Positions 1 through 64,000 of a DNA stretch of 64,000 bases are shown here, in pieces (within the stretch, counting starts at the first letter, position 1; each line of letters begins with the position of its first letter). Under the pieces are notes generated by a model. The model ran no database searches and was not told where the DNA came from. It saw nothing but the letters and a program-made list of their open reading frames with translations. Location: assembly GCA_022566735.1 (NCBI GenBank), contig JADFIG010000003.1:1-64000 (forward strand). Direction: 5' to 3'. This DNA comes from Pseudomonadota bacterium. Its GTDB lineage: Bacteria > Pseudomonadota > Gammaproteobacteria > Burkholderiales > Burkholderiaceae_C. Position numbers and translations under genes: made by a program.

Positions 1-216
1 GTTCCACTCGGGTTCGCCCGCGGTCAGCGTCGCATCCAGGTGGATATGCGGCTCGACCAGCGGCGGGATGACGAGATGGCTGCCCGCATCGATGACGTCG
101 TCCCCTTCAGACGTCAGCGGCGACGGCTGGAGATCGATGCCGCGAATCGTGCCCGCATCGATGTCGATCGTGAAGAGGCCGCTACGGCCGCGCAATCTGG
201 CGTTGATGATTTTCAT
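1..216 (-). CDS. codA: Cytosine deaminase, N-terminal fragment (runs off left edge)
   Basis: Cytosine deaminase converts cytosine to uracil and ammonia in pyrimidine salvage. The frame opens at an ATG at 216 and stays open for 72 codons to the window edge, so only the N terminus is present. Residues 54-61 read VEPHIHLD, whose two histidines (57, 59) are the first metal ligands of the amidohydrolase fold, after a typical beta-sandwich start (KIINARLRG). It lies 44 bases downstream of a codB tail on the same strand, the usual codBA order. Both belong to the foreign-looking first 1.1 kb. A different cytosine/isoguanine deaminase of the same superfamily is possible but less likely beside codB. 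Confidence 0.85.
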   Translation of the reverse strand, partial: MKIINARLRGRSGLFTIDIDAGTIRGIDLQPSPLTSEGDDVIDAGSHLVIPPLVEPHIHLDATLTAGEPEWN

Positions 217-260
217 GAGGATTCCTGTGGTTCGGGGGAGCGGGAGGGTGCGCAGCGGAA

Positions 261-737
261 TCATTCACCCTGAACGGACGGCTCGCGCGCGAACGCGCGG
301 GCAATCTGCAGCAGCACGATGTAGGCGCCGGCGGACGCCGCGATGCCGACGATCGGCGCGATCCACGGCGAGGTATAGGCGAGTCCGGCGCCGATGGCAT
401 ACGCGGCCAGGCCGACCAGGTTGAAGCGCGGAAGGCGGGCGGCGGCGAGCGACGGATATTGCCCGCGATGGCGATACCAGTAGTCCGCCATGATCACGCC
501 GCCGACCGGCGGAATGATCGAGCCGAGCAGCACCAGGAACGGAATCAGCCACGCGTACATCCCGCCGACCGCGAGCACGATGCCGATCGCCGCGCCCACG
601 AGTACGAGCGTGCGGCGCCGTTCGGTGCGCAGCAGATGGCATCCGGCGGCCGCCACGTTGTACATCGTCGGCCCCTGGATGGTCCAGAGATTGAGGCACA
701 GCATCACGACCGCCGCGATCGACAGGCCCTGCAGCAT
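261..737 (-). pseudogene. codB: Cytosine permease CodB, C-terminal fragment
   Basis: This is the last ~158 codons of an NCS1-family cytosine:H+ symporter. It has about four membrane segments, the NCS1-like stretch [13 protein letters not shown], and the typical tail before codA. The whole N-terminal two thirds is missing. The frame instead continues without a stop into a catalase-peroxidase N terminus (738-1037), giving one 258-codon open frame made of two unrelated proteins. As written it could not make a working transporter. The fusion is best explained as a sequence junction near 735-740 rather than as an evolved fusion. Confidence 0.85.
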
Positions 738-740
738 CAT
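735..740. other. Chimera junction 1 (katG / codB)
   Basis: On the minus strand the KatG-like peptide ends ...ADIVEVM and the CodB-like peptide starts at [11 protein letters not shown]. In intact KatG proteins this place is followed by the T(T/D)SQ-WWPAD stretch, which is absent. The codons at the switch are ATG ATG, a very short possible overlap. This marks an illegitimate join between two unrelated genes. Confidence 0.75.
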
Positions 741-1037
741 CACCTCGACGATGTCGGCGCGTAGGGAGTCGACATCAAGAGTCTTGACCTCTTCGGCGTA
801 GTCGTAATCGGGTCCCATCGGGTTGATGACGTCGGGATTGTGCTGCAGCACCTTGAGATTCGGCTGGTTGGGCCACCAGTCCCGGTTACCGCCGCCTTGC
901 ACGGGCGGCTTCATCACGGGGCACTGTGAGCCGTCCTGCTGCTCGTCGCGGAACCGGTCCAGCAGATTTGACCGCAGTTCTGACTCGGTCATGGTATTGA
1001 TTTCCTGGGTGGTCAATTTCTCGTCAGCCACGAGCAT
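738..1037 (-). pseudogene. katG: Catalase-peroxidase KatG, N-terminal fragment
   Basis: KatG is a heme enzyme that breaks down hydrogen peroxide. About 85-100 N-terminal residues are present, including [17 protein letters not shown] and [13 protein letters not shown], characteristic of the KatG start. The spacing and wording resemble actinobacterial (mycobacterial-type) KatG more than proteobacterial KatG, by recall of those sequences. The start may be the ATG at 1037, the GTG at 1031 (better spaced from an AAGGA at ~1040) or the ATG at 992. All heme-binding and catalytic residues lie in the missing part. A furA tail sits directly upstream, the furA-katG order known from mycobacteria. Confidence 0.8.
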
Positions 1038-1062
1038 TCCTTCCGGGTGAATCGAACCGTGA

Positions 1063-1143
1063 TCACGGTTGTGATCGCGAGGCTTGTGGGGTGGAACAGT
1101 CGGGGCAGGTGCCCCAGTAGACGACCTCGGCCTCGTCGAGCAC
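1063..1143 (-). pseudogene. furA: FurA-type peroxide regulator, C-terminal fragment
   Basis: About 26 codons ending at the stop at 1063-1065 read [16 protein letters not shown] and then a short Ser/Arg tail. This matches, by recall, the C terminus of mycobacterial FurA, the Zn/Fe-dependent repressor of katG; CPDC is the second zinc Cys pair of the Fur family. The upstream part of the frame is a DEAD-box helicase. The two share the peptide LDEA-acidic and so the codons over 1126-1143, which makes this overlap the likely crossover point. No Fur DNA-binding domain remains. Confidence 0.72.
1126..1143. other. Chimera junction 2 (helicase motif II / furA)
   Basis: The minus-strand codons for V-L-D-E-A-(E/D) fit both the helicase DEAD motif (VLDEAD) and the FurA C terminus (LDEAE). 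Left of this the sequence is FurA-KatG, right of it helicase. A shared stretch of about 15-17 bases of coding sequence is enough to explain a false overlap in assembly or template switching in library preparation. The long helicase tail expected after the DEAD motif is absent. Confidence 0.75.
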
Positions 1144-1791
1144 GACGTATTCGACCTGGCCCAGCTGGCAGTTCTTGGCCTCGATGTGGTCGAGCAGGCG
1201 GCCCGGCGTGGCGATCAGCACCTCGACGCCACCCTTGAGCTCGGCCGTCTGGGGCTTCATGTCCATGCCGCCGAACACCACGGCCACGCGCAGGTTCGTC
1301 TGCTTGGCGTAGGCCTTGACGTTGTTGGCGACCTGGTCGGCCAGCTCGCGGGTGGGCGCCAGCACCACGGCGCGCACCGGGTGACGGGCCGGCGACATGC
1401 TGGCGTTCTCGTGCTTGAGCATCTTCTGCAGCAGCGGGATCGAGAACGCGGCGGTCTTGCCGGTGCCGGTCTGCGCCGCGCCCATGACGTCACGGCCGGC
1501 CAGCACCACGGGGATGGCCTTGGCCTGGATGGGCGTCATCGTGGCGTAGCCCTGGGTGTCGATGGCGCGCAGCAGCTTGGCGTCGAGCGGCAGGGTGTCG
1601 AAGCGCGCGGGCGCCGGCGCGGCGACCTCCGCGGCGGGGGCGGCGGCGGCAGGAGCGGCAGCGGCCGGGGGGACAGACAAGGGAGCGGGCGTCACGGGGG
1701 TGTCGGCAGCCGGGGCGTTGCCGGCGGCTGCGGGCGCGGCCAGGTCGGCCTGGTCGGCCGGATCGGCCAGCAAGGAGGTTTGGTCATTCAT
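1129..1791 (-). pseudogene. DEAD-box RNA helicase (RhlE-like), truncated at motif II
   Basis: This is an ATP-dependent RNA helicase of the RhlE type, acting in RNA remodelling or ribosome assembly. The start is the ATG at 1791. Residues 1-63 form a low-complexity Ala/Pro-rich leader. Then come FDTLPLDAKLLRAI, a Q motif (about 79-93), motif I AQTGTGKT (106-113), Ia PTREL (146-150), Ib ATPGR (194-198) and the beginning of motif II VLDEA (217-221). Here the helicase ends and a FurA tail begins. Motifs III-VI and the whole second RecA domain, about half the protein, are missing. The gene is probably intact in the organism and cut only in this sequence. Confidence 0.85.
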
Positions 1792-1922
1792 CAGGTGCGG
1801 ATTATCCCTGCATTGCTGCTTTTTTGCGCAAGCAGGGTCACCTGAATTCGCCGGTTTTCAGGGCCCATCCCCCGAAATCCGACCCGGATTCACGCAACTT
1901 CACCCACGATCGGCGGCCAAGC

Positions 1923-1952
1923 GGTCGAAATCGGACGAAATCGGCCGAAATC
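1923..1952. repeat. Three tandem decamers GGNCGAAATC
   Basis: Three adjacent 10-base units (ggtcgaaatc, ggacgaaatc, ggccgaaatc) differ only at the third base. They lie in the gap between the amgK stop (1975) and the helicase start (1791), 130-160 bases upstream of the helicase. A 10-base period places each copy on the same DNA face, as in an operator, but no known factor is assigned. Confidence 0.6.
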
Positions 1953-1974
1953 TGCCGGGACCGCCCGCCCCGGC

Positions 1975-3072
1975 TCAGAAGGTGTAGCCCACCTGGGTCT
2001 GGATGCCGCCGTGCGCGGCCTCGGCCTGCTCCAGCAGCCGCGCCAGCGGGCCCAGGCCCTGGTAGCGCGAGGCGACGCGGTGGGCGTAGGTCCACACCCG
2101 GGGGATGTCGCCCAGGTACTGCGGCTTGCCGTCGCGCAGGGACAGGCGCGCGAAGATGCCCAGCACCTTGAGGTGGCGCTGCAGGCCCATCCATTCGAAG
2201 TCGCGCCAGAACTCGCCGAAATCGTCGGCCACGGGCAGGCCGGCCCGGCGGGCGCGCTCCCAGTAGCGCACGGCGTGGTCGATCTGCACCTCCTCGTCCC
2301 ACATCACGTAGGCATCGCGCAGCAGGGAAACCAGGTCGTAGGTGACGGGGCCGACCACGGCGTCCTGGAAGTCGATGACGCCCAGGCGGGCCGCCGGGTT
2401 GGCGGGGTCGGCCATCAGGTTGCGGGAGTGGTAGTCGCGGTGCACCAGCACCACCGGCTGGGCCAGCACCTGGGCCTTGATGAGGGCGAAGGCCTTGTCC
2501 AGCGTCTGGCGGGTGGCATCGTCCAGGGGCTGGCCGCGCAGCTTCGTGAGGTACCAGTCGGGGAAGAGGTCGAGTTCGCGCTGCAGCAGGGCGTCGTCGC
2601 AGGGCGGCAGGGGCGTGGCGCCGGCCACGGGGATGGCCTGCAGACGCACCAGCTCGTCCAGGGCCGCGGCGTAGCGGGCACGGTTGGCAGCGTCTTCGGG
2701 GGAATGGGGGGCCGCCTCGGGCTGCAGGGTCGACAGCAGGGTGTGGGCGCCCAGGTCGGACAGCAGCATGAAGCCCTGGGGCTCGTCCCAGGCCAGGATG
2801 CGCGGCACGCCGACATCGCCCGAGGCCAGCAGGCGGTCGATGGCGACGAAGGGGCGGCAGTCTTCGTGGCTGGGCGGGGCGTCCATCACGATGAGCGAGC
2901 CGCCGTCCTGGGTGTCGATGCGGAAGTAGCGGCGGAAGCTGGCGTCGGCACTGGCCGCGCGCACGGTCTCGGGCAGCAGGCCGTGGGCGGTGCGGTGGGT
3001 GTCCAGCCAGGCGGCAAAGGCCTGCTGGCGGGCGGGATCGGTCCAGGTGATGGGGGCGGCGGCAGAGGTCAT
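1975..3072 (-). CDS. amgK: Anomeric MurNAc/GlcNAc kinase, aminoglycoside phosphotransferase fold
   Basis: AmgK phosphorylates the anomeric hydroxyl of N-acetylmuramate and N-acetylglucosamine, so that cell-wall sugars can be turned back into UDP-MurNAc. The 365-residue protein has the APH fold. It carries SADASFRRYFR in the N lobe (about 41-51), the Brenner loop VHRDYHSRN (210-218) with catalytic Asp213, and the metal-binding DFQDA (234-238). The position divergent from lptD is the family's usual place in pseudomonads and many beta-proteobacteria. The nucleotidyltransferase partner murU, normally next to it, is not here. The ATG at 3072 is chosen because homologues start with this sequence; an in-frame ATG at 3105 would add 11 residues. 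Neither has a clear ribosome site. Confidence 0.85.
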   Translation of the reverse strand: MTSAAAPITWTDPARQQAFAAWLDTHRTAHGLLPETVRAASADASFRRYFRIDTQDGGSLIVMDAPPSHEDCRPFVAIDRLLASGDVGVPRILAWDEPQGFMLLSDLGAHTLLSTLQPEAAPHSPEDAANRARYAAALDELVRLQAIPVAGATPLPPCDDALLQRELDLFPDWYLTKLRGQPLDDATRQTLDKAFALIKAQVLAQPVVLVHRDYHSRNLMADPANPAARLGVIDFQDAVVGPVTYDLVSLLRDAYVMWDEEVQIDHAVRYWERARRAGLPVADDFGEFWRDFEWMGLQRHLKVLGIFARLSLRDGKPQYLGDIPRVWTYAHRVASRYQGLGPLARLLEQAEAAHGGIQTQVGYTF

Positions 3073-3184
3073 GGCGGGAGCGGGCCGGCGGCAGGATCGG
3101 CTCATGAAATAATGCGGCGATTCTAGGCAAGGCCGGCTCACCTGACGGAAGCCCCTGCCGCAGCCCATCTGCGACGCGCCACCC

Positions 3185-5773
3185 GTGAGCTCTCCCTTGA
3201 ACCGCCTTCGCCCTCCTGCTTCCCGCCTGCGTGCCCCTTCGCGCCGCGCCGCCATGGCCACCTTGCGCTCGCCCTGGACCCCGGTGGCCCTGGCCTGCGC
3301 CTGGACCGTGGCCCACAGCGGCTGGCAGGCCGCCCACGCCCAGACGGTGGCGGCGGCCACCGCATCCGCATCTGCGGCCGCCTCCGCCACGCCAGCCGCA
3401 TCGGCAGCCGACGGTGCCCCCCGCCCCAGCTTCTCCTTGCCCGCGCCGCGCATGAACCGCCGCGACGGCAAGCTGCCGCTGTTCTTCGAGGCCGACACCC
3501 TGGGCGGCACCTCGGGCGAACGCACCCATGCCAGCGGCTCGGTGCGGCTGCGCCAGGGCGAGTTGCGCCTGCGCGCCGACGACCTCGTCCACACCCAGGC
3601 CGACAACACCGCGCGGGCCAGCGGCCATGTGCGCATCACCAGCAACGGCAACCTGTTCACCGGGCCGGAGCTGACGCTGCGCCTCGACACCCTGGAAGGC
3701 AACTTCATCCGCCCGCACTTCTGGTTCGCCCGCACCCAGGCAGGCGGCGAGGCCGAGCTGGTGGAGTTCCTCGGCGAGAACCGCCTGCGCGCGCACCGCA
3801 CCACCTATTCCAGCTGCACCCCCGACGACGAGCCCGATGGCACGCCCGGCCGCCCCGACTGGGAGCTGCAGACCAGCCAGGTCTACCTGGACTTCGACAA
3901 GAGCGAAGGCGAGGCCAAGAACGCGGTGGTGCGCTTCATGGGCGTGCCGGTGCTGGCCGCGCCCTCGCTGACCTTCCCGCTGGACAACGAGCGCAAGTCC
4001 GGCTTCCTGCCGCCGAGCTTCTACTTCGACAGCGCCAGCGGCTTCGAGCTGTCGGCGCCCTACTACTGGAACATCGCGCCCAACCGGGACGCGACGATCA
4101 CCCCGACGATGTCGGTGCGCCGCGGCATCGGTGCCGACATCGAGTTCCGCTACATGGAAGCGCAGGACACGGGCAAGGTGCGCGTCTTCGGCCTGCCCGA
4201 GGACAAGCTGCGCGGCAACACGCGCGGCCTGATCGACTTCACGCACAAGGGCGGCATCGGCAAGACCGATGCGCTGGCCCAGACCAGCTACGACCTCAAG
4301 TTGCTGCGCGCCTCGGACGACAACTTCTGGCGCGACTTCTCGCACGTCCAGTTCTCGACCACGCCGCGCCTGTACGACAGCCACGCCAACATCGAGACCA
4401 CGCTCAACGACCGCTACTGGGGCCTGGGCAACAGCCAGACCACCTTCTACGGCAGCGTGCAGTCCTGGCAGACGCTGCGCGACCTCGACCCCAAGTCCGA
4501 CCCCAAGCTCAGCGCCATCGACACCCCCTACCGCCGCGAGCCGCAACTGGGCCTGCGCAACCGGGGCGTCAGCGAGCAGGGCGTCGTCTTCGGCCTGCAA
4601 GGCGAGTTCAACCGCTTCGGCAATGCCGACCCGACCAAGGTGGTGGGCAACCGCGTCAACGTCAACGCCTCGGTGGAGCGCGCCTTCTCGCTGGGCGGCA
4701 TCAACGTGCTGCCGCGCCTGGCCCTGCGCTCCATCAGCTACGACCTCGACAAGGTCGCCGAAGGCAGCCGGCGCAGCGCCTCGGTGGTCGCGCCGACCTT
4801 CAGCCTCGACAGCGGCTTCTCGATGGAGCGCTCGGTACGCTTCTTCGGGCGCGACCTGATCCAGACGCTGGAGCCGCGCGTGCTCTACGTCTACACGCCC
4901 TACCGCCGCCAGAGCGACCTGCCGCTGTTCGACAGCGCCCCGCGCGACTTCAACCAGTACGCCATCTACACCGACAACGCCTACACCGGCGGCGACCGCA
5001 TCTCGGACGCCAACCAGGTGACGGTGGGTGTGCAGTCGCGCCTGCTGGACGGCAAGACCGGCGTCGAGGCCCTGCGCCTGGGCATCGCGCAGAAGGTGCT
5101 GCTGGCCGACCAGCGCATCAACCCGCTGGACAGCAAGCCGCTGACGCAGCGCCTGTCCGACCTGCTGCTGCTGGCCTCGACCTCGGTGATCCCGAACTGG
5201 TCGATCGACAGCACGGTGCAGTACAGCGCCCAGAACCACCAGACCGAGCAGGGCTCGATGACGGTGCGCTACTACCCCGGCGCCTGGCGCACCATCAGCA
5301 CCACCTACCGCTACACCCGCGCCGCCGCCGAGCAGGTGGAGATCGGCTGGCAGTGGCCCTTCGCCGGCCGCACCCCGCCGCTGCAACAGGTGATGAACCA
5401 GGCCACCTCGCCCGACCTGCTCGACCTCAACCCGCGCCGCCCCTCGGGCACCTCCTGCGGCGGCACCTGGTACACCGTGGGCCGCGTGACGCACAGCATG
5501 CGCGACCAGCGCGTCATCAACTCGCTGATCGGCGTGGAGTACGACGCCGGCTGCTGGATCGGCCGCGTCGTCACCGAACGCGTCGCCCTGGGCACCAGCA
5601 AGGCCAACACGCGCATCATGTTCCAGCTGGAGCTGCTGGGCCTGTCGCAGCTGGCGCTGGGCGCCAACCCGCTGCGCGTCCTCAAGCAGAATGTGCCCGG
5701 CTACCGCCTGCTGCGTGACGAAGGCAAGCCCCTGGCCCAACCGGGCAACACGCCCCCCTACAGCGATGAATGA
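3185..5773 (+). CDS. lptD: LPS-assembly protein LptD
   Basis: LptD is the outer-membrane beta-barrel that, with the lipoprotein LptE, inserts lipopolysaccharide into the outer leaflet. The frame has 862 codons from a GTG at 3185. An in-frame ATG at 3254 begins a plain signal peptide ending ...AAHAQT and may be the real start. After an Ala-rich linker come the OstA/LptA-like jellyroll (about 95-230) and the barrel to the C terminus. Mature-region cysteines are visible at only three places (about 211, 758 and 790) against four in E. coli LptD, so the disulfide network must differ. It overlaps surA by 8 bases; SurA is the chaperone LptD needs, so the coupling is functional. Confidence 0.95.
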   Translation: MSSPLNRLRPPASRLRAPSRRAAMATLRSPWTPVALACAWTVAHSGWQAAHAQTVAAATASASAAASATPAASAADGAPRPSFSLPAPRMNRRDGKLPLFFEADTLGGTSGERTHASGSVRLRQGELRLRADDLVHTQADNTARASGHVRITSNGNLFTGPELTLRLDTLEGNFIRPHFWFARTQAGGEAELVEFLGENRLRAHRTTYSSCTPDDEPDGTPGRPDWELQTSQVYLDFDKSEGEAKNAVVRFMGVPVLAAPSLTFPLDNERKSGFLPPSFYFDSASGFELSAPYYWNIAPNRDATITPTMSVRRGIGADIEFRYMEAQDTGKVRVFGLPEDKLRGNTRGLIDFTHKGGIGKTDALAQTSYDLKLLRASDDNFWRDFSHVQFSTTPRLYDSHANIETTLNDRYWGLGNSQTTFYGSVQSWQTLRDLDPKSDPKLSAIDTPYRREPQLGLRNRGVSEQGVVFGLQGEFNRFGNADPTKVVGNRVNVNASVERAFSLGGINVLPRLALRSISYDLDKVAEGSRRSASVVAPTFSLDSGFSMERSVRFFGRDLIQTLEPRVLYVYTPYRRQSDLPLFDSAPRDFNQYAIYTDNAYTGGDRISDANQVTVGVQSRLLDGKTGVEALRLGIAQKVLLADQRINPLDSKPLTQRLSDLLLLASTSVIPNWSIDSTVQYSAQNHQTEQGSMTVRYYPGAWRTISTTYRYTRAAAEQVEIGWQWPFAGRTPPLQQVMNQATSPDLLDLNPRRPSGTSCGGTWYTVGRVTHSMRDQRVINSLIGVEYDAGCWIGRVVTERVALGTSKANTRIMFQLELLGLSQLALGANPLRVLKQNVPGYRLLRDEGKPLAQPGNTPPYSDE

Positions 5774-7163
5774 GCAAGCCCCTGTGATGTCCTTTGCCCC
5801 TGTCCGCCTCACTGCCTTGTGCCTGGCCCTGGCCTGCGCCGTCACGCCGACGTGGTCGCAACTGCGCCGCAATGACGCCGGCAGCGTCGCGCCGCGCATC
5901 CCGGGCAGCCGCGCGCTGAGCACCGAGCTCAAGCTGGCGGGGGTGCAGACCACCTCCGACTACATCGTCGCCGTGGTCAACCAGGAGCCCATCACCCACA
6001 CCGAGGTGGACAAGCGCGTCACCCGCCTGCAAGACAGCGCCTCGGCCGGCACGCGCCTGCCGCCCACCGAGGACCTGCGCCGCCAGGTGCTCGACGCCCT
6101 GATCGACGAGAAGGTGCAGCTGTCCTACGCCCGCAACATGGGCCTGAACGTGAGCGACGCCGAGCTGGACTCGACCATCGAGAACATCGCCGCGCAGAAC
6201 CAGCTGTCGCTGGCCGAGCTGCGCCAGCGCATGGCCAGCGACGGCCTGGACTACGACCGCTACCGCAGCAGCCTGCGCGAACAGATCATCGTGCAGCGCC
6301 TGCGCGAGCGCGAAGTCACCCAGCGCATCCCCATCACCGAGGAAGAGGTCACCGCCTTCCTGCAGGACGACCCGGCCGCGCGCACGGAGTCGGCGCTGCA
6401 CCTGGCGCACCTGCTGGTGGCCGTGCCCGAGAGCGCCTCGCCCTCGCGGGTGGCGCAGCTGCAGGCCAAGGCCGAAGAGCTGCAGCGCCGCATCAGCGCG
6501 GGTGAGAACTTCGCCCAGCTGGTCAAGCAGCACTCCGACGACCGCAACACCCGCGACGAGGGCGGCGCCTTCGGCATGCGCGAACTCAGCCGCCTGCCCG
6601 AGCTGTTCGTCAACGCCGTGCAGGGCCTGAAGGTCGGGCAGGTTTCCGAGGTGGTGCGCTCCAACGCGGGCTTCCACATCGTCAAGGTGCTGGAGCGCGA
6701 AAGCACGTCCCAGGCGACCTACACCCAGCAGCGCGCCCGCCACATCCTGCTGCGCAGCAACCCGCAGCAGGACAGCGCCCGCCTGGTGGCCCGCATGAAC
6801 GACATCCGCAAGCAGATCGTCGGCGGCCAGACCAGCTTCGCGCAGATGGCACGGCAGTACTCGGAAGACGGCAGCGGCGCCAAGGGCGGCGACCTGGGCT
6901 GGACCTCGCCGGGCCAGTTCGTGCCCGAGTTCGAGCGGGCCGTGATCTCGCTGCAACCGGGGCAGATTTCCGAGCCGGTGGTCAGCCGCTACGGCGTGCA
7001 CCTCATCCAGCTGATGGAGCGCCGCGAGGTGCAGCTGTCCGACGCCCAGCGCCGCGAGGCCGCCCGCAACGTGCTGCGCGAGCGCAAGTTCGAGTCGGCC
7101 TACGAAGAATGGGCGCGCGAGTTGCGTGCCGCCGCCTACGTGGAAATGCGCGATGCCCCCTGA
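5766..7163 (+). CDS. surA: Periplasmic chaperone and peptidyl-prolyl isomerase SurA
   Basis: SurA escorts unfolded outer-membrane proteins, LptD above all, across the periplasm. The 465-residue protein has a short signal peptide (about residues 8-32, ending TPTWSQ), a SurA N-terminal domain with [13 protein letters not shown], and two parvulin domains (about 205-305 and 318-420; the second contains [13 protein letters not shown]). A C-terminal helix follows, as in the family. The start ATG at 5766 overlaps the lptD end; an ATG at 5787 fits the signal peptide equally well. It overlaps rsmA by 11 bases. The pdxA gene often found between surA and rsmA is absent. Confidence 0.95.
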
Positions 7164-8013
7164 GCGCTCCGGCAAATCCGGCGGCCACCGTCCGCGCGCG
7201 GTCGCCGGCGGTGGCGGCCACATCGCGCGCAAGCGCTTCGGCCAGAACTTCCTGGTCGACCAGGGCGTGATCGGCGAGATCGTCCGCGCCATCGCGCCCA
7301 AGCCGGGCGAGGCCCTGGTCGAGATCGGCCCCGGCCTGGGCGCCCTGACCAACCCCGTGGTCGAGCGCTGCGGCAAGCTGACCGTCGTCGAGCTGGACCG
7401 CGACCTGGCCGCCCGCCTGCGCAAGCGCCCCGAGCTGGACGTCATCGAGTCCGACGTGCTCAAGGTCGACTTCGCCGCCCTGGCCGCCGCACGCGGCCAG
7501 AAGCTGCGCGTCATCGGCAACCTGCCCTACAACATCTCCAGCCCCATCCTGTTCCACCTGCTGCCCTGCGCGGACCACGTCGTCGACCAGCACTTCATGC
7601 TGCAAAAGGAAGTGGTGGAGCGCATGGTGGCCACGCCGGGCAACAAGGACTACAGCCGCCTGAGCGTGATGCTGCAATGGCGCTACGACATGGAGAGCGT
7701 GGTCGACGTGCCGCCGGGCTCGTTCGACCCGCCGCCGAAGGTGGATTCGGCCGTGGTGCGCATGACGCCGCTGGCCGAGGTGCCCGACGTCGACCCCCAG
7801 GTGCTCGAAGCCATGGTGGCCGTGGCCTTCTCGCAGCGCCGCAAGATCCTGCGCCACACCCTGGGCGCCTGGATCACGCAGCAAGGCATCACCACCGACT
7901 TCGACCTGCAGCGCCGCGCCGAAGAAGTGCCCGTGGCCGAGTACCTGGCCCTCGCAGCCCTGGCCCGCCCCGGCGCCGCCACGCTGTCGCCCCCGATCGC
8001 GTCCGACGACTGA
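7153..8013 (+). CDS. rsmA: 16S rRNA (adenine1518/1519-N6)-dimethyltransferase
   Basis: RsmA (KsgA) dimethylates two adjacent adenosines in the 3' hairpin of 16S rRNA, a late checkpoint of small-subunit assembly. It has 286 residues from the ATG at 7153, which lies inside the end of sur[12 protein letters not shown] marks the family start. The AdoMet-binding motif I is [11 protein letters not shown], and motif IV is [14 protein letters not shown], the NLPY being the catalytic loop. The N-terminal leader of about 25 residues is rich in Gly and Arg and is longer than in E. coli. Translation is probably coupled to surA. Confidence 0.95.
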
Positions 8014-8029
8014 TCGCGGCCCGGCTGGC

Positions 8030-8035
8030 TACACT
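8030..8035 (+). promoter_or_regulatory. Possible -10 element TACACT for cca
   Basis: TACACT ends 7 bases before the cca ATG, so a transcript from it would start at or next to the start codon (leaderless). No good -35 is visible 17 bases upstream. The same hexamer sits upstream of the 32342 gene, the TPP riboswitch and bioB. Confidence 0.3.
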
Positions 8036-8042
8036 GGCCGGC

Positions 8043-9266
8043 ATGAAGATCTACCTCGTTGGCGGAGCCGTGCGGGACCGCCTGCTCGGGCGCCGCGTCG
8101 GTGACCGCGACTGGGTCGTCGTCGGTGCCACGCCCCAGGCCATGCTCGACGCGGGCTTTCGCCCCGTGGGCCGCGACTTCCCTGTCTTCCTCCACCCCGA
8201 CACCGGCGAGGAGCACGCCCTCGCCCGCACCGAGCGCAAGAGCGGCCACGGCTACCACGGCTTCACCTTCCACACCTCGCCCGAGGTCACGCTCGAAGAC
8301 GACCTCGTGCGCCGCGACCTCACCGTCAACGCCATGGCCGAGGACGCCGACGGCACCCTCATCGACCCCTGGGGCGGTCAGCGCGACCTGGCCGCGCGCG
8401 TGCTGCGCCACGTCTCGCCCGCCTTCGCCGAAGACCCGGTGCGCATCCTGCGGCTGGCCCGCTTCGCCGCCCGCTTCCACGACTTCAGCGTGGCCCCCGA
8501 AACCATGGCGCTGATGCGCGCGATGGTCGGTGCGGGCGAGGTGGACCACCTCGTGCCCGAGCGCGTCTGGCAGGAGCTGGCCCGCGGCCTGATGGAAGAC
8601 CGCCCCTCGCGCATGTTCGAGGTGCTGCGCGACTGCGGCGCCCTGGCCCGCCTGCTGCCCGAGGTGGACCGCCTGTGGGGCGTGCCGCAACGCCCCGAGC
8701 ACCACCCCGAGGTCGACACCGGCGTGCACCTGATGATGGTCATGGACATGAGCGCCCGGCTGCACGCTCCGCTGACCGTGCGCTACGCCTGCCTGGGCCA
8801 CGACCTGGGCAAGGGCACCACGCCCCCCGAGGTGCTGCCGCGCCACATCGGCCACGAGGGCCGCAGCGCCCGCCTGCTCAAGGACGTGGGCGAGCGCCTG
8901 CGCGTGCCCACCGATTGCCGCGAACTGGCCGACGTGGTCGCGCGCGAGCACGGCCACATCCACCAGAGCGGTGGCTTTGGCGCCGAAGCCATCCTGCGCC
9001 TGCTGGAGCGCTGCGACGCCATCCGCAAGCCGCAACGCTTCCACGAGGTGCTGCTGGCCTGCGAGTGCGACGCCCGCGGCCGCCTTGGATTTGCGGACAC
9101 GGCTTACGCGGCGGGGCCGCGCCTGCGCGATGCCCTGGCCTGCGTGCTGGCGGTGGACACCGCCGCGGTGTCCGCGCAAGCCCTGTCCGAAGGCCTCCAG
9201 GGACCGAAAATCGGTGAACGAATCACGGAATCCAGACTCAAGGCACTTGTGCAACATATTGCCTGA
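8043..9266 (+). CDS. cca: Multifunctional CCA-adding enzyme (tRNA nucleotidyltransferase)
   Basis: This enzyme adds or repairs the CCA end of tRNAs. It has 407 residues from the ATG at 8043. The class II nucleotidyltransferase head carries YLVGGAVRD and the metal-binding GDRDWVVVG, then [10 protein letters not shown] and [15 protein letters not shown] for template-like base choice. The C-terminal half has the HD-type motif HDLGKG (near residues 258-263) and [11 protein letters not shown], giving the phosphatase/phosphodiesterase activity of the long gamma/beta-proteobacterial form. It stands alone between rsmA and the chemotaxis gene. No ribosome site is visible just upstream, which fits the possible leaderless start. 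Confidence 0.93.
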
Positions 9267-9391
9267 TTCGCGCAAACAACATTTGCATTTTTGCCATTTC
9301 GGGCCGGATTTCCTTGTCCACCCCTTCACCGATCGGACACGATGCCGATAGATCAGTGGGCTTGAGCAGTACCCACAAGGAACATCGGACA

Positions 9392-10951
9392 ATGCAATCC
9401 CTTCGGAACTTGCGCATCGGCGGGCGCCTTGCCGCCGCTTTCTTGCTGGCCTGCGCGCTGGTGCTGGTCACGGGCAGCGTGGCTTTGCTGAAGATGCAGC
9501 GCATCCACGACAGCGCACGCGACCTCGGCGGGAACTGGTTGCCCAGTGTGCAGGCGCTCTCGCGGATCGAGTCGACCATCAACACCGAGCGGCGCGCCCT
9601 GATGCGGCACATCCTCGAAGCCGACCCGGCGGCCAAAGCGACACAGGCCCAGCGCCTCAACGACTCGCGCGACAAGACCCTGCCGCCGCTGCTGGCCGCC
9701 TACGAGCGCCTCATCGCCTCCGACGAAGAGCGCGTGCTCTACAAGCAGATGCGCGATCAGATCGACGCTTACCACGCCACGGTGGGCACCGTGCTGGCCG
9801 CCTCCAATGGCGGAGACGAGCGCCTGGCCGAGGCCCGCACCCTGCTCAATGGCGCGTCCAGCAAGGCCTTCCTGGCCCTGGTCGCCACCGTGGACAAGGA
9901 CATCGAACTCAACGCCGAAGGCGCACGCCAGGCCGTGGCCCAGTCGCAATCGACCTACAACGAGGGCTTCTGGATCGCCCTGGCCGTGATGGCCACCGCC
10001 GCCCTGTCCTGCACCCTGATGGCCTGGCAGATCACGCGCTCCATCACCCAGCCTCTGGCCGAGGCCGTGAGCCTGGCCCATGCCGTGGCCGATGGCGACC
10101 TCAGCCGCGAACTGCGCGTCAGCGGCCGCGACGAGATCAGCACCCTGGGCCACACGCTCAACAACATGAGCCACCAGCTGTCGGGTCTGGTCTCGCGCAT
10201 CCGTGGCGGCACCGAGTCCATCGCCACGGCCTCGGCGCAGATCGCCCAGGGTAACGCCGACCTGTCGGCCCGCACCGAGCACCAGGCCGCCAGCCTGCAG
10301 GAGACGGCCGCCTCCATGCAGCAGATGGACGACACCGTGCGCGGCAACTCCGACCACGCCCGCCAGGCCAACCAGCTGGCGCTGCAAGCCACCGAGGTGG
10401 CCGCACAGGGTGGCCAGGACGTGGGCCACGCGGTCGCCACCATGGGCGCCATCCAGGAGTCCAGCCGCCGCATCGCCGACATCATCGGCGTGATCGACGG
10501 CATCGCCTTCCAGACCAACATCCTGGCGCTGAACGCCGCCGTGGAAGCGGCCCGTGCGGGCGAGCAGGGCCGCGGTTTCGCGGTGGTGGCCACGGAGGTG
10601 CGCTCGCTGGCCCAGCGCAGTGCCAATGCGGCCCGCGAGATCAAGGCGCTGATCACCGACAGCGTGGAAAAGGTCGAGATGGGCACCGCCCAGGTCAACC
10701 AGGCTGGCCGGACCATCGATGACGTGGTGCTGCAGGTGCGCAAGGTCAACGACCTGATCGCCGAGATCAGCTCATCGAGCACCGAGCAAAGCCAGGGCGT
10801 GGGCCAGATCAACCAGGCCGTGACGCAACTGGATCAGACCACGCAGCAGAACGCCGCACTGGTCGAAGAGACATCGGCCGCCGCCGAGAGCATGAGGCAG
10901 CAGGCGCAGCAACTGGCGCAAGCCGTCTCGGCCTTCAGGACCCTGGCCTGA
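9392..10951 (+). CDS. Methyl-accepting chemotaxis protein
   Basis: A membrane chemoreceptor that senses a periplasmic signal and controls CheA. It has 519 residues from the ATG at 9392, with AAGGA about 11 bases upstream. Transmembrane segment 1 is at about 11-33, a four-helix-bundle sensor at about 35-190, TM2 at 192-213 and a HAMP domain at about 214-266. A long coiled-coil signalling domain follows, with the conserved tip around 368-403 (GIAFQTNILALNAAVEAARAG). There is no C-terminal pentapeptide tether for CheR. The ligand cannot be told from sequence. A GCCGATAG at 9344-9351 resembles a flagellar sigma-28 -10 element, without a matching -35. Confidence 0.93.
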   Translation: MQSLRNLRIGGRLAAAFLLACALVLVTGSVALLKMQRIHDSARDLGGNWLPSVQALSRIESTINTERRALMRHILEADPAAKATQAQRLNDSRDKTLPPLLAAYERLIASDEERVLYKQMRDQIDAYHATVGTVLAASNGGDERLAEARTLLNGASSKAFLALVATVDKDIELNAEGARQAVAQSQSTYNEGFWIALAVMATAALSCTLMAWQITRSITQPLAEAVSLAHAVADGDLSRELRVSGRDEISTLGHTLNNMSHQLSGLVSRIRGGTESIATASAQIAQGNADLSARTEHQAASLQETAASMQQMDDTVRGNSDHARQANQLALQATEVAAQGGQDVGHAVATMGAIQESSRRIADIIGVIDGIAFQTNILALNAAVEAARAGEQGRGFAVVATEVRSLAQRSANAAREIKALITDSVEKVEMGTAQVNQAGRTIDDVVLQVRKVNDLIAEISSSSTEQSQGVGQINQAVTQLDQTTQQNAALVEETSAAAESMRQQAQQLAQAVSAFRTLA

Positions 10952-11003
10952 TCGCCCACGGCGAGCACGCCGCGGAAGGCGTCAGAAGGCAGCGGAAGAA
11001 ACC

Positions 11004-11036
11004 AAAAAGCCCTCTGCCCCGGGAAGGGACAGAGGG
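11004..11036 (-). terminator. Rho-independent terminator after ftsZ
   Basis: On the minus strand a hairpin with arms CCCTCTG and CAGAGGG, extended inwards by C/G pairs, is followed by CTTTTTGG. It lies 75 bases after the ftsZ stop and closes the dcw operon, which spans about 18 kb. It also sits in the convergent gap with the chemotaxis gene. Confidence 0.8.
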
Positions 11037-11110
11037 AATTCAAGAGAGAGTCAGAGAGAGCGCCGGCCGCGCGGTTGGCATGCCGCGACAGCCGTGGAGG
11101 CAGGCCGGGT

Positions 11111-12364
11111 TCAGTCGGCCTGCTTGCGCAGGAAGGCCGGGATCTCGATTTCGTCCATGCCGTTGCTGGCCAGGGCATCGACCTTGGCTGCGGCCTGGGT
11201 GCGGCCCGAGCGCCACACGCTGGGCGTGTTCATGCCGCTGAAGTCGCCGGCATGGCCGACACCGATCGACGAACCGGCGGCGCCCACGCCATGTGCGGCG
11301 GCGTGGCCCACGGGCTGGGTCAGCACGGGCAGGTTGTCGGTGCCGGTGCGGGCGAACACCTGTGCCGCCGGGGCGCTGTGCACCACGGTGATGGGGGCTT
11401 GCTGGCGGCGCGCGCCGCTCAGGCCGGTGGCGATCACGGTGACGCGCAGCTGGTCGCCCAGAGACTCGTCGTAGGCCGTGCCGTAGATGACGTGGGCGTC
11501 TTCGGCGGCGTAGCGGCGGATGGTGTTCATCGCGTTGCGCGACTCGCTCAGCTTGAAGTTGGCCTTGCCAGCGGCGATCAGCACCAGCACGCCACGCGCG
11601 CCGGACAGATCGATGCCTTCGAGCAGCGGGCAGGCCACGGCGGCTTCGGCGGCCTTGGTCGCGCGGTCCGGGCCGGTGGCGGTGGCCGTGCCCATCATGG
11701 CCTTGCCGGGCTCGCTCATCACGGTCTTGACGTCTTCGAAGTCGACGTTCACCAGGCCGGGGATGTGGATGATGTCGGAGATGCCGCCGACGGCGTTCTT
11801 CAGCACGTCGTTGGCCTTGCCGAAGGCTTCTTCCTGGGTGACGTCGTCGCCCATGACTTCCAGCAGCTTCTCGTTGAGGACGACGATCAGCGAATCGACG
11901 TTGGCTTCGAGCTCGGCCAGGCCGGCATCGGCCTGCTTGAGGCGGCGGTTGCCTTCGAACTCGAACGGCTTGGTGACCACGCCCACGGTCAGGATGCCCA
12001 TGTCCTTGGCCACGCGGGCGATCACGGGCGCAGCACCCGTGCCGGTGCCACCGCCCATGCCGGCGGTGATGAACACCATGTGGGCGCCGTCCAGGGCGTT
12101 GCGGATCTGGTCCACGGCTTCTTCGGCAGCGGCACGGCCGGCTTCGGGTTTGGCACCGGCGCCCAGACCGGAGTTGCCCAGCTGCAGCTGGAACTCGGCG
12201 CTGGAGCGGTTGAGCGCCTGCGAGTCGGTGTTCGCGCAGATGAACTGCACGCCCTGCACGCCCTGCGCGATCATGTGCTCGACGGCATTGCCGCCGCCAC
12301 CACCCACGCCAATCACCTTGATTTGCGTGCCCATGTCGAAGTTTTCGATCATCTCGATTGCCAT
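11111..12364 (-). CDS. ftsZ: Cell division GTPase FtsZ
   Basis: FtsZ is the tubulin-like GTPase that polymerises into the Z ring. It has 417 residues from the ATG at 12364, with AGAGAGG as ribosome site. IKVIGVGGGGGNAVEHM opens the GTPase domain; the tubulin signature GGGTGTG is at 104-110; NVDFEDVKTVM marks the T7-loop region. After about residue 320 comes a variable linker, and the C-terminal peptide DEIEIPAFLRKQAD binds FtsA and other partners. It is the last gene of the cluster. A 67-base gap separates it from ftsA, long enough to hold an extra promoter. lpxC, often the next gene in proteobacteria, is absent. Confidence 0.98.
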   Translation of the reverse strand: MAIEMIENFDMGTQIKVIGVGGGGGNAVEHMIAQGVQGVQFICANTDSQALNRSSAEFQLQLGNSGLGAGAKPEAGRAAAEEAVDQIRNALDGAHMVFITAGMGGGTGTGAAPVIARVAKDMGILTVGVVTKPFEFEGNRRLKQADAGLAELEANVDSLIVVLNEKLLEVMGDDVTQEEAFGKANDVLKNAVGGISDIIHIPGLVNVDFEDVKTVMSEPGKAMMGTATATGPDRATKAAEAAVACPLLEGIDLSGARGVLVLIAAGKANFKLSESRNAMNTIRRYAAEDAHVIYGTAYDESLGDQLRVTVIATGLSGARRQQAPITVVHSAPAAQVFARTGTDNLPVLTQPVGHAAAHGVGAAGSSIGVGHAGDFSGMNTPSVWRSGRTQAAAKVDALASNGMDEIEIPAFLRKQAD

Positions 12365-12431
12365 GTCAGACCTCTCTTTGTCTCAAGCAGTTGCCAATTG
12401 AATTTCCAATGCAGGTGCTTCTGTTTCGATG

Positions 12432-13661
12432 TCAGAAGTTGCCCACGAACCAATCGCGCACGCGACCGAACAGGGACTGAACCGACCCTGCCTGATGCGC
12501 CGCCTTCATCCCGCGCATGCGCGCGAGTCTTGCCTCTTCGAGCAAGCCCATGACGGTGGCCGAGCGGGGGCTCGCCACCATGTCGTGCAGTGCGCCGGAG
12601 TACAAGGGCGTGCCCTTGCGCACCGGCTTGAGGAAGATGTCTTCGGCCAGCTCGACCATGCCCGGCATCACGGCCGAGCCGCCGGTCAGCACGATGCCGG
12701 ACGACAGCAGTTCCTCGTAACCCGACTCGCGGATCACCTGGTGGACCAGCGAGAAAATCTCTTCGACGCGCGGCTCGATCACGCCGGCCAGGGCCTGGCG
12801 CGAGAGCATGCGCGGCGCGCGGTCGCCCAGGCCCGGGACCTCGACGTGCTCATTGGGGTCGGCCAGCAATTGCTTGGCCACGCCGAAGTCCACCTTGATG
12901 TCCTCGGCGTCTTTGGTGGGCGTGCGCAGCGCCATGGCGATGTCGCTGGTGATGAGGTCGCCGGCGATGGGGATGACGGCCGTGTGGCGCACCGAGCCAT
13001 CGGTGAAGATGGAGACGTCGGTGGTGCCCGCACCGATGTCCACCATGGCCACGCCGAGGGACTTCTCGTCGTCGGTCAGCACCGCGGCAGACGATGCGCT
13101 CGGGTTCAGCACCAGCTGCTCGGCTTCCAGGCCACAGCGGCGCACGCACTTGACGATGTTCTCAGCTGCACTTTGCGCGCCCGTGACAATGTGCACCTTC
13201 ACTTCGAGGCGGCCACCGCTCATGCCGATGGGCTCTTTGACCTCGTGGCCGTCGATGATGAACTCTTGCGGCTCGACCAGCAGCAGACGCTGGTCGTTGG
13301 GGATGTTGATGGCCTTGGCCGTCTCGACGACGCGCTGCACATCGAGCGGTGCGACTTCCTTGTCCCGCACGATGACCATGCCGGTGGAGTTCTGGCCGCG
13401 GATGTGGCTGCCGGTGATGCCCGTCCAGACGCGGCTGATCTTGCAATCGGCCATCAGCTCGGCTTCTTTCAATGCCTGCTGGATGGACTGCACGGTCGCG
13501 TCGATGTTGACCACCACGCCGCGCTTCAAACCGTGCGAGGGAGCGACACCGAGGCCGGCGAGCCGCAGGTCGCCACCGGGCAGGACTTCCGCGACCACCG
13601 CCATCACCTTGGCGGTGCCGATGTCGAGTCCTACTACCAGATCCTTGTATTCCTTGGCCAT
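12432..13661 (-). CDS. ftsA: Cell division protein FtsA
   Basis: FtsA is the actin-like protein that ties FtsZ filaments to the membrane and recruits later division proteins. It has 409 residues from the ATG at 13661. Phosphate-1 motif VGLDIGTAKVMAVV opens the protein; the SHS2 (1C) domain follows; VDIGAGTTDVSIF is the phosphate-2 motif and GIVLTGGSAVMPG the adenosine motif. The C terminus (VQSLFGRVRDWFVGNF) is the amphipathic membrane-targeting helix. It lies 14 bases after ftsQ and upstream of ftsZ, the standard order. Confidence 0.97.
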   Translation of the reverse strand: MAKEYKDLVVGLDIGTAKVMAVVAEVLPGGDLRLAGLGVAPSHGLKRGVVVNIDATVQSIQQALKEAELMADCKISRVWTGITGSHIRGQNSTGMVIVRDKEVAPLDVQRVVETAKAINIPNDQRLLLVEPQEFIIDGHEVKEPIGMSGGRLEVKVHIVTGAQSAAENIVKCVRRCGLEAEQLVLNPSASSAAVLTDDEKSLGVAMVDIGAGTTDVSIFTDGSVRHTAVIPIAGDLITSDIAMALRTPTKDAEDIKVDFGVAKQLLADPNEHVEVPGLGDRAPRMLSRQALAGVIEPRVEEIFSLVHQVIRESGYEELLSSGIVLTGGSAVMPGMVELAEDIFLKPVRKGTPLYSGALHDMVASPRSATVMGLLEEARLARMRGMKAAHQAGSVQSLFGRVRDWFVGNF

Positions 13662-13675
13662 GGTGTGTGCGTCGA

Positions 13676-14566
13676 TTATCGAGTTGAATTCACGCTTCGC
13701 GAAGGGTTTGCGGGCGTTGTGTTGTTTGCAGGAGGAAGGGGTTTGCGGGCAGCCAGCGGCTTGCCGGAGGCGTCTTGCAAGGTGGTGGTGCCACGCAGCT
13801 TGACGGCATAGCCTTCGGGGTAGCGCAGGTCGGCATGCGACAGCGGCGCGGGGTAGCGGCGCTTGAGTTCAGGCAGGGTGCGCACGAAGCGTTGCGCGCG
13901 GGCCAGCACCTCGTCGTCGCTGCCGCGGCCGAGCTGGATCTCGGCGTCGTTGTCCAGGTCCACGCTCCATGAGCCGCGCTCGCTGAGGTGCAGGGTGTCG
14001 ATGCTGCCCAGCGGCGCCAGCACGGGCTGCAGCTGGCGCAGCATCTCCAGCATGGCGCGCGACTCGCCCGGGCCGGCATTGGCCGGCGCCGCCAGCGTGG
14101 GCAGGCGCTCTTCGACATCGCCCACGTTGGCATCGAAGACCTCGCCGAAGGTGTTGACGAGCTGGTCGTCGCGGTCGTCGTGCTGCCAGTAGGCGGCGGG
14201 GCGGTGCTCTTCCAGCTGCACGCGCAGCTCGTTGGGCCACACGCGGCGCACCACCGCATGGCGCACCCAGGGCACGGCCTCGAAGGCATCGCGGGCTCGG
14301 ACCAGGTCGGTCTGGAAGAAGCCACCGGGCAGGCGCTGCACGACGTTGGCCCGCACCGTGGCGACGTTGTTGCGCACCAGGTCGCCTTCGAGCTGCACCT
14401 TCTGCAGGGAGAACATCGGCAGGCGGCCCAGGCGCTGCAGGCCCGCGGTCAGCAAGCCGCACACGGCCACCACGACCAGCAAGGCCGTGGCCGCGTTCAT
14501 CCAGCGGACGTCCTGGGACGCCTCGTCGGCTTCTCGCGGCAGGTGGAGTGCGGCTGCGGCTTGCAT
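13676..14566 (-). CDS. ftsQ: Cell division protein FtsQ
   Basis: FtsQ is a bitopic membrane protein that, with FtsL and FtsB, links early and late division proteins. The 296 residues comprise a short cytoplasmic N terminus, one transmembrane segment (about 26-45), a POTRA domain (about 50-120, with VQLEGDLVRNN and GGFFQTDL) and the FtsQ beta domain with VRRVWPNELRVQLEEHRPAAYW. A Pro/Ala-rich tail of about 30 residues ends the protein. Start ATG at 14566, 18 bases after ddl and 14 before ftsA. Confidence 0.95.
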   Translation of the reverse strand: MQAAAALHLPREADEASQDVRWMNAATALLVVVAVCGLLTAGLQRLGRLPMFSLQKVQLEGDLVRNNVATVRANVVQRLPGGFFQTDLVRARDAFEAVPWVRHAVVRRVWPNELRVQLEEHRPAAYWQHDDRDDQLVNTFGEVFDANVGDVEERLPTLAAPANAGPGESRAMLEMLRQLQPVLAPLGSIDTLHLSERGSWSVDLDNDAEIQLGRGSDDEVLARAQRFVRTLPELKRRYPAPLSHADLRYPEGYAVKLRGTTTLQDASGKPLAARKPLPPANNTTPANPSRSVNSTR

Positions 14567-14584
14567 GGTGTGCTCGCTGTGTCC

Positions 14585-15568
14585 TCAGGCCTGTTGGTCC
14601 AGGCTGGCCGAAGCCAGCAGGTGGACGCAGAGTTGCTCGTAGCTCAGACCGGCCACGCGGGCGGACATGGGCACCAGGGAGTGGCCGGTCATGCCCGGCG
14701 AGGTGTTGATCTCCAGCAGGAAGGGCTGGCGGTCGGTCTTGCGGATCATCACGTCAGCACGGGCCCAGCCACGGCAGCCCAGCGTCTTGAAGGCGCGCAG
14801 CACCTGGCGCTGGATCTCGGCTTCCTCGTCGGCATCGAGCTGGCTGGGGCAGAGGTACTTCACCTCGTCGGTGAAATACTTGTTCTGGTAGTCGTAGTTG
14901 CCGCCGGGCGCGACGATGCGGATCACCGGCAGGGCCCGGGCCTCGCCATCGACGATCAGCACCGGGCAGGTGGTTTCCTCGCCGTCGATGAACTGCTCGC
15001 ACAGCACCTCGGGGTCGTGCTGGGCGGCAGCGGCGTAGGCGGCGGCGCACTGCGACACATCGGTCACCTTGCTCAGGCCGATGGACGAACCCTCGCGCGC
15101 CGGCTTGACGATCATGGGCGCGCCCAGGGCCACCAGGGCATGCTCGCATTCCGCGGCGCTGCTGACCATGCGCCAGTCCGGCGTGGGCAGGCCTTCGAAG
15201 CGCCAGATGCGCTTGGTCATGACCTTGTCCATGGCGATGCTCGACGCCATCACGCCCGAGCCGGTGTAGGGGATGCCCAGCAACTCGAGCGCGCCTTGCA
15301 CGGTGCCGTCTTCGCCACCACGGCCATGCAGGGCGATGAAGCAGCGGCTCACGCCTTCGGCCAGCAGGTCCTGCAGCGGTCGCTCGGCCGGGTCGAAGGC
15401 GAAGGCGTCCACGCCTTGCGACTGCAAGGCCTTCAAGACACCGCTGCCCGACATCAGCGAGACCTCGCGCTCGGCCGAGGTGCCGCCGAACAGCACGGCC
15501 ACCCGACCGAGTGCGCTCACGTCGAGGGAGGGAGGGGTCAGGTGCATGTGGGGGTTCACGGGGTTCAT
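14585..15568 (-). CDS. ddl: D-alanine--D-alanine ligase
   Basis: An ATP-grasp enzyme that makes the D-Ala-D-Ala dipeptide added by MurF. The 327 residues include [19 protein letters not shown] at the N terminus, [18 protein letters not shown], the ATP-grasp stretch [17 protein letters not shown] and the metal-binding [17 protein letters not shown]. The start ATG at 15568 is separated from the murC stop by a single base. The N-terminal 18 residues before the Rossmann strand are slightly longer than usual. Confidence 0.96.
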
Positions 15569-15569
15569 C

Positions 15570-16979
15570 TCAGGCGCCTTCCTTCAACTGCTCGGCGACC
15601 TTGCCCGCCACGGTGCCGATGGAGCCTGCCCCCATGCAGATCACGATGTCGCCGCCACGGGCATTGGCAGCGATGGCCTGGGGCAGCTCGGCCACGTCGT
15701 CGACGAACACCGGCTCGACCTTGCCGGCCACGCGCAGCGCGCGGCTCAGGGCGCGTCCGTCGGCGGCCACGATGGGCGCTTCGCCCGCGGCATAGACCTC
15801 GGTGAGCAGCACGGCGTCGGCCGTGCCCAGCACCTTGACGAAGTCCTCGAAGCAATCGCGCGTGCGGGTGTAGCGGTGCGGCTGGAAGGCCAGCACCAGG
15901 CGCTGGTCGGGGAAGGCACCACGCGCCGCGCTGATGACGGCGGCCATCTCCACGGGGTGGTGGCCGTAGTCGTCGATCAGGGTGAAGCGACCGCCGTCGG
16001 TGGCCTTGAAATCGCCATGGCGCTGGAAGCGGCGCCCCACGCCGGTGAAGGCCGCCAGGGCGCGCACCATGGGCTCGTCGGGCAGCTCGATCTCGGTGGC
16101 CACGGCGATGGCGGCCAGGGCGTTGAGCACGTTGTGGCGGCCCGGCAGGTTCAGCGTCACGTCCAGGTCGGGCATGACGGTGCCGTTGCGGCGCTGCACC
16201 GTGAAGCGCATCTGGCCGCCGGCCAGGGCCTGCACATCGACCGCGCGCACCTGGGCGTCTTCACCGAAGCCGTAGCTGATGACCGGGCGCGAGACCAGCG
16301 GGATGATGCTGCACACGCCCGGGTCGTCGGCGCACAGGATGGCCGAACCGTAGAAGGGCATGCGGTGCAGGAAGTCCACGAAGGCCTGCTTGAGGCGGGC
16401 GAAATCGTGGCCGTAGGTGTCCATGTGGTCGGCGTCGATGTTCGTCACCACCGACATCACCGGCATCAGGTTGAGGAAGGAGGCATCGGACTCGTCGGCC
16501 TCGACCACGATGAACTCGCCACGGCCCAGCGCCGAGTTGGCGCCCGCGCTGTGCAGCTTGCCGCCGATCACGAAGGTGGGGTCGACACCGGCTTCGGTCA
16601 GGATGGCCGTGACCAGGGAGGTCGTGGTGGTCTTGCCATGCGTGCCGGCGATGGCGATGCCCTTGCGCAGGCGCATCAGCTCGGCGAGCATGACGGCGCG
16701 CGGCACCACGGGGATGCGGCGGGCGCGCGCGGCGATGACTTCGGGGTTGTCGCCCTTGACCGCGGTGGACGTGACCACGGCTTCGGCGCCCTCGATGTGG
16801 GCCGCGTCATGGCCCAGGTGGACCGCGATGCCCAGCGAGGCCAGGCGGCGCGAGGTGGCGCTGTCGGCCTGGTCCGACCCCGAGACACGGTAGCCCAGGT
16901 TGTGCAGGATCTCGGCGATGCCGCTCATGCCGGCGCCCCCGATGCCCACGAAATGGATGTGCTTGACGGCGTGCTTCAT
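15570..16979 (-). CDS. murC: UDP-N-acetylmuramate--L-alanine ligase
   Basis: MurC adds the first amino acid (L-Ala) to UDP-MurNAc. It has 469 residues from the ATG at 16979, overlapping the murG stop by 4 bases (ATGA). The N-terminal nucleotide-binding motif is [18 protein letters not shown]; the P-loop GTHGKTT is at 112-118; HRYTRT and the central EADESD motif are present. All domains are at usual length. Confidence 0.97.
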
Positions 16980-18091
16980 GCCGACGCCTTTTCAGTAGAA
17001 GGTTTGACGAACTGCTCGATGGCATCGGCCACCGCAGCAGCAGACTGGTGACGCGCCAGCGCACGGGCCCGATCGGCCATGGCGGCCAGCTCGCTGCGCT
17101 GCAAGGCCTGCAGTTGCGCAGCCAGGCTGTCGGCGCGCAGCTCGCTTTGCGGCAGGTGGATGGCGGCCTGGTGGGCGGCCATGAATTCGGCGTTGTCACG
17201 CTGGTGGGCGGTGGTCGACACCACCAGCGGAATGAGGATGCTGGGCACACCCGCGGCACACAACTCGCTGACCGTGATGGCGCCGGCACGGCAGACGATG
17301 AGGTCGCAGTCGGCCAGGCGCTGGGCCATGTTGTTGATGAAGGGCAGCAACTCGACGTCGTGGGCCGGGTCCAGGCCGGCCTTGGCGTAATCGGCCTTGA
17401 CCGCCTCCAGGTTGGCCATGCCGGTCTGGTGCGTGATCTGCGGGCGCTGAGCCGCCGGGATCTGTGCCAGGGCCTGGGGCAGCACCTGGTTGAGCGCGCG
17501 TGCGCCCAGGCTGCCCCCCACCACCAGCACCTTGAGCGGGCCGCTGCGGCCGGCGAAGCGCTGCGCGGGTTCGGCGATGGCCTCGATCTCGGCGCGCACC
17601 GGGTTGCCCGTCACGCGCGAGACCTTGTGCTGCGCGGCCGGGCCGTCGAAGCCGCAGGCCAGCACGTCGGTGATGGGCAGCAAGGCGCGGTTGCTCAGCA
17701 GCATGGCCGCATCGGCATTGACCATGACCAGCGGCAGGCCGCGCGCGGCGCTCATCACGCCGCCAGGGAAGCACACGTAGCCGCCCATGCCGAGCACGGC
17801 ATCGGCCTTGCGCTGGCCCAGGATCTTGAAGCAGTCGGCAAAGGCCTTGAGCAGGCGCACGCCGCCGAACACCGTGTCCTTGAGCGACTTGCCACGCAGG
17901 CCGCTGAAGGCGATGGTGTCCAGCGGGATGCCCGTGGGCGGCACCAGGCGGTTTTCCATGCCGCCTTCGGTGCCCAGCCAGCTCACCGTCCAGCCGCGGC
18001 GCTTCATCTCATCGGCCACGGCGAGGCCGGGCATGATGTGCCCGCCGGTGCCTGCGGCCATGATGACAAGGTGACGGGATGCCTGCGTCAT
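16976..18091 (-). CDS. murG: Lipid II synthase MurG (GT28 glycosyltransferase)
   Basis: MurG moves GlcNAc from UDP-GlcNAc to lipid I on the inner face of the membrane. It has 371 residues from the ATG at 18091, overlapping ftsW by 4 bases. N-terminal [16 protein letters not shown] is the acceptor-side glycine loop, [13 protein letters not shown] lies in the first domain, and the C-terminal UDP-GlcNAc site carries [10 protein letters not shown] and [16 protein letters not shown] longer in-frame stretch upstream is a shadow of ftsW. Confidence 0.97.
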
Positions 18092-19374
18092 GCGCGGCCT
18101 CCTCGCATGAGCTGCCGATTCTCCATGTCCACGCGCAGGCAGATGGCCAAGGCGATGCAGTTGAGCATCACGCCCGAGCCGCCGAAGCTCATCAGCGGCA
18201 GGGTCAGGCCCTTGGTGGGCAGCACGCCCAGGTTCACGCCCATGTTGATGAAGCCCTGGCCGCCCATCCACACGGCCACGCCCTGCGCGACCAGGCCCGA
18301 GAAAACGCGGTCCAGCGCGATGGCCTGGCGACCGATGTTGAACAGGCGCACCACCAGCCAGAAGAAGGCGATGATGACGGTGGCCACACCGATGAAGCCC
18401 ATCTCCTCGCCGATGACCGCCAGCAGGAAGTCGGTGTGGGCTTCGGGCAGGTAGTGGAGCTTCTCCAGGCTGGAGCCCAGGCCTTCGCCGAAGACCTCGC
18501 CGCGGCCGAAGGCGATCAAGGAGTGCGTGAGCTGGTAGGCCTTGCCCAGGGCGTTCTTCTCGCTCCAGGGGTCGAGGTAGGCGAAGATGCGCTCGCGCCG
18601 CCAGGGGCTGAGCGTGACCATCAGCGTGAAGGCACCGAGCAGCACGGCCGTGATCAGGAAGAACATGCGGCCGTTGACGCCCCCCAGGAAGAGGATGCTC
18701 ATGGCGATGGTGGCGATCACCATGAAGGCGCCCATGTCCGGCTCGGCCAGCAGCAGCAGGCCCACCACGCCCACGGCCACGGCCATCGGGGCCACGGCGC
18801 GGAAGAAGTGCTCCTTGACGTCCATCTTGCGGACCATGTAGTCCGAGGCATACAGCGTGATGGCGAGCTTGGCCAGCTCCGAGGGCTGGAAGTTCATGAT
18901 GCCCAGCGGCAGCCAGCGCCGCGCGCCGTAGACCACCTTGCCCACGTGCGGGATCAGCACGAGGATGAGCAGCACCAGCGAGAGCACGAACAGCCAGGGG
19001 GCGACGCGCTCCCAGGTGGCCATGGGGATCTGCGTGACCACGGCCGACACCGCGATGGCCATGGCGATGGACATCAGGTGGCGGGTGACGAAGTGCGTGG
19101 GCGAGTAGTTGGCGAAGCGCGGGCTGTCGGGCAGGCCGATGGTGGCCGAGTAGACCATGATGAGGCCGGCCAGCAGCAGGCCCACCGTGACCCACACCAG
19201 GGTCTGGTCGAAGCCCATCAGGCGCGAGGGCTGGGCGGTGCTGACGTTGACGAAGTCGCGCACCGGCAGGGGGCCGCCTTCGCTGTCGCGCTCGCCGCGC
19301 AGGCCGCGCACGGCCGCACCCAGCCAGCCAAGGGCGGCGGCCAGGGGCGAGCGGCGGTCGGCGGCAGCGCTCAT
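18088..19374 (-). CDS. ftsW: Septal peptidoglycan polymerase FtsW (SEDS family)
   Basis: FtsW polymerises lipid II at the septum together with FtsI. It has 428 residues from the ATG at 19374, with a cytoplasmic N terminus of about 55 residues (longer than average) and ten hydrophobic segments. SEDS signatures visible include [28 protein letters not shown] and [17 protein letters not shown], and [10 protein letters not shown] near the end. It overlaps murD and murG by 4 bases each, so the three are probably translated as a coupled set. Confidence 0.96.
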
Positions 19375-21218
19375 GCGATGTCTCCCAGGTCGGAGGCAAG
19401 CGCCTGCAGGGTCTGCACGAAGACCTCGGCGCGGTGGGCGTAGTTGCGGAACATGTCCAGGCTGGCGCAGGCCGGGCTCAGCAGCACGGCATCGCCTTCG
19501 CTGGCTTGCTCGTAGGCCCAGCGCGTGGCCGCTTCGAGGCTGTCGCAGCGCTGCAGCAAAACGGGCTCGCCCGCCGGCGTCTGCACGTCGGCCAGCACCT
19601 CGCCGATGGCGTCGGCATCGCGGCCGATCAGGGCCACGGCACGGGCGAAGCGGCCCACGGGTGCGCGCAGCGGGGCGAAGTCCTGGCCCTTGCCATCGCC
19701 GCCCAGGATCAGGCAGAGCTTGCCGGGCGACAGGTCGGCGCCCAGGCCCTGCAGGGCGGCCACGGTGGCGCCCACGTTGGTGCCCTTGCTGTCGTCGATG
19801 GCGTCTACACCACGCAGCGTCATCACGTGCTCGACGCGGTGCGGCTCGCCGCGGTACTCGCGCAGGCCGTGCAGCATGGGCGCCAACGGGCAGCCGATGG
19901 CCGTGGCCAGGGCCAGCGCCGCCAGGGCGTTGGAGGCGTTGTGGCGGCCGCGGATGCGCAGGGCGTCGGCCGGCATCAGGCGCTGCAGGATGATCTCGTC
20001 GTCTTCGGTCTGGGCGCCCTTGCCCTTGCCGCGCTTGAGGGTCGGGTCGGCCTCCATGGCGCGCACCAGCCAGGCCATGCCCGATTCGACCACCAGGCCG
20101 AAGTCGCCCGGGGCCCGCGGCGCCTCCAGGCCGAAGCGCACCACCTTGCGGTGCACCACGCGCGCCGGGCGGCCCCGCACGCCGGACTTGATGACCTCGG
20201 GCGCCGGGATCATGGCCTCGACCAGCGGCTCGTCGCGGTTGATCACCATGGTCGCGTGGTGGCCGTAGATGCGCGACTTGGCCTCGGCATAGGCCACCAT
20301 GCTGCCGTGCCAGTCCAGGTGGTCCTGGGTGACGTTGAGCACCACGGACGCATCGGGCTCGAAGTGGTTGACGCCGTCGAGCTGGAAGCTGGAGAGCTCC
20401 AGCACCCAGGCCTGGGGCAGCACCTCGAAGGTCGGCGCGGCCGGCGGCGGCGGGGTGAGCCGGACCAGGGGCACGTCGGCGGCTTCGGCATCGTCGGCCA
20501 GGGCGGAGGCACGCGGCTCGGCCTCAGCGACCGGGTCGCCTTCCTCGCCCACGGGCAGCGGCGGCTCGGCAGATTCGGGCAGGGCGTCGGCCCCATCCAC
20601 AGCGGGGACCGCGGGGGACGGCGCTTCGGACAGCTCCTCGGGCAGCATGTTGGCGTCGGTGGCGTGCTGCAGGGCCTCGGCCTCGTCCACCTCGGGCAGG
20701 CGGGTCGGCTCCTGCTCCAGCGCCAGGCGCAGGGTGTCCAGCAGGGTCGGTCCGATGTTGCCGGCCAGGCCCACGCGCAGGCCGGTGCGCTCGATGAGCT
20801 GGGCCGTCAGCGAGGTCGTCGTCGTCTTGCCGTTGGTGCCGGTGATGGCCACCACCTTGGGCGCATAGCCCATCTCGGCTTTCAGGTCGGCCAGGGCCGT
20901 GGCGAACAGCGAGAGCTCGCCGCGCACCGGGATGCCGCGCGCATCGGCCTCGGCCAGCAGCGGCGCCACGTCCGGCGAGGCGGGCACCAGGCCCGGGCTC
21001 TTGAGCACCAGCTTCACGCCCTCCAGCAGGGCCGGGCTCAGGCCGTGGTGCAGGCGCGCGGACGGCACGTCGGCGGCCAGGGTGGCGGCCTGCGGCGGCT
21101 GCGCGCGGGTGTCGGCCACGTGCACGGTGGCGCCGCAGCGGGCGCACCAGCGCGCCATGGCCAGGCCGGAGTCGCCCAGACCCAGGATCAGCACGGTGAG
21201 GTCACGCAGGTAGTGCAT
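19371..21218 (-). CDS. murD: UDP-MurNAc-L-Ala--D-glutamate ligase with long insertion
   Basis: MurD adds D-glutamate to UDP-MurNAc-L-Ala. The protein has 615 residues, about 150 more than typical MurD. The N domain carries [15 protein letters not shown]; the P-loop GTNGKTT is at 127-133; AGNIG follows at 152-156. An insertion then runs from about 172 to 268, rich in Ala, Glu and Pro with almost no aromatic residues, before the conserved [11 protein letters not shown] (271-281) and the C-terminal [12 protein letters not shown] second small basic/acidic insert is near 393-408. The insertion sits on a surface loop of the ATPase domain and leaves all catalytic motifs intact. Reading is continuous with no frameshift. 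Confidence 0.95.
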
Positions 21219-21233
21219 CTTCAGGCCCTCTCG

Positions 21234-22412
21234 TCAACGCAGCTTGAGGGTGGACAGGCCGACCAGGCACAGCAGCATGGTGATGATCCAGAAGCGGACC
21301 ACCACCTGCGTCTCTTTCCAGCCGGACTTCTCGAAGTGGTGGTGCAGCGGCGCCATCAGCAGGATGCGGCGGCCCTCGCCGTACTTCTTCTTCGTGTATT
21401 TGAACCAGCTCACCTGCAGCATCACCGACAGGGCCTCCAGCACGAAGACGCCGCCCATGATGGACAGCACGATCTCCTGGCGCACGATGACGGCGATGGT
21501 GCCCAGCGCCCCGCCCAGGGCCAGCGCCCCGACGTCGCCCATGAAGACCTGCGCCGGGTAGGCGTTGAACCACAGGAAGGCCAGCCCGGCCCCGGCCATG
21601 GCCGCGCAGAACACCAGCAGCTCACCCGCGCCCGGGATGTGCGGCAGCAGCAGGTACCTGGCGAACACGGCGTTGCCCGTGACGTAGCAGAAGATGCCCA
21701 GCGAGGCCGCCACCAGCACGGCCGGCATGATGGCCAGGCCGTCGAGGCCATCGGTCAGGTTGACCGCGTTGGAGCTGCCCACGATGACGATGTAGGTCAG
21801 CGCCATGAAGCCCCACACGCCCAGCGGGTAGCTCACGGTCTTGAAGAAAGGCACGATCAGGTCGGCCTTCGGGGGCAGGTCGTTGCTGAAGCCCGAGGCG
21901 ATCCAGCGGAAGAACAGCTCGATGACGCGCAGGTTGTTCGTCTCGGAGACGCTGAAGGCCAGGTAGATGGCCGCGATCAGGCCGATGACGCTCTGCCAGA
22001 AGTACTTCTCGCGCGAGGGCATGCCCTCGGGGTCCTTGTTGACCACCTTGCGCCAGTCGTCGCTCCAGCCGATCAGGCCGAAGCCGGTGGTGACGATCAT
22101 CACGATCCAGACGAAGCGGTTGGACCAGTCGAACCACATCAGCGTCGACAGGCCGATGCTCAGCAGGATGAGCGCGCCGCCCATGGTCGGCGTGCCGCGC
22201 TTGCTCAGGTGGCTGGCCATCGCGTACTCGCGGATGGGCTGGCCGATCTTCAGCTCGGTGAGCTTGCGGATCACCCAGGGGCCCAGCAGCAGCCCGATCA
22301 GCAGGGCCGTCATGGCCGCCATCACCGAGCGGAAGGTCAGGTACTGGAAAACGCGCAGGAAGCCCCATTCAGGGTGCAGTCCTTGCAGCCACAGCGCGAG
22401 ACTAAGCAGCAT
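21234..22412 (-). CDS. mraY: Phospho-MurNAc-pentapeptide transferase MraY
   Basis: MraY makes lipid I from UDP-MurNAc-pentapeptide and undecaprenyl phosphate. The protein has 392 residues from the ATG at 22412, which lies inside the murF end; a GTG at 22418 is the alternative. About ten membrane helices are visible. Diagnostic stretches are [30 protein letters not shown] with the catalytic aspartates, and [16 protein letters not shown] near the C terminus. The gap to murD is 15 bases. Confidence 0.97.
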
Positions 22413-23883
22413 GGGCACCTCCGATCAGGGTGGCGACGACTTGTTCCATCTTCATGAAGCGGGATCCTTTGACCAGCACCGAGGCCACCTGCGGGGCGGG
22501 CTCGGCGCCGGACAGCGCGGCCACGATGTCGGCAGCGCTGTCGAAATGGCGAACGGACGGACCGGCGAAGGCCTCGGCGCCTGTGTCGGCAGGGGCAGGG
22601 GCAGGGGCACGCGCAGCCTCGGCCGCATGGGCGCACAAGGCCCCGGCCGTCCAGATGTGGGCGATGCCGCACGCGACGGCATGGGCGCCGACCTCTTCGT
22701 GGAAGGCCGGCCCCTGGTCACCAACCTCGCCCATGTCGCCCAGCACCAGCCAGTGCGGGCCCGGCAGGCCGGCCAGCATGTCGATGGCGGCGCGCACGGA
22801 GTCGGGGTTGGCGTTGTAGCTGTCGTCCACGAGGGTGACGGGACGACCGTTCAGCGTGGCCTGGCGCAGCTGCGATCGGCCCTTGACCGGCTCGAAGGCC
22901 TGCAGGCCCGCGGCGATGGCCGACAGCGGCACGCCCGCTCCCAGGGCCGCGGCCGCGGCGGCCAGGGCGTTGCGCACGTTGTGCTCGCCGGCCATGGCCA
23001 TGGACACATCGGCGTCGCCGAGCGGCGTGCGCAGTCGGATCTGCCAGTGCGGCGCGGGCGTGGGCTGCCAGGTGGCTGCGCCGGTCACGGCACTGGCGGC
23101 GGCCGCGGACGCACCGCCCGCGAAGTCGATGACGCGGCAGCCGTGGGCCAGCTCGCGCCAGACCGGCGTGTGCACATCGTCGGCAGGGAAGACGGCCACA
23201 CCGGTGCGCGACAGCGACTGCAGCACCGCGCCGTTCTCGCGCGCCACGGCCTCGACCGTGTGCATGAACTCCTGGTGCTCGCGCTGCGCGTTGTTGACCA
23301 GGCCCACCGTGGGCGCCGTCATGGCGGCCAGCTGGGCGATCTCGCCGGGATGGTTCATGCCCAGCTCGACCACGGCGCAGCGGTGCCGGCCTTCGCGCAA
23401 GCGCAGCAGGGTCAGCGGCACGCCGATGTCGTTGTTGAAGTTGCCGGCGGTGGCCAGGGCGGCTTCGGCATCGCCCTGCGAAGCCATCCAGGCGCGCAGG
23501 ATGGACGCCACCATCTGTGTCACCGTGGTCTTGCCGTTGCTGCCGGTCACCGCCACCAGCGGGATGTCGAAGCGCGCGCGCCAGCCCGCGGCCAGCAGCC
23601 CCAGGGCCGCGCGCGTGTCGGGCACGCTCAGGCCCGGCAGCCCGCACTCGGCCACACCGCGCTGGCCGATCACGGCCACGGCGCCCGACTGCGCGGCCTG
23701 CGGCAGGAAGTCGTGGGCGTCGAAGCGCTCGCCGCGCAGGGCCAGGAACAGGTCACCGGCCTGCAGGGTGCGGGTGTCGGTGTGCACCCGCGCGATCGGC
23801 GTGGCCGGGTCGCCGTGCAGGACGGAGCCGGGCAGCAGGGCATGGGCCAGGCCCAGGGTCATCATCGTGGGCACCTCGCTCAT
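22402..23883 (-). CDS. murF: UDP-MurNAc-tripeptide--D-Ala-D-Ala ligase
   Basis: MurF adds the D-Ala-D-Ala dipeptide and completes the UDP-MurNAc-pentapeptide. It has 493 residues from the ATG at 23883, overlapping the murE stop by 4 bases. N-terminal [16 protein letters not shown] binds the UDP-substrate, GSNGKTT at 114-120 is the P-loop, [11 protein letters not shown] follows, and [14 protein letters not shown] opens the C domain. An Ala/Pro-rich stretch near 425-440 is an extra linker. Confidence 0.97.
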
Positions 23884-25508
23884 GCGGCACCTCCGCCCGT
23901 CGCGGCGGCCGATGCCGCACGCGCCGCCAGGGCCGCGGCCGCCTCGTCCACATCGGAAAACGGCGTCTTCACGCCCGCCACGTCCTGCGTGGTTTCGTGG
24001 CCCTTGCCGGCCAGCAGCACGACGTCCTTGGCACCGGCCTGCGAAACCGCATGGACGATGGCCGCGCGGCGGTCCTCGATCACATCCACCCCGTCGCGGC
24101 CCGGCACGCCGGCCAGGATCTGCGACAGGATGAAGCACGGCGCCTCGCTGCGCGGGTTGTCGCTGGTCAGCACGACGCGGTCGGCATGGCGGTCGGCGGT
24201 GGCGCCCATGGCCGGCCGCTTGATCGGGTCGCGGTCGCCACCACAGCCGAACACGCACCACAGCCGGCCGCCGCGGGCCTGGGCCACGGGGCGCAAGGCG
24301 CTCAGGGCTTTCTCCAGCGCATCGGGCGTGTGGGCGTAGTCCACCACCACCAGGGGCTGGGCCGCCGCAACAGCCGGCTCGGCCGCAGCGGCGACGCGCT
24401 GCATGCGACCGGGCACGGCCAGCAGGTGCGCGCAGGCCGCCGCGGCATCGGCCAGCGAAGCCCCCGAGGCGCGCGCCGCACCCAGCACGGCCAGCAGGTT
24501 GGCCACATTGAACGCGCCGATGACCGGGGCCACCACGCGCGCTTCGGCCAGCACCTCGCCGGACACCGGCGCGCGCTCGACCACCGTGAAGGCCACGCCC
24601 TCGGGCAGGTGCTGCACGGCGCGGGCCTGCAGGCGGGCCGAGTCGGCATCCCGGGCATCCGCGGCACCCGCCACGGCATGGCCCCACGCGTCGAGGCCGC
24701 GCGCCTGCGCATGGGCCAGCAACTCGCGGCCCATCGGGTCATCGAGGTTGATGACGGCGGCGCGCAGGCCCGGCCAGTCGAACAGGCGGCGCTTGGCCTG
24801 CCAGTAGCCGGCCATGTCGCCGTGGTAGTCGAGGTGGTCCTGCGTGAAGTTGGTGAACTGGGCCACGGCGATGTGCGTGGCGTGCAGGCGCAACTCCTCG
24901 ATGCCGATGGACGAAGCCTCGATGGCCGCCGCCTTCAGGCCCTGCCGCAGGAACTGGCCGAAGGTGCGGTGCAGGGTGATGGGGTCGGGCGTGGTCAGGC
25001 CGGTGTGCACGATGCCGCCGTCCCGCACCTGCCCCACACCCAGGGTGCCGACCACGCCACAGGGCTGGCCCAGCGCCTGCAGGACCTGCGCGGTCCACCA
25101 CGCGGTCGACGTCTTGCCATTGGTGCCCGTCACCGCCACCACGTTCAGCGCGGCGCTGGGCTCGCCGTAGAAGCCGTGGGCGATCTCGGCGCTGCGGGCC
25201 TTCAGGCCGGGCACGCAGGCGATGCGCCCCGGCGACGCCTGCGCCACCGCGGAGAAGTCGAACGCCTCGACGCCCTCGGCCTCGACCAGGCAGGCGCGCG
25301 CGCCGTCCTGCAGGGCCTGGGCCACGAAGGCACGCCCGTCGCGGGCTGCGCCCGGCCAGGCGATGAACGCCACACCCTGGCCCGCCGGCACGCCCTGGGC
25401 CAGCGCCGCGACGGCCCGGCTGTCCACGGTCAGCTCGGCCACGCCCTGCTGGCGCAGCCAGGCCAGGGCTTCGGTGGTGTCACGCAGGGAGGCGAGGTTC
25501 GCGGCCAT
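23880..25508 (-). CDS. murE: UDP-MurNAc-L-Ala-D-Glu--meso-diaminopimelate ligase
   Basis: MurE adds the third residue of the stem peptide. The 542 residues carry the P-loop GTNGKTS at 128-134, the ASSIGIEE substrate loop, and DNPR at 450-453, the motif that selects meso-diaminopimelate over lysine, as expected for a Gram-negative wall. The C-terminal GKGHE stretch is also present. The start ATG at 25508 shares one base with the ftsI stop. An Ala-rich insert near 374-384 is unremarkable for this GC content. Confidence 0.97.
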   Translation of the reverse strand: MAANLASLRDTTEALAWLRQQGVAELTVDSRAVAALAQGVPAGQGVAFIAWPGAARDGRAFVAQALQDGARACLVEAEGVEAFDFSAVAQASPGRIACVPGLKARSAEIAHGFYGEPSAALNVVAVTGTNGKTSTAWWTAQVLQALGQPCGVVGTLGVGQVRDGGIVHTGLTTPDPITLHRTFGQFLRQGLKAAAIEASSIGIEELRLHATHIAVAQFTNFTQDHLDYHGDMAGYWQAKRRLFDWPGLRAAVINLDDPMGRELLAHAQARGLDAWGHAVAGAADARDADSARLQARAVQHLPEGVAFTVVERAPVSGEVLAEARVVAPVIGAFNVANLLAVLGAARASGASLADAAAACAHLLAVPGRMQRVAAAAEPAVAAAQPLVVVDYAHTPDALEKALSALRPVAQARGGRLWCVFGCGGDRDPIKRPAMGATADRHADRVVLTSDNPRSEAPCFILSQILAGVPGRDGVDVIEDRRAAIVHAVSQAGAKDVVLLAGKGHETTQDVAGVKTPFSDVDEAAAALAARAASAAATGGGAA

Positions 25509-27445
25509 CAGAAGCTCTCCACCTCGGCGGCAACGTTGCTCAGGATCTGCGACTGCACTTCCATGTCGGGCACGACGCCCAGGCGGTGCAAGGTCTGCTG
25601 CACCACCTGGCTGAACACCGGCGCAGCCACCTCGCCACCGTAATACACCCCGTTGCTGGGCTCGTCCACCATCACCGCCACGACGATGCGGGGCTTGCTG
25701 ATCGGCGCGATGCCGACGAACCAGGCGCGGTACTTGTTGCCGGAGTAGCCACGCCCCTCGACCTTGTGCGCCGTGCCGGTCTTGCCACCCACGCTGTAGC
25801 CCATGGTCTGGGCCTTGGGGGCCGTGCCGCCCGACAGCGTCGCCAGGTTGAGCATCTTGCGCACCGCGCGGGCGGTGTCGGGCGTGATCACGCGCACGCC
25901 ATGCACCTGCGTGGGCTCACCCAGGGGCTGCGGCATGGCCTCGTCCTCGCTGCCCGGGCGGAAGGCCGTCTTGAACGCCAGCACCGGGCGCGGCCCCTCG
26001 CCCGCGCCGCCCTGGGCCGCCTTGCGCGCGCCGCCGGCATCCGCGGCGCCATCGCGCTTGAGCATGGTCATGGGGATGAGTTCGCCGTCGGTGGCGAAGA
26101 TGGTGTAGGCCTGCGCCAGCTGGAACAGGCTGGCCGACAGGCCGTAGCCATAGCTCATGGTGACCTGCTCGATGCGGCGCCAGGACTTGTACGGCCGCAG
26201 GCGCCCGGTCACCGCGCCAGGGAAGCCGATCTGCGGCTTCTGACCCAGGCCCACGGCGGTGAAGATCTCCCACATCTCGCGCGGCTGCATCTGCAGGGCC
26301 AGCTTGGCCGTGCCCACGTTGCTCGACTTCTGGATGACCTGTTCGACCGTCAGGTCGCCGTGCGCGTGCGAGTCGGAGATGGTCGAGCCGTCGATGGTCA
26401 GGCGCCCCGGCGCCGTGGAGATGAGCGTGTCCGGCCGCACGCGCTTGGTGTCCAGCGCCAGCGACACCACGATGGGCTTCATGGTCGAGCCCGGCTCGAA
26501 GGTGTCGGTCAGGGCACGGTTGCGCAACTGCGCGCCGGTCAGGTTGCGGCGGTCGTCCGGCGTGTAGCTGGGCACGTTGGCCAGGGCCAGCACCTCGCCG
26601 GCCACGGCGTCCAGCACCACCACGCTGCCGGCCTTGGCCTTGTGCTGCAGCACGGCGTCGCGGATGCGCTGGTAGGCGTAGAACTGGACCTTGGCGTCGA
26701 TGGCCAGGCGGATCGACTGCCCGTCCACCGCCGGCACCATGTCCCCCACCGACTCGACCGGCCGGCCCAGGCGGTCCTTGATGACGTGACGCGAACCGTC
26801 GCGACCGGCCAGCTGCTTCTGGTAGGCCAGCTCGACGCCTTCCTGGCCCTCGTCTTCGATGTTGGTGAAGCCCACGATGTGCGCCGCCGACTCGCCCTCG
26901 GGGTACTGCCGGCGCGCCTCGCGCAGCTCATAGACGCCCTTGATCTTGAGCGCGGCAACCTGCTGGGCCACGCCGTCTTCGACCTTGCGGCGCAGCCACA
27001 CGAAATTGGGGTTGCTGCCCAGGCGCTTTTTCAGGTCGGCCACCGGCATGCCCAGCAGCCTGGCGAGCTTGCGCAGGTCGGCGTCCGAGGCCTCCAGGTC
27101 CTTGGGGATGGCCCACAGCGAGGGCGCCGGCACGCTCGATGCCAGCAGCTCGCCATTGCGGTCGAGGATGCGGCCGCGGTTCGCCTGCAGCTCGATGCGG
27201 CGCTCGTAGCGGCTGGCGCCTTGCTGCAGGTAGAAGTCGTTGTGGACGATCTGGATCCAGGCCGCGCGCCCGATCAGCACGGCAAAGCCCAGGCCGATGC
27301 CGCCGATCATGAACTTCACGCGCCAGGGCGGCGTGCGCGAGGCCAGCAGCGGGCTGGTCGCGTAGCGCACCGTCGGCATGGCCGTGGCCCCCTGGCGACG
27401 GGGCTGGCCGCGCAGGCTGCGCCAGAAATCGGCGACGCGGCTCAC
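25508..27445 (-). CDS. ftsI: Septal transpeptidase FtsI (PBP3)
   Basis: FtsI crosslinks septal peptidoglycan and is the partner of FtsW. It has 645 residues from a GTG at 27445 that forms a GTGA overlap with the ftsL stop; an ATG at 27379 is an alternative. One membrane anchor is at about 44-66, then the pedestal domain with RGRILDRNG. The transpeptidase has the active-site tetrad STMK at 320-323 (Ser320), SSN at 374-376 and KTG at 555-557. A Gly/Ala/Pro-rich insertion of about 45 residues (roughly 463-507) separates the SxN and KTG motifs and is not in E. coli FtsI. All catalytic motifs are intact. Confidence 0.96.
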   Translation of the reverse strand: MSRVADFWRSLRGQPRRQGATAMPTVRYATSPLLASRTPPWRVKFMIGGIGLGFAVLIGRAAWIQIVHNDFYLQQGASRYERRIELQANRGRILDRNGELLASSVPAPSLWAIPKDLEASDADLRKLARLLGMPVADLKKRLGSNPNFVWLRRKVEDGVAQQVAALKIKGVYELREARRQYPEGESAAHIVGFTNIEDEGQEGVELAYQKQLAGRDGSRHVIKDRLGRPVESVGDMVPAVDGQSIRLAIDAKVQFYAYQRIRDAVLQHKAKAGSVVVLDAVAGEVLALANVPSYTPDDRRNLTGAQLRNRALTDTFEPGSTMKPIVVSLALDTKRVRPDTLISTAPGRLTIDGSTISDSHAHGDLTVEQVIQKSSNVGTAKLALQMQPREMWEIFTAVGLGQKPQIGFPGAVTGRLRPYKSWRRIEQVTMSYGYGLSASLFQLAQAYTIFATDGELIPMTMLKRDGAADAGGARKAAQGGAGEGPRPVLAFKTAFRPGSEDEAMPQPLGEPTQVHGVRVITPDTARAVRKMLNLATLSGGTAPKAQTMGYSVGGKTGTAHKVEGRGYSGNKYRAWFVGIAPISKPRIVVAVMVDEPSNGVYYGGEVAAPVFSQVVQQTLHRLGVVPDMEVQSQILSNVAAEVESF

Positions 27446-27780
27446 CGGGCGCCTCCTGCCGATGCCGATGCGGATGCCGACACGGCCGGCGCGGAGGCCA
27501 CATCGCCCCCCGACGCCGAGGCGCTGACATAGTGCGTCACCGCCGGGCTGTTGCCGAACATGCGCAGCTTCTCGCGGGCCAGGCGCTCGACGCGCAGGGG
27601 CGTGGCCTGGGCGCGCTTGTCGACCTCCAGGCGCTCGTAGTCGATCTGCAGCTCGCGCGATTCGTTCTGCGCCTTTTCCAGCTCGACGAACAGGCGGCGC
27701 GACTCGTGGCTGGTGCGGATCAGCCAGACACAGCAGGCCAGCAGCACCACGGTCAGCAGCAGGTTGAGGCGCAACATCAT
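27442..27780 (-). CDS. ftsL: Cell division protein FtsL
   Basis: FtsL is a small bitopic membrane protein that forms a coiled coil with FtsB and activates FtsW/FtsI. The 112 residues comprise a membrane segment at about 4-22, a charged coiled coil (about 27-75, with [20 protein letters not shown]) and a Ser/Ala-rich tail. The start ATG at 27780 overlaps rsmH by 4 bases. Identification rests on position, size and topology, since FtsL is weakly conserved. Confidence 0.9.
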
Positions 27781-28841
27781 TTGCGACCCCCCTTGCGGGC
27801 GGGCGCCTTGCCTGCAGCCTTGCCCGCCACCTTCTTGCCCGCACTCCTCTGGGCCGCAGGCGAAGCCGCCGCCACCAGCTCGGGCGACCAGGCCACGTCC
27901 GTGCGCTCGGCCACGCGCAGCACCGCCGAGCGCGAGCGCGGGTTGGCAGACACCTCGTCGTCGGACGGCTTGATGCGCGCCACCGCGCTCAGCAGCAGCG
28001 GGCGCGCCTGCGCAAACGGCACGCGGCGGTCGACTTCTTCCTTGCTGTGGCGGGCGATGAAGGTCTTGACGATGCGGTCTTCCAGCGAATGGAAGCTGAT
28101 GACCGCCAGGCGGCCGCCAGGGGCCAGCATCCGCAGGGCCGCGTCCAGCGCGTCTTCCAGCTCGCCCAGCTCGCGGTTGACCTGGATGCGCAGGGCCTGG
28201 AAGGTGCGCGTGGCCGGGTCCTGGCCGAACTCGCGGGTCTTCACGCAGCGCGCCACCAAGGCCTGCAACTCGCCCGTGGTCTGCAGCGGCTGGCCTTCTT
28301 CGCGGCGGGCCACGATGGCGCGGGCGATCGGGCCGGCAAAGCGTTCCTCGCCATAGGTGCGGATGACCTCGGCGATTTCATCGACCGTGGCCTGGGCCAG
28401 GAAGTCGGCCGCGCTCATGCCCTGGGTCGTGTCCATGCGCATGTCCAGCGGCGCATCGAAGCGGAAGCTGAAACCGCGCTCGGGGTTGTCGATCTGCGGC
28501 GAGGACACCCCGATGTCCATCAGGATGCCCTGCACCTGCTCGCACCCCAGGTCGCGCAGCACCTCGCCCCAGGACGAGAACGGCGCATGGACGATCTGGA
28601 AGCGCGGGTCGGTGATGGCGTTGGGGCCCTGGGTGGCGTGGGCGATGGCCTCGGGATCGCGGTCCAGCGCGATCAGGCGCGCACCCGGCCCCAGCCTGGA
28701 GAGGATCAGGCGCGAGTGCCCGCCGCGGCCGAAAGTGGCATCGACGTAGACGCCACCGGGGAGCGGACCGGCGGCCTCATCCCACAAGGCATCGACCGCC
28801 TCGTGCAGCAGGACGGTGTGGTGCTGCCAAGGTGCGTTCAC
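27777..28841 (-). CDS. rsmH: 16S rRNA (cytosine1402-N4)-methyltransferase
   Basis: RsmH (MraW) methylates N4 of C1402 in 16S rRNA. It has 354 residues from a GTG at 28841, 12 bases after mra[14 protein letters not shown] opens the protein, [14 protein letters not shown] binds AdoMet, and [16 protein letters not shown] and [13 protein letters not shown] are family signatures. A basic, Ala/Lys-rich tail of about 30 residues, likely RNA-contacting, ends it. It is the second gene of the cluster in nearly all dcw operons. Confidence 0.96.
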
Positions 28842-28853
28842 CGTCGCGTCCGA

Positions 28854-29291
28854 TCAGAAGGTGAAGTCCTGCAGGGCGTCGGGCATGGCCTGGGCCATGA
28901 CTTCGGCCTCGTGCGCGGCGTAGCGCTGGGCGTCCCACAGCTCGAAATGGCTGCCCATGCCCAGCAGCATGACGTCCTTGCTCAGGCCGGCGGCGGCGCG
29001 CAACTCGGGCGACACCAGCACGCGCCCGGAGGCATCGACCTCCACGTCCATGGCATTGCCCAGGAAGATGCGCTTCCAGCCAGAGGCCGACATGGGCAGG
29101 GCCGCGACCTTGTCACGGAAGGCTTCCCACGCGGGACGGGGGAAGACCATCAGGCAACCTTCCGGGTGCTTGGTGAGGGTGAGTTGACCGCTGCACAAGG
29201 CGGCCAGGGCGTCGCGATGGCGCGCCGGGACCGCCAGGCGGCCCTTGGCGTCCAGCGACAGCGCTGATGCACCTTGAAAGATCAGACTCAC
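28854..29291 (-). CDS. mraZ: Transcriptional regulator MraZ
   Basis: MraZ is a doughnut-shaped DNA-binding protein with two AbrB-like halves that represses its own operon. The protein begins near [18 protein letters not shown] and has the second repeat [14 protein letters not shown]. coli MraZ starts right at the equivalent of FxGA, so the in-frame GTG at 29291 (145 residues, GGGG 7-10 bases upstream as weak ribosome site) is preferred. A GTG at 29303 would give 149 residues and would lie inside the third operator repeat. Confidence 0.93.
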
Positions 29292-29323
29292 ACAAAACCC
29301 CACGAATTTGCACTAAATCCCAC
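29289..29323 (-). promoter_or_regulatory. MraZ operator: four GTG decamer repeats
   Basis: Reading the minus strand, GTG recurs with exact 10-base spacing at 29323, 29313, 29303 and 29293, two copies extended to GTGGG. This matches the known design of MraZ boxes (TGGG-type repeats spaced 10 bases) just before mraZ. The first repeat overlaps the -10 element, so bound MraZ would block transcription of the whole cluster. Confidence 0.75.
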
Positions 29324-29350
29324 TTTACCCGATCCCCACCCCTGAAACAA
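29322..29350 (-). promoter_or_regulatory. mra promoter for the dcw cluster
   Basis: Minus strand: -35 TTGTTT (29350-29345), a 17-base spacer, -10 TAAAGT (29327-29322). Predicted start is near 29314-29316, inside the MraZ repeats. The position about 30-60 bases before mraZ and the good spacing support it. Confidence 0.65.
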
Positions 29351-29593
29351 GGAAGAAGCGAAAAAAAACTCAATGAAATCAAAGACTTAGGCGCGATTTG
29401 GGACGAAAAATGGTGAAAAAAAGTCCTTATGAATCAAAGACCTGCGGATGGGTCTGGAAGTGGAAGTTGAGGAATTTCGCTTCGTGAACCCGGGTTGACC
29501 CGGGGCCACCGCGGTGCCGCCGCCCTGCGGGCCCACCCTCACCCCGATCTGCGGGTTCCGCGCGGCGCCCTGACCTGAATCAAGCGCATCGCG
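29351..29593. other. AT-rich intergenic region between mraZ and feoA
   Basis: No gene is seen here. The stretch from 29361 to about 29445 is much richer in A than the rest of the window (several A-runs of five to nine) and could serve as an UP-element or curved DNA behind the mra promoter. A perfect 10-base palindrome AACCCGGGTT lies at 29487-29496. The remainder is ordinary GC-rich spacer. Confidence 0.5.
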
Positions 29594-29622
29594 TTGCGAA
29601 TCGTTCTCATTTTGGTCACAAT
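29594..29622 (+). promoter_or_regulatory. feo promoter with overlapping Fur box
   Basis: The 19 bases at 29594-29612 (TTGCGAATCGTTCTCATTT) closely resemble Fur boxes of the form AATGCGAATGATTCTCATT. They overlap a -35 TTGCGA (29594-29599) and the spacer; 17 bases later comes CACAAT (29617-29622) as -10. Iron-loaded Fur would shut off feoAB. The predicted start falls on or next to the feoA ATG at 29629. Confidence 0.72.
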
Positions 29623-29628
29623 GGCTGC

Positions 29629-29934
29629 ATGAGATCGCACCCCACGCACGCCCACGGCCCTGCGCTGCACGCGCCACACCCCCCGCAGCCGGTCACCACC
29701 CTGGACAAGCTGCCCGTGCGCACCGTGGCCACGATCCGCCACGTCCAGAACACCGGACACGATGGCGGCGCCCTCAAGCGGCGGCTGATGGAGTTGGGCT
29801 TCGTGCCGGGCGAGCGCGTGCAGGTGCTGCGCCGGGTGTTCTTCGGCCACGGCCCGCTGGCCGTGCGCGTGGGCACCAGCACCTTCGCCATGCGCAAGCT
29901 GGAGTCCTCGCTGATCGAAGTCGTGCCGGCCTGA
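29629..29934 (+). CDS. feoA: Ferrous iron transport protein A
   Basis: FeoA is a small SH3-like cytoplasmic protein that supports FeoB in Fe(II) uptake. The 101 residues are about 20 longer than usual because of a His/Pro-rich N terminus (HPTHAHGPALHAPHPPQP). The conserved core has GGALKRRLMELGFVPGERVQVLRR and ends LAVRVGTSTFAMRK. The histidine-rich leader is unusual and could bind metal, or may be untranslated if a later start is used; the ATG at 29629 is the only ATG before the core. feoB follows 23 bases later. Confidence 0.9.
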   Translation: MRSHPTHAHGPALHAPHPPQPVTTLDKLPVRTVATIRHVQNTGHDGGALKRRLMELGFVPGERVQVLRRVFFGHGPLAVRVGTSTFAMRKLESSLIEVVPA

Positions 29935-29957
29935 CGGCCGCGCCCCAGGAGCGCCCC

Positions 29958-31865
<1,908 letters not shown>

Positions 31866-31880
31866 CCCCAAGGACACACC

Positions 31881-32177
31881 ATGAACGCCACCACCGCACA
31901 CGCCTGGCCCGTCTGGGACTGGCAAGCCTGGGTCACGCTCGGTCTGGGCCTGCTCGCCCTGGCCTACCTGGTGCGGCGCTGGTGGCCGCGACGCACGCGC
32001 CCGACCTCGGCCTGCGGCAGCGGCCCCGCGGGCTCGGACGCGTCCGGCGGCTGCAGCAGTTGCTCGGGTTGCGGCACGGGCCAGGACACGCCCCTGCGGG
32101 ATCACCGCAGCGAGCGCCGCGCCCTGCCGCCCGGCTCGGCGCAAGCGGTGCGATGGCGCCCGACGCGCCCGCATTGA
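31881..32177 (+). CDS. Small Cys-rich membrane protein associated with FeoB
   Basis: A 98-residue protein 15 bases downstream of feoB. One transmembrane segment (about 14-35) is followed by basic residues and a cysteine cluster CGSGPAGSDASGGCSSCSGCG (five cysteines within about 20 residues, with a C-x2-C-x2-C core). This fits the family of small FeoB-associated Cys-rich membrane proteins that take the place of FeoC in many bacteria. The cysteines could bind iron or an Fe-S cluster; the role is inferred from position. The tail after residue 70 looks like unstructured GC-rich filler. Confidence 0.72.
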   Translation: MNATTAHAWPVWDWQAWVTLGLGLLALAYLVRRWWPRRTRPTSACGSGPAGSDASGGCSSCSGCGTGQDTPLRDHRSERRALPPGSAQAVRWRPTRPH

Positions 32178-32341
32178 GGCCGCTGCCACGCCTGGCCGGA
32201 TCCTGCCCATGCGATGTCGCGCGTACTCCCGTTCTTGAGGGGGGAGCCCCTTGTGCCGGGGGGACGCACGCCGCCAGGCCCTGCCTACACTGGCGCCGTC
32301 GGCCTGCACAGCCGCCGCAGCCCCCGAGCAGCACCCCTGAC

Positions 32342-32668
32342 ATGCGCCCTCTTTTCGCCATCGCCCCCCTGGCCCTGTTGCTGACCCTCGCCGGCTCGCC
32401 CCGCGAGCGGACCGGCCTGAGCGATGCCGTGGGCACGCCCTCTGCGGCACGCGGCGACTGGGTGCGTCAGGCCTCCTCGCCCGAGCCGCAGCCCGAGCCT
32501 CCCCTGTCCCGCCTCCCCCGCACCGGGCGGCCAACGTCCACCGACACCGACCCCACCGTGCTGCGCACCTCGCTGCGTCCGGGGCGGGGCCTGTCGGCAG
32601 AGGCGGCCTACCCGGTGGCATATCCGGTGGCCTACCCGGCCGCATACCCACAGCGCCTTCCCCGGTGA
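32342..32668 (+). CDS. Small secreted protein with AYP repeats, unknown function
   Basis: A 108-residue protein, not recognised. It has a signal peptide or anchor at 2-18 (LFAIAPLALLLTLAGS), a Pro/Thr/Arg-rich middle without predicted structure, and a C-terminal repeat of a four-residue unit ending in tyrosine-proline (AYPVAYPVAYPAAYPQ) coded by 12-base tandem copies. A TACACT hexamer lies about 50 bases upstream. It sits between the feo operon and the TPP riboswitch and shares no obvious link with either. The coding call rests on the signal peptide and in-frame repeat; a spurious frame is possible. Confidence 0.5.
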   Translation: MRPLFAIAPLALLLTLAGSPRERTGLSDAVGTPSAARGDWVRQASSPEPQPEPPLSRLPRTGRPTSTDTDPTVLRTSLRPGRGLSAEAAYPVAYPVAYPAAYPQRLPR

Positions 32669-32693
32669 TCCGCCACCGCGGCGGCCGTGGCGC

Positions 32694-32699
32694 TACACT
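32694..32699 (+). promoter_or_regulatory. Possible -10 element for the thi operon
   Basis: TACACT ends 7 bases before the first base of the riboswitch P1 stem, which is where a transcript carrying the whole aptamer should begin. No clear -35 is seen in the GC-rich sequence upstream. Confidence 0.4.
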
Positions 32700-32706
32700 G
32701 CGCGCT

Positions 32707-32812
32707 GCTCCGGGGTGTGTCCCGTGCAGGCGAAAGCCCGCACAGCGACGCTGAGATGGTGAAGCACCGAACCCGTTGAACTTGATCCGGCTCATACCGG
32801 CGAAAGAAGAGC
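32707..32812 (+). ncRNA. TPP riboswitch (thi box)
   Basis: A thiamine pyrophosphate aptamer upstream of thiC. Conserved parts seen: CGGGGTG near 32711, CTGAGA at 32751-32756, ACCC then TTGAACTTGATCCGG at 32776-32790, and ATACCGGCGAAAG at 32794-32806. The closing P1 stem pairs GCTC (32707-32710) with GAGC (32809-32812). A P3-type hairpin (GTGC-aggc-gaaa-gccc-GCAC) lies between. The 164 bases to thiC form the expression platform: CTCCTC at 32903-32908 is complementary to the thiC ribosome site GAGGAG (32963-32968), which suggests translational control. Confidence 0.92.
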
Positions 32813-32841
32813 TGTCCCGTCTGGCCCCTCGTGGCGCGTGA

Positions 32842-34911
<2,070 letters not shown>

Positions 34912-34915
34912 GGCC

Positions 34916-36076
34916 ATGAGCACGCTGCGCATCGGCATCGCAGGCGCAGGCCTGCTGGGGCGCTTGCTGGCCTGGCATTTCTCGCGCCAGGGCCACGAAG
35001 TGCATGTCTACGACCCGGCGCCGCACGCCCGGCCGGCCCACGATGGCCATGGCGCCGCCGGCTTCACGGCTGCGGGCATGCTCAGCCCGCTGGCCGAGCT
35101 GGAGACGGCCGAGCCCGCGCTGGCCGCGCTGGGCTGGCAGAGCATCGCGCACTGGCGGGCCATCGCGCAGTGCCTGGCGGAGGGCTTGCCTGGCGCATCG
35201 CCAACCGCGCCAAACGTCGCGCCACACTTCGCCCAGAACGGCAGCCTGCTGGTGGCCCACGGCGCCGACCTGGGCGCAGCGCGGCGGATGCTGGCCCACC
35301 TGGACCGCCCCAGCGAATTGCAGGCCGCCGGCTTTCCCGCCGAAGCCCAGGCGCAAGCCCTGGACACGGCCGCGCTGGCGGCGCTGGAGCCCGACCTGCA
35401 CGGCAGCAACGGCCCCTTGCAAGCCTGGCTGCTGCCCGGCGAAGGCCACATCGACACGGTGGCCACCATGCAGGCCCTGCACGACGATGCCGTCGGCGTG
35501 CGTTGGCACTGGGCGCAAGCGGTGCGCGAACTCTCGCCCGGCGCGGTGTGGCTCAGCCAGAGCACCGTGCCGCAGCCCTTCGACCTGGTCTGCGATGTGC
35601 GCGGCGTGGGTGCGCGGCCGACCCTGCCGGTGCGCGGCGTGCGCGGCGAGGTGGTGTGGCTGCACGCCCCCGGCGTGCGCCTGCAGAGGCCGGTGCGCCT
35701 GCTGCACCCGCGCCACCGCGTCTACATCGTGCCGCGGCCGGGCGAGCGCGTGCTGGTCGGCGCCAGCGAGCTGGAAACCGAGGACCGCGACCCCATGACG
35801 CTGCGCAGCGCCGTGGAGCTGATGGCCGCGGCCCACAGCATCCTGCCCGCGCTGGCCGAGGCCCGCATCCTGCGGCTGGACACCAACCTGCGCCCCGCCC
35901 TGCCCGACCACCGCCCGCACCTCCACACCGAAGCCGGCCTGCTGCGCCTCAACGGCCTGTACCGCCACGGCTGGCTGCTGGGACCGGCGCTGGTGCAGCA
36001 GGCCTTGCAGGCGCTCGGCCTGGCCGCGCTGCCCTGCGCTGGCGCCGCGGCCGCATCGGGAGCCGCCACCACATGA
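34916..36076 (+). CDS. thiO: Glycine oxidase ThiO (FAD-dependent)
   Basis: ThiO oxidises glycine to the imine used for the thiazole ring. The 386 residues include the N-terminal FAD-binding Rossmann motif IGIAGAGLLGRLLAWHFSRQG, GAAGFTAAGMLSPLAE, and the DAO-family C-terminal stretch with RVYIVPRPGERVLVGASE and LNGLYRHGWLLGPAL. The start ATG at 34916 is 4 bases after thiC. It overlaps thiS by 4 bases (ATGA). The position in a thiamine operon separates it from other amino-acid oxidases. Confidence 0.9.
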   Translation: MSTLRIGIAGAGLLGRLLAWHFSRQGHEVHVYDPAPHARPAHDGHGAAGFTAAGMLSPLAELETAEPALAALGWQSIAHWRAIAQCLAEGLPGASPTAPNVAPHFAQNGSLLVAHGADLGAARRMLAHLDRPSELQAAGFPAEAQAQALDTAALAALEPDLHGSNGPLQAWLLPGEGHIDTVATMQALHDDAVGVRWHWAQAVRELSPGAVWLSQSTVPQPFDLVCDVRGVGARPTLPVRGVRGEVVWLHAPGVRLQRPVRLLHPRHRVYIVPRPGERVLVGASELETEDRDPMTLRSAVELMAAAHSILPALAEARILRLDTNLRPALPDHRPHLHTEAGLLRLNGLYRHGWLLGPALVQQALQALGLAALPCAGAAAASGAATT

Positions 36077-36354
36077 GCACGCCCACCACCCTCACCATCC
36101 ACACAGACCACGGCCCCCTGACCCTGCCCGCGGGCAGCCGCCTGGCCGATGCGGTGGCGGTCTTGCTGTCGCGATCGCATCCGGCCACCACCGATGCCAC
36201 CACGGATGCCGCTGCAGATGCCTCCTCCGCCGCCGCCAGCGCTGCCGTGGCAACCGCCGTGAATGGCCAGTTCGTGGCGCGGCATGCGCGCGCCACCCAC
36301 GTCCTGCACGACGGCGACACCGTGCTGTGCTTTTCACCCATCACCGGAGGCTGA
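36073..36354 (+). CDS. thiS: Sulfur carrier protein ThiS with Ala/Thr-rich insert
   Basis: ThiS is the ubiquitin-like sulfur donor for the thiazole; its C-terminal Gly-Gly becomes a thiocarboxylate. The 93-residue protein ends SPITGG, with TAVNGQFVARHARATHVLHDGD matching the ThiS core. It is about 27 residues longer than usual because of a low-complexity segment of Ala, Thr, Ser and Asp (about 36-60) in the loop after the first helix. The reading frame is uninterrupted. It overlaps thiO by 4 bases and lies 4 bases before thiG. Confidence 0.9.
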   Translation: MSTPTTLTIHTDHGPLTLPAGSRLADAVAVLLSRSHPATTDATTDAAADASSAAASAAVATAVNGQFVARHARATHVLHDGDTVLCFSPITGG

Positions 36355-36358
36355 GCCC

Positions 36359-37213
36359 ATGAGCCCAATGAGCCAACCCACGCACACCGACACCTCGCCC
36401 GCACCCGCAACCCAAGACACCTGGCGCATCGGCGACACGGTGCTGCACAGCCGTTTCCTGCTGGGCACCGCCGGCCACCCCTCGCCCCAGGCCTTGCACG
36501 AGGCCATCGTCGCCTCGGGCAGCGAGGTGCTGACCCTGGGCCTCAAGCGCACCCTGGCCGTGCCTGGCGGCAGCGGCGACAACGGCTTCGTGCAGATCAT
36601 CCGCGAGGCCGCCCGCTCGCAAGGCGCCCACCTGCTGCCCAACACCGCGGGCTGCCGCAGCGCCCGCGAAGCCATCGCCCTGGCCCACATGTCGCGCGAG
36701 TTGCTCGACACCCATTGGGTCAAGCTGGAGGTGGTGGGTGACGAGCAGACCCTGCAGCCCGACCCCTTCGAGCTGGTCGAGGCGGCGCGGCAGCTCGTGG
36801 CCGACGGCTTCGAGGTGCTGCCCTACTGCACCGACGACCTGGTCAGCGCACAACGCCTGATCGACGCCGGCTGCCGGGTGCTGATGCCCTGGGCCGCGCC
36901 CATCGGCTCGGGGCTCGGCCTGCTCAACCCCTGGGCCCTGCGCACCCTGCGCGCCCGCCTGCCCGGTCTGACGCTGATCGTCGATGCCGGCCTGGGCGCG
37001 CCCTCGCACGCCACCGCCGCGATGGAGCTGGGCATGGACGCGGTGCTGTTGAACTCGGCCGTCTCGCAAGCGGCCGACCCGGTGCGCATGGCCGCGGCTT
37101 TCCGCCACGCCGTGCTCGCGGGCCGCGAAGGCTTCCGCGCCGGCCTGATGCCCACCAGCGACGTCGCCGTGGCCACCACCCCGGTGGGTGGGCAACCTTT
37201 CGTGCTGCTGTGA
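36359..37213 (+). CDS. thiG: Thiazole synthase ThiG
   Basis: ThiG joins deoxyxylulose phosphate, dehydroglycine and ThiS-borne sulfur into thiazole phosphate. The 284 residues form a TIM barrel with SRFLLGTAGHPSPQAL near the start, LLPNTAGCRSAREA, WVKLEVVGD holding the Schiff-base lysine, VLPYCTDDLVSAQRL, the phosphate-binding GSGLG and DAGLGAPSHA, and LLNSAVSQA. The first 20 residues, before WRIGDTVLHS, are a poorly conserved leader; the ATG at 36368 could also be the start. Confidence 0.95.
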   Translation: MSPMSQPTHTDTSPAPATQDTWRIGDTVLHSRFLLGTAGHPSPQALHEAIVASGSEVLTLGLKRTLAVPGGSGDNGFVQIIREAARSQGAHLLPNTAGCRSAREAIALAHMSRELLDTHWVKLEVVGDEQTLQPDPFELVEAARQLVADGFEVLPYCTDDLVSAQRLIDAGCRVLMPWAAPIGSGLGLLNPWALRTLRARLPGLTLIVDAGLGAPSHATAAMELGMDAVLLNSAVSQAADPVRMAAAFRHAVLAGREGFRAGLMPTSDVAVATTPVGGQPFVLL

Positions 37214-37220
37214 GCCCGCG

Positions 37221-38918
37221 ATGAACCCCTCCCGCCCCGTCATCTGGAGCATCGCCGGCCTGGACACCGCCGGCGGTGCCGGCCTGAGCGCCGACCAGCG
37301 CGCCGCCGACGCCCTGGGCGTGCACCTGTGCCCGGTGGCCGCAGCGCTGACGGCCCAGCACTCGCAAGGCGTCGACGCCGTGATGCCCGTGGCCGAAGCG
37401 CAGCTGCAAGCCCAGCTCCAGGCCCTGGCCGAAGACCTGCCGCCGCGCGCCATCAAGACCGGGCTGCTGGGCAGCGTGGCCGCCGTGCGCCTGGTGGCGC
37501 AGTGCGTGGACCACTTCCGCGCCCGCACCCCCGCGGGAGGCGACCCGCACCGCCAGCTGGCCCTGGTGGTCGACCCGGTGCTGGGCGCCTCGGCCGGTGG
37601 CCAGGCCTTTGCCGACGAAGCCGTGCGCCAGGCCTACCGCCAGTGGCTGCTGCCGCGCGCCACCGTGCTCACGCCCAACCGCGCCGAAGCGCGCCTGCTG
37701 CTCGGCCGCTCCGGGGGCCACGACGGCCCGCGCGACGACTTGCCGGCGCTGGCCACCGAGTTGCGCGCTCTGGGCGTGCGCAGCGTCGTCATCACCGGCG
37801 GTGACGCCCCGCGCGAGGTGCAGGGCCCCGACGACCAGGCCTGGTGCCTGGACTGGCTGGACACCCTGCAGGCACAGGGCTGGCTGTGCGCGCCGCGCCT
37901 GCACACGCCCCACCACCACGGCAGCGGCTGCACCTTCGCCAGCGGCGTGGCCGCGGCCTGGGCCCTGGGCCACGCCGAGACCGATGCCATCGTGCTGGCC
38001 CACATGCTGACCCGCCACGCCCTGGCCGCGGGACACGCCGCCGGCGCGGGGGCCGGCCCGGTCAAGGCCTTGGCGGGCTTTGCCACCGGGCCCGCGCAGG
38101 GTGGCGCACCGCTGCCCTGGCTGGGCCTCGGCCAGGAGCTGCCCTGGCGGCTGAGCGTGCCCCTCGACGACACCCGCCGACACGCCCCGCAGGAGGGCGT
38201 CCTGCCGCCGCTGTTCGCCCCGTTCACCCCACCCACCGACGGGCTCTACGGCATCCTGCCCACCCACGACCTGCTGCACGGCGCGCTCGACAGCGGGCTG
38301 GGCTGCGTGCAGCTGCGCCACAAGGGCCTGCAGGGCCTCGAAGAGCAGCTGGATGCCAGCCTGGCGCACGCGGGGCAGGCCGGTGCCCAGCTGTTCATCA
38401 ACGACCACTGGCGTGCCGCCCTCGCGCTGCCGCCACGCATGGCCGTGGCCCCCGGCTTCCGCCTGGGCGTGCACCTGGGGCAGGAAGACCTGCAGGCGCT
38501 CAGTGCCGAAGACCGCGCCCGCCTGCTGGCCGAACGCGACCGCATCATGCTCGGCCTGAGCTCGCACAGCCTGTGGGAGCTGGCCCGCGCGGTGGGCTGC
38601 GGCGCCAGCCTGATCGCCTGCGGCCCGGTGCAGGCCACCACCACCAAGGACATGCCCTGGCAGCCCCAGGGCGAAGACAACCTGCGCTGGTGGCTGGCCC
38701 ACAGCCCCGTGCCCGTGGTGGCCATCGGCGGCCTGCTCACGCCGGCCGATGTGCGCCGCTTTGCCGCCTGCGGCCCCGCAGCGCTGTGCGTGGTGCGCGC
38801 GCTGGGCAACGACGCCCGGGCCATGCAGTCGGCCGTGCCGGCGCTGCGCTCGGCCGTGCGGGTGGGCCGCCACGAGCACCGCGACGCCATCGTCGCCCTG
38901 CCCCACCCTGTGCTCTGA
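37221..38918 (+). CDS. thiDE: Fused HMP-phosphate kinase and thiamine-phosphate synthase
   Basis: The 565 residues hold two enzymes in one chain. ThiD (about 1-290) phosphorylates HMP-P, with IAGLDTAGGAGLSADQRA at the start, KTGLLGS, VVDPVLGAS and the anion hole HHHGSGCTFASG. After a linker containing PFTPPTDGLY, ThiE (about 350-565) couples HMP-PP with thiazole phosphate: QLRHKGLQ, LFINDHW, GVHLGQEDLQAL, GLSSHS and VVAIGGLL. The linker covers about 60 residues with no clear domain. Such ThiDE fusions are known in several lineages. It completes the pathway started by ThiC and closes the operon. Confidence 0.93.
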   Translation: MNPSRPVIWSIAGLDTAGGAGLSADQRAADALGVHLCPVAAALTAQHSQGVDAVMPVAEAQLQAQLQALAEDLPPRAIKTGLLGSVAAVRLVAQCVDHFRARTPAGGDPHRQLALVVDPVLGASAGGQAFADEAVRQAYRQWLLPRATVLTPNRAEARLLLGRSGGHDGPRDDLPALATELRALGVRSVVITGGDAPREVQGPDDQAWCLDWLDTLQAQGWLCAPRLHTPHHHGSGCTFASGVAAAWALGHAETDAIVLAHMLTRHALAAGHAAGAGAGPVKALAGFATGPAQGGAPLPWLGLGQELPWRLSVPLDDTRRHAPQEGVLPPLFAPFTPPTDGLYGILPTHDLLHGALDSGLGCVQLRHKGLQGLEEQLDASLAHAGQAGAQLFINDHWRAALALPPRMAVAPGFRLGVHLGQEDLQALSAEDRARLLAERDRIMLGLSSHSLWELARAVGCGASLIACGPVQATTTKDMPWQPQGEDNLRWWLAHSPVPVVAIGGLLTPADVRRFAACGPAALCVVRALGNDARAMQSAVPALRSAVRVGRHEHRDAIVALPHPVL

Positions 38919-38946
38919 GGCCTGCACCGCCCCTGTGAAATCCCCT

Positions 38947-38973
38947 ATGACGCCGGGGGAGGCGGTGCGTCAT
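38947..38973 (+). repeat. Inverted repeat after thiDE
   Basis: ATGACGC (38947-38953) and GCGTCAT (38967-38973) form a 7-base perfect stem with a 13-base GC-rich loop, 29 bases after the thiDE stop and 42 before the next start. It has no following T-run, so it may be a weak terminator or a protein site. Confidence 0.4.
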
Positions 38974-39014
38974 GCTCAAGTTTCGATGCATGCCTGAGGG
39001 AGGCCACGCACAAG

Positions 39015-40865
39015 ATGCACGAGGACCAGGCTGACGGCCCGGCCAGCCCGCGCACGGAGCGCCGCTTGCGGTGGCTCGTCATGGCGCCGCCCCTGCTGGT
39101 GCTGGCGCTGCTGTGCTGCCTGGCCGTGGGCAGCCTGCAGATGCTGGGTGCGGCACGCGCCTACGTGGCCGGCGAGAGCCTGTGGTCCAAGGCCCGCGGC
39201 AGCGCCGTGCAGGCCCTCGAAGACTTCGTCCAATCGGGCGATGCCCGCGACCTGATCCGCTTCGAAGTCGCCCTGGGCGTGCCCGATGGCGACCGCCTCG
39301 CCCGCGAGGCCATGATGGGGTCTCCCGTCGATGTCGATGCCGCCCGCCGCGGCCTGCTCGCCGGGGGCAACCAGGCCGCCGACATCGACGGCATGGTCAC
39401 CCTCTTCCGGCTCTTTGGCGACAGCTGGATCTTCCGCGACTCGCTGCAGGCCTGGGTGGCCGGGGACCAGTTGCTGGCGGAGTTGCGCCAGGTGGCCGAC
39501 CATGTCCAGCACGCCCCGCCCAACGCCCCGGAGGGCGAACGCGCGGCGCTGCGAGGGCGCATCCGCGACCTCAACCAGCGCCTGCTGGCCCAGGAGAAGC
39601 GCTTCATCGGCAGCCTCAACGCCGCCGCCCACCTCACCGAACGCATCCTGCAGGTCAGCCTGCTGGCCGCCACCCTGCTGATGGCCGCGACCTACGCCCT
39701 GATCGCCCACCGCAGCCTGCGCCGCCGCGAACGCCACGCCCAGGCGGTGCAGCAGGCCCAGGAGCGCTGGGAGCTGGCCGTGGCGGCATCGGGCCTGGGC
39801 CTCTTCGACCTCGATGTCGAGCGCGACCGCTACACCCTGGACGCCCGCGCGGCCGAACTCAACGGCCTGCCCGCACAAGCCCTCACCCTGGCCCGCCAGG
39901 CGCTGCGCCAGTGCGCCCACCCCGACGACCGCGACGCCACCGCCCGCCTGCTCGACGAAGCCATCCAGCAAGGCCACATCGTCGCCCTGCGCTACCGTGT
40001 CATCCGCCCCGATGGCGGCGTACGCCACATCGAGAGCACCGGTCGCGTCGCCCGCCACGGCGGCCTGCACCTCATGGGCGTGCTGCGCGATGTCACGGAA
40101 GAAGTCGCCCAGGCCCAGGCCACGAGCCAGCGCGATGCGGCCGAGCGCGTGGCCGCGGCCCAGCGCATCTTCCTGTCACGGCTGAGCCACGAGCTGCGCA
40201 CCCCGCTCAACGCCATCCTGGGCTTCGCGCAGCTGCTCGACATGGACCGCAGCACCGGCCTGTCGGCCCCGCAACACCAGCAGGTGCAGTGGATCCTGAA
40301 CGCCGGGCGCCAGCTGCTGGGCCTGGTCGAGGACGTGCTCGACCTGAGCAAGGTCGAAGCCGGCGAGGTGACGATGCGGCCCCGCGCCCTGGCGCTGCAG
40401 CAGGTGCTGCGCGAGTGCCTGCCCCTGGTCGAGACGGTGCGCCAGGAGCGGCAGGTGCAAGTCACCGACGACCTGCCCGCCGAGCCCCTGTCCGTGTGGG
40501 CCGACCCGCAGCGCCTGCAACAGGTCCTCATCAACCTGCTGAGCAACGGCTGCAAGTACAACCGCCCCGGCGGTCAGCTGCGCGTGAGCGCCCGCACGGA
40601 CGGCGCGGACATCGTCGTGGACATCGCCGACAGCGGCATCGGTCTGACACCCGCCGAACAAGCCGAGTTGTTCCAGCCCTTCCGGCGGCCGGCGCGCGCC
40701 TCGGCGAACATCGAGGGCACGGGGCTGGGCCTCTACATCGTCCAGCAGCTGCTGCAACGCATGCAGGGCAGCATCTCGGTGCGCAGCCAGGCCGGCGAAG
40801 GGTCGTGCTTCACGCTGCGCCTGCCCGCCGCGGCAGCTCACAACCCGTCTTCGGACAACCACTGA
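39015..40865 (+). CDS. Membrane sensor histidine kinase (PAS, HisKA, HATPase)
   Basis: The 616 residues comprise TM1 at about 20-43, an extracytoplasmic helical sensor region (about 45-208), TM2 at about 210-232, a PAS domain (about 248-362), HisKA with the phosphoacceptor His392 in FLSRLSHELRTPLNAILGF, and an HATPase domain with NLLSNGCKYNRPGG (N box), DSGIGL (G1) and GTGLGLYIV (G2). No receiver domain and no adjacent response regulator are present, so it is an orphan kinase. Signal unknown. Its last 28 bases overlap the end of the convergent gene at 40838. Confidence 0.92.
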   Translation: MHEDQADGPASPRTERRLRWLVMAPPLLVLALLCCLAVGSLQMLGAARAYVAGESLWSKARGSAVQALEDFVQSGDARDLIRFEVALGVPDGDRLAREAMMGSPVDVDAARRGLLAGGNQAADIDGMVTLFRLFGDSWIFRDSLQAWVAGDQLLAELRQVADHVQHAPPNAPEGERAALRGRIRDLNQRLLAQEKRFIGSLNAAAHLTERILQVSLLAATLLMAATYALIAHRSLRRRERHAQAVQQAQERWELAVAASGLGLFDLDVERDRYTLDARAAELNGLPAQALTLARQALRQCAHPDDRDATARLLDEAIQQGHIVALRYRVIRPDGGVRHIESTGRVARHGGLHLMGVLRDVTEEVAQAQATSQRDAAERVAAAQRIFLSRLSHELRTPLNAILGFAQLLDMDRSTGLSAPQHQQVQWILNAGRQLLGLVEDVLDLSKVEAGEVTMRPRALALQQVLRECLPLVETVRQERQVQVTDDLPAEPLSVWADPQRLQQVLINLLSNGCKYNRPGGQLRVSARTDGADIVVDIADSGIGLTPAEQAELFQPFRRPARASANIEGTGLGLYIVQQLLQRMQGSISVRSQAGEGSCFTLRLPAAAAHNPSSDNH

Positions 40866-41308
40866 CGCAGCGTGCGCACCATGTCGCGGTCGTTGTGCAG
40901 CCAGGCGCTGTGGCGGTAGTCGTTGTAGTAGGCCTCTTCGGCGGTCTGGCTGGCCAGGGCCTCGTAGGTGAAGCGCAGCACCATCTGCGCCGGCTGGGGC
41001 TCCTCGATGCGGATGCTCAGGCGGATGGGGCTGGTGTCGCCATGGGCCTCGGGCGTGAAGACCAGGCTGGTTTCGGGCTCGGCCAGCACCTCGTCGTGCA
41101 TCACGTGCGGCCCGAAATGCAGGGTGCGCAGGAAGCGGCCCGGCTCGGGCTGGGTCCAGTCGCAGCGCTGCGGCCCCATGGGAAAGCGCTGCGGCGTCTG
41201 CACGCGGGCCATCAGGCCGCGCCAGAGCTGCGCGCGCGTGAACGGCGGCACCACCATGTCCAGGGTGGCGCGAGGGGAGTTGATCTCGATGAGGTGTTCG
41301 AAACGCAT
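40838..41308 (-). CDS. SRPBCC-fold protein, AtaL/DUF1857-like
   Basis: A 156-residue protein starting MRFEHLIEINSPR, typical of the AtaL-like (DUF1857) branch of the START/SRPBCC fold, which forms a hydrophobic pocket. FTRAQLWRGLMARVQTP and FTYEALASQTAEEAYYNDYR fit that family. No catalytic residues can be named and the natural ligand is unknown. It is convergent with the sensor kinase (28-base tail overlap) and divergent from bioB. Confidence 0.8.
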   Translation of the reverse strand: MRFEHLIEINSPRATLDMVVPPFTRAQLWRGLMARVQTPQRFPMGPQRCDWTQPEPGRFLRTLHFGPHVMHDEVLAEPETSLVFTPEAHGDTSPIRLSIRIEEPQPAQMVLRFTYEALASQTAEEAYYNDYRHSAWLHNDRDMVRTLRQWLSEDGL

Positions 41309-41344
41309 GGCCCGAGCTTAGCCCACTCACCCACCCGGCCGGAC

Positions 41345-41350
41345 TACACT
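41345..41350 (+). promoter_or_regulatory. Possible -10 element for bioB
   Basis: TACACT 49 bases before the bioB ATG, between the divergent SRPBCC gene and bioB. No convincing -35 was found. A short inverted repeat (GTGTC/GACAC, about 41363-41374) follows in the leader. Confidence 0.3.
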
Positions 41351-41399
41351 AGCCACCTGTTTGTGTCACCGACACGTCCATGAGACGTGACGACCATCC

Positions 41400-42497
41400 A
41401 TGTCTTCCTGCTCGACTTCTTCCCAGTCCCCCAGCGCAGCGGCCACCGCCGAGCGCCCGATCCAGCTCGTGCCCAAGAAGCCCGTGCTGAACGCCCACGG
41501 CTGCGGCGGCGACTGCACCGACCCCAACTTCGACAACGGCCGCTGGCCCCGCGCGAAGGTGCTGGAACTCTTCAACCTGCCCTTCAACGACCTGCTGTGG
41601 CAGGCCCAGCAGGTGCACCGCCAGCACTGGGACGCCAACGAGATCGAACACGCCACGCTGCTGTCCGTGAAGACCGGCGGCTGCCCCGAGGACTGCGGCT
41701 ACTGCCCGCAATCCCAGTCCTACGACACCGGCGTGGAAGCCAGCAAGCTGATGAGCCCCGACGAAGTGCGCGAAGCCGTGATCGCCGCGCGCGACGCCGG
41801 CGCCAGCCGTTTCTGCATGGGCGCCGCATGGCGCGCGCCCAAGGACCGCGACATCGAGAAGGTGGCCGAGCTGATCGGCGTCATCAAGGACGAGGGCCTG
41901 GAGGCCTGCTGCACCCTGGGCATGCTGACCGACACCCAGGCCCGGTCCCTCAAGGACGCCGGCCTGGACTACTACAACCACAACCTTGACACCGCGCCCG
42001 AGCTCTACGGCGACATCATCACCACGCGCGACATGCAGGACCGCCTGGACACGCTCTCGCACGTGCGCTCGGCCAACATCAAGGTGTGCAGCGGCGGCAT
42101 CGTCGGCATGGGCGAGACGCGCGAAGGCCGCGCCGGCCTGATCGCCCAGCTGGCCAACCTGCCCACCTACCCCGAGTCCGTGCCCATCAACGACCTGGTG
42201 AAGGTGCCCGGCACGCCGCTGGCCGACACCCCGGCGCTGGACCCGCTGGAATTCGTGCGCACCATCGCGGTCGCGCGCATCACCATGCCCACGGCGCGCG
42301 TGCGCCTGTCGGCCGGTCGCCAGGCCATGAGCGAAGCCGTGCAGGCCCTGTGCTTCCTGGCCGGCGCCAACTCCATTTTCTACGGCGACAAGCTGCTGAC
42401 CACCGGCAACCCCGAGTTCGACAAGGACCAGGCCCTGATGGCCAAGCTGGGCCTCAAGAGCGGCAAAGCGGTGACGGCGCGCGCACAAGCCGACTGA
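41400..42497 (+). CDS. bioB: Biotin synthase
   Basis: BioB is the radical-SAM enzyme that inserts sulfur into dethiobiotin. The 365 residues carry the radical-SAM cysteines C95, C99 and C102 in [27 protein letters not shown] and [12 protein letters not shown] mark biotin synthase; RVRLSAGR holds the arginine that ligates the [2Fe-2S] cluster. Unusually, the N-terminal extension has two more cysteines close together (C35, C39 in HGCGGDCTD), plus C4. No other bio gene is in the window. Confidence 0.96.
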
Positions 42498-42615
42498 CAG
42501 AGACTGGGACTGACTGAAACGCCCCTCTGGTTGATCCCCGGATCACCTCGGGTGGATCGGCGCGATGATGTCGCCGACGCCTGAGCGGGACCAGGCCAAG
42601 CGAGGAGGAGTACGG

Positions 42616-45213
<2,598 letters not shown>

Positions 45214-45228
45214 ACAGGCTTCGGGAGA

Positions 45229-45744
45229 TCAGGCCTTCTTCCTGGGCACCCAGGCCCAGACCATCTCGGCCTGGATGGGCTGCTCGCCCGACGCGTCGGT
45301 GATGGTGACCGGCACCACCACCTCGCCCTTGTCCTGCGACAGGATCTGCGCGATCTGCTCGGGACGCAGGCTGGCCACCGCGACCATGTCGCCCTGCGAG
45401 CGGCGCACGTAGTCGATCTTCATGGTCTTGATGAGCGGCAGCTTGTCGTCGGGCAGGTTCATGCCCACGCAAAAGCCGGTGGCGGTTTCGGCCAGCAGGG
45501 CCATGGCCGCGGCGTGCACCCCCTTGATGTGGTTCTGCACCTTGCGCTGGTTGCGGATGCGCACCACCACGCGCTCGGGCCCGATGACCTCGTAGCGCAG
45601 GCCGGCCGTGCCCACCAGCGGCACCACGCGGCCCAGCACGAAGCTGGTGGCCCAGGACCCGATCACGGGCAAGCCTTGCAGCCTGGCCACGGTGCGGGAG
45701 AGTTGGTTGGGCCGGCGCGTGGAGGGGCTCGCAGAGGTGCTCAT
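45229..45744 (-). CDS. Hotdog-fold protein (DUF4442 / thioesterase-like)
   Basis: A 171-residue protein with a single hotdog-like domain: RIRNQRKVQNHIKGVHAAAMALLAETATGF contains the N-x2-HxGxxHAAA pattern of DUF4442 proteins, related to PaaI-type acyl-CoA thioesterases. The substrate cannot be told. The ATG at 45744 is preferred; a TTG two codons upstream is the alternative. It is convergent with the hybrid kinase (15-base gap) and downstream of metE on the same strand. Confidence 0.8.
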   Translation of the reverse strand: MSTSASPSTRRPNQLSRTVARLQGLPVIGSWATSFVLGRVVPLVGTAGLRYEVIGPERVVVRIRNQRKVQNHIKGVHAAAMALLAETATGFCVGMNLPDDKLPLIKTMKIDYVRRSQGDMVAVASLRPEQIAQILSQDKGEVVVPVTITDASGEQPIQAEMVWAWVPRKKA

Positions 45745-45808
45745 GGACAAGGGTGCCGCTCGGGGCAGGGAGGAAAAGGCCGCATCCTATCCCAACGACG
45801 CGGCGGGG

Positions 45809-48115
45809 TCAGCAGGCCGCACGCAAGCGCTGCGCCGCCTGCACCATGTTGCCCAGCGCGGCCTCGGTTTCGGGCCAGCCGCGCGTCTTCAGGCCGCAGT
45901 CGGGGTTGACCCACAGGCGCTCGACGGGAATCACCTCGGCGGCGCGTTGCAGCAGGCGCACCATGGCATCGACCGTGGGCACGCGCGGCGAGTGGATGTC
46001 GTAGACGCCCGGCCCGATCTCGTTGGGGTAGTCGAAGGCGCCGAAGCCGTCGAGCAGCTCCATGGCCGAGCGGGACGTTTCGATGGTGATGACGTCGGCA
46101 TCGAGCGCCGCGATGGCCGGCAGGATGTCGTTGAACTCCGAGTAGCACATGTGCGTGTGGATCTGGGTGTCGTCGCGCACGCTGCAGGCCGAGAGCTTGA
46201 AGGCGCGCACGGCCCAGTCGAGGTAGGCGCCCCAGTCGCTGCGGCGCAGCGGCAGGCCCTCGCGGAAGGCCGGCTCGTCGATCTGGATGATGCGGATGCC
46301 GGCCTGCTCCAGGTCGGCCACCTCGTCGCGGATGGCCAGGGCCAGCTGCAGCGCGGTGGTCTCGCGCGGCTGGTCGTCGCGCACGAAGGACCATTGCAGC
46401 ATCGTCACCGGGCCGGTCAGCATGCCCTTCATGTGGCGCTCGGTCAGCGACTGGGCGTAACGCGTGGTCTCCACCGTCATCGCCTCGGGCCGGAAGACAT
46501 CGCCGTACAGCACCGGCGGCTTCACGCAGCGCGAGCCATAGCTTTGCACCCAGCCGTTGTCGGTGAAAGCGTAGCCCCAGAGCTGCTCGCCGAAGTACTC
46601 GACCATGTCGTTGCGCTCGGCCTCGCCATGCACCAGCACGTCCAGGCCCAGGTCTTCCTGCTTGCGCACCACGGCCTCGATCTCGGCGCGCATGCGCTGC
46701 AGGTAGTCGGTGGCGCTGAGCTCGCCGCGGCGCCAGGCGGCACGGGATTGGCGGATGCCGGAGGTCTGCGGGAAGGAGCCGATGGTGGTGGTGGGCAGCG
46801 GCGGCAATTGCAGGGCCTCGCGCTGCGCGGCCTGGCGCTGCACGAAGGGGCTGTGGCGCTGGGCCATGTCGGCGGTGATGCGCTGCAGGCGCTTTTGCAC
46901 CACGGCGTTGGTGACGCGGCCCGAAGCACGGCGTGCGGCCAGGGCCTGGGCGTTGGCTTGCAGGGCGTCGGCCACGCTGTCGATGCCTGCACCGGCGCCT
47001 GCACCGACGCTCAGGCCCTGGGCCAGCACGCGCAGCTCGTCGAGCTTCTCGGTCGCGAACGCCAGCCAGCTGCGCACCTCGGCATCGAGCTTGACCTCGT
47101 TGGCCAGCGTCACCGGCACGTGCAGGAGCGAGCACGAAGGCGCGATCCACAAGCGCGCGCCCAGGCGGTCGCGCAACGGTTGCAGCAGGGTGAGGATGCG
47201 GCCCAGATCGCTGCGCCAGATGTTGCGCCCATCGACCACCCCGACCGACAGCACGGCCTGCGGCGGCAGCGCGGCCAGCCAGGAGGCGAGCTGCTGCGGC
47301 GCCCGCACCAGGTCGATGTGGAAGCCCTGCACGGGCAGCTGTGCGGCCAGCACGGCGTGGTCGGCGGCGGTGTCGAAATAGGTGGCCAGCAGCAGCTTCA
47401 GGCCCGGCGTGGCCAGCTCCTCGTACGCGGGCTGGAAGGCGGCCAGCCAGTCGGCGGGCAGGTCCAGGCACAGCACCGGCTCATCGACCTGCACCCACTG
47501 CACACCGCGCTGCTGGAAGCCCGCCAGGATGCGGCGGTAGGCCTGCACCAGGCGCGGCAACAGGCCGAGGCGGTCGAGGTCAGCGGCTGCGCCGTGCACC
47601 TTGGACAGCCACAGGAAGCTGATGGGCCCCAGGATGACGGGCTTGGGGCTCAGGCCCTGTGCCAGCGCCTCATCGACCTCGTCGAACAGCCAGTCCACGC
47701 CCCCTTCGAAGGCGGTGTCGGCGCTCAGCTCGGGCACGAGGTAGTGGTAGTTGGTGTCGAACCACTTGGTCATCTCCATGGCCGGCTGGTCGGCGCGCCC
47801 CCGGGCCAGCTCGAAGTACTGCGACAAGGTCAATTGTTGGGCATCGAAGCCGAAGCGCGCGGGCAAGGCGCCCAGCGTCGCCGCCAGCGTGAGCGTGGTG
47901 TCGTACCAGGCGAAGTCGCCCACGGCCACCTGGGCCAGGCCGGCTTCGCGTTGCAAGGCCCAGTGGCGCTGACGCAGGGTGCGGCCGGTCTCGCGCAACT
48001 GCGCCTCGGTGGACTCACCGCGCCAGAAGCGCTCCAGCGCGAACTTCAGCTCGCGGTGCGCGCCCATGCGCGGGAAGCCCAGGATGTGGGCCTGAATGTG
48101 TGCTTGTGTCGTCAT
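45809..48115 (-). CDS. metE: Cobalamin-independent methionine synthase
   Basis: MetE transfers a methyl group from methyltetrahydropteroyl-triglutamate to homocysteine, without B12. The 768 residues form two barrels. N-terminal [21 protein letters not shown]-terminal half with [30 protein letters not shown] and [13 protein letters not shown]. Zinc ligands are visible as His655 and Cys657 (HTHMCYSEF) and Cys740 (NPDCGLKTR). A Gly/Ala run near 377-382 lies in the interdomain linker. A MetR-type palindrome sits about 143-155 bases upstream, and metR itself is 5 kb away. Confidence 0.97.
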
Positions 48116-48257
48116 GTCTTGCCTTGGCAGATGAGCCCTTGTCCAGGCCCTGTGTCCTGACCCCTCGATCGGCAGCGATCAGCATCGATCTGGGGCGATG
48201 GGCGGCAGTGTCGGCAAGGCAAGCACATGAATCAAGCGAGATGTTTTCACATCGGCT

Positions 48258-48270
48258 TGAATTCCATTCA
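48258..48270 (-). promoter_or_regulatory. MetR-type site upstream of metE
   Basis: TGAATTCCATTCA fits the MetR consensus TGAA-N5-TTCA exactly. It lies between the ABC ATPase stop and metE, both on the minus strand. MetR is known to activate metE in enterobacteria; a MetR gene is at 53048. Confidence 0.7.
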
Positions 48271-48272
48271 TG

Positions 48273-49025
48273 TCAGATGTCGCGATGGTGGTGCGCCGCA
48301 GGCGGGCCATCGTGGTCGATGCGACCGTCCACCAGGTCGATGACGCGGTCGCAACGCGCGGCCAGGCGCGGGTCGTGCGTGACCACCAGGAAGGACGTGC
48401 CCACGTCCTCGTGGATGCGGCGCAGCAGCGCAAACACCTCGTTGGACGAGGCCGTGTCCAGGTTGCCCGTGGGCTCGTCGGCCAGCACCAGCGCAGGCTG
48501 CAGCATCAGCGCCCGCGCGATGGCCACGCGCTGCTGCATGCCGCCGGACAACTGGGCCGGTTTGCGGTCCATGGCGTTGCCCAGGCCCACGGCGTCGAGC
48601 AACTCACGCGCCCGCGCACGCATCGCCCCTGTCACGGCGCCATCGCGCACACGGGCGGGCATCGTCACGTTCTCCTCGGCCGTGAACGCCGGCAGCAGGT
48701 GGTGGAACTGGAAGACGAAGCCCAGCGTGTCGCGGCGCAAGCGCGTCAGGCCATCGTCGTCTAGCGTGTCCACGCGCTGGCCTGCCAGGCTGTAGGTCCC
48801 GCCGCTGGCGCGCTCCAGCAGGCCCAGCACGTTGAGCAAGGTGCTCTTGCCCGACCCCGAAGGCCCGATCAGCGCGGCAAACTCGCCCTGGCGGATGCCC
48901 AGGTCCAGCCCGTGCAGCACCTCCAGCTCGTTGGGCTGGCCGGCGTTGTAGACCTTGCGGACGCCCTCCAGCAGCACCAACGACTCCCCCGCCTTGCGCA
49001 CGTCCTGCGGCATCGCTCGCCTCAC
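48273..49025 (-). CDS. ABC transporter ATPase, LolD/MacB-type
   Basis: A 250-residue ATPase that powers the adjacent FtsX-like permease. Walker A GPSGSGKST, Q loop VFQFHHLLPAFTAEENV, signature QLSGGMQQRVAIARAL, Walker B LVLADEPTGNLD and the H-loop VVTHDPR are all present. LEVLHGLDLGIRQGEFAALIG is typical of the LolD/MacB (three-component export) family. The GTG at 49025 forms a GTGA overlap with the permease stop; an ATG at 49013 is possible. With the membrane-fusion protein at 50236 it forms a complete inner-membrane module. Confidence 0.92.
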   Translation of the reverse strand: MRRAMPQDVRKAGESLVLLEGVRKVYNAGQPNELEVLHGLDLGIRQGEFAALIGPSGSGKSTLLNVLGLLERASGGTYSLAGQRVDTLDDDGLTRLRRDTLGFVFQFHHLLPAFTAEENVTMPARVRDGAVTGAMRARARELLDAVGLGNAMDRKPAQLSGGMQQRVAIARALMLQPALVLADEPTGNLDTASSNEVFALLRRIHEDVGTSFLVVTHDPRLAARCDRVIDLVDGRIDHDGPPAAHHHRDI

Positions 49026-50236
49026 ATCCGAATGGCTTGCGCCGGGTCCATGCGCGCCGCGCGGCGCGCCGGGGCCACCGCGGCCAGCAAGCCGGCGGCC
49101 AGCGCCATGCCCATGACCTGCAAGGCCGTTTGCGGCGGCAGGGTGATGCTGAACAACGGCAGGCCATCGGCCCCGCGCACGAAGGTCGTGAACAGCCTGA
49201 TCATGCCCATGGCGATGCCCGTGCCCAGCACCGAACCCAGCAGGCCGACCATGGCGCCCTGCAGCAGGAACACGCGCAGGATCTGCCCGCGCTGCGCGCC
49301 CATGGCCCGCAGGATGCCGATCTCGCGCTGCTTTTGCACCACCGACACCACCAGCACGCTGGCGATGCCCAGCACCACCACCACCATCACCACCGCGCGG
49401 ATGAGCGTGGTGCTGATGCTTTGCGCGTTCAGTGCCGTGACCAGCTGCGCATTGGTTTCCTGCCAGCTCTCGACCTTGCAGGGCAGCTCGCGCGCCAGCG
49501 CCGCGGCCAAGGTCTGCGCGGCCCAGACGTCATCCACGCGCAGGTCGATCTGGGTGGCGCCGCCGGTCAGGCCCAGCAGGCTTTGCGCCGAACGCAGCGG
49601 CACGATGACGACACGGCGGTTGAGGTCCTTGATGCCCAGATCGACCAGGCCGGTGATGCGCAGCGAATCGCTGCGGGCGTCGGTGCTCACCGCGATGCGG
49701 TCGCCCACGCGCACGCCCAGGTCCTCGGCCAGGGTCTTGCCCACGAGGGCCTCGCCCGGGCCGATGCGGAAGGCCCCTGCGATGAGCTTGTCGCGCAGGC
49801 CCACGATGCGGTCGTAGCGCTCCAGCTCCACGCCGGTGACGACGATGGCGCGGGTGGCCTCGCCGCGCCGCGCCAGCGCCGCGCCCGAGGTCATCGGCGA
49901 GACCGCACTGATGCCCGGCCGCTGCGACAGGGCCGCGTCCACCGCCGGCCAGTTGGCGATGGTGCGCAAGCGTTGCGCGCGCGCCTGGGTGTCCACCACA
50001 TGGGCCGCGTCGGAGGGCACCGGCCAGGCCGGGGTCACGCGCTCGTCGGGTGGCGAGACCACGATGTGCGCCTGCGCGCCCAGGGTCTTGTTCAGGGTGT
50101 TGGTCTGCAAGCCCGTGACCAGCGCCGAGATGTAGGCCACCACGGCCACGCCCGCGGCCACGCCCACGACGATGAGCACGCTCTGGAAGCGCCCCTCGCG
50201 CAGGAAGCGCAGGGCCACGCTGAACTCGAAACCCAT
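49022..50236 (-). CDS. FtsX/MacB-type ABC permease
   Basis: About 404 residues with one N-terminal membrane helix (about 20-42), a large periplasmic (MacB-PCD-like) domain (about 45-265) and three C-terminal helices, the FtsX/MacB layout. VVSVVQKQREIGILRAMGA is the cytoplasmic coupling-helix stretch shared by LolC/E and MacB; the C terminus is ARRAARMDPAQAIRM. It is a single full-length permease and so probably works as a homodimer. The start ATG at 50236 shares one base with the upstream stop; a GTG at 50239 would give a GTGA overlap. Confidence 0.9.
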   Translation of the reverse strand: MGFEFSVALRFLREGRFQSVLIVVGVAAGVAVVAYISALVTGLQTNTLNKTLGAQAHIVVSPPDERVTPAWPVPSDAAHVVDTQARAQRLRTIANWPAVDAALSQRPGISAVSPMTSGAALARRGEATRAIVVTGVELERYDRIVGLRDKLIAGAFRIGPGEALVGKTLAEDLGVRVGDRIAVSTDARSDSLRITGLVDLGIKDLNRRVVIVPLRSAQSLLGLTGGATQIDLRVDDVWAAQTLAAALARELPCKVESWQETNAQLVTALNAQSISTTLIRAVVMVVVVLGIASVLVVSVVQKQREIGILRAMGAQRGQILRVFLLQGAMVGLLGSVLGTGIAMGMIRLFTTFVRGADGLPLFSITLPPQTALQVMGMALAAGLLAAVAPARRAARMDPAQAIRM

Positions 50237-51546
50237 CACCGCGAAAAGCCCTGGCTGATGGCCTGGCCGGCGGCACCGGCCTGGTTGCCTGTGGAGGCCT
50301 TGCCTGGAACACGCCCCGCCGCATCCGCCGCCAGCAGGTGTGCACGCACGCGCGCACCCGGCACCACGGTGGCATCGGCGATCACGGCCTCGCCCTCGCG
50401 CAAACCGCCCAGCACCTCCACCTCGGACAGCGTGCGCAGGCCCAGCTTCGGCTCGCGGGCCACCGCGCGGCCGTCCTCGGCCACCAGCACGGAGCCATCG
50501 GCGCGCAGGGCCCGCAGGGGCAGCACCATCGCCTTGGATCGCTCGCCGGTCAGCACCTCGACGGACAGGGTCATGTCCTCGCGCAGGAAGTCGGGGCGGG
50601 ACGCGGGCTTGTCCTCGCCCACCACCAGCGTGACCTCGACCGAGCCGCTTTGCGCGTCCACCGACGGCGCGATGCGGTCCACCCGCGCCTCGAAAGGACG
50701 GTCCGGGTAGGCATCGGCCAGCACGCGGGCACGCTGGCCCGGCTGCAGTTGCGCCAGGAAGCGCTCGTCCACCTGCGCTTGCAGCTCCAGCGGCCCTTGC
50801 ACCGACACGGCCAGCAAGGCCTTGCCGGCCTGCACGATCTGGCCGGGCTCGACGCTGCGCACCAACACGCGGCCCGGCCCCGGGGCGCGGATGGTGTGCT
50901 GGGCCAGCCTGGCGCGGGCCGCTTCAACCGCCGCACGGGCCGCTTCGAACTGGGCCTGGGCGTTGGCGCGCTCGGCACCGCGCTGGCCATTGGCCTGGGT
51001 CTGGGCTCGAGCGGCGTTGCGCTGGGCACGGGCCACGTCGACCGCCCGCTGGGCCTCGTCCAGCTTTTGCTGGCTGTAGAACTGCTGGGCCACCAGGTCA
51101 CGGGTGCGCGCCAGGTCGCGCTCAGCGGCTTGCAGGTTGGCGTCGGCCTGGGCCAGGCCCGATTCGGCCGTGGGCAGGGACAGGGCCCGCTGGCTGTCCA
51201 GGCGGGCACGGGCCTGCTGCAGGCTGGCTTCGGCCTGCAAGAGCGCGGCCCGGGGCTCCTCGGGCTCCAGCTCGATGAGGGCGTCGCCCGCACGGAAGGC
51301 ATCGCCCTCGTCCACCCGCACGCGCGCCACCCGCGCCGTGAGCGTGGCGCCCAGGTCCACGCGGGCCGGCGTCTTGACGCGTGCGCTGAACTGCAGGGTG
51401 CGCAACAGCGGCGACTGCCGCAACTGCACAGCGTCCACGCGCGTCGGCGCCATCCAGCGCCAGGCCAGCACGGCCACCAGCACCGCCACCACCAGAGCCA
51501 GCCAGCGCACGCCACCCGAAGGAATCCACCGCATCGTCAAGACCAT
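50236..51546 (-). CDS. Periplasmic adaptor (HlyD/MacA-type membrane fusion protein)
   Basis: The 436 residues have one N-terminal membrane anchor (about 14-32), a lipoyl-like domain split by a long helical hairpin (about 95-220, rich in Ala, Gln and Arg), a beta-barrel with VDERFLAQLQPGQRARVLADAYP, and a membrane-proximal domain. The order adaptor-permease-ATPase suggests a MacAB-like tripartite pump; the outer-membrane partner is not encoded here. Cargo unknown: a macrolide, siderophore, lipopeptide or lipoprotein are all possible. The start is the ATG at 51546; an ATG at 51534 is also in frame. Confidence 0.9.
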   Translation of the reverse strand: MVLTMRWIPSGGVRWLALVVAVLVAVLAWRWMAPTRVDAVQLRQSPLLRTLQFSARVKTPARVDLGATLTARVARVRVDEGDAFRAGDALIELEPEEPRAALLQAEASLQQARARLDSQRALSLPTAESGLAQADANLQAAERDLARTRDLVAQQFYSQQKLDEAQRAVDVARAQRNAARAQTQANGQRGAERANAQAQFEAARAAVEAARARLAQHTIRAPGPGRVLVRSVEPGQIVQAGKALLAVSVQGPLELQAQVDERFLAQLQPGQRARVLADAYPDRPFEARVDRIAPSVDAQSGSVEVTLVVGEDKPASRPDFLREDMTLSVEVLTGERSKAMVLPLRALRADGSVLVAEDGRAVAREPKLGLRTLSEVEVLGGLREGEAVIADATVVPGARVRAHLLAADAAGRVPGKASTGNQAGAAGQAISQGFSR

Positions 51547-51633
51547 GAAACCTGTGAGGGCTGCAAGGTATCACGAAGCCACGCAAGCTCGGGCGATCGT
51601 CGCGCAGCGGCCCCTGCGCACCGCGTCACCGGC

Positions 51634-52161
51634 TCAGTGGCGCACCTCGCGCTCCAGCAGGCGCTGCTTGCGCGCCTCGCCCCAGCGGTAGCCCGACAGG
51701 CCGCCGTCGCTGCGCACCACGCGGTGGCAAGGCACGGCCACCGCCAGCGGGTTGGCGGCGCAGGCCAGGGCCACGGCACGCGCCGCCCGCGGCTGCCCGA
51801 TGCGCTGTGCCAGTTCGGCATAGCTCACGGTCTGGCCCACGGGGATCTGGCGCAAGGCCTGCCAGACCTGCTGCTGGAAGGGCGTGCCCTGCGCGACCTC
51901 CAGCGGCCAGTCCAGGCCGCCTTGCGGGTCGGCCAGCATGTCCTGCACGGCGGCCAGGGGCGCGGCCATCTCGGCCGGGTCGTGGTGCAGGTAGCCCTGC
52001 GGGAAGTGCAGGCGCAACTCGGCGCGCAAGCCATCTTCGTCATCGCCCATCAGGATGGCGCACACGCCCTGTCCTCGCTCGGCCACCAGCAACAGGCCGG
52101 GCAGGTGGGGCCCACAGGCACCGATGTCGTAACGGATCACGGCAGACAGGTCTTCACGCAT
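51634..52161 (-). CDS. ogt: Methylated-DNA--protein-cysteine methyltransferase
   Basis: A suicide DNA-repair protein that takes the alkyl group from O6-alkylguanine onto its own cysteine. The 175 residues carry the active-site PCHRV at 144-148 (Cys145), preceded by the helix-turn-helix stretch GQTVSYAELAQRIGQPRAARAVA with the Arg finger, and followed by SGYRWG. The N-terminal domain resembles the C-terminal half of Ada; no AraC-like domain is present, so it is a constitutive Ogt/Ada-C type. AGGAG lies 6 bases before the ATG at 52161. Confidence 0.95.
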   Translation of the reverse strand: MREDLSAVIRYDIGACGPHLPGLLLVAERGQGVCAILMGDDEDGLRAELRLHFPQGYLHHDPAEMAAPLAAVQDMLADPQGGLDWPLEVAQGTPFQQQVWQALRQIPVGQTVSYAELAQRIGQPRAARAVALACAANPLAVAVPCHRVVRSDGGLSGYRWGEARKQRLLEREVRH

Positions 52162-52185
52162 GGCAGGCTCCTGAGAGGGTGGGAG

Positions 52186-52875
52186 TCAGGACGACAGGTG
52201 CTGCGCCCAGAAGGCCGTCATCCGGGACCAGGCCTGGGCGGCACAGTCGGCGTCGTAGACCTCGGGCCGGCTGTGGTTGAAAAACGCGTGCTGTGCGGGG
52301 TAGTTGAACACCTCGGGCGCCTGCCCCGCACCCTGCATGGCCTGCTGCAGCGAGGCCACGGTCGCGGGCGTGCACCAGGTGTCGGCCAGCGCGAAGTGGC
52401 CCTGGAAAGGGATGCGGATGCGCGCCGGGTCGGCCACGTCCTTGGGCGGGATGCCGTAGAAGCACACCGCCGCCGACAGCCCGGGCACGTGCACGGCGGC
52501 CGCCACCGTGAGCGCCCCGCCCATGCAGAAGCCGGTGATGCCCACCTTGCGCCCGCCCTGGCCCAGCCAGGCCACACAGCCTGCGATGTCCTGCTGGATG
52601 GCATCGGCAAAGTCCAGGCCGTTCATCATGTGGCCGGCCTCGTCGGCGTCCGTCGTCTTGCGGCCGCGGTAGAGGTCGGGTGACAGCACCTTGTAGCCCT
52701 CGGCGGCGAGGCGGTCGGCCACGCCACGGATGTGGTCATTCAACCCCCACCATTCCTGGATGAGGACGATGGCCGGGGCGGCGGGCGTCGAAGTCCCCCG
52801 CTGCTGTGGCGCCTCGGCGAAATATACAGGCGTGGTGGCGCCATCCGGGCGCGGCACCTCGATCATCTGGCCCAT
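52186..52875 (-). CDS. Dienelactone hydrolase family protein
   Basis: An alpha/beta hydrolase of 229 residues. The nucleophile is Cys117 in GFCMGG, with Asp165 (ALAD) and His196 (PAQHAF) completing a Cys-Asp-His triad as in dienelactone hydrolase; VLIQEWWGLNDHIR and LSPDLYRGR are family stretches. The true substrate may be a dienelactone or another small ester. The ATG at 52875 is chosen for its GGAG five bases upstream; a longer frame would add 24 residues from a poor start. No other aromatic-degradation gene is nearby. Confidence 0.88.
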   Translation of the reverse strand: MGQMIEVPRPDGATTPVYFAEAPQQRGTSTPAAPAIVLIQEWWGLNDHIRGVADRLAAEGYKVLSPDLYRGRKTTDADEAGHMMNGLDFADAIQQDIAGCVAWLGQGGRKVGITGFCMGGALTVAAAVHVPGLSAAVCFYGIPPKDVADPARIRIPFQGHFALADTWCTPATVASLQQAMQGAGQAPEVFNYPAQHAFFNHSRPEVYDADCAAQAWSRMTAFWAQHLSS

Positions 52876-53047
52876 GGGGTCTCCGAAAAACAGCTGGACA
52901 AGGGATGCGGGAGGGAGCGGGGCAGAACGCCACGCACGGGGTTTCACCGCATGGTACCGTGACGAAAGTCACTTGTCTGCACCCGTGCAGACCCTGAGTC
53001 GGCATGAATAGAATGCAAGCCATTCGTCAAACAGACACACACCATTC

Positions 53048-53959
53048 ATGCTGGACCTGCGTCACCTGCGCTCCCTCGTGGCCATCGCCGACACCGGCAA
53101 GCTGGCCACGGCCGCCGAGCGCGTGCACCTGAGCCAGTCGGCCCTGTCGCACCAGATCCGCGGCCTGGAAGAACACCACGGCCTGCCCCTGTTCGAGCGC
53201 ACCCCGCAAGGCCTGCGCTTCCTGCCCGCCGGAGAGCGCCTGCTGGCCCTGGCGCGCACGGTGCTGGCCGAGGTGCAAGCCGCCGAGCGCGACCTGCAGC
53301 AACTCAACGGCCAGGCCACGGGCGAGCTGCGCATCGCACTGGAATGCCACACCTGCTTCGACTGGCTGATGCCCGTGATGCACCGCTTCCGCCAGCGCTG
53401 GCCCGGCGTCGAGGTCGACCTGGTCGCCGGCTTCCACGCCGACCCCATCGCCCTGCTCAAGGAAGGCCGCGCCGACCTCGTCATCGGCACGCCACCCAAG
53501 ACGCAGCGCCCCTGGCACGTGCTGCCGCTGTTCCGCTTCGAGATCCTGGCCGTGCTGGCCAACGACCACCCGCTGCGCCACAAGCGCCACCTGAACGCGC
53601 GCGACTTCGCCGGCGAAACCCTCATCACCTACCCGGTGCCCGAGTCGCGCATCGACCTCATCCGCGAGGTGCTGCAGCCTGCGGGCGTGCACGTCCAGCG
53701 GCGCACGGCCGAGCTCACGGTGGCCATCGTGCAGCTGGCCGCCAGCCGCCGCGGCGTGGCCGCCCTGCCCAGCTGGGGCCTGCAGAACTACCTCTCGCAC
53801 GACTACGTGCAGGGCCTGCGCATCGGTCCCAAGGGCCTGTGGAGCGAGCTGCACGCCATCTGCCCCAAGGCCCTGGCGTCACGGCCCTACATGCAGGACA
53901 TGGCCGAGATCATGCGCAGCGAATGCGCACAGCTGCCGGGCATCGAGTGGCTGGCTTGA
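53048..53959 (+). CDS. metR: LysR-family regulator MetR
   Basis: MetR activates methionine genes with homocysteine as cofactor. The 303 residues have an N-terminal winged HTH (LATAAERVHLSQSALSHQIRGLE) and an effector domain. Features shared with E. coli MetR by recall are LRIALECHTCFDWLMPVM, TLITYPVPESRID and ILQPAGV-like and GVAALPSW stretches, which set it apart from generic LysR proteins. An inverted repeat GAATG-N5-CATTC at 53011-53025 just upstream may be an autoregulatory site. Its likely target metE is 5 kb away behind a MetR-type palindrome. Confidence 0.87.
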   Translation: MLDLRHLRSLVAIADTGKLATAAERVHLSQSALSHQIRGLEEHHGLPLFERTPQGLRFLPAGERLLALARTVLAEVQAAERDLQQLNGQATGELRIALECHTCFDWLMPVMHRFRQRWPGVEVDLVAGFHADPIALLKEGRADLVIGTPPKTQRPWHVLPLFRFEILAVLANDHPLRHKRHLNARDFAGETLITYPVPESRIDLIREVLQPAGVHVQRRTAELTVAIVQLAASRRGVAALPSWGLQNYLSHDYVQGLRIGPKGLWSELHAICPKALASRPYMQDMAEIMRSECAQLPGIEWLA

Positions 53960-54022
53960 CAGGCCGCGCCTGGCGTCGATGATGGGTGCCACGATGCACC
54001 CCATTCCAGCCGGAGGACACCC

Positions 54023-54457
54023 ATGGCCCGCGTCAGCACCTACCTGAACTTCCCCCGCCAGACCGAGGCGGCCTTCAACTTCTACCGCCAGGTGTTCGGC
54101 GGCGAGTTCACCGGCGGCATCCACCGCTTCAAGGACGCGCCGCCCAACCCCAGCTGCCCGACCGCCCCGGCCGACGCCGAACTCGTCATGCACATCGAGC
54201 TGCCCATCCTGGCTGGCCACGTGCTGATGGGCGCCGACGCCCCCGAGTCCATGGGCTTTGCCCTGACCATGGGCAACAACATCCACCTCAACCTCGAACC
54301 CGACACCCGCGCCGAAGCCCTGCGCCTCTTCCAGGCCCTGTCCGAAGGTGGCCGCATCCTCATGCCCTTGCAGGACATGTTCTGGGGCGCCTACTTCGGC
54401 AACGTGGTCGACCGCTTCGGCGTGCACTGGATGGTCAACTGCAACGAACCCGCATGA
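54023..54457 (+). CDS. VOC-family protein (PhnB/glyoxalase-like)
   Basis: The 144 residues form two beta-alpha-beta-beta-beta units: YLNFPRQTEAAFNFYRQVFGGEFTGGIHRF opens the PhnB-like (3-demethylubiquinone-type) VOC fold, and GAYFGNVVDRFGVHWMVNCNEP closes it. Metal ligands of glyoxalase I are not clearly kept, so the enzymatic role is open. It overlaps the following esterase by 4 bases (ATGA), so the two are translated together. GGAGG is 9 bases before the ATG. Confidence 0.88.
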   Translation: MARVSTYLNFPRQTEAAFNFYRQVFGGEFTGGIHRFKDAPPNPSCPTAPADAELVMHIELPILAGHVLMGADAPESMGFALTMGNNIHLNLEPDTRAEALRLFQALSEGGRILMPLQDMFWGAYFGNVVDRFGVHWMVNCNEPA

Positions 54458-55167
54458 ACCTGCAACTCCAAGAACTGGCCAGCGGCCCGGCCCCCACCGC
54501 CAGCATCATCATCCTGCACGGCCTGGGCGCCGATGGCAGCGACTTCGTCCCCTTCTGCCAGGAACTCGACTTCAGCGAGGTGCCCGGCCTGGGCGAGGAC
54601 GGCGGCCTGCGCGTCGTGCTGCCCAGCGCCCCGGTGATGCCGGTGAGCCTCAACGGCGGGTACGCGATGCCCGCCTGGTACGACATCCTGCCCGAGCCTC
54701 ATCCCGACACCTCCGGTCGCAGCGGCCCGCGTCGGGAAGACGAGGCCAGCCTGCGCCGCGCCCAGGGCTGGATCGACAGCCTCATCGAGCGGGAGATCGA
54801 GCGCGGCGTGGCCAGCGAGCGCATCGTGCTGATGGGCTTCTCGCAAGGCTGCGCCATGACGCTGATGACCGGCCTGCGCAGCCCGCACCGCCTGGGCGGC
54901 CTCATCGCCCTCTCGGGCTACCTGCCGCTGCTCGACGCCACCGACGCAGAGCGCCACCCGGCCAACCAGCACACGCCCATCTTCATGGCCCATGGCGACC
55001 ACGACGACATCGTCGTGCCTTCGCGCGGCGCCACCGCCCGCGACCACCTGCGCGAACTGGGCTACACCGTGGACTGGCACACCTACCCCATGGACCACAG
55101 CCTGTGCATGGAGGAGGTGGAGGACATCCAGAGGTGGTTGGTGGCGCGCTGGCGCGACGGCATGTGA
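54454..55167 (+). CDS. Carboxylesterase/phospholipase family alpha/beta hydrolase
   Basis: The 237 residues have the catalytic triad Ser130 (GFSQG), Asp185 (HDDIVV) and His215 (PMDHSLCMEE), all in the positions of the bacterial carboxylesterase II/EstB and acyl-protein-thioesterase family. LHGLGADGSDF carries the oxyanion hole. The substrate is likely a short-chain ester. It is coupled to the VOC gene and convergent with the T6SS immunity gene; a short palindrome CCGAGCGCTCGG at 55177-55188 lies in the gap. Confidence 0.9.
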   Translation: MNLQLQELASGPAPTASIIILHGLGADGSDFVPFCQELDFSEVPGLGEDGGLRVVLPSAPVMPVSLNGGYAMPAWYDILPEPHPDTSGRSGPRREDEASLRRAQGWIDSLIEREIERGVASERIVLMGFSQGCAMTLMTGLRSPHRLGGLIALSGYLPLLDATDAERHPANQHTPIFMAHGDHDDIVVPSRGATARDHLRELGYTVDWHTYPMDHSLCMEEVEDIQRWLVARWRDGM

Positions 55168-55199
55168 TCCACGCGGCCGAGCGCTCGGGTTGATTCACT

Positions 55200-56228
55200 T
55201 CATTTTGCGACCCGCACGCGCACACTCGCCACCAGCTTGTCCCACAGGGCGATGGCCTCTTCGTCGCTCAGGCCCGAGGCCACTGAGCCCGCTTGATCAC
55301 GCGCCACCCCGGTGAACAAGGCTGCATCCCATGAGGGGTTGCGGTGGTCAAAACGTTTGCCCGCGTACTCGAACTGGAATTCGTGCCAGTGTCCCTGCGC
55401 GTTGTCCAGTGGCCGGCTGAACAGGGCCTCGCTGCCCTTGCCCTGCTGCACGCGGTGCTTGCCTTCGCGCAAGGTCTTGATCCTGGCAAACGCAGTGGCC
55501 AGCTCAGGCACCATCAAGGCCGCACGGCGGGCTTCGGCACGGCGCACCTCGAAACTGTCACCCTGCTGCGCATCCTTGTTGGTCGAGATGGAGAAGCTGG
55601 CGTCGGGCAACTCGGGGAAGCGCAAACCGATGCCAAAGATCTCCTGGAACTTGCCGGTGTCGTCGGCAATGAAGCCCACGTCCAGGCAAACGCCCGGCTC
55701 CTGAGGAACTTCGGCGGGGTCGCGAGCGCGGAGGTGGGTGGCGATGTAGGACACCTCTGCCATTTCCTTTTCGACGCTTCTTCCCTCACTTGGTGCCGTT
55801 GCCGTTTTATAGATATATGCCGCAGGAGAAGCATTCAAGTACGCCCAAATTTGCATACTTCTCGTCGCCCACTTGGTGTCTCTGAATTGCAGCACTCGAC
55901 TCCCTTGAGTAGGGCCATCGGTAACCTGGCGAAGCAAAGATCCGCCTTCCTCTTTATGTTTGACCGCGTCAAGCTGCGCGAGCTTTTGCGCAACAGTAGT
56001 TTTTAGATTTCTTGCGCCCCCATCGACTGCAAGGATCTCCCCACCAAAAGACTGCGGCCCAGAAACAACTTTCGCGCTTTCTGGAACATCCATCACAAAC
56101 CGCCCAAAGCACACGGGCCTGGTCTTCTCAAACAGTTGGTCGATGCGGGGCTGGTTCATGTTGCGGGCCTCGGTTTGGCAAGAAATGCAGGTCAGAGCAA
56201 ACAGCAGAATGGCAAGCAGTCGGCTCAT
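55200..56228 (-). CDS. Periplasmic T6SS immunity protein, Tli4 family
   Basis: The 342 residues begin with a signal sequence (about 1-20) whose end CISCQTEA resembles a lipobox, so it is probably a periplasmic lipoprotein. RPVCFGRFVMDVPESAKV and the later KTLREGKHRVQQGKGSEA and HWHEFQFEY stretches fit Tli4-type immunity proteins, which bind and silence the Tle4 lipase. It overlaps tle4 by 4 bases, the order expected for an effector-immunity pair. The DNA between about 55750 and 56110 is visibly richer in A+T than its surroundings and uses A/T-ending codons, a sign of transfer or fast change. Confidence 0.75.
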   Translation of the reverse strand: MSRLLAILLFALTCISCQTEARNMNQPRIDQLFEKTRPVCFGRFVMDVPESAKVVSGPQSFGGEILAVDGGARNLKTTVAQKLAQLDAVKHKEEGGSLLRQVTDGPTQGSRVLQFRDTKWATRSMQIWAYLNASPAAYIYKTATAPSEGRSVEKEMAEVSYIATHLRARDPAEVPQEPGVCLDVGFIADDTGKFQEIFGIGLRFPELPDASFSISTNKDAQQGDSFEVRRAEARRAALMVPELATAFARIKTLREGKHRVQQGKGSEALFSRPLDNAQGHWHEFQFEYAGKRFDHRNPSWDAALFTGVARDQAGSVASGLSDEEAIALWDKLVASVRVRVAK

Positions 56229-57955
56229 GCGGGGGTCTTCCAGACAAAGGCATGCAAAGCGATCTTGCAGATGGCGTGCAGGGTCGACGCCTGCACCTCA
56301 TTGTTTTTGAAGCTGTCTTGATGCTCATAGCCGGTTTGCTGATAAGCGATCCTGACTTTGCCCTGGCGCACGGGGTCTTGTGCAGACCGATCAGCAGGCA
56401 CGGTGCCGTCGCCCGCTTGGGCAGGGTCAGCGATCCGGGCGCCAAAACGCTGACCCACACGCCCGGGCTGGCCACCTTGCAGAACTGCCACGCCATCGCC
56501 GTCGTCTTGGTCGATCTGCCACTCTTCGGCGGGGGTGCCCACATGAAGCTTTTCCAAACCCAGGTGCTGGTCTGTGCCGCCATGGAAGAACGGCGCTTTG
56601 CCGATGCGCCAGATCACTTCGCCCCAAGCCTTCTGCTCCACGTCACTGCCGTAACTCAGGTAAGTGGCCGAGTGATACGAACGGGCAATTTCTTGATGAA
56701 ACCCTTTGCATTCGCTCAATGAATCAAGTGCTTTGTCAATGCCCGTTGTCTTGGCATTTGCCGGATTCACCCACTCCGGCGTGATCAACCGATACCACTT
56801 GTCCTGCACGGTGTAGATCTCCGTGTAGGGGTCCGACTTGGGCAGTGACAGCACCTCTTGATCGCCCACATTGGCTTTGAGCCAGCCCGGGCCGTAACGT
56901 TCGCTGGGCAGCAGTTGCAGGCCACCCGGCGCGTTGGCCAGCACCGCGGTCACCTTGGGGCCCGTGTCGCCCACCACCTTCTTGAACAGATACCCCTTGA
57001 CGCCCGTGCCTTCGAACCCCATGCGGATGCGTTTGTAGGCCGCGGCGGCACCCACTGCGGGCATGGCGCCGTGCACGATGCCGGCCACCACGTCTTGCGC
57101 GTTGCCGAAATCGGGGTGGATCAACGCGCGCCCGACCAGCCCGCCCATGGAATGGGTCACCACGATCACCTTCTCGCAATCGAACTGACGCTGTTGGTAG
57201 TACGCGATGATTTCGCGGATGCGCCTGGCCACTTCTTTGGCCGAATCGCCATTGGAGCGCAGCCAGTTGTAGCCGACCGCGTGCACGGGGTACCAGGCGT
57301 CCGAGACCGTTTGCAACTCACTCGGCAGCAGTGCCTCTCCGCCATGGCCACCCCACTCCGCGGGCGGCACGCCGGTCACTTTGTGGTGTCCCGCGGTCCA
57401 CTCCGCGCGCACCAGCCCATCGCGGCACATCTGGTTGAGCTGGCGCTCCAGTGTTTGCAGCAGCCCGCCATAGCTGCCGAAGAAGACCTCGCTCCAGCCC
57501 CGCAGCCGGGCATGACGATCTCGCTGTTGTTGCGCCTCTTTGTCGGTGCCGGCGCCCCCTCCCTGCGGACTGTCATGCAGGTAGGCGACATCTTCGACGT
57601 TGTCGTGCCTTTTGTCGGCAGCCGGATTGCGCAAGTCGTAGCGATCGACTTCGGTGGCCTGCGGGTCGAGCAGCATCTGCCGCTGCGCCGGGCTTTTGAA
57701 GATCACGGCCAGGGCCTCCATGGTGGCCTCCGGGCGCCACGACACGTCGGTCGTCTTCTTGAGTTCCGCCTGGCGTTGGGACGTGACCTTGAGGTGGCTG
57801 CCCATGATGCCGGGAAGGAACACCACCGGGATGGTGCGGCTGGGCAGCACGTGCATCTCGCAGCCGCGCTGGTCGTCACGCGGGGTGCTGCTTGCCTGGG
57901 CCACTTGCGTGCCATCGGGCCTGATTTGGGTGCTCAACAGGGTGGGCTGGCTCAT
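56225..57955 (-). CDS. T6SS phospholipase effector, Tle4 family
   Basis: A 576-residue lipase-like protein delivered by the VgrG upstream. PVVFLPGIMGSHL (43-55) forms the oxyanion region, and the nucleophile elbow is Ser269 in VTHSMGG. A GDGTVPADRS motif and GYEHQDSFKN near the C terminus supply the acidic residue and histidine, as in PGAP1-like hydrolases of the Tle4 class. No signal peptide is present, as expected for a T6SS cargo. The next gene is its predicted immunity protein. Its G+C is lower than the housekeeping genes. A non-toxin lipase is the alternative, but the vgrG-lipase-Tli4 order argues against it. Confidence 0.85.
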   Translation of the reverse strand: MSQPTLLSTQIRPDGTQVAQASSTPRDDQRGCEMHVLPSRTIPVVFLPGIMGSHLKVTSQRQAELKKTTDVSWRPEATMEALAVIFKSPAQRQMLLDPQATEVDRYDLRNPAADKRHDNVEDVAYLHDSPQGGGAGTDKEAQQQRDRHARLRGWSEVFFGSYGGLLQTLERQLNQMCRDGLVRAEWTAGHHKVTGVPPAEWGGHGGEALLPSELQTVSDAWYPVHAVGYNWLRSNGDSAKEVARRIREIIAYYQQRQFDCEKVIVVTHSMGGLVGRALIHPDFGNAQDVVAGIVHGAMPAVGAAAAYKRIRMGFEGTGVKGYLFKKVVGDTGPKVTAVLANAPGGLQLLPSERYGPGWLKANVGDQEVLSLPKSDPYTEIYTVQDKWYRLITPEWVNPANAKTTGIDKALDSLSECKGFHQEIARSYHSATYLSYGSDVEQKAWGEVIWRIGKAPFFHGGTDQHLGLEKLHVGTPAEEWQIDQDDGDGVAVLQGGQPGRVGQRFGARIADPAQAGDGTVPADRSAQDPVRQGKVRIAYQQTGYEHQDSFKNNEVQASTLHAICKIALHAFVWKTPA

Positions 57956-57987
57956 GGGGACGAGGAGGATGCGTGAACGGCGGTGGA

Positions 57988-60900
57988 TCAGGCTGTGAGC
58001 TGCGCGCGCAGGATCTCGACACTCAAGCGCTCGGACTTGGACGCCGTGTCGAGCAGCGGGCTGCAGCCTTGCGCATCGGTGCTGCCCGTCTGCAGCTGGC
58101 CGTTGGCCCTGCGGATGCGGAAAGGCTGGTTCGCCATCGGTTTGCCGGAATTGGCCCAGCGCAGCACGAAGAACTGGTCATGGCCCGCCTCATGGCGGAG
58201 GGCCGTGCTGGGCAGGATGGGCATGGCGATCTCCTGCGTCGCGCCACCCAGCATCGACTTCTGCCCCGCCTGCACGGTGACCTTGCCCGGGCACTGGACC
58301 GTGAGCTGTCCGCCCTCCAGGGTGATGCTGGCGCCACCGCTGACGGCCAGCACCACGCGCCTGGCTGCTGCGACGTGGACCATGCCTTGGGCCGCCTTGA
58401 TCTCCAGCGCCTGCCGGGCCGCCACCTGCGCGGGGCCGTTCTGGGCTTGCAACCCGATGGGGCCTTGCGCGGCGATGAGGGTCAGCCCTGTGCCCGCTGC
58501 GCTGTGGCCCGGTGCATCCGCACCCCCCGGCTGGATGGCCCCGGCCAGCACGCCGATGGCCTGGCCCGTGTGGATGCGCGCCTGCCCGCCCACGGCCCAG
58601 TGGCTGTCCTGGCCGCTGGCCAGGGTGGCCTCCCCCTGGCTGCTGAGGTGCGCGTCCTGCCCGGCCGTCAGGCCCACGCCGGCCTGGCCCACCAAGGCGA
58701 TATGGGCACCGGCCGTGTGCGGGTTGCCGCCAGCCAGGCCCACGGTCTGGTGGGCGGTGGCCGCCTGCTGAAAAGCTTGTGCGAGTTGCTGCATCTGCCG
58801 CGCCAGGGCGGTGCCGGCGGCGTTGTCGTCGGCGGCGTCCGGGGTGATGCCCAGGCCAGAGCCTCCCGCCGGGCACAGGCTGCAGGTGCTCAGCAGCAGG
58901 CCCCGGGCTGCGCGCACGCCACCCCAGGCATCGGTGCGCAGCTCAAGCCCCTGGCCGCGCAGGCTGCCGCGGTGGTTGTCGGCCTGGTGCAGCAGGTGGC
59001 CCATCTCCAGCCAGGTCTGGGCCTGGGTGGTGTGCAGGCGGGCGCGCAGCTGCTGCGGGGTGTCGTCCAGCACGAGCTGGTTGTGGCCGCGGCCACCGAA
59101 CTCCTTGCTCTTGATGCCGCTCAGCGCTGCGGCGTTGGCCTGGCCGGCCAGGCCCTCGGCCGCCGCCCCCGGCGCCGCGCCATGCCAGGCCGGGCTGTGC
59201 CCCCCCGCGCCTTCGCCGATGAGGTTCATCTGGCTGGCCGGGGCATGGTCGCTGGACTGGCTCAGGGCCGATGGCTGCGCCGCGCTGTGCGCAGACGCCG
59301 CGCCAGGCGTCACGGCTCCGCCAGGTGTGGGGGCGATGCCGGATTCGCCCTGCCCGTTGTAGAGGCTGGCGATCACCACCGGGTGGTCGATGTCGTTGCC
59401 CAGGAAGCCGACCAGCACCTCCTGCCCGATGCGGGGGATGAACTGGTGGCCCATGCCAGGGCCGGCCAGGCGCTGCTGCACGCGCAGCCAGCAGCTGTCG
59501 CGCGCGGTGATGCCCGCCGGGCTGCCGCCCGCATCCGTGCGCTCGGCCTGCCAATGGAAGCGCACGCGCACGCGGCCCTGGGCATCGGTGTGCAGTTCAT
59601 CGGCGCCACGGGGCTGGGTGAGGCCGTCGGGGCCGACAACGAGGGCGGTCTGCGGACCGCGGACGGTGGGGCGTGGGCGCAGGCGCAGGCCCGTGCCATC
59701 GGCCAGCGCGGGGCGCCAGGGCAGCCCCCGGGGCGCGGCCTGGAAGGCGCAGGCGAAGCCGGTGCGGCGGGCCTGGGCGCGGAGGTCTGCCAAGTGGGAA
59801 TCCATGTGCCAACCCATGTGCCCGTCCATGTGCCCGTCCGCCAGCGCGTGCAGGTCCTGCCCCAGGCCCTGCGCCAGCCCCTCCGGCAGGGGAGCCTTCG
59901 GCAAGGTGTTGATGCCGACGGCCCGGACCCGGGTGAAGAACAGCTCGGGGATGGGCGCGCCGTTGCCGCCGCCTGCCCCGGTTCGCGTCACACGCGCCCA
60001 GGTGCCTGCGCGCAGGCTGCGCACCTGGCCATGGCCCGTCCAGGGCTGCGCACGGGCCTGTTCGGCCTGCAGCAGCAGGGTGGCGGCAAAGCGGGCTTCC
60101 TCGGGGGTGGCAAAGGGGCGGGCGCTGGTGGGGTCGTGATGGGCAAGCCAGGACAGGGTGGCTTCGGCGTCCGACGGCCCCGCGGCAGGGGCGGCTCGGG
60201 GGTCAGTCGGGGCGTCGGCCTGGGGACGGGCCAGCGCCTCGGCGGTGGTGGCAGCATGGGCTTGCGGATCCCAGCCCAGCACCACCTGGGCGGTGTGCCC
60301 CAGGCGATGCGAACGGGCCAGGGCCTCGATGCCGTCCTGCGCCTGCTGGCTTTCCTGGCCCGGGTTGGCGTGCCAGAGGATGCCGGGGCCCTCGGCGCTG
60401 GTGGGGTCTTGCGGCTGGGTCAGGCTGTGCGCGAACAGCACAAGGCCATGCCCGGCAGGCGCATCGGGCCGCTCTTCGGTGCGCCAGGCGATGCCTTCTT
60501 CGGCCAGCAGGCGCTGCACGAAGTCCAGGTCGCTTTCCTGGTGCTGCACGCAGTGGGGACGCCGCCCGGCCGTGCCGGCGAACAGCCCGGCGGCGACGTG
60601 CTGCGCCACGCCCTCGTCCCAGCGCCAGACGGCCAGTCCGGGGTGGTGCGAGAACACGTCGTCGACGATGTCGATGGCGCTGTGGCCTTGCCAGATGCGG
60701 CTGTGCAGGGTGTGCGCCAGCAGGGCGGGCCAGGGCCGCAGCGTGAGGGCCTTGAGCGCGAAGCCGCCATCGGCGTGCAGGGCGCGGGCCTCGGTGACCA
60801 GGCCGCTGCGCAGGACGTGGCTGCCATCGGCCAATTGGGTGCGCAGGCTCAGGGGCTGGCCGCACAGGTGTTGGAGGGTCGGCCCGAGCGGCAGGTGGGC

Positions 60901-61134
60901 CGCGGGCGCATCCAGCATCAGCACCTGCAGGTGCAGGGTGAAGGGCTCGGACACGGCCTCGTCGCACTCGAAGTGCGCCAGCAGCCACCCGGTCACCTGC
61001 GCGGCCAGGGCCACGTCGGCACCCAGCGGGGTGGCGAGGGTGTGCAGGCGGTGTGTCTGTGCCCATGGCGTCCATTCGGACAACACGCGCTCGGCCACCG
61101 CCCCCAGCGGACCTGGCGAGCCTGGCATCTCCAT
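57988..61134 (-). CDS. T6SS spike protein VgrG (TssI) with C-terminal extension
   Basis: The 1048 residues form the trimeric puncturing tip. The gp27-like N half (about 30-420) includes HCVQHQESDLDFVQRLLAEEGI; an OB/gp5-like domain follows (about 505-600; HTDAQGRVRVRFHW, FIPRIGQEVLVGFLGNDIDHPVV); then a DUF2345-type beta-helix (about 670-970), and a ~75-residue tail (HDQFFVLRWANSGKPMANQP) that may hold the effector. An inserted His-Met array (HMDGHMGWHMDSHL, about 435-448) is unusual. The ATG at 61134 has AGGGA five bases upstream; the ATG at 61191 is an alternative. No hcp, PAAR or tss core gene is nearby. Confidence 0.9.
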   Translation of the reverse strand: MEMPGSPGPLGAVAERVLSEWTPWAQTHRLHTLATPLGADVALAAQVTGWLLAHFECDEAVSEPFTLHLQVLMLDAPAAHLPLGPTLQHLCGQPLSLRTQLADGSHVLRSGLVTEARALHADGGFALKALTLRPWPALLAHTLHSRIWQGHSAIDIVDDVFSHHPGLAVWRWDEGVAQHVAAGLFAGTAGRRPHCVQHQESDLDFVQRLLAEEGIAWRTEERPDAPAGHGLVLFAHSLTQPQDPTSAEGPGILWHANPGQESQQAQDGIEALARSHRLGHTAQVVLGWDPQAHAATTAEALARPQADAPTDPRAAPAAGPSDAEATLSWLAHHDPTSARPFATPEEARFAATLLLQAEQARAQPWTGHGQVRSLRAGTWARVTRTGAGGGNGAPIPELFFTRVRAVGINTLPKAPLPEGLAQGLGQDLHALADGHMDGHMGWHMDSHLADLRAQARRTGFACAFQAAPRGLPWRPALADGTGLRLRPRPTVRGPQTALVVGPDGLTQPRGADELHTDAQGRVRVRFHWQAERTDAGGSPAGITARDSCWLRVQQRLAGPGMGHQFIPRIGQEVLVGFLGNDIDHPVVIASLYNGQGESGIAPTPGGAVTPGAASAHSAAQPSALSQSSDHAPASQMNLIGEGAGGHSPAWHGAAPGAAAEGLAGQANAAALSGIKSKEFGGRGHNQLVLDDTPQQLRARLHTTQAQTWLEMGHLLHQADNHRGSLRGQGLELRTDAWGGVRAARGLLLSTCSLCPAGGSGLGITPDAADDNAAGTALARQMQQLAQAFQQAATAHQTVGLAGGNPHTAGAHIALVGQAGVGLTAGQDAHLSSQGEATLASGQDSHWAVGGQARIHTGQAIGVLAGAIQPGGADAPGHSAAGTGLTLIAAQGPIGLQAQNGPAQVAARQALEIKAAQGMVHVAAARRVVLAVSGGASITLEGGQLTVQCPGKVTVQAGQKSMLGGATQEIAMPILPSTALRHEAGHDQFFVLRWANSGKPMANQPFRIRRANGQLQTGSTDAQGCSPLLDTASKSERLSVEILRAQLTA

Positions 61135-61253
61135 CTTTCCCTGAATTGATTTGGTATCCAGCGAGTTTAGGAGCCGCCCTGCGGAACCCATCACCCCCTT
61201 TCGGGGCGTCTGTGCAACCAAGTGCAACGCCAGCAGCAGGGGGCCGCGCGCCC

Positions 61254-62174
61254 TCAGACCGCCTCGGTGCCCGGCGCCTGGCGGGCCCGCGCCAGGACGA
61301 ACTCGATGAAGGTCGCCGTGGCCCGGGTGGGGTGGCGGTTGGGCATGTAGAGCATGACCATGCGGGTGCCGAAGATGCTGAGTTTCCAGTCGTCCAGGGC
61401 GGTCTGCACTTCGCCCTGGTCGATGAGGTCCTGCACGACGTAATCGGGCACCAGACCCACGCCCAGGCCGGCCTGGATGGCCTGACGCAGGAAGAGGAAG
61501 TTCTCGGACGTCAGCGTGGGCGACAGCGGCACCTCGTGGCGCTCGCCGTGCAGGTAGGCGGCCAGGCGCAACTGGCGGCCGACCACCGCGGAGGTGATCA
61601 GCGGCGCCGTGCACAGGTCTTCCAGGCGCTGCGGCAGGCCGTGGGCGGCAACGTGCTCGCGCGAGGCGCAGGCCACGTAGCGCACCGGGCCCATGTCGCG
61701 GGCCACGAGCTGGTCGGGCGGGTCGGACATGACGCGCACGGCGATGTCGACCTCGTCGCGCATGAGGTCGACGACGCGGTTCTCGAAGACGACGTCGAGC
61801 ACGATGCCGGGGTAGGCGCGCTTGAAATCGATCAGCCAGGGTGCCATCACCAACTGGCCCCAGCCGCTGGGCACGCTCAGGCGCACGCGGCCCTGCAGGG
61901 TCTGGCCCAGGGTGGCGACGGTGTCGCGGGCGGCGGCGAGCTCGTCGCGGATCTTGCGGCCGTGCTCGTAGAGCTGCAAGCCGACCTCGGTGGGGGCGAT
62001 GCGGCGGGTGCTGCGGCGCACCAGTTGCTGGCCGAGGCTGCGCTCGAACTGGGTGAGGTGGTAGCTGACGTTGGCGCGGCTGGTTTTCAGACGGCGGGCG
62101 GCTTCGCTGAGCGAGCCGGCGTCGAGGATGTCGACCAACAGGGTCAGGGCGTGGAGGTCCATGGGGGCAGACAT
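61254..62174 (-). CDS. LysR-family transcriptional regulator
   Basis: 306 residues from the ATG at 62174 (a second ATG at 62162 is possible). The winged HTH carries LSEAARRLKTSRANVSYHLTQFERSLGQQL, and the effector domain begins near GRVRLSVPSGWGQLVMAPWL. It belongs to the CrgA/AaeR-like branch typical of Burkholderiales. It is divergent from a fatty-acid oxidation gene, with TGTCAA palindromes in between, so control of fadB and of itself is likely. Ligand unknown. Confidence 0.88.
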   Translation of the reverse strand: MSAPMDLHALTLLVDILDAGSLSEAARRLKTSRANVSYHLTQFERSLGQQLVRRSTRRIAPTEVGLQLYEHGRKIRDELAAARDTVATLGQTLQGRVRLSVPSGWGQLVMAPWLIDFKRAYPGIVLDVVFENRVVDLMRDEVDIAVRVMSDPPDQLVARDMGPVRYVACASREHVAAHGLPQRLEDLCTAPLITSAVVGRQLRLAAYLHGERHEVPLSPTLTSENFLFLRQAIQAGLGVGLVPDYVVQDLIDQGEVQTALDDWKLSIFGTRMVMLYMPNRHPTRATATFIEFVLARARQAPGTEAV

Positions 62175-62181
62175 GGCTCGA

Positions 62182-62229
62182 TTGTCAAATTTTCTTTGAC
62201 AGCCTGTCAATGGTTACGCGGATTGTCAA
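62182..62229. promoter_or_regulatory. TGTCAA repeat operator between LysR gene and fadB
   Basis: A perfect inverted repeat TGTCAAA-N5-TTTGACA lies at 62183-62201; another TGTCAA at 62205-62210 and TTGTCAAA at 62222-62229 follow. The layout, just upstream of a divergent LysR gene, matches a LysR operator with extra half-sites. Confidence 0.65.
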
Positions 62230-62282
62230 AACGGCTTCGCCCTCGAACAATCGCCAGCAGAGTTCCTGATGAGACCACTGCC

Positions 62283-64000
62283 ATGGACGCCTCCCCTGCA
62301 TCCTCTGCCTCCTGCGTGCACCTGAGTGTGCGCGACCACATCGCCTTCGTGGCCGTGGACAACCCGCCCGTCAACGCCCTGAGCGCCGCCGTGCGCCGCG
62401 GCCTGATGGACGCCATCACCCAGGCCGATGCGAACCCGGACGTGCATGCGGTGCTGGTCCATGGCCGCGGCAAGGCCTTCATCGCGGGGGCCGACATCCG
62501 CGAGTTCGGGCTGCCGCCGCAAGCGCCCTCGCTGCCCGAGGTCTGCCTGCGCATCGAGGCCTGCAGCAAGCCGGTGGTGGCCTCCATCCATGGCCCGGCC
62601 CTGGGCGGCGGCCTGGAGGTGGCGCTGTCGGCGCACTGGCGCGTGGCCACGCCGTCGGCCAAGCTGGGCCTGCCCGAGGTGCAGCTGGGCCTGCTGCCCG
62701 GCGCCGGTGGCACGCAGCGCACGCCCCGCCTGATCGGCGCGCAGGCCGCGCTGGACCTGATGCTCAGCGGCCGCCACGTGGGCGCTCAGGAAGCCCTGCG
62801 CATGGGCCTGATCGACCGGGTGGCCGCACAGGAAGACGCCCTGGCCGAGGGCGAAGCCTTCGTGCGCCACCTGCTGGCCGAGCGCCTGCCGGTGCGCCGC
62901 AGCGGCGAGCAGACCGCGGCCCTGGCCGACCGCGCCGCCACGCAAGCGTCCATCGATGCGGCCCGTGCCGAGGCAACCAAGAAGCGCGGCCTGTTCTCGC
63001 CGCTCAAGATCGTGGACTGCGTGCAAGCGGCCTTGGACCTGCCCCTGAGCGAGGGCCTGGCCACCGAGCGCGCCCTGTTCGAGCAGTGCCTGGCCAGCCC
63101 GCAGCGTGCCGGCCTCGTCCACGCCTTCTTTGCCGAACGCGAGGTCGCCAAGGTGCCCGAGGCGCGCCTCGGCCAGGCCCGCCCGGTGGCCTCGGTGGGC
63201 GTGGTCGGTGGCGGCACCATGGGCGCGGGCATCGCGGTGGCGGTGCTGGACGCGGGCCTGCCGGTGGTGATGGTCGAGCGCGACGAGGCGGCCGTGGCCT
63301 TGGGCCGCAGCCGCGTCGAGAAGGTCTGCGACGGCCACGTGGCCAAGGGCCGCCTGACGCCCGAAGGCAAGGCCGCCGTGATGGCGCGCTTCACCGGTGC
63401 GACCGATTACGCCGCGTTCAAGGACGTGGACCTGGTCATCGAGGCGGTGTTCGAAGACATGGCCGTCAAGCACGCCGTGTTCGCCGAGCTGGAGCGCCAC
63501 TGCAAGCCCGGCGCCGTGCTGGCCACCAACACGTCCTACCTGGACATCGACGCCATCGCGCAAGCCACCTCGCGCCCGCAGGATGTCATCGGCCTGCACT
63601 TCTTCTCGCCGGCCCACATCATGAAGCTGCTGGAGATCGTGGTGCCCGCGAAGGTCAGCGCCGACGTGGTGGCCACGGCCTTCGCGCTGGCCGCCAAGCT
63701 CAAGAAGGTGCCCGTGCGGGCCGGCGTGTGCGACGGCTTCATCGGCAACCGCATCCTGGCGGTCTACCGCACCGCGGCCGACCACCTGATGGAAGACGGC
63801 GCCTCGCCTTACGAGATCGACGCCATGGTGCGCGCCTTCGGCTTCCCCATGGGCCCCTACGAGATGAGCGACCTGGCCGGCGGCGACATCGGCTGGGCCA
63901 CGCGCAAGCGCCGTGCTGCGACGCGCGATCCGAAAGCCCCGCCCGCCCGCTACGTGCACATCGCCGACCGGCTCTGCGAGCGCGGCTGGTTTGGCCAGAA
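62283..64000 (+). CDS. fadB: Bifunctional enoyl-CoA hydratase/3-hydroxyacyl-CoA dehydrogenase (partial)
   Basis: The first 572 codons of a trifunctional-type beta-oxidation enzyme; the right edge cuts it. The crotonase half (about 1-190) has [16 protein letters not shown] and the oxyanion-hole stretch [15 protein letters not shown] with [18 protein letters not shown], whose Glu residues are catalytic. A linker leads to the NAD-binding Rossmann motif [21 protein letters not shown] (about 304-325) and the dehydrogenase active site [17 protein letters not shown] with the catalytic His near 439. The C-terminal domain begins with GFIGNRIL and [15 protein letters not shown]. Start ATG at 62283. Confidence 0.95.

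Follow-up and report, generated by a model that had tools for sequence, protein, structure and literature searches.

The first 1137 or so bases of the window, by which we mean the whole stretch of 64,000 nucleotides that was analysed, most probably are a chimera of several species that the assembler produced at the end of a contig. That window 1-1137 is an artefact and not a real feature is strongly supported over a biological reading; there is nothing biological to infer from it, and it should be trimmed. The window consists of bases 1-64000 of contig C33 of the source genome G000 (JADFIG010000003.1; 221,520 bp), so its base 1 is a physical contig end. The source genome is a draft of 51 contigs, estimated to be 89% complete with 1.73% contamination. 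A preliminary description of this DNA had preferred misassembly or a library chimera to biology, and this preference agrees with the three unrelated sources, with the two joins placed in cut genes on shared sequence, and with the position at a contig end. The features at the window start are as follows:

1..216, minus strand: foreign 5′ portion of the cytosine deaminase gene codA, truncated by the contig start (NCBIfam PRK09230, E = 1.8e-18)
261..759, minus strand: foreign 3′ portion of the cytosine permease gene codB, certain as far as 736, with homology reaching 759 (NCBIfam PRK11017, E = 4.9e-64)
737..759, no strand: join 1, overlap of katG identity (start 737) and codB homology (end 759), with the crossover somewhere inside
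737..1037, minus strand: 5′ part of katG, of Mycolicibacterium origin (1 mismatch, at 931, over 737-1137 against DAOUYK010000020.1; PRK15061, E = 2.6e-14)
1063..1137, minus strand: 3′ end of furA, of Mycolicibacterium origin (a FUR-family gene with a 171-aa frame lies just upstream of katG in DAOUYK010000020.1)
1127..1137, no strand: join 2, an 11-bp stretch shared by furA (DEAE) and host rhlE (DEAD), from the alignment and from congener best matches starting at 1127
1127..1791, minus strand: N-terminal part of the host rhlE-type DEAD-box helicase, cut at the DEAD box (NCBIfam RhlE PRK10590, E = 3.2e-59)

Read on the minus strand from the host side, the order is rhlE, furA tail, katG start, codB tail and codA start, as placed by the NCBIfam matches and the comparison with Mycolicibacterium. 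Sequence searches assign the adjacent segments to different organisms, namely the host genus, Mycolicibacterium and a third lineage that carries codBA. Two fused frames are open on the minus strand: ORF 261-1037 (KatG-CodB, 258 aa) and ORF 1063-1791 (RhlE-FurA, 242 aa).

The middle piece was traced by scanning the genome-contig collection with a 62-base katG pattern, which matched a single contig, DAOUYK010000020.1 (L004), of the Mycolicibacterium MAG CSMAG_925. Window 737-1137 and this contig are equal at 400 of 401 bases, the sole mismatch being at 931, and outside these limits identity falls to 37/137 immediately before 737 and to 41/137 immediately after 1137. The name CSMAG is present in the accessible text of a cold-seep genome catalogue assembled with MEGAHIT (PMC10491686). 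Directly before the katG frame, which extends past the stretch examined, DAOUYK010000020.1 carries a FUR-family gene (Pfam FUR, E = 2.2e-17). We take this gene to be furA. The mycobacterial furA-katG pair and the window are alike in gene order, protein ends and DNA, but the window has the furA tail and the katG start only and there is no such operon in this genome; neither a complete furA nor a complete katG, which a functional unit would comprise, was found at the window start in the comparison with DAOUYK010000020.1. The furA tail by itself (26 residues) matched no family in Pfam or NCBIfam. The mycobacterial assignment made in the preliminary description is borne out by the 400 of 401 equal bases; the content given earlier for 738-1143, a KatG start and a FurA tail, also stands (PRK15061 and the Mycolicibacterium match), whereas its limits move to 737-1137. 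A full-length katG of the host lies at G000:C37:45696-47837 (L056; 1196 bits to TIGR00198). Because the host has this gene of its own, the katG start in the window is a second, foreign copy.

The search with the helicase region covered 31 genomes: the window's own, 18 congeners and 12 further members of the order. Among the matches listed, the best helicase match begins at query base 28, which is window 1127, in 17 of the 18 congeners, while the 18th (82% complete) has shorter, weaker helicase matches only. No best match among those listed crosses 1127 in the congeners; the one match listed as starting 13 bases further left is weak (70%, E = 4.8e-5) and belongs to another helicase place in a congener (G003:C28). 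From 1127 onward rhlE is up to 91% identical to congeners, and the helicase gene is intact at this region in all three congeners that were read. Since the congener matches start there and the congener genes are intact, host sequence begins at 1127. The host base left of 1127, as found on contig C38, differs from the window, and furA identity ends at 1137. The window copy is like other RhlE-type DEAD-box RNA helicases in its N-terminal half, with the motifs up to DEAD, but is cut at the DEAD box by the mis-join, whereas the congeners have the gene intact. Two claims of the preliminary description hold here: the helicase is cut at its DEAD motif, as the PRK10590 match and the 17 congeners indicate, and the second join falls where both genes encode DEA plus an acidic residue (DEAE in furA, DEAD in rhlE, over 11 shared bp). 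A pattern across join 2 had 0 exact matches in the viral contigs, and a search of 72,556 plasmid records gave no place that spans 80% of window 1-1300.

The rest of the host gene lies near the end of another contig. With the C-terminal half from a congener as query in the window's own genome, the host rhlE C-terminal half was found at G000:C38:63605-64624 (81%; six other matches were weaker), 0.9 kb from the right end of C38 (65,527 bp). Up to the DEAD box it is 80.6-83.2% identical to three congeners and 77.3% identical to a fourth. A 19-bp tract is exactly shared by the two contigs, C38:64590-64608 being equal to window 1127-1145. Beyond this tract C38 continues with a helicase N-terminus unlike that of the host, its similarity to the congeners being limited to 80 bases at about 72%; a further partial frame then fills the contig to its end. 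Within this region (G000:C38:63604-65527, L059:3605-5528) the fused helicase frame is open, is 528 aa long, and has both Pfam helicase domains matched. From the two rhlE halves, which share the DEAD-box tract on both contigs, C33 and C38 are most simply explained as adjoining parts of the real genome that were separated within a single gene.

The remaining ends of the two contigs were compared with five congeners. On the right side of C33 all five lose host similarity at L061:18475-18477 (about C33:219,997), inside a gene that is presumably of phoH type, and about 1.5 kb of run-on follows (C33:219998-221520; L061:18478-20000), beginning with a ferrochelatase-like fragment (Pfam E = 1.7e-7). 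At the left end of C38, host similarity appears only from L098:1640-1652 in 5/5 congeners, inside pilT (TIGR01420, E = 9.5e-26), and the outer part, C38:1-1640 (L098), holds a Wzy_C-type (O-antigen ligase-like) frame. A sharp loss of host similarity inside a gene is therefore seen at all four ends of C33 and C38, which are a nonrandom sample of the 102 contig ends and imply no genome-wide rate. The run-ons at the right end of C33 and at both ends of C38 are probably foreign.

The left limit of the Mycolicibacterium piece is broader than had been described. The codA start and codB tail assigned to 1-737 are both present by family (PRK09230, PRK11017), but codB does not end at 737, its homology reaching 759. 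A point-like first join at 737/738 is accordingly ruled out, codB homology and katG identity overlapping over 737-759. Because katG identity starts at 737 and codB homology ends at 759, the overlap is at most 23 bp. Mismatches to the window fall at 737 and 744 in six codB relatives, and in one of them also at 741, which leaves 745-759 (15 bp) unbroken; the actual codBA donor may match the window over all 23 bp. The heptapeptide ADIVEVM encoded at join 1 is found in KatG and in the codB loci of 9 of 13 relatives, with PDVVEVL or PDIVEVL in 3 of 13 and no motif printed for 1 of 13. In the nearest genus, codB is matched in 19 of 25 genomes at E <= 1e-90, and with a 760-base query each of these 19 alignments extends to 759; with a 780-base query codB homology still ends at 759 (6/6 relatives). 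The earlier view that the joins lie at tiny homologies suits the 11 bp of join 2, but join 1, at up to 23 bp, is not certainly tiny.

The closest codBA relatives found are 69-80% identical to the window piece. The best identity, 80%, was over the codB part, in searches of 398 genomes drawn from the phylum, 298 drawn from one family and 25 of the nearest genus; no donor candidate above about 80% was found in these three sets or in the plasmid collection. In one genus (g164), codB and codA in contiguous order align with window 1-736 at about 69-71%, which together with the NCBIfam matches supports the proteobacterial origin that had been proposed for codBA. Only short, weak matches to the codBA piece were found in a 399-genome draw of the host's own order. 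No plasmid record has a place covering 80% of the codB-codA piece; the plasmid matches are about 74-75% identical across a large part of codB, at most 76% in the codA part, and 80% over one 70-base stretch. There were 0 exact matches to the codB pattern in the viral contigs, and no second match to Transp_cyt_pur, the codB family, was found in genome G000. As in known codBA genes, the codB tail in the window is directly followed by the codA start; unlike in those genes, both are truncated. The search for closest relatives, which had been proposed for each piece, consequently succeeded for the middle (Mycolicibacterium) and the right (host genus), but not for the left, where the codBA donor was not found.

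On our preferred reading, an error made by the assembler, the true host path would lead from the rhlE part on C33, which begins at window 1127, to its remainder on C38, and the assembler would have lost this path at the DEAD-box tract. C38 would have run on into what appears to be another organism's helicase, and C33 through the 11 bp of join 2 into the furA-katG of Mycolicibacterium and then, through up to 23 bp, into the codB-codA of a third organism. We infer that the error was computational and was not carried by a chimeric library molecule; the step at fault would have been a low-k traversal of the graph, the local extension of an end or the closing of a gap.

The contig tips may carry traces of the assembly. 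When the 102 tips were compared, the terminal bases were identical over exactly 127 positions in 10 pairs, each pair being two contigs that start alike, and no end-to-end overlap of at least 12 bp was found. Scaffold ends from IDBA-UD and metaSPAdes are described, in the available text of one source, as often overlapping perfectly by n or n-1, where n is the largest k (PMC7111523). The shared 127-base tips suggest a multi-k de Bruijn assembly with a largest k near 127. In simulated random joins between host and Mycolicibacterium sequence, at least 11 bp were shared in 6 of 400,000 and at least 15 bp in none; between codBA relatives and Mycolicibacterium the corresponding counts were 5 of 400,000 and none. 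Because random joins so seldom share at least 11 bp, the joins appear to have been guided by shared sequence and not to be blunt random breaks. With k = 21, a graph can be misled by a tract of 21-23 bp but not by one of 11 bp; to our knowledge, 11 bp is shorter than the k values of any main graph. Since 11 bp cannot confuse the main graph, join 2 would need a gap-closing or a local low-k extension step. The gap closer of SPAdes works with a small minimum overlap, and MEGAHIT performs local assembly with small k. The portions of five papers that are available (PMC10491686, PMC8201837, PMC8172020, PMC7111523 and PMC6162917) contain no description of low-k end extension or small-overlap gap closing.

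Some points weigh against an assembler-made error: no codBA donor was found, the 127-bp tips are common starts and not end-to-end overlaps, composition does not single out the window start, and PMC8201837 and PMC7111523 call such misassemblies rare. The 11 bp of join 2 also supply a counterpoint, for this join needs either an extra assembler step or a real chimeric molecule. Such a molecule could arise in the library, when incomplete strands are primed on other templates via short 3′ homologies during PCR or whole-genome amplification, the rare products then being assembled faithfully into a low-coverage contig end. Short homologies at both joins (11 and up to 23 bp) suit template switching as well as they suit an assembler, and the k-mers of an ordinary main graph are longer than 11 bp. 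We nevertheless regard an origin in the library as unlikely. Host similarity drops abruptly at each of the four ends examined on C33 and C38, and both halves of one host gene are mis-joined at the same conserved tract, as expected of a branch in a graph. An assembly that probably used k = 127 would need several identical copies of a chimera with two switches. The chimeras of multiple displacement amplification, moreover, are described as mainly inversions in the available text of PMC6162917. That the other half of rhlE is equally mis-joined at the end of C38 favours an error in the assembly graph or in contig extension over template switching in the library.

It is hardly credible that horizontal transfer or rearrangement brought the fragments of codBA, furA-katG and rhlE together in the host chromosome. 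Nothing beyond the contig itself speaks for it, although the fused frames happen to be open. The pieces are gene fragments with no whole gene, no mobile-element family is among their Pfam and NCBIfam matches, and the near-identity to a different phylum extends over 401 bp only. The host has its own full katG on C37, and the missing half of rhlE lies at another contig's end, a split that contradicts real juxtaposition. Horizontal transfer was rejected on the fragments, the position of the other rhlE half and the host katG elsewhere. The mild composition changes at the window start might suggest that the whole of C33 was mis-binned from another organism, only the window start looking odd, but this is just as implausible, since rhlE from 1127 matches congeners at up to 91% and congener-matching DNA is found near the right end of C33 until the break there.

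The window start is an ordinary, if instructive, chimeric contig end. In the part of the text available for a mock-community assembly, chimeric sequence was always at contig ends (PMC8172020); misassembly is named as a source of chimeric contigs and called rare in the accessible text of PMC8201837, and such misassemblies are likewise called rare in that of PMC7111523. As far as these three sources are available, the chimeric contigs and metagenome misassemblies that they describe resemble the present one in having fragments of different organisms in one contig, and differ from it in that here two successive foreign pieces occur, together with a partner contig of the broken gene that has its own run-on. 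Tentatively, and with the odds against it, the tract lengths of the joins (11 and, if the donor matches, 23 bp) could be a fingerprint of a particular low-k end-extension step in a multi-k assembler. In that case foreign run-ons would be present at many contig ends of published draft genomes, and some would take the form of open, credible-looking fusion genes like the 528-aa two-source helicase of C38.

Because the fused frames at the ends of C33 and C38 are open, automatic annotation could be misled into passing them for real fusion genes or gene transfers, and the contamination estimate of 1.73% gives no hint of chimeric ends. At least C33:1-1126, about C38:64609-65527, about C33:219998-221520 and about C38:1-1640 should be distrusted.

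Composition, which the preliminary description had suggested comparing, did not single out the window start: in a scan of all 102 contig tips this end was not flagged (z about -2.0). Strongly atypical composition was seen in the outer 1-1.5 kb of several tips, for example C2 left, C40 right and C16 right, which could be further run-ons, repeats or islands; since repeats, rRNA and islands also produce atypical tips, no count of chimeric tips is drawn from the scan. Contig C5 (G000:C5:1-1180, L066) starts inside a 16S rRNA gene, covering model positions 1-1184 of 1533, and is an ordinary end caused by a repeat.
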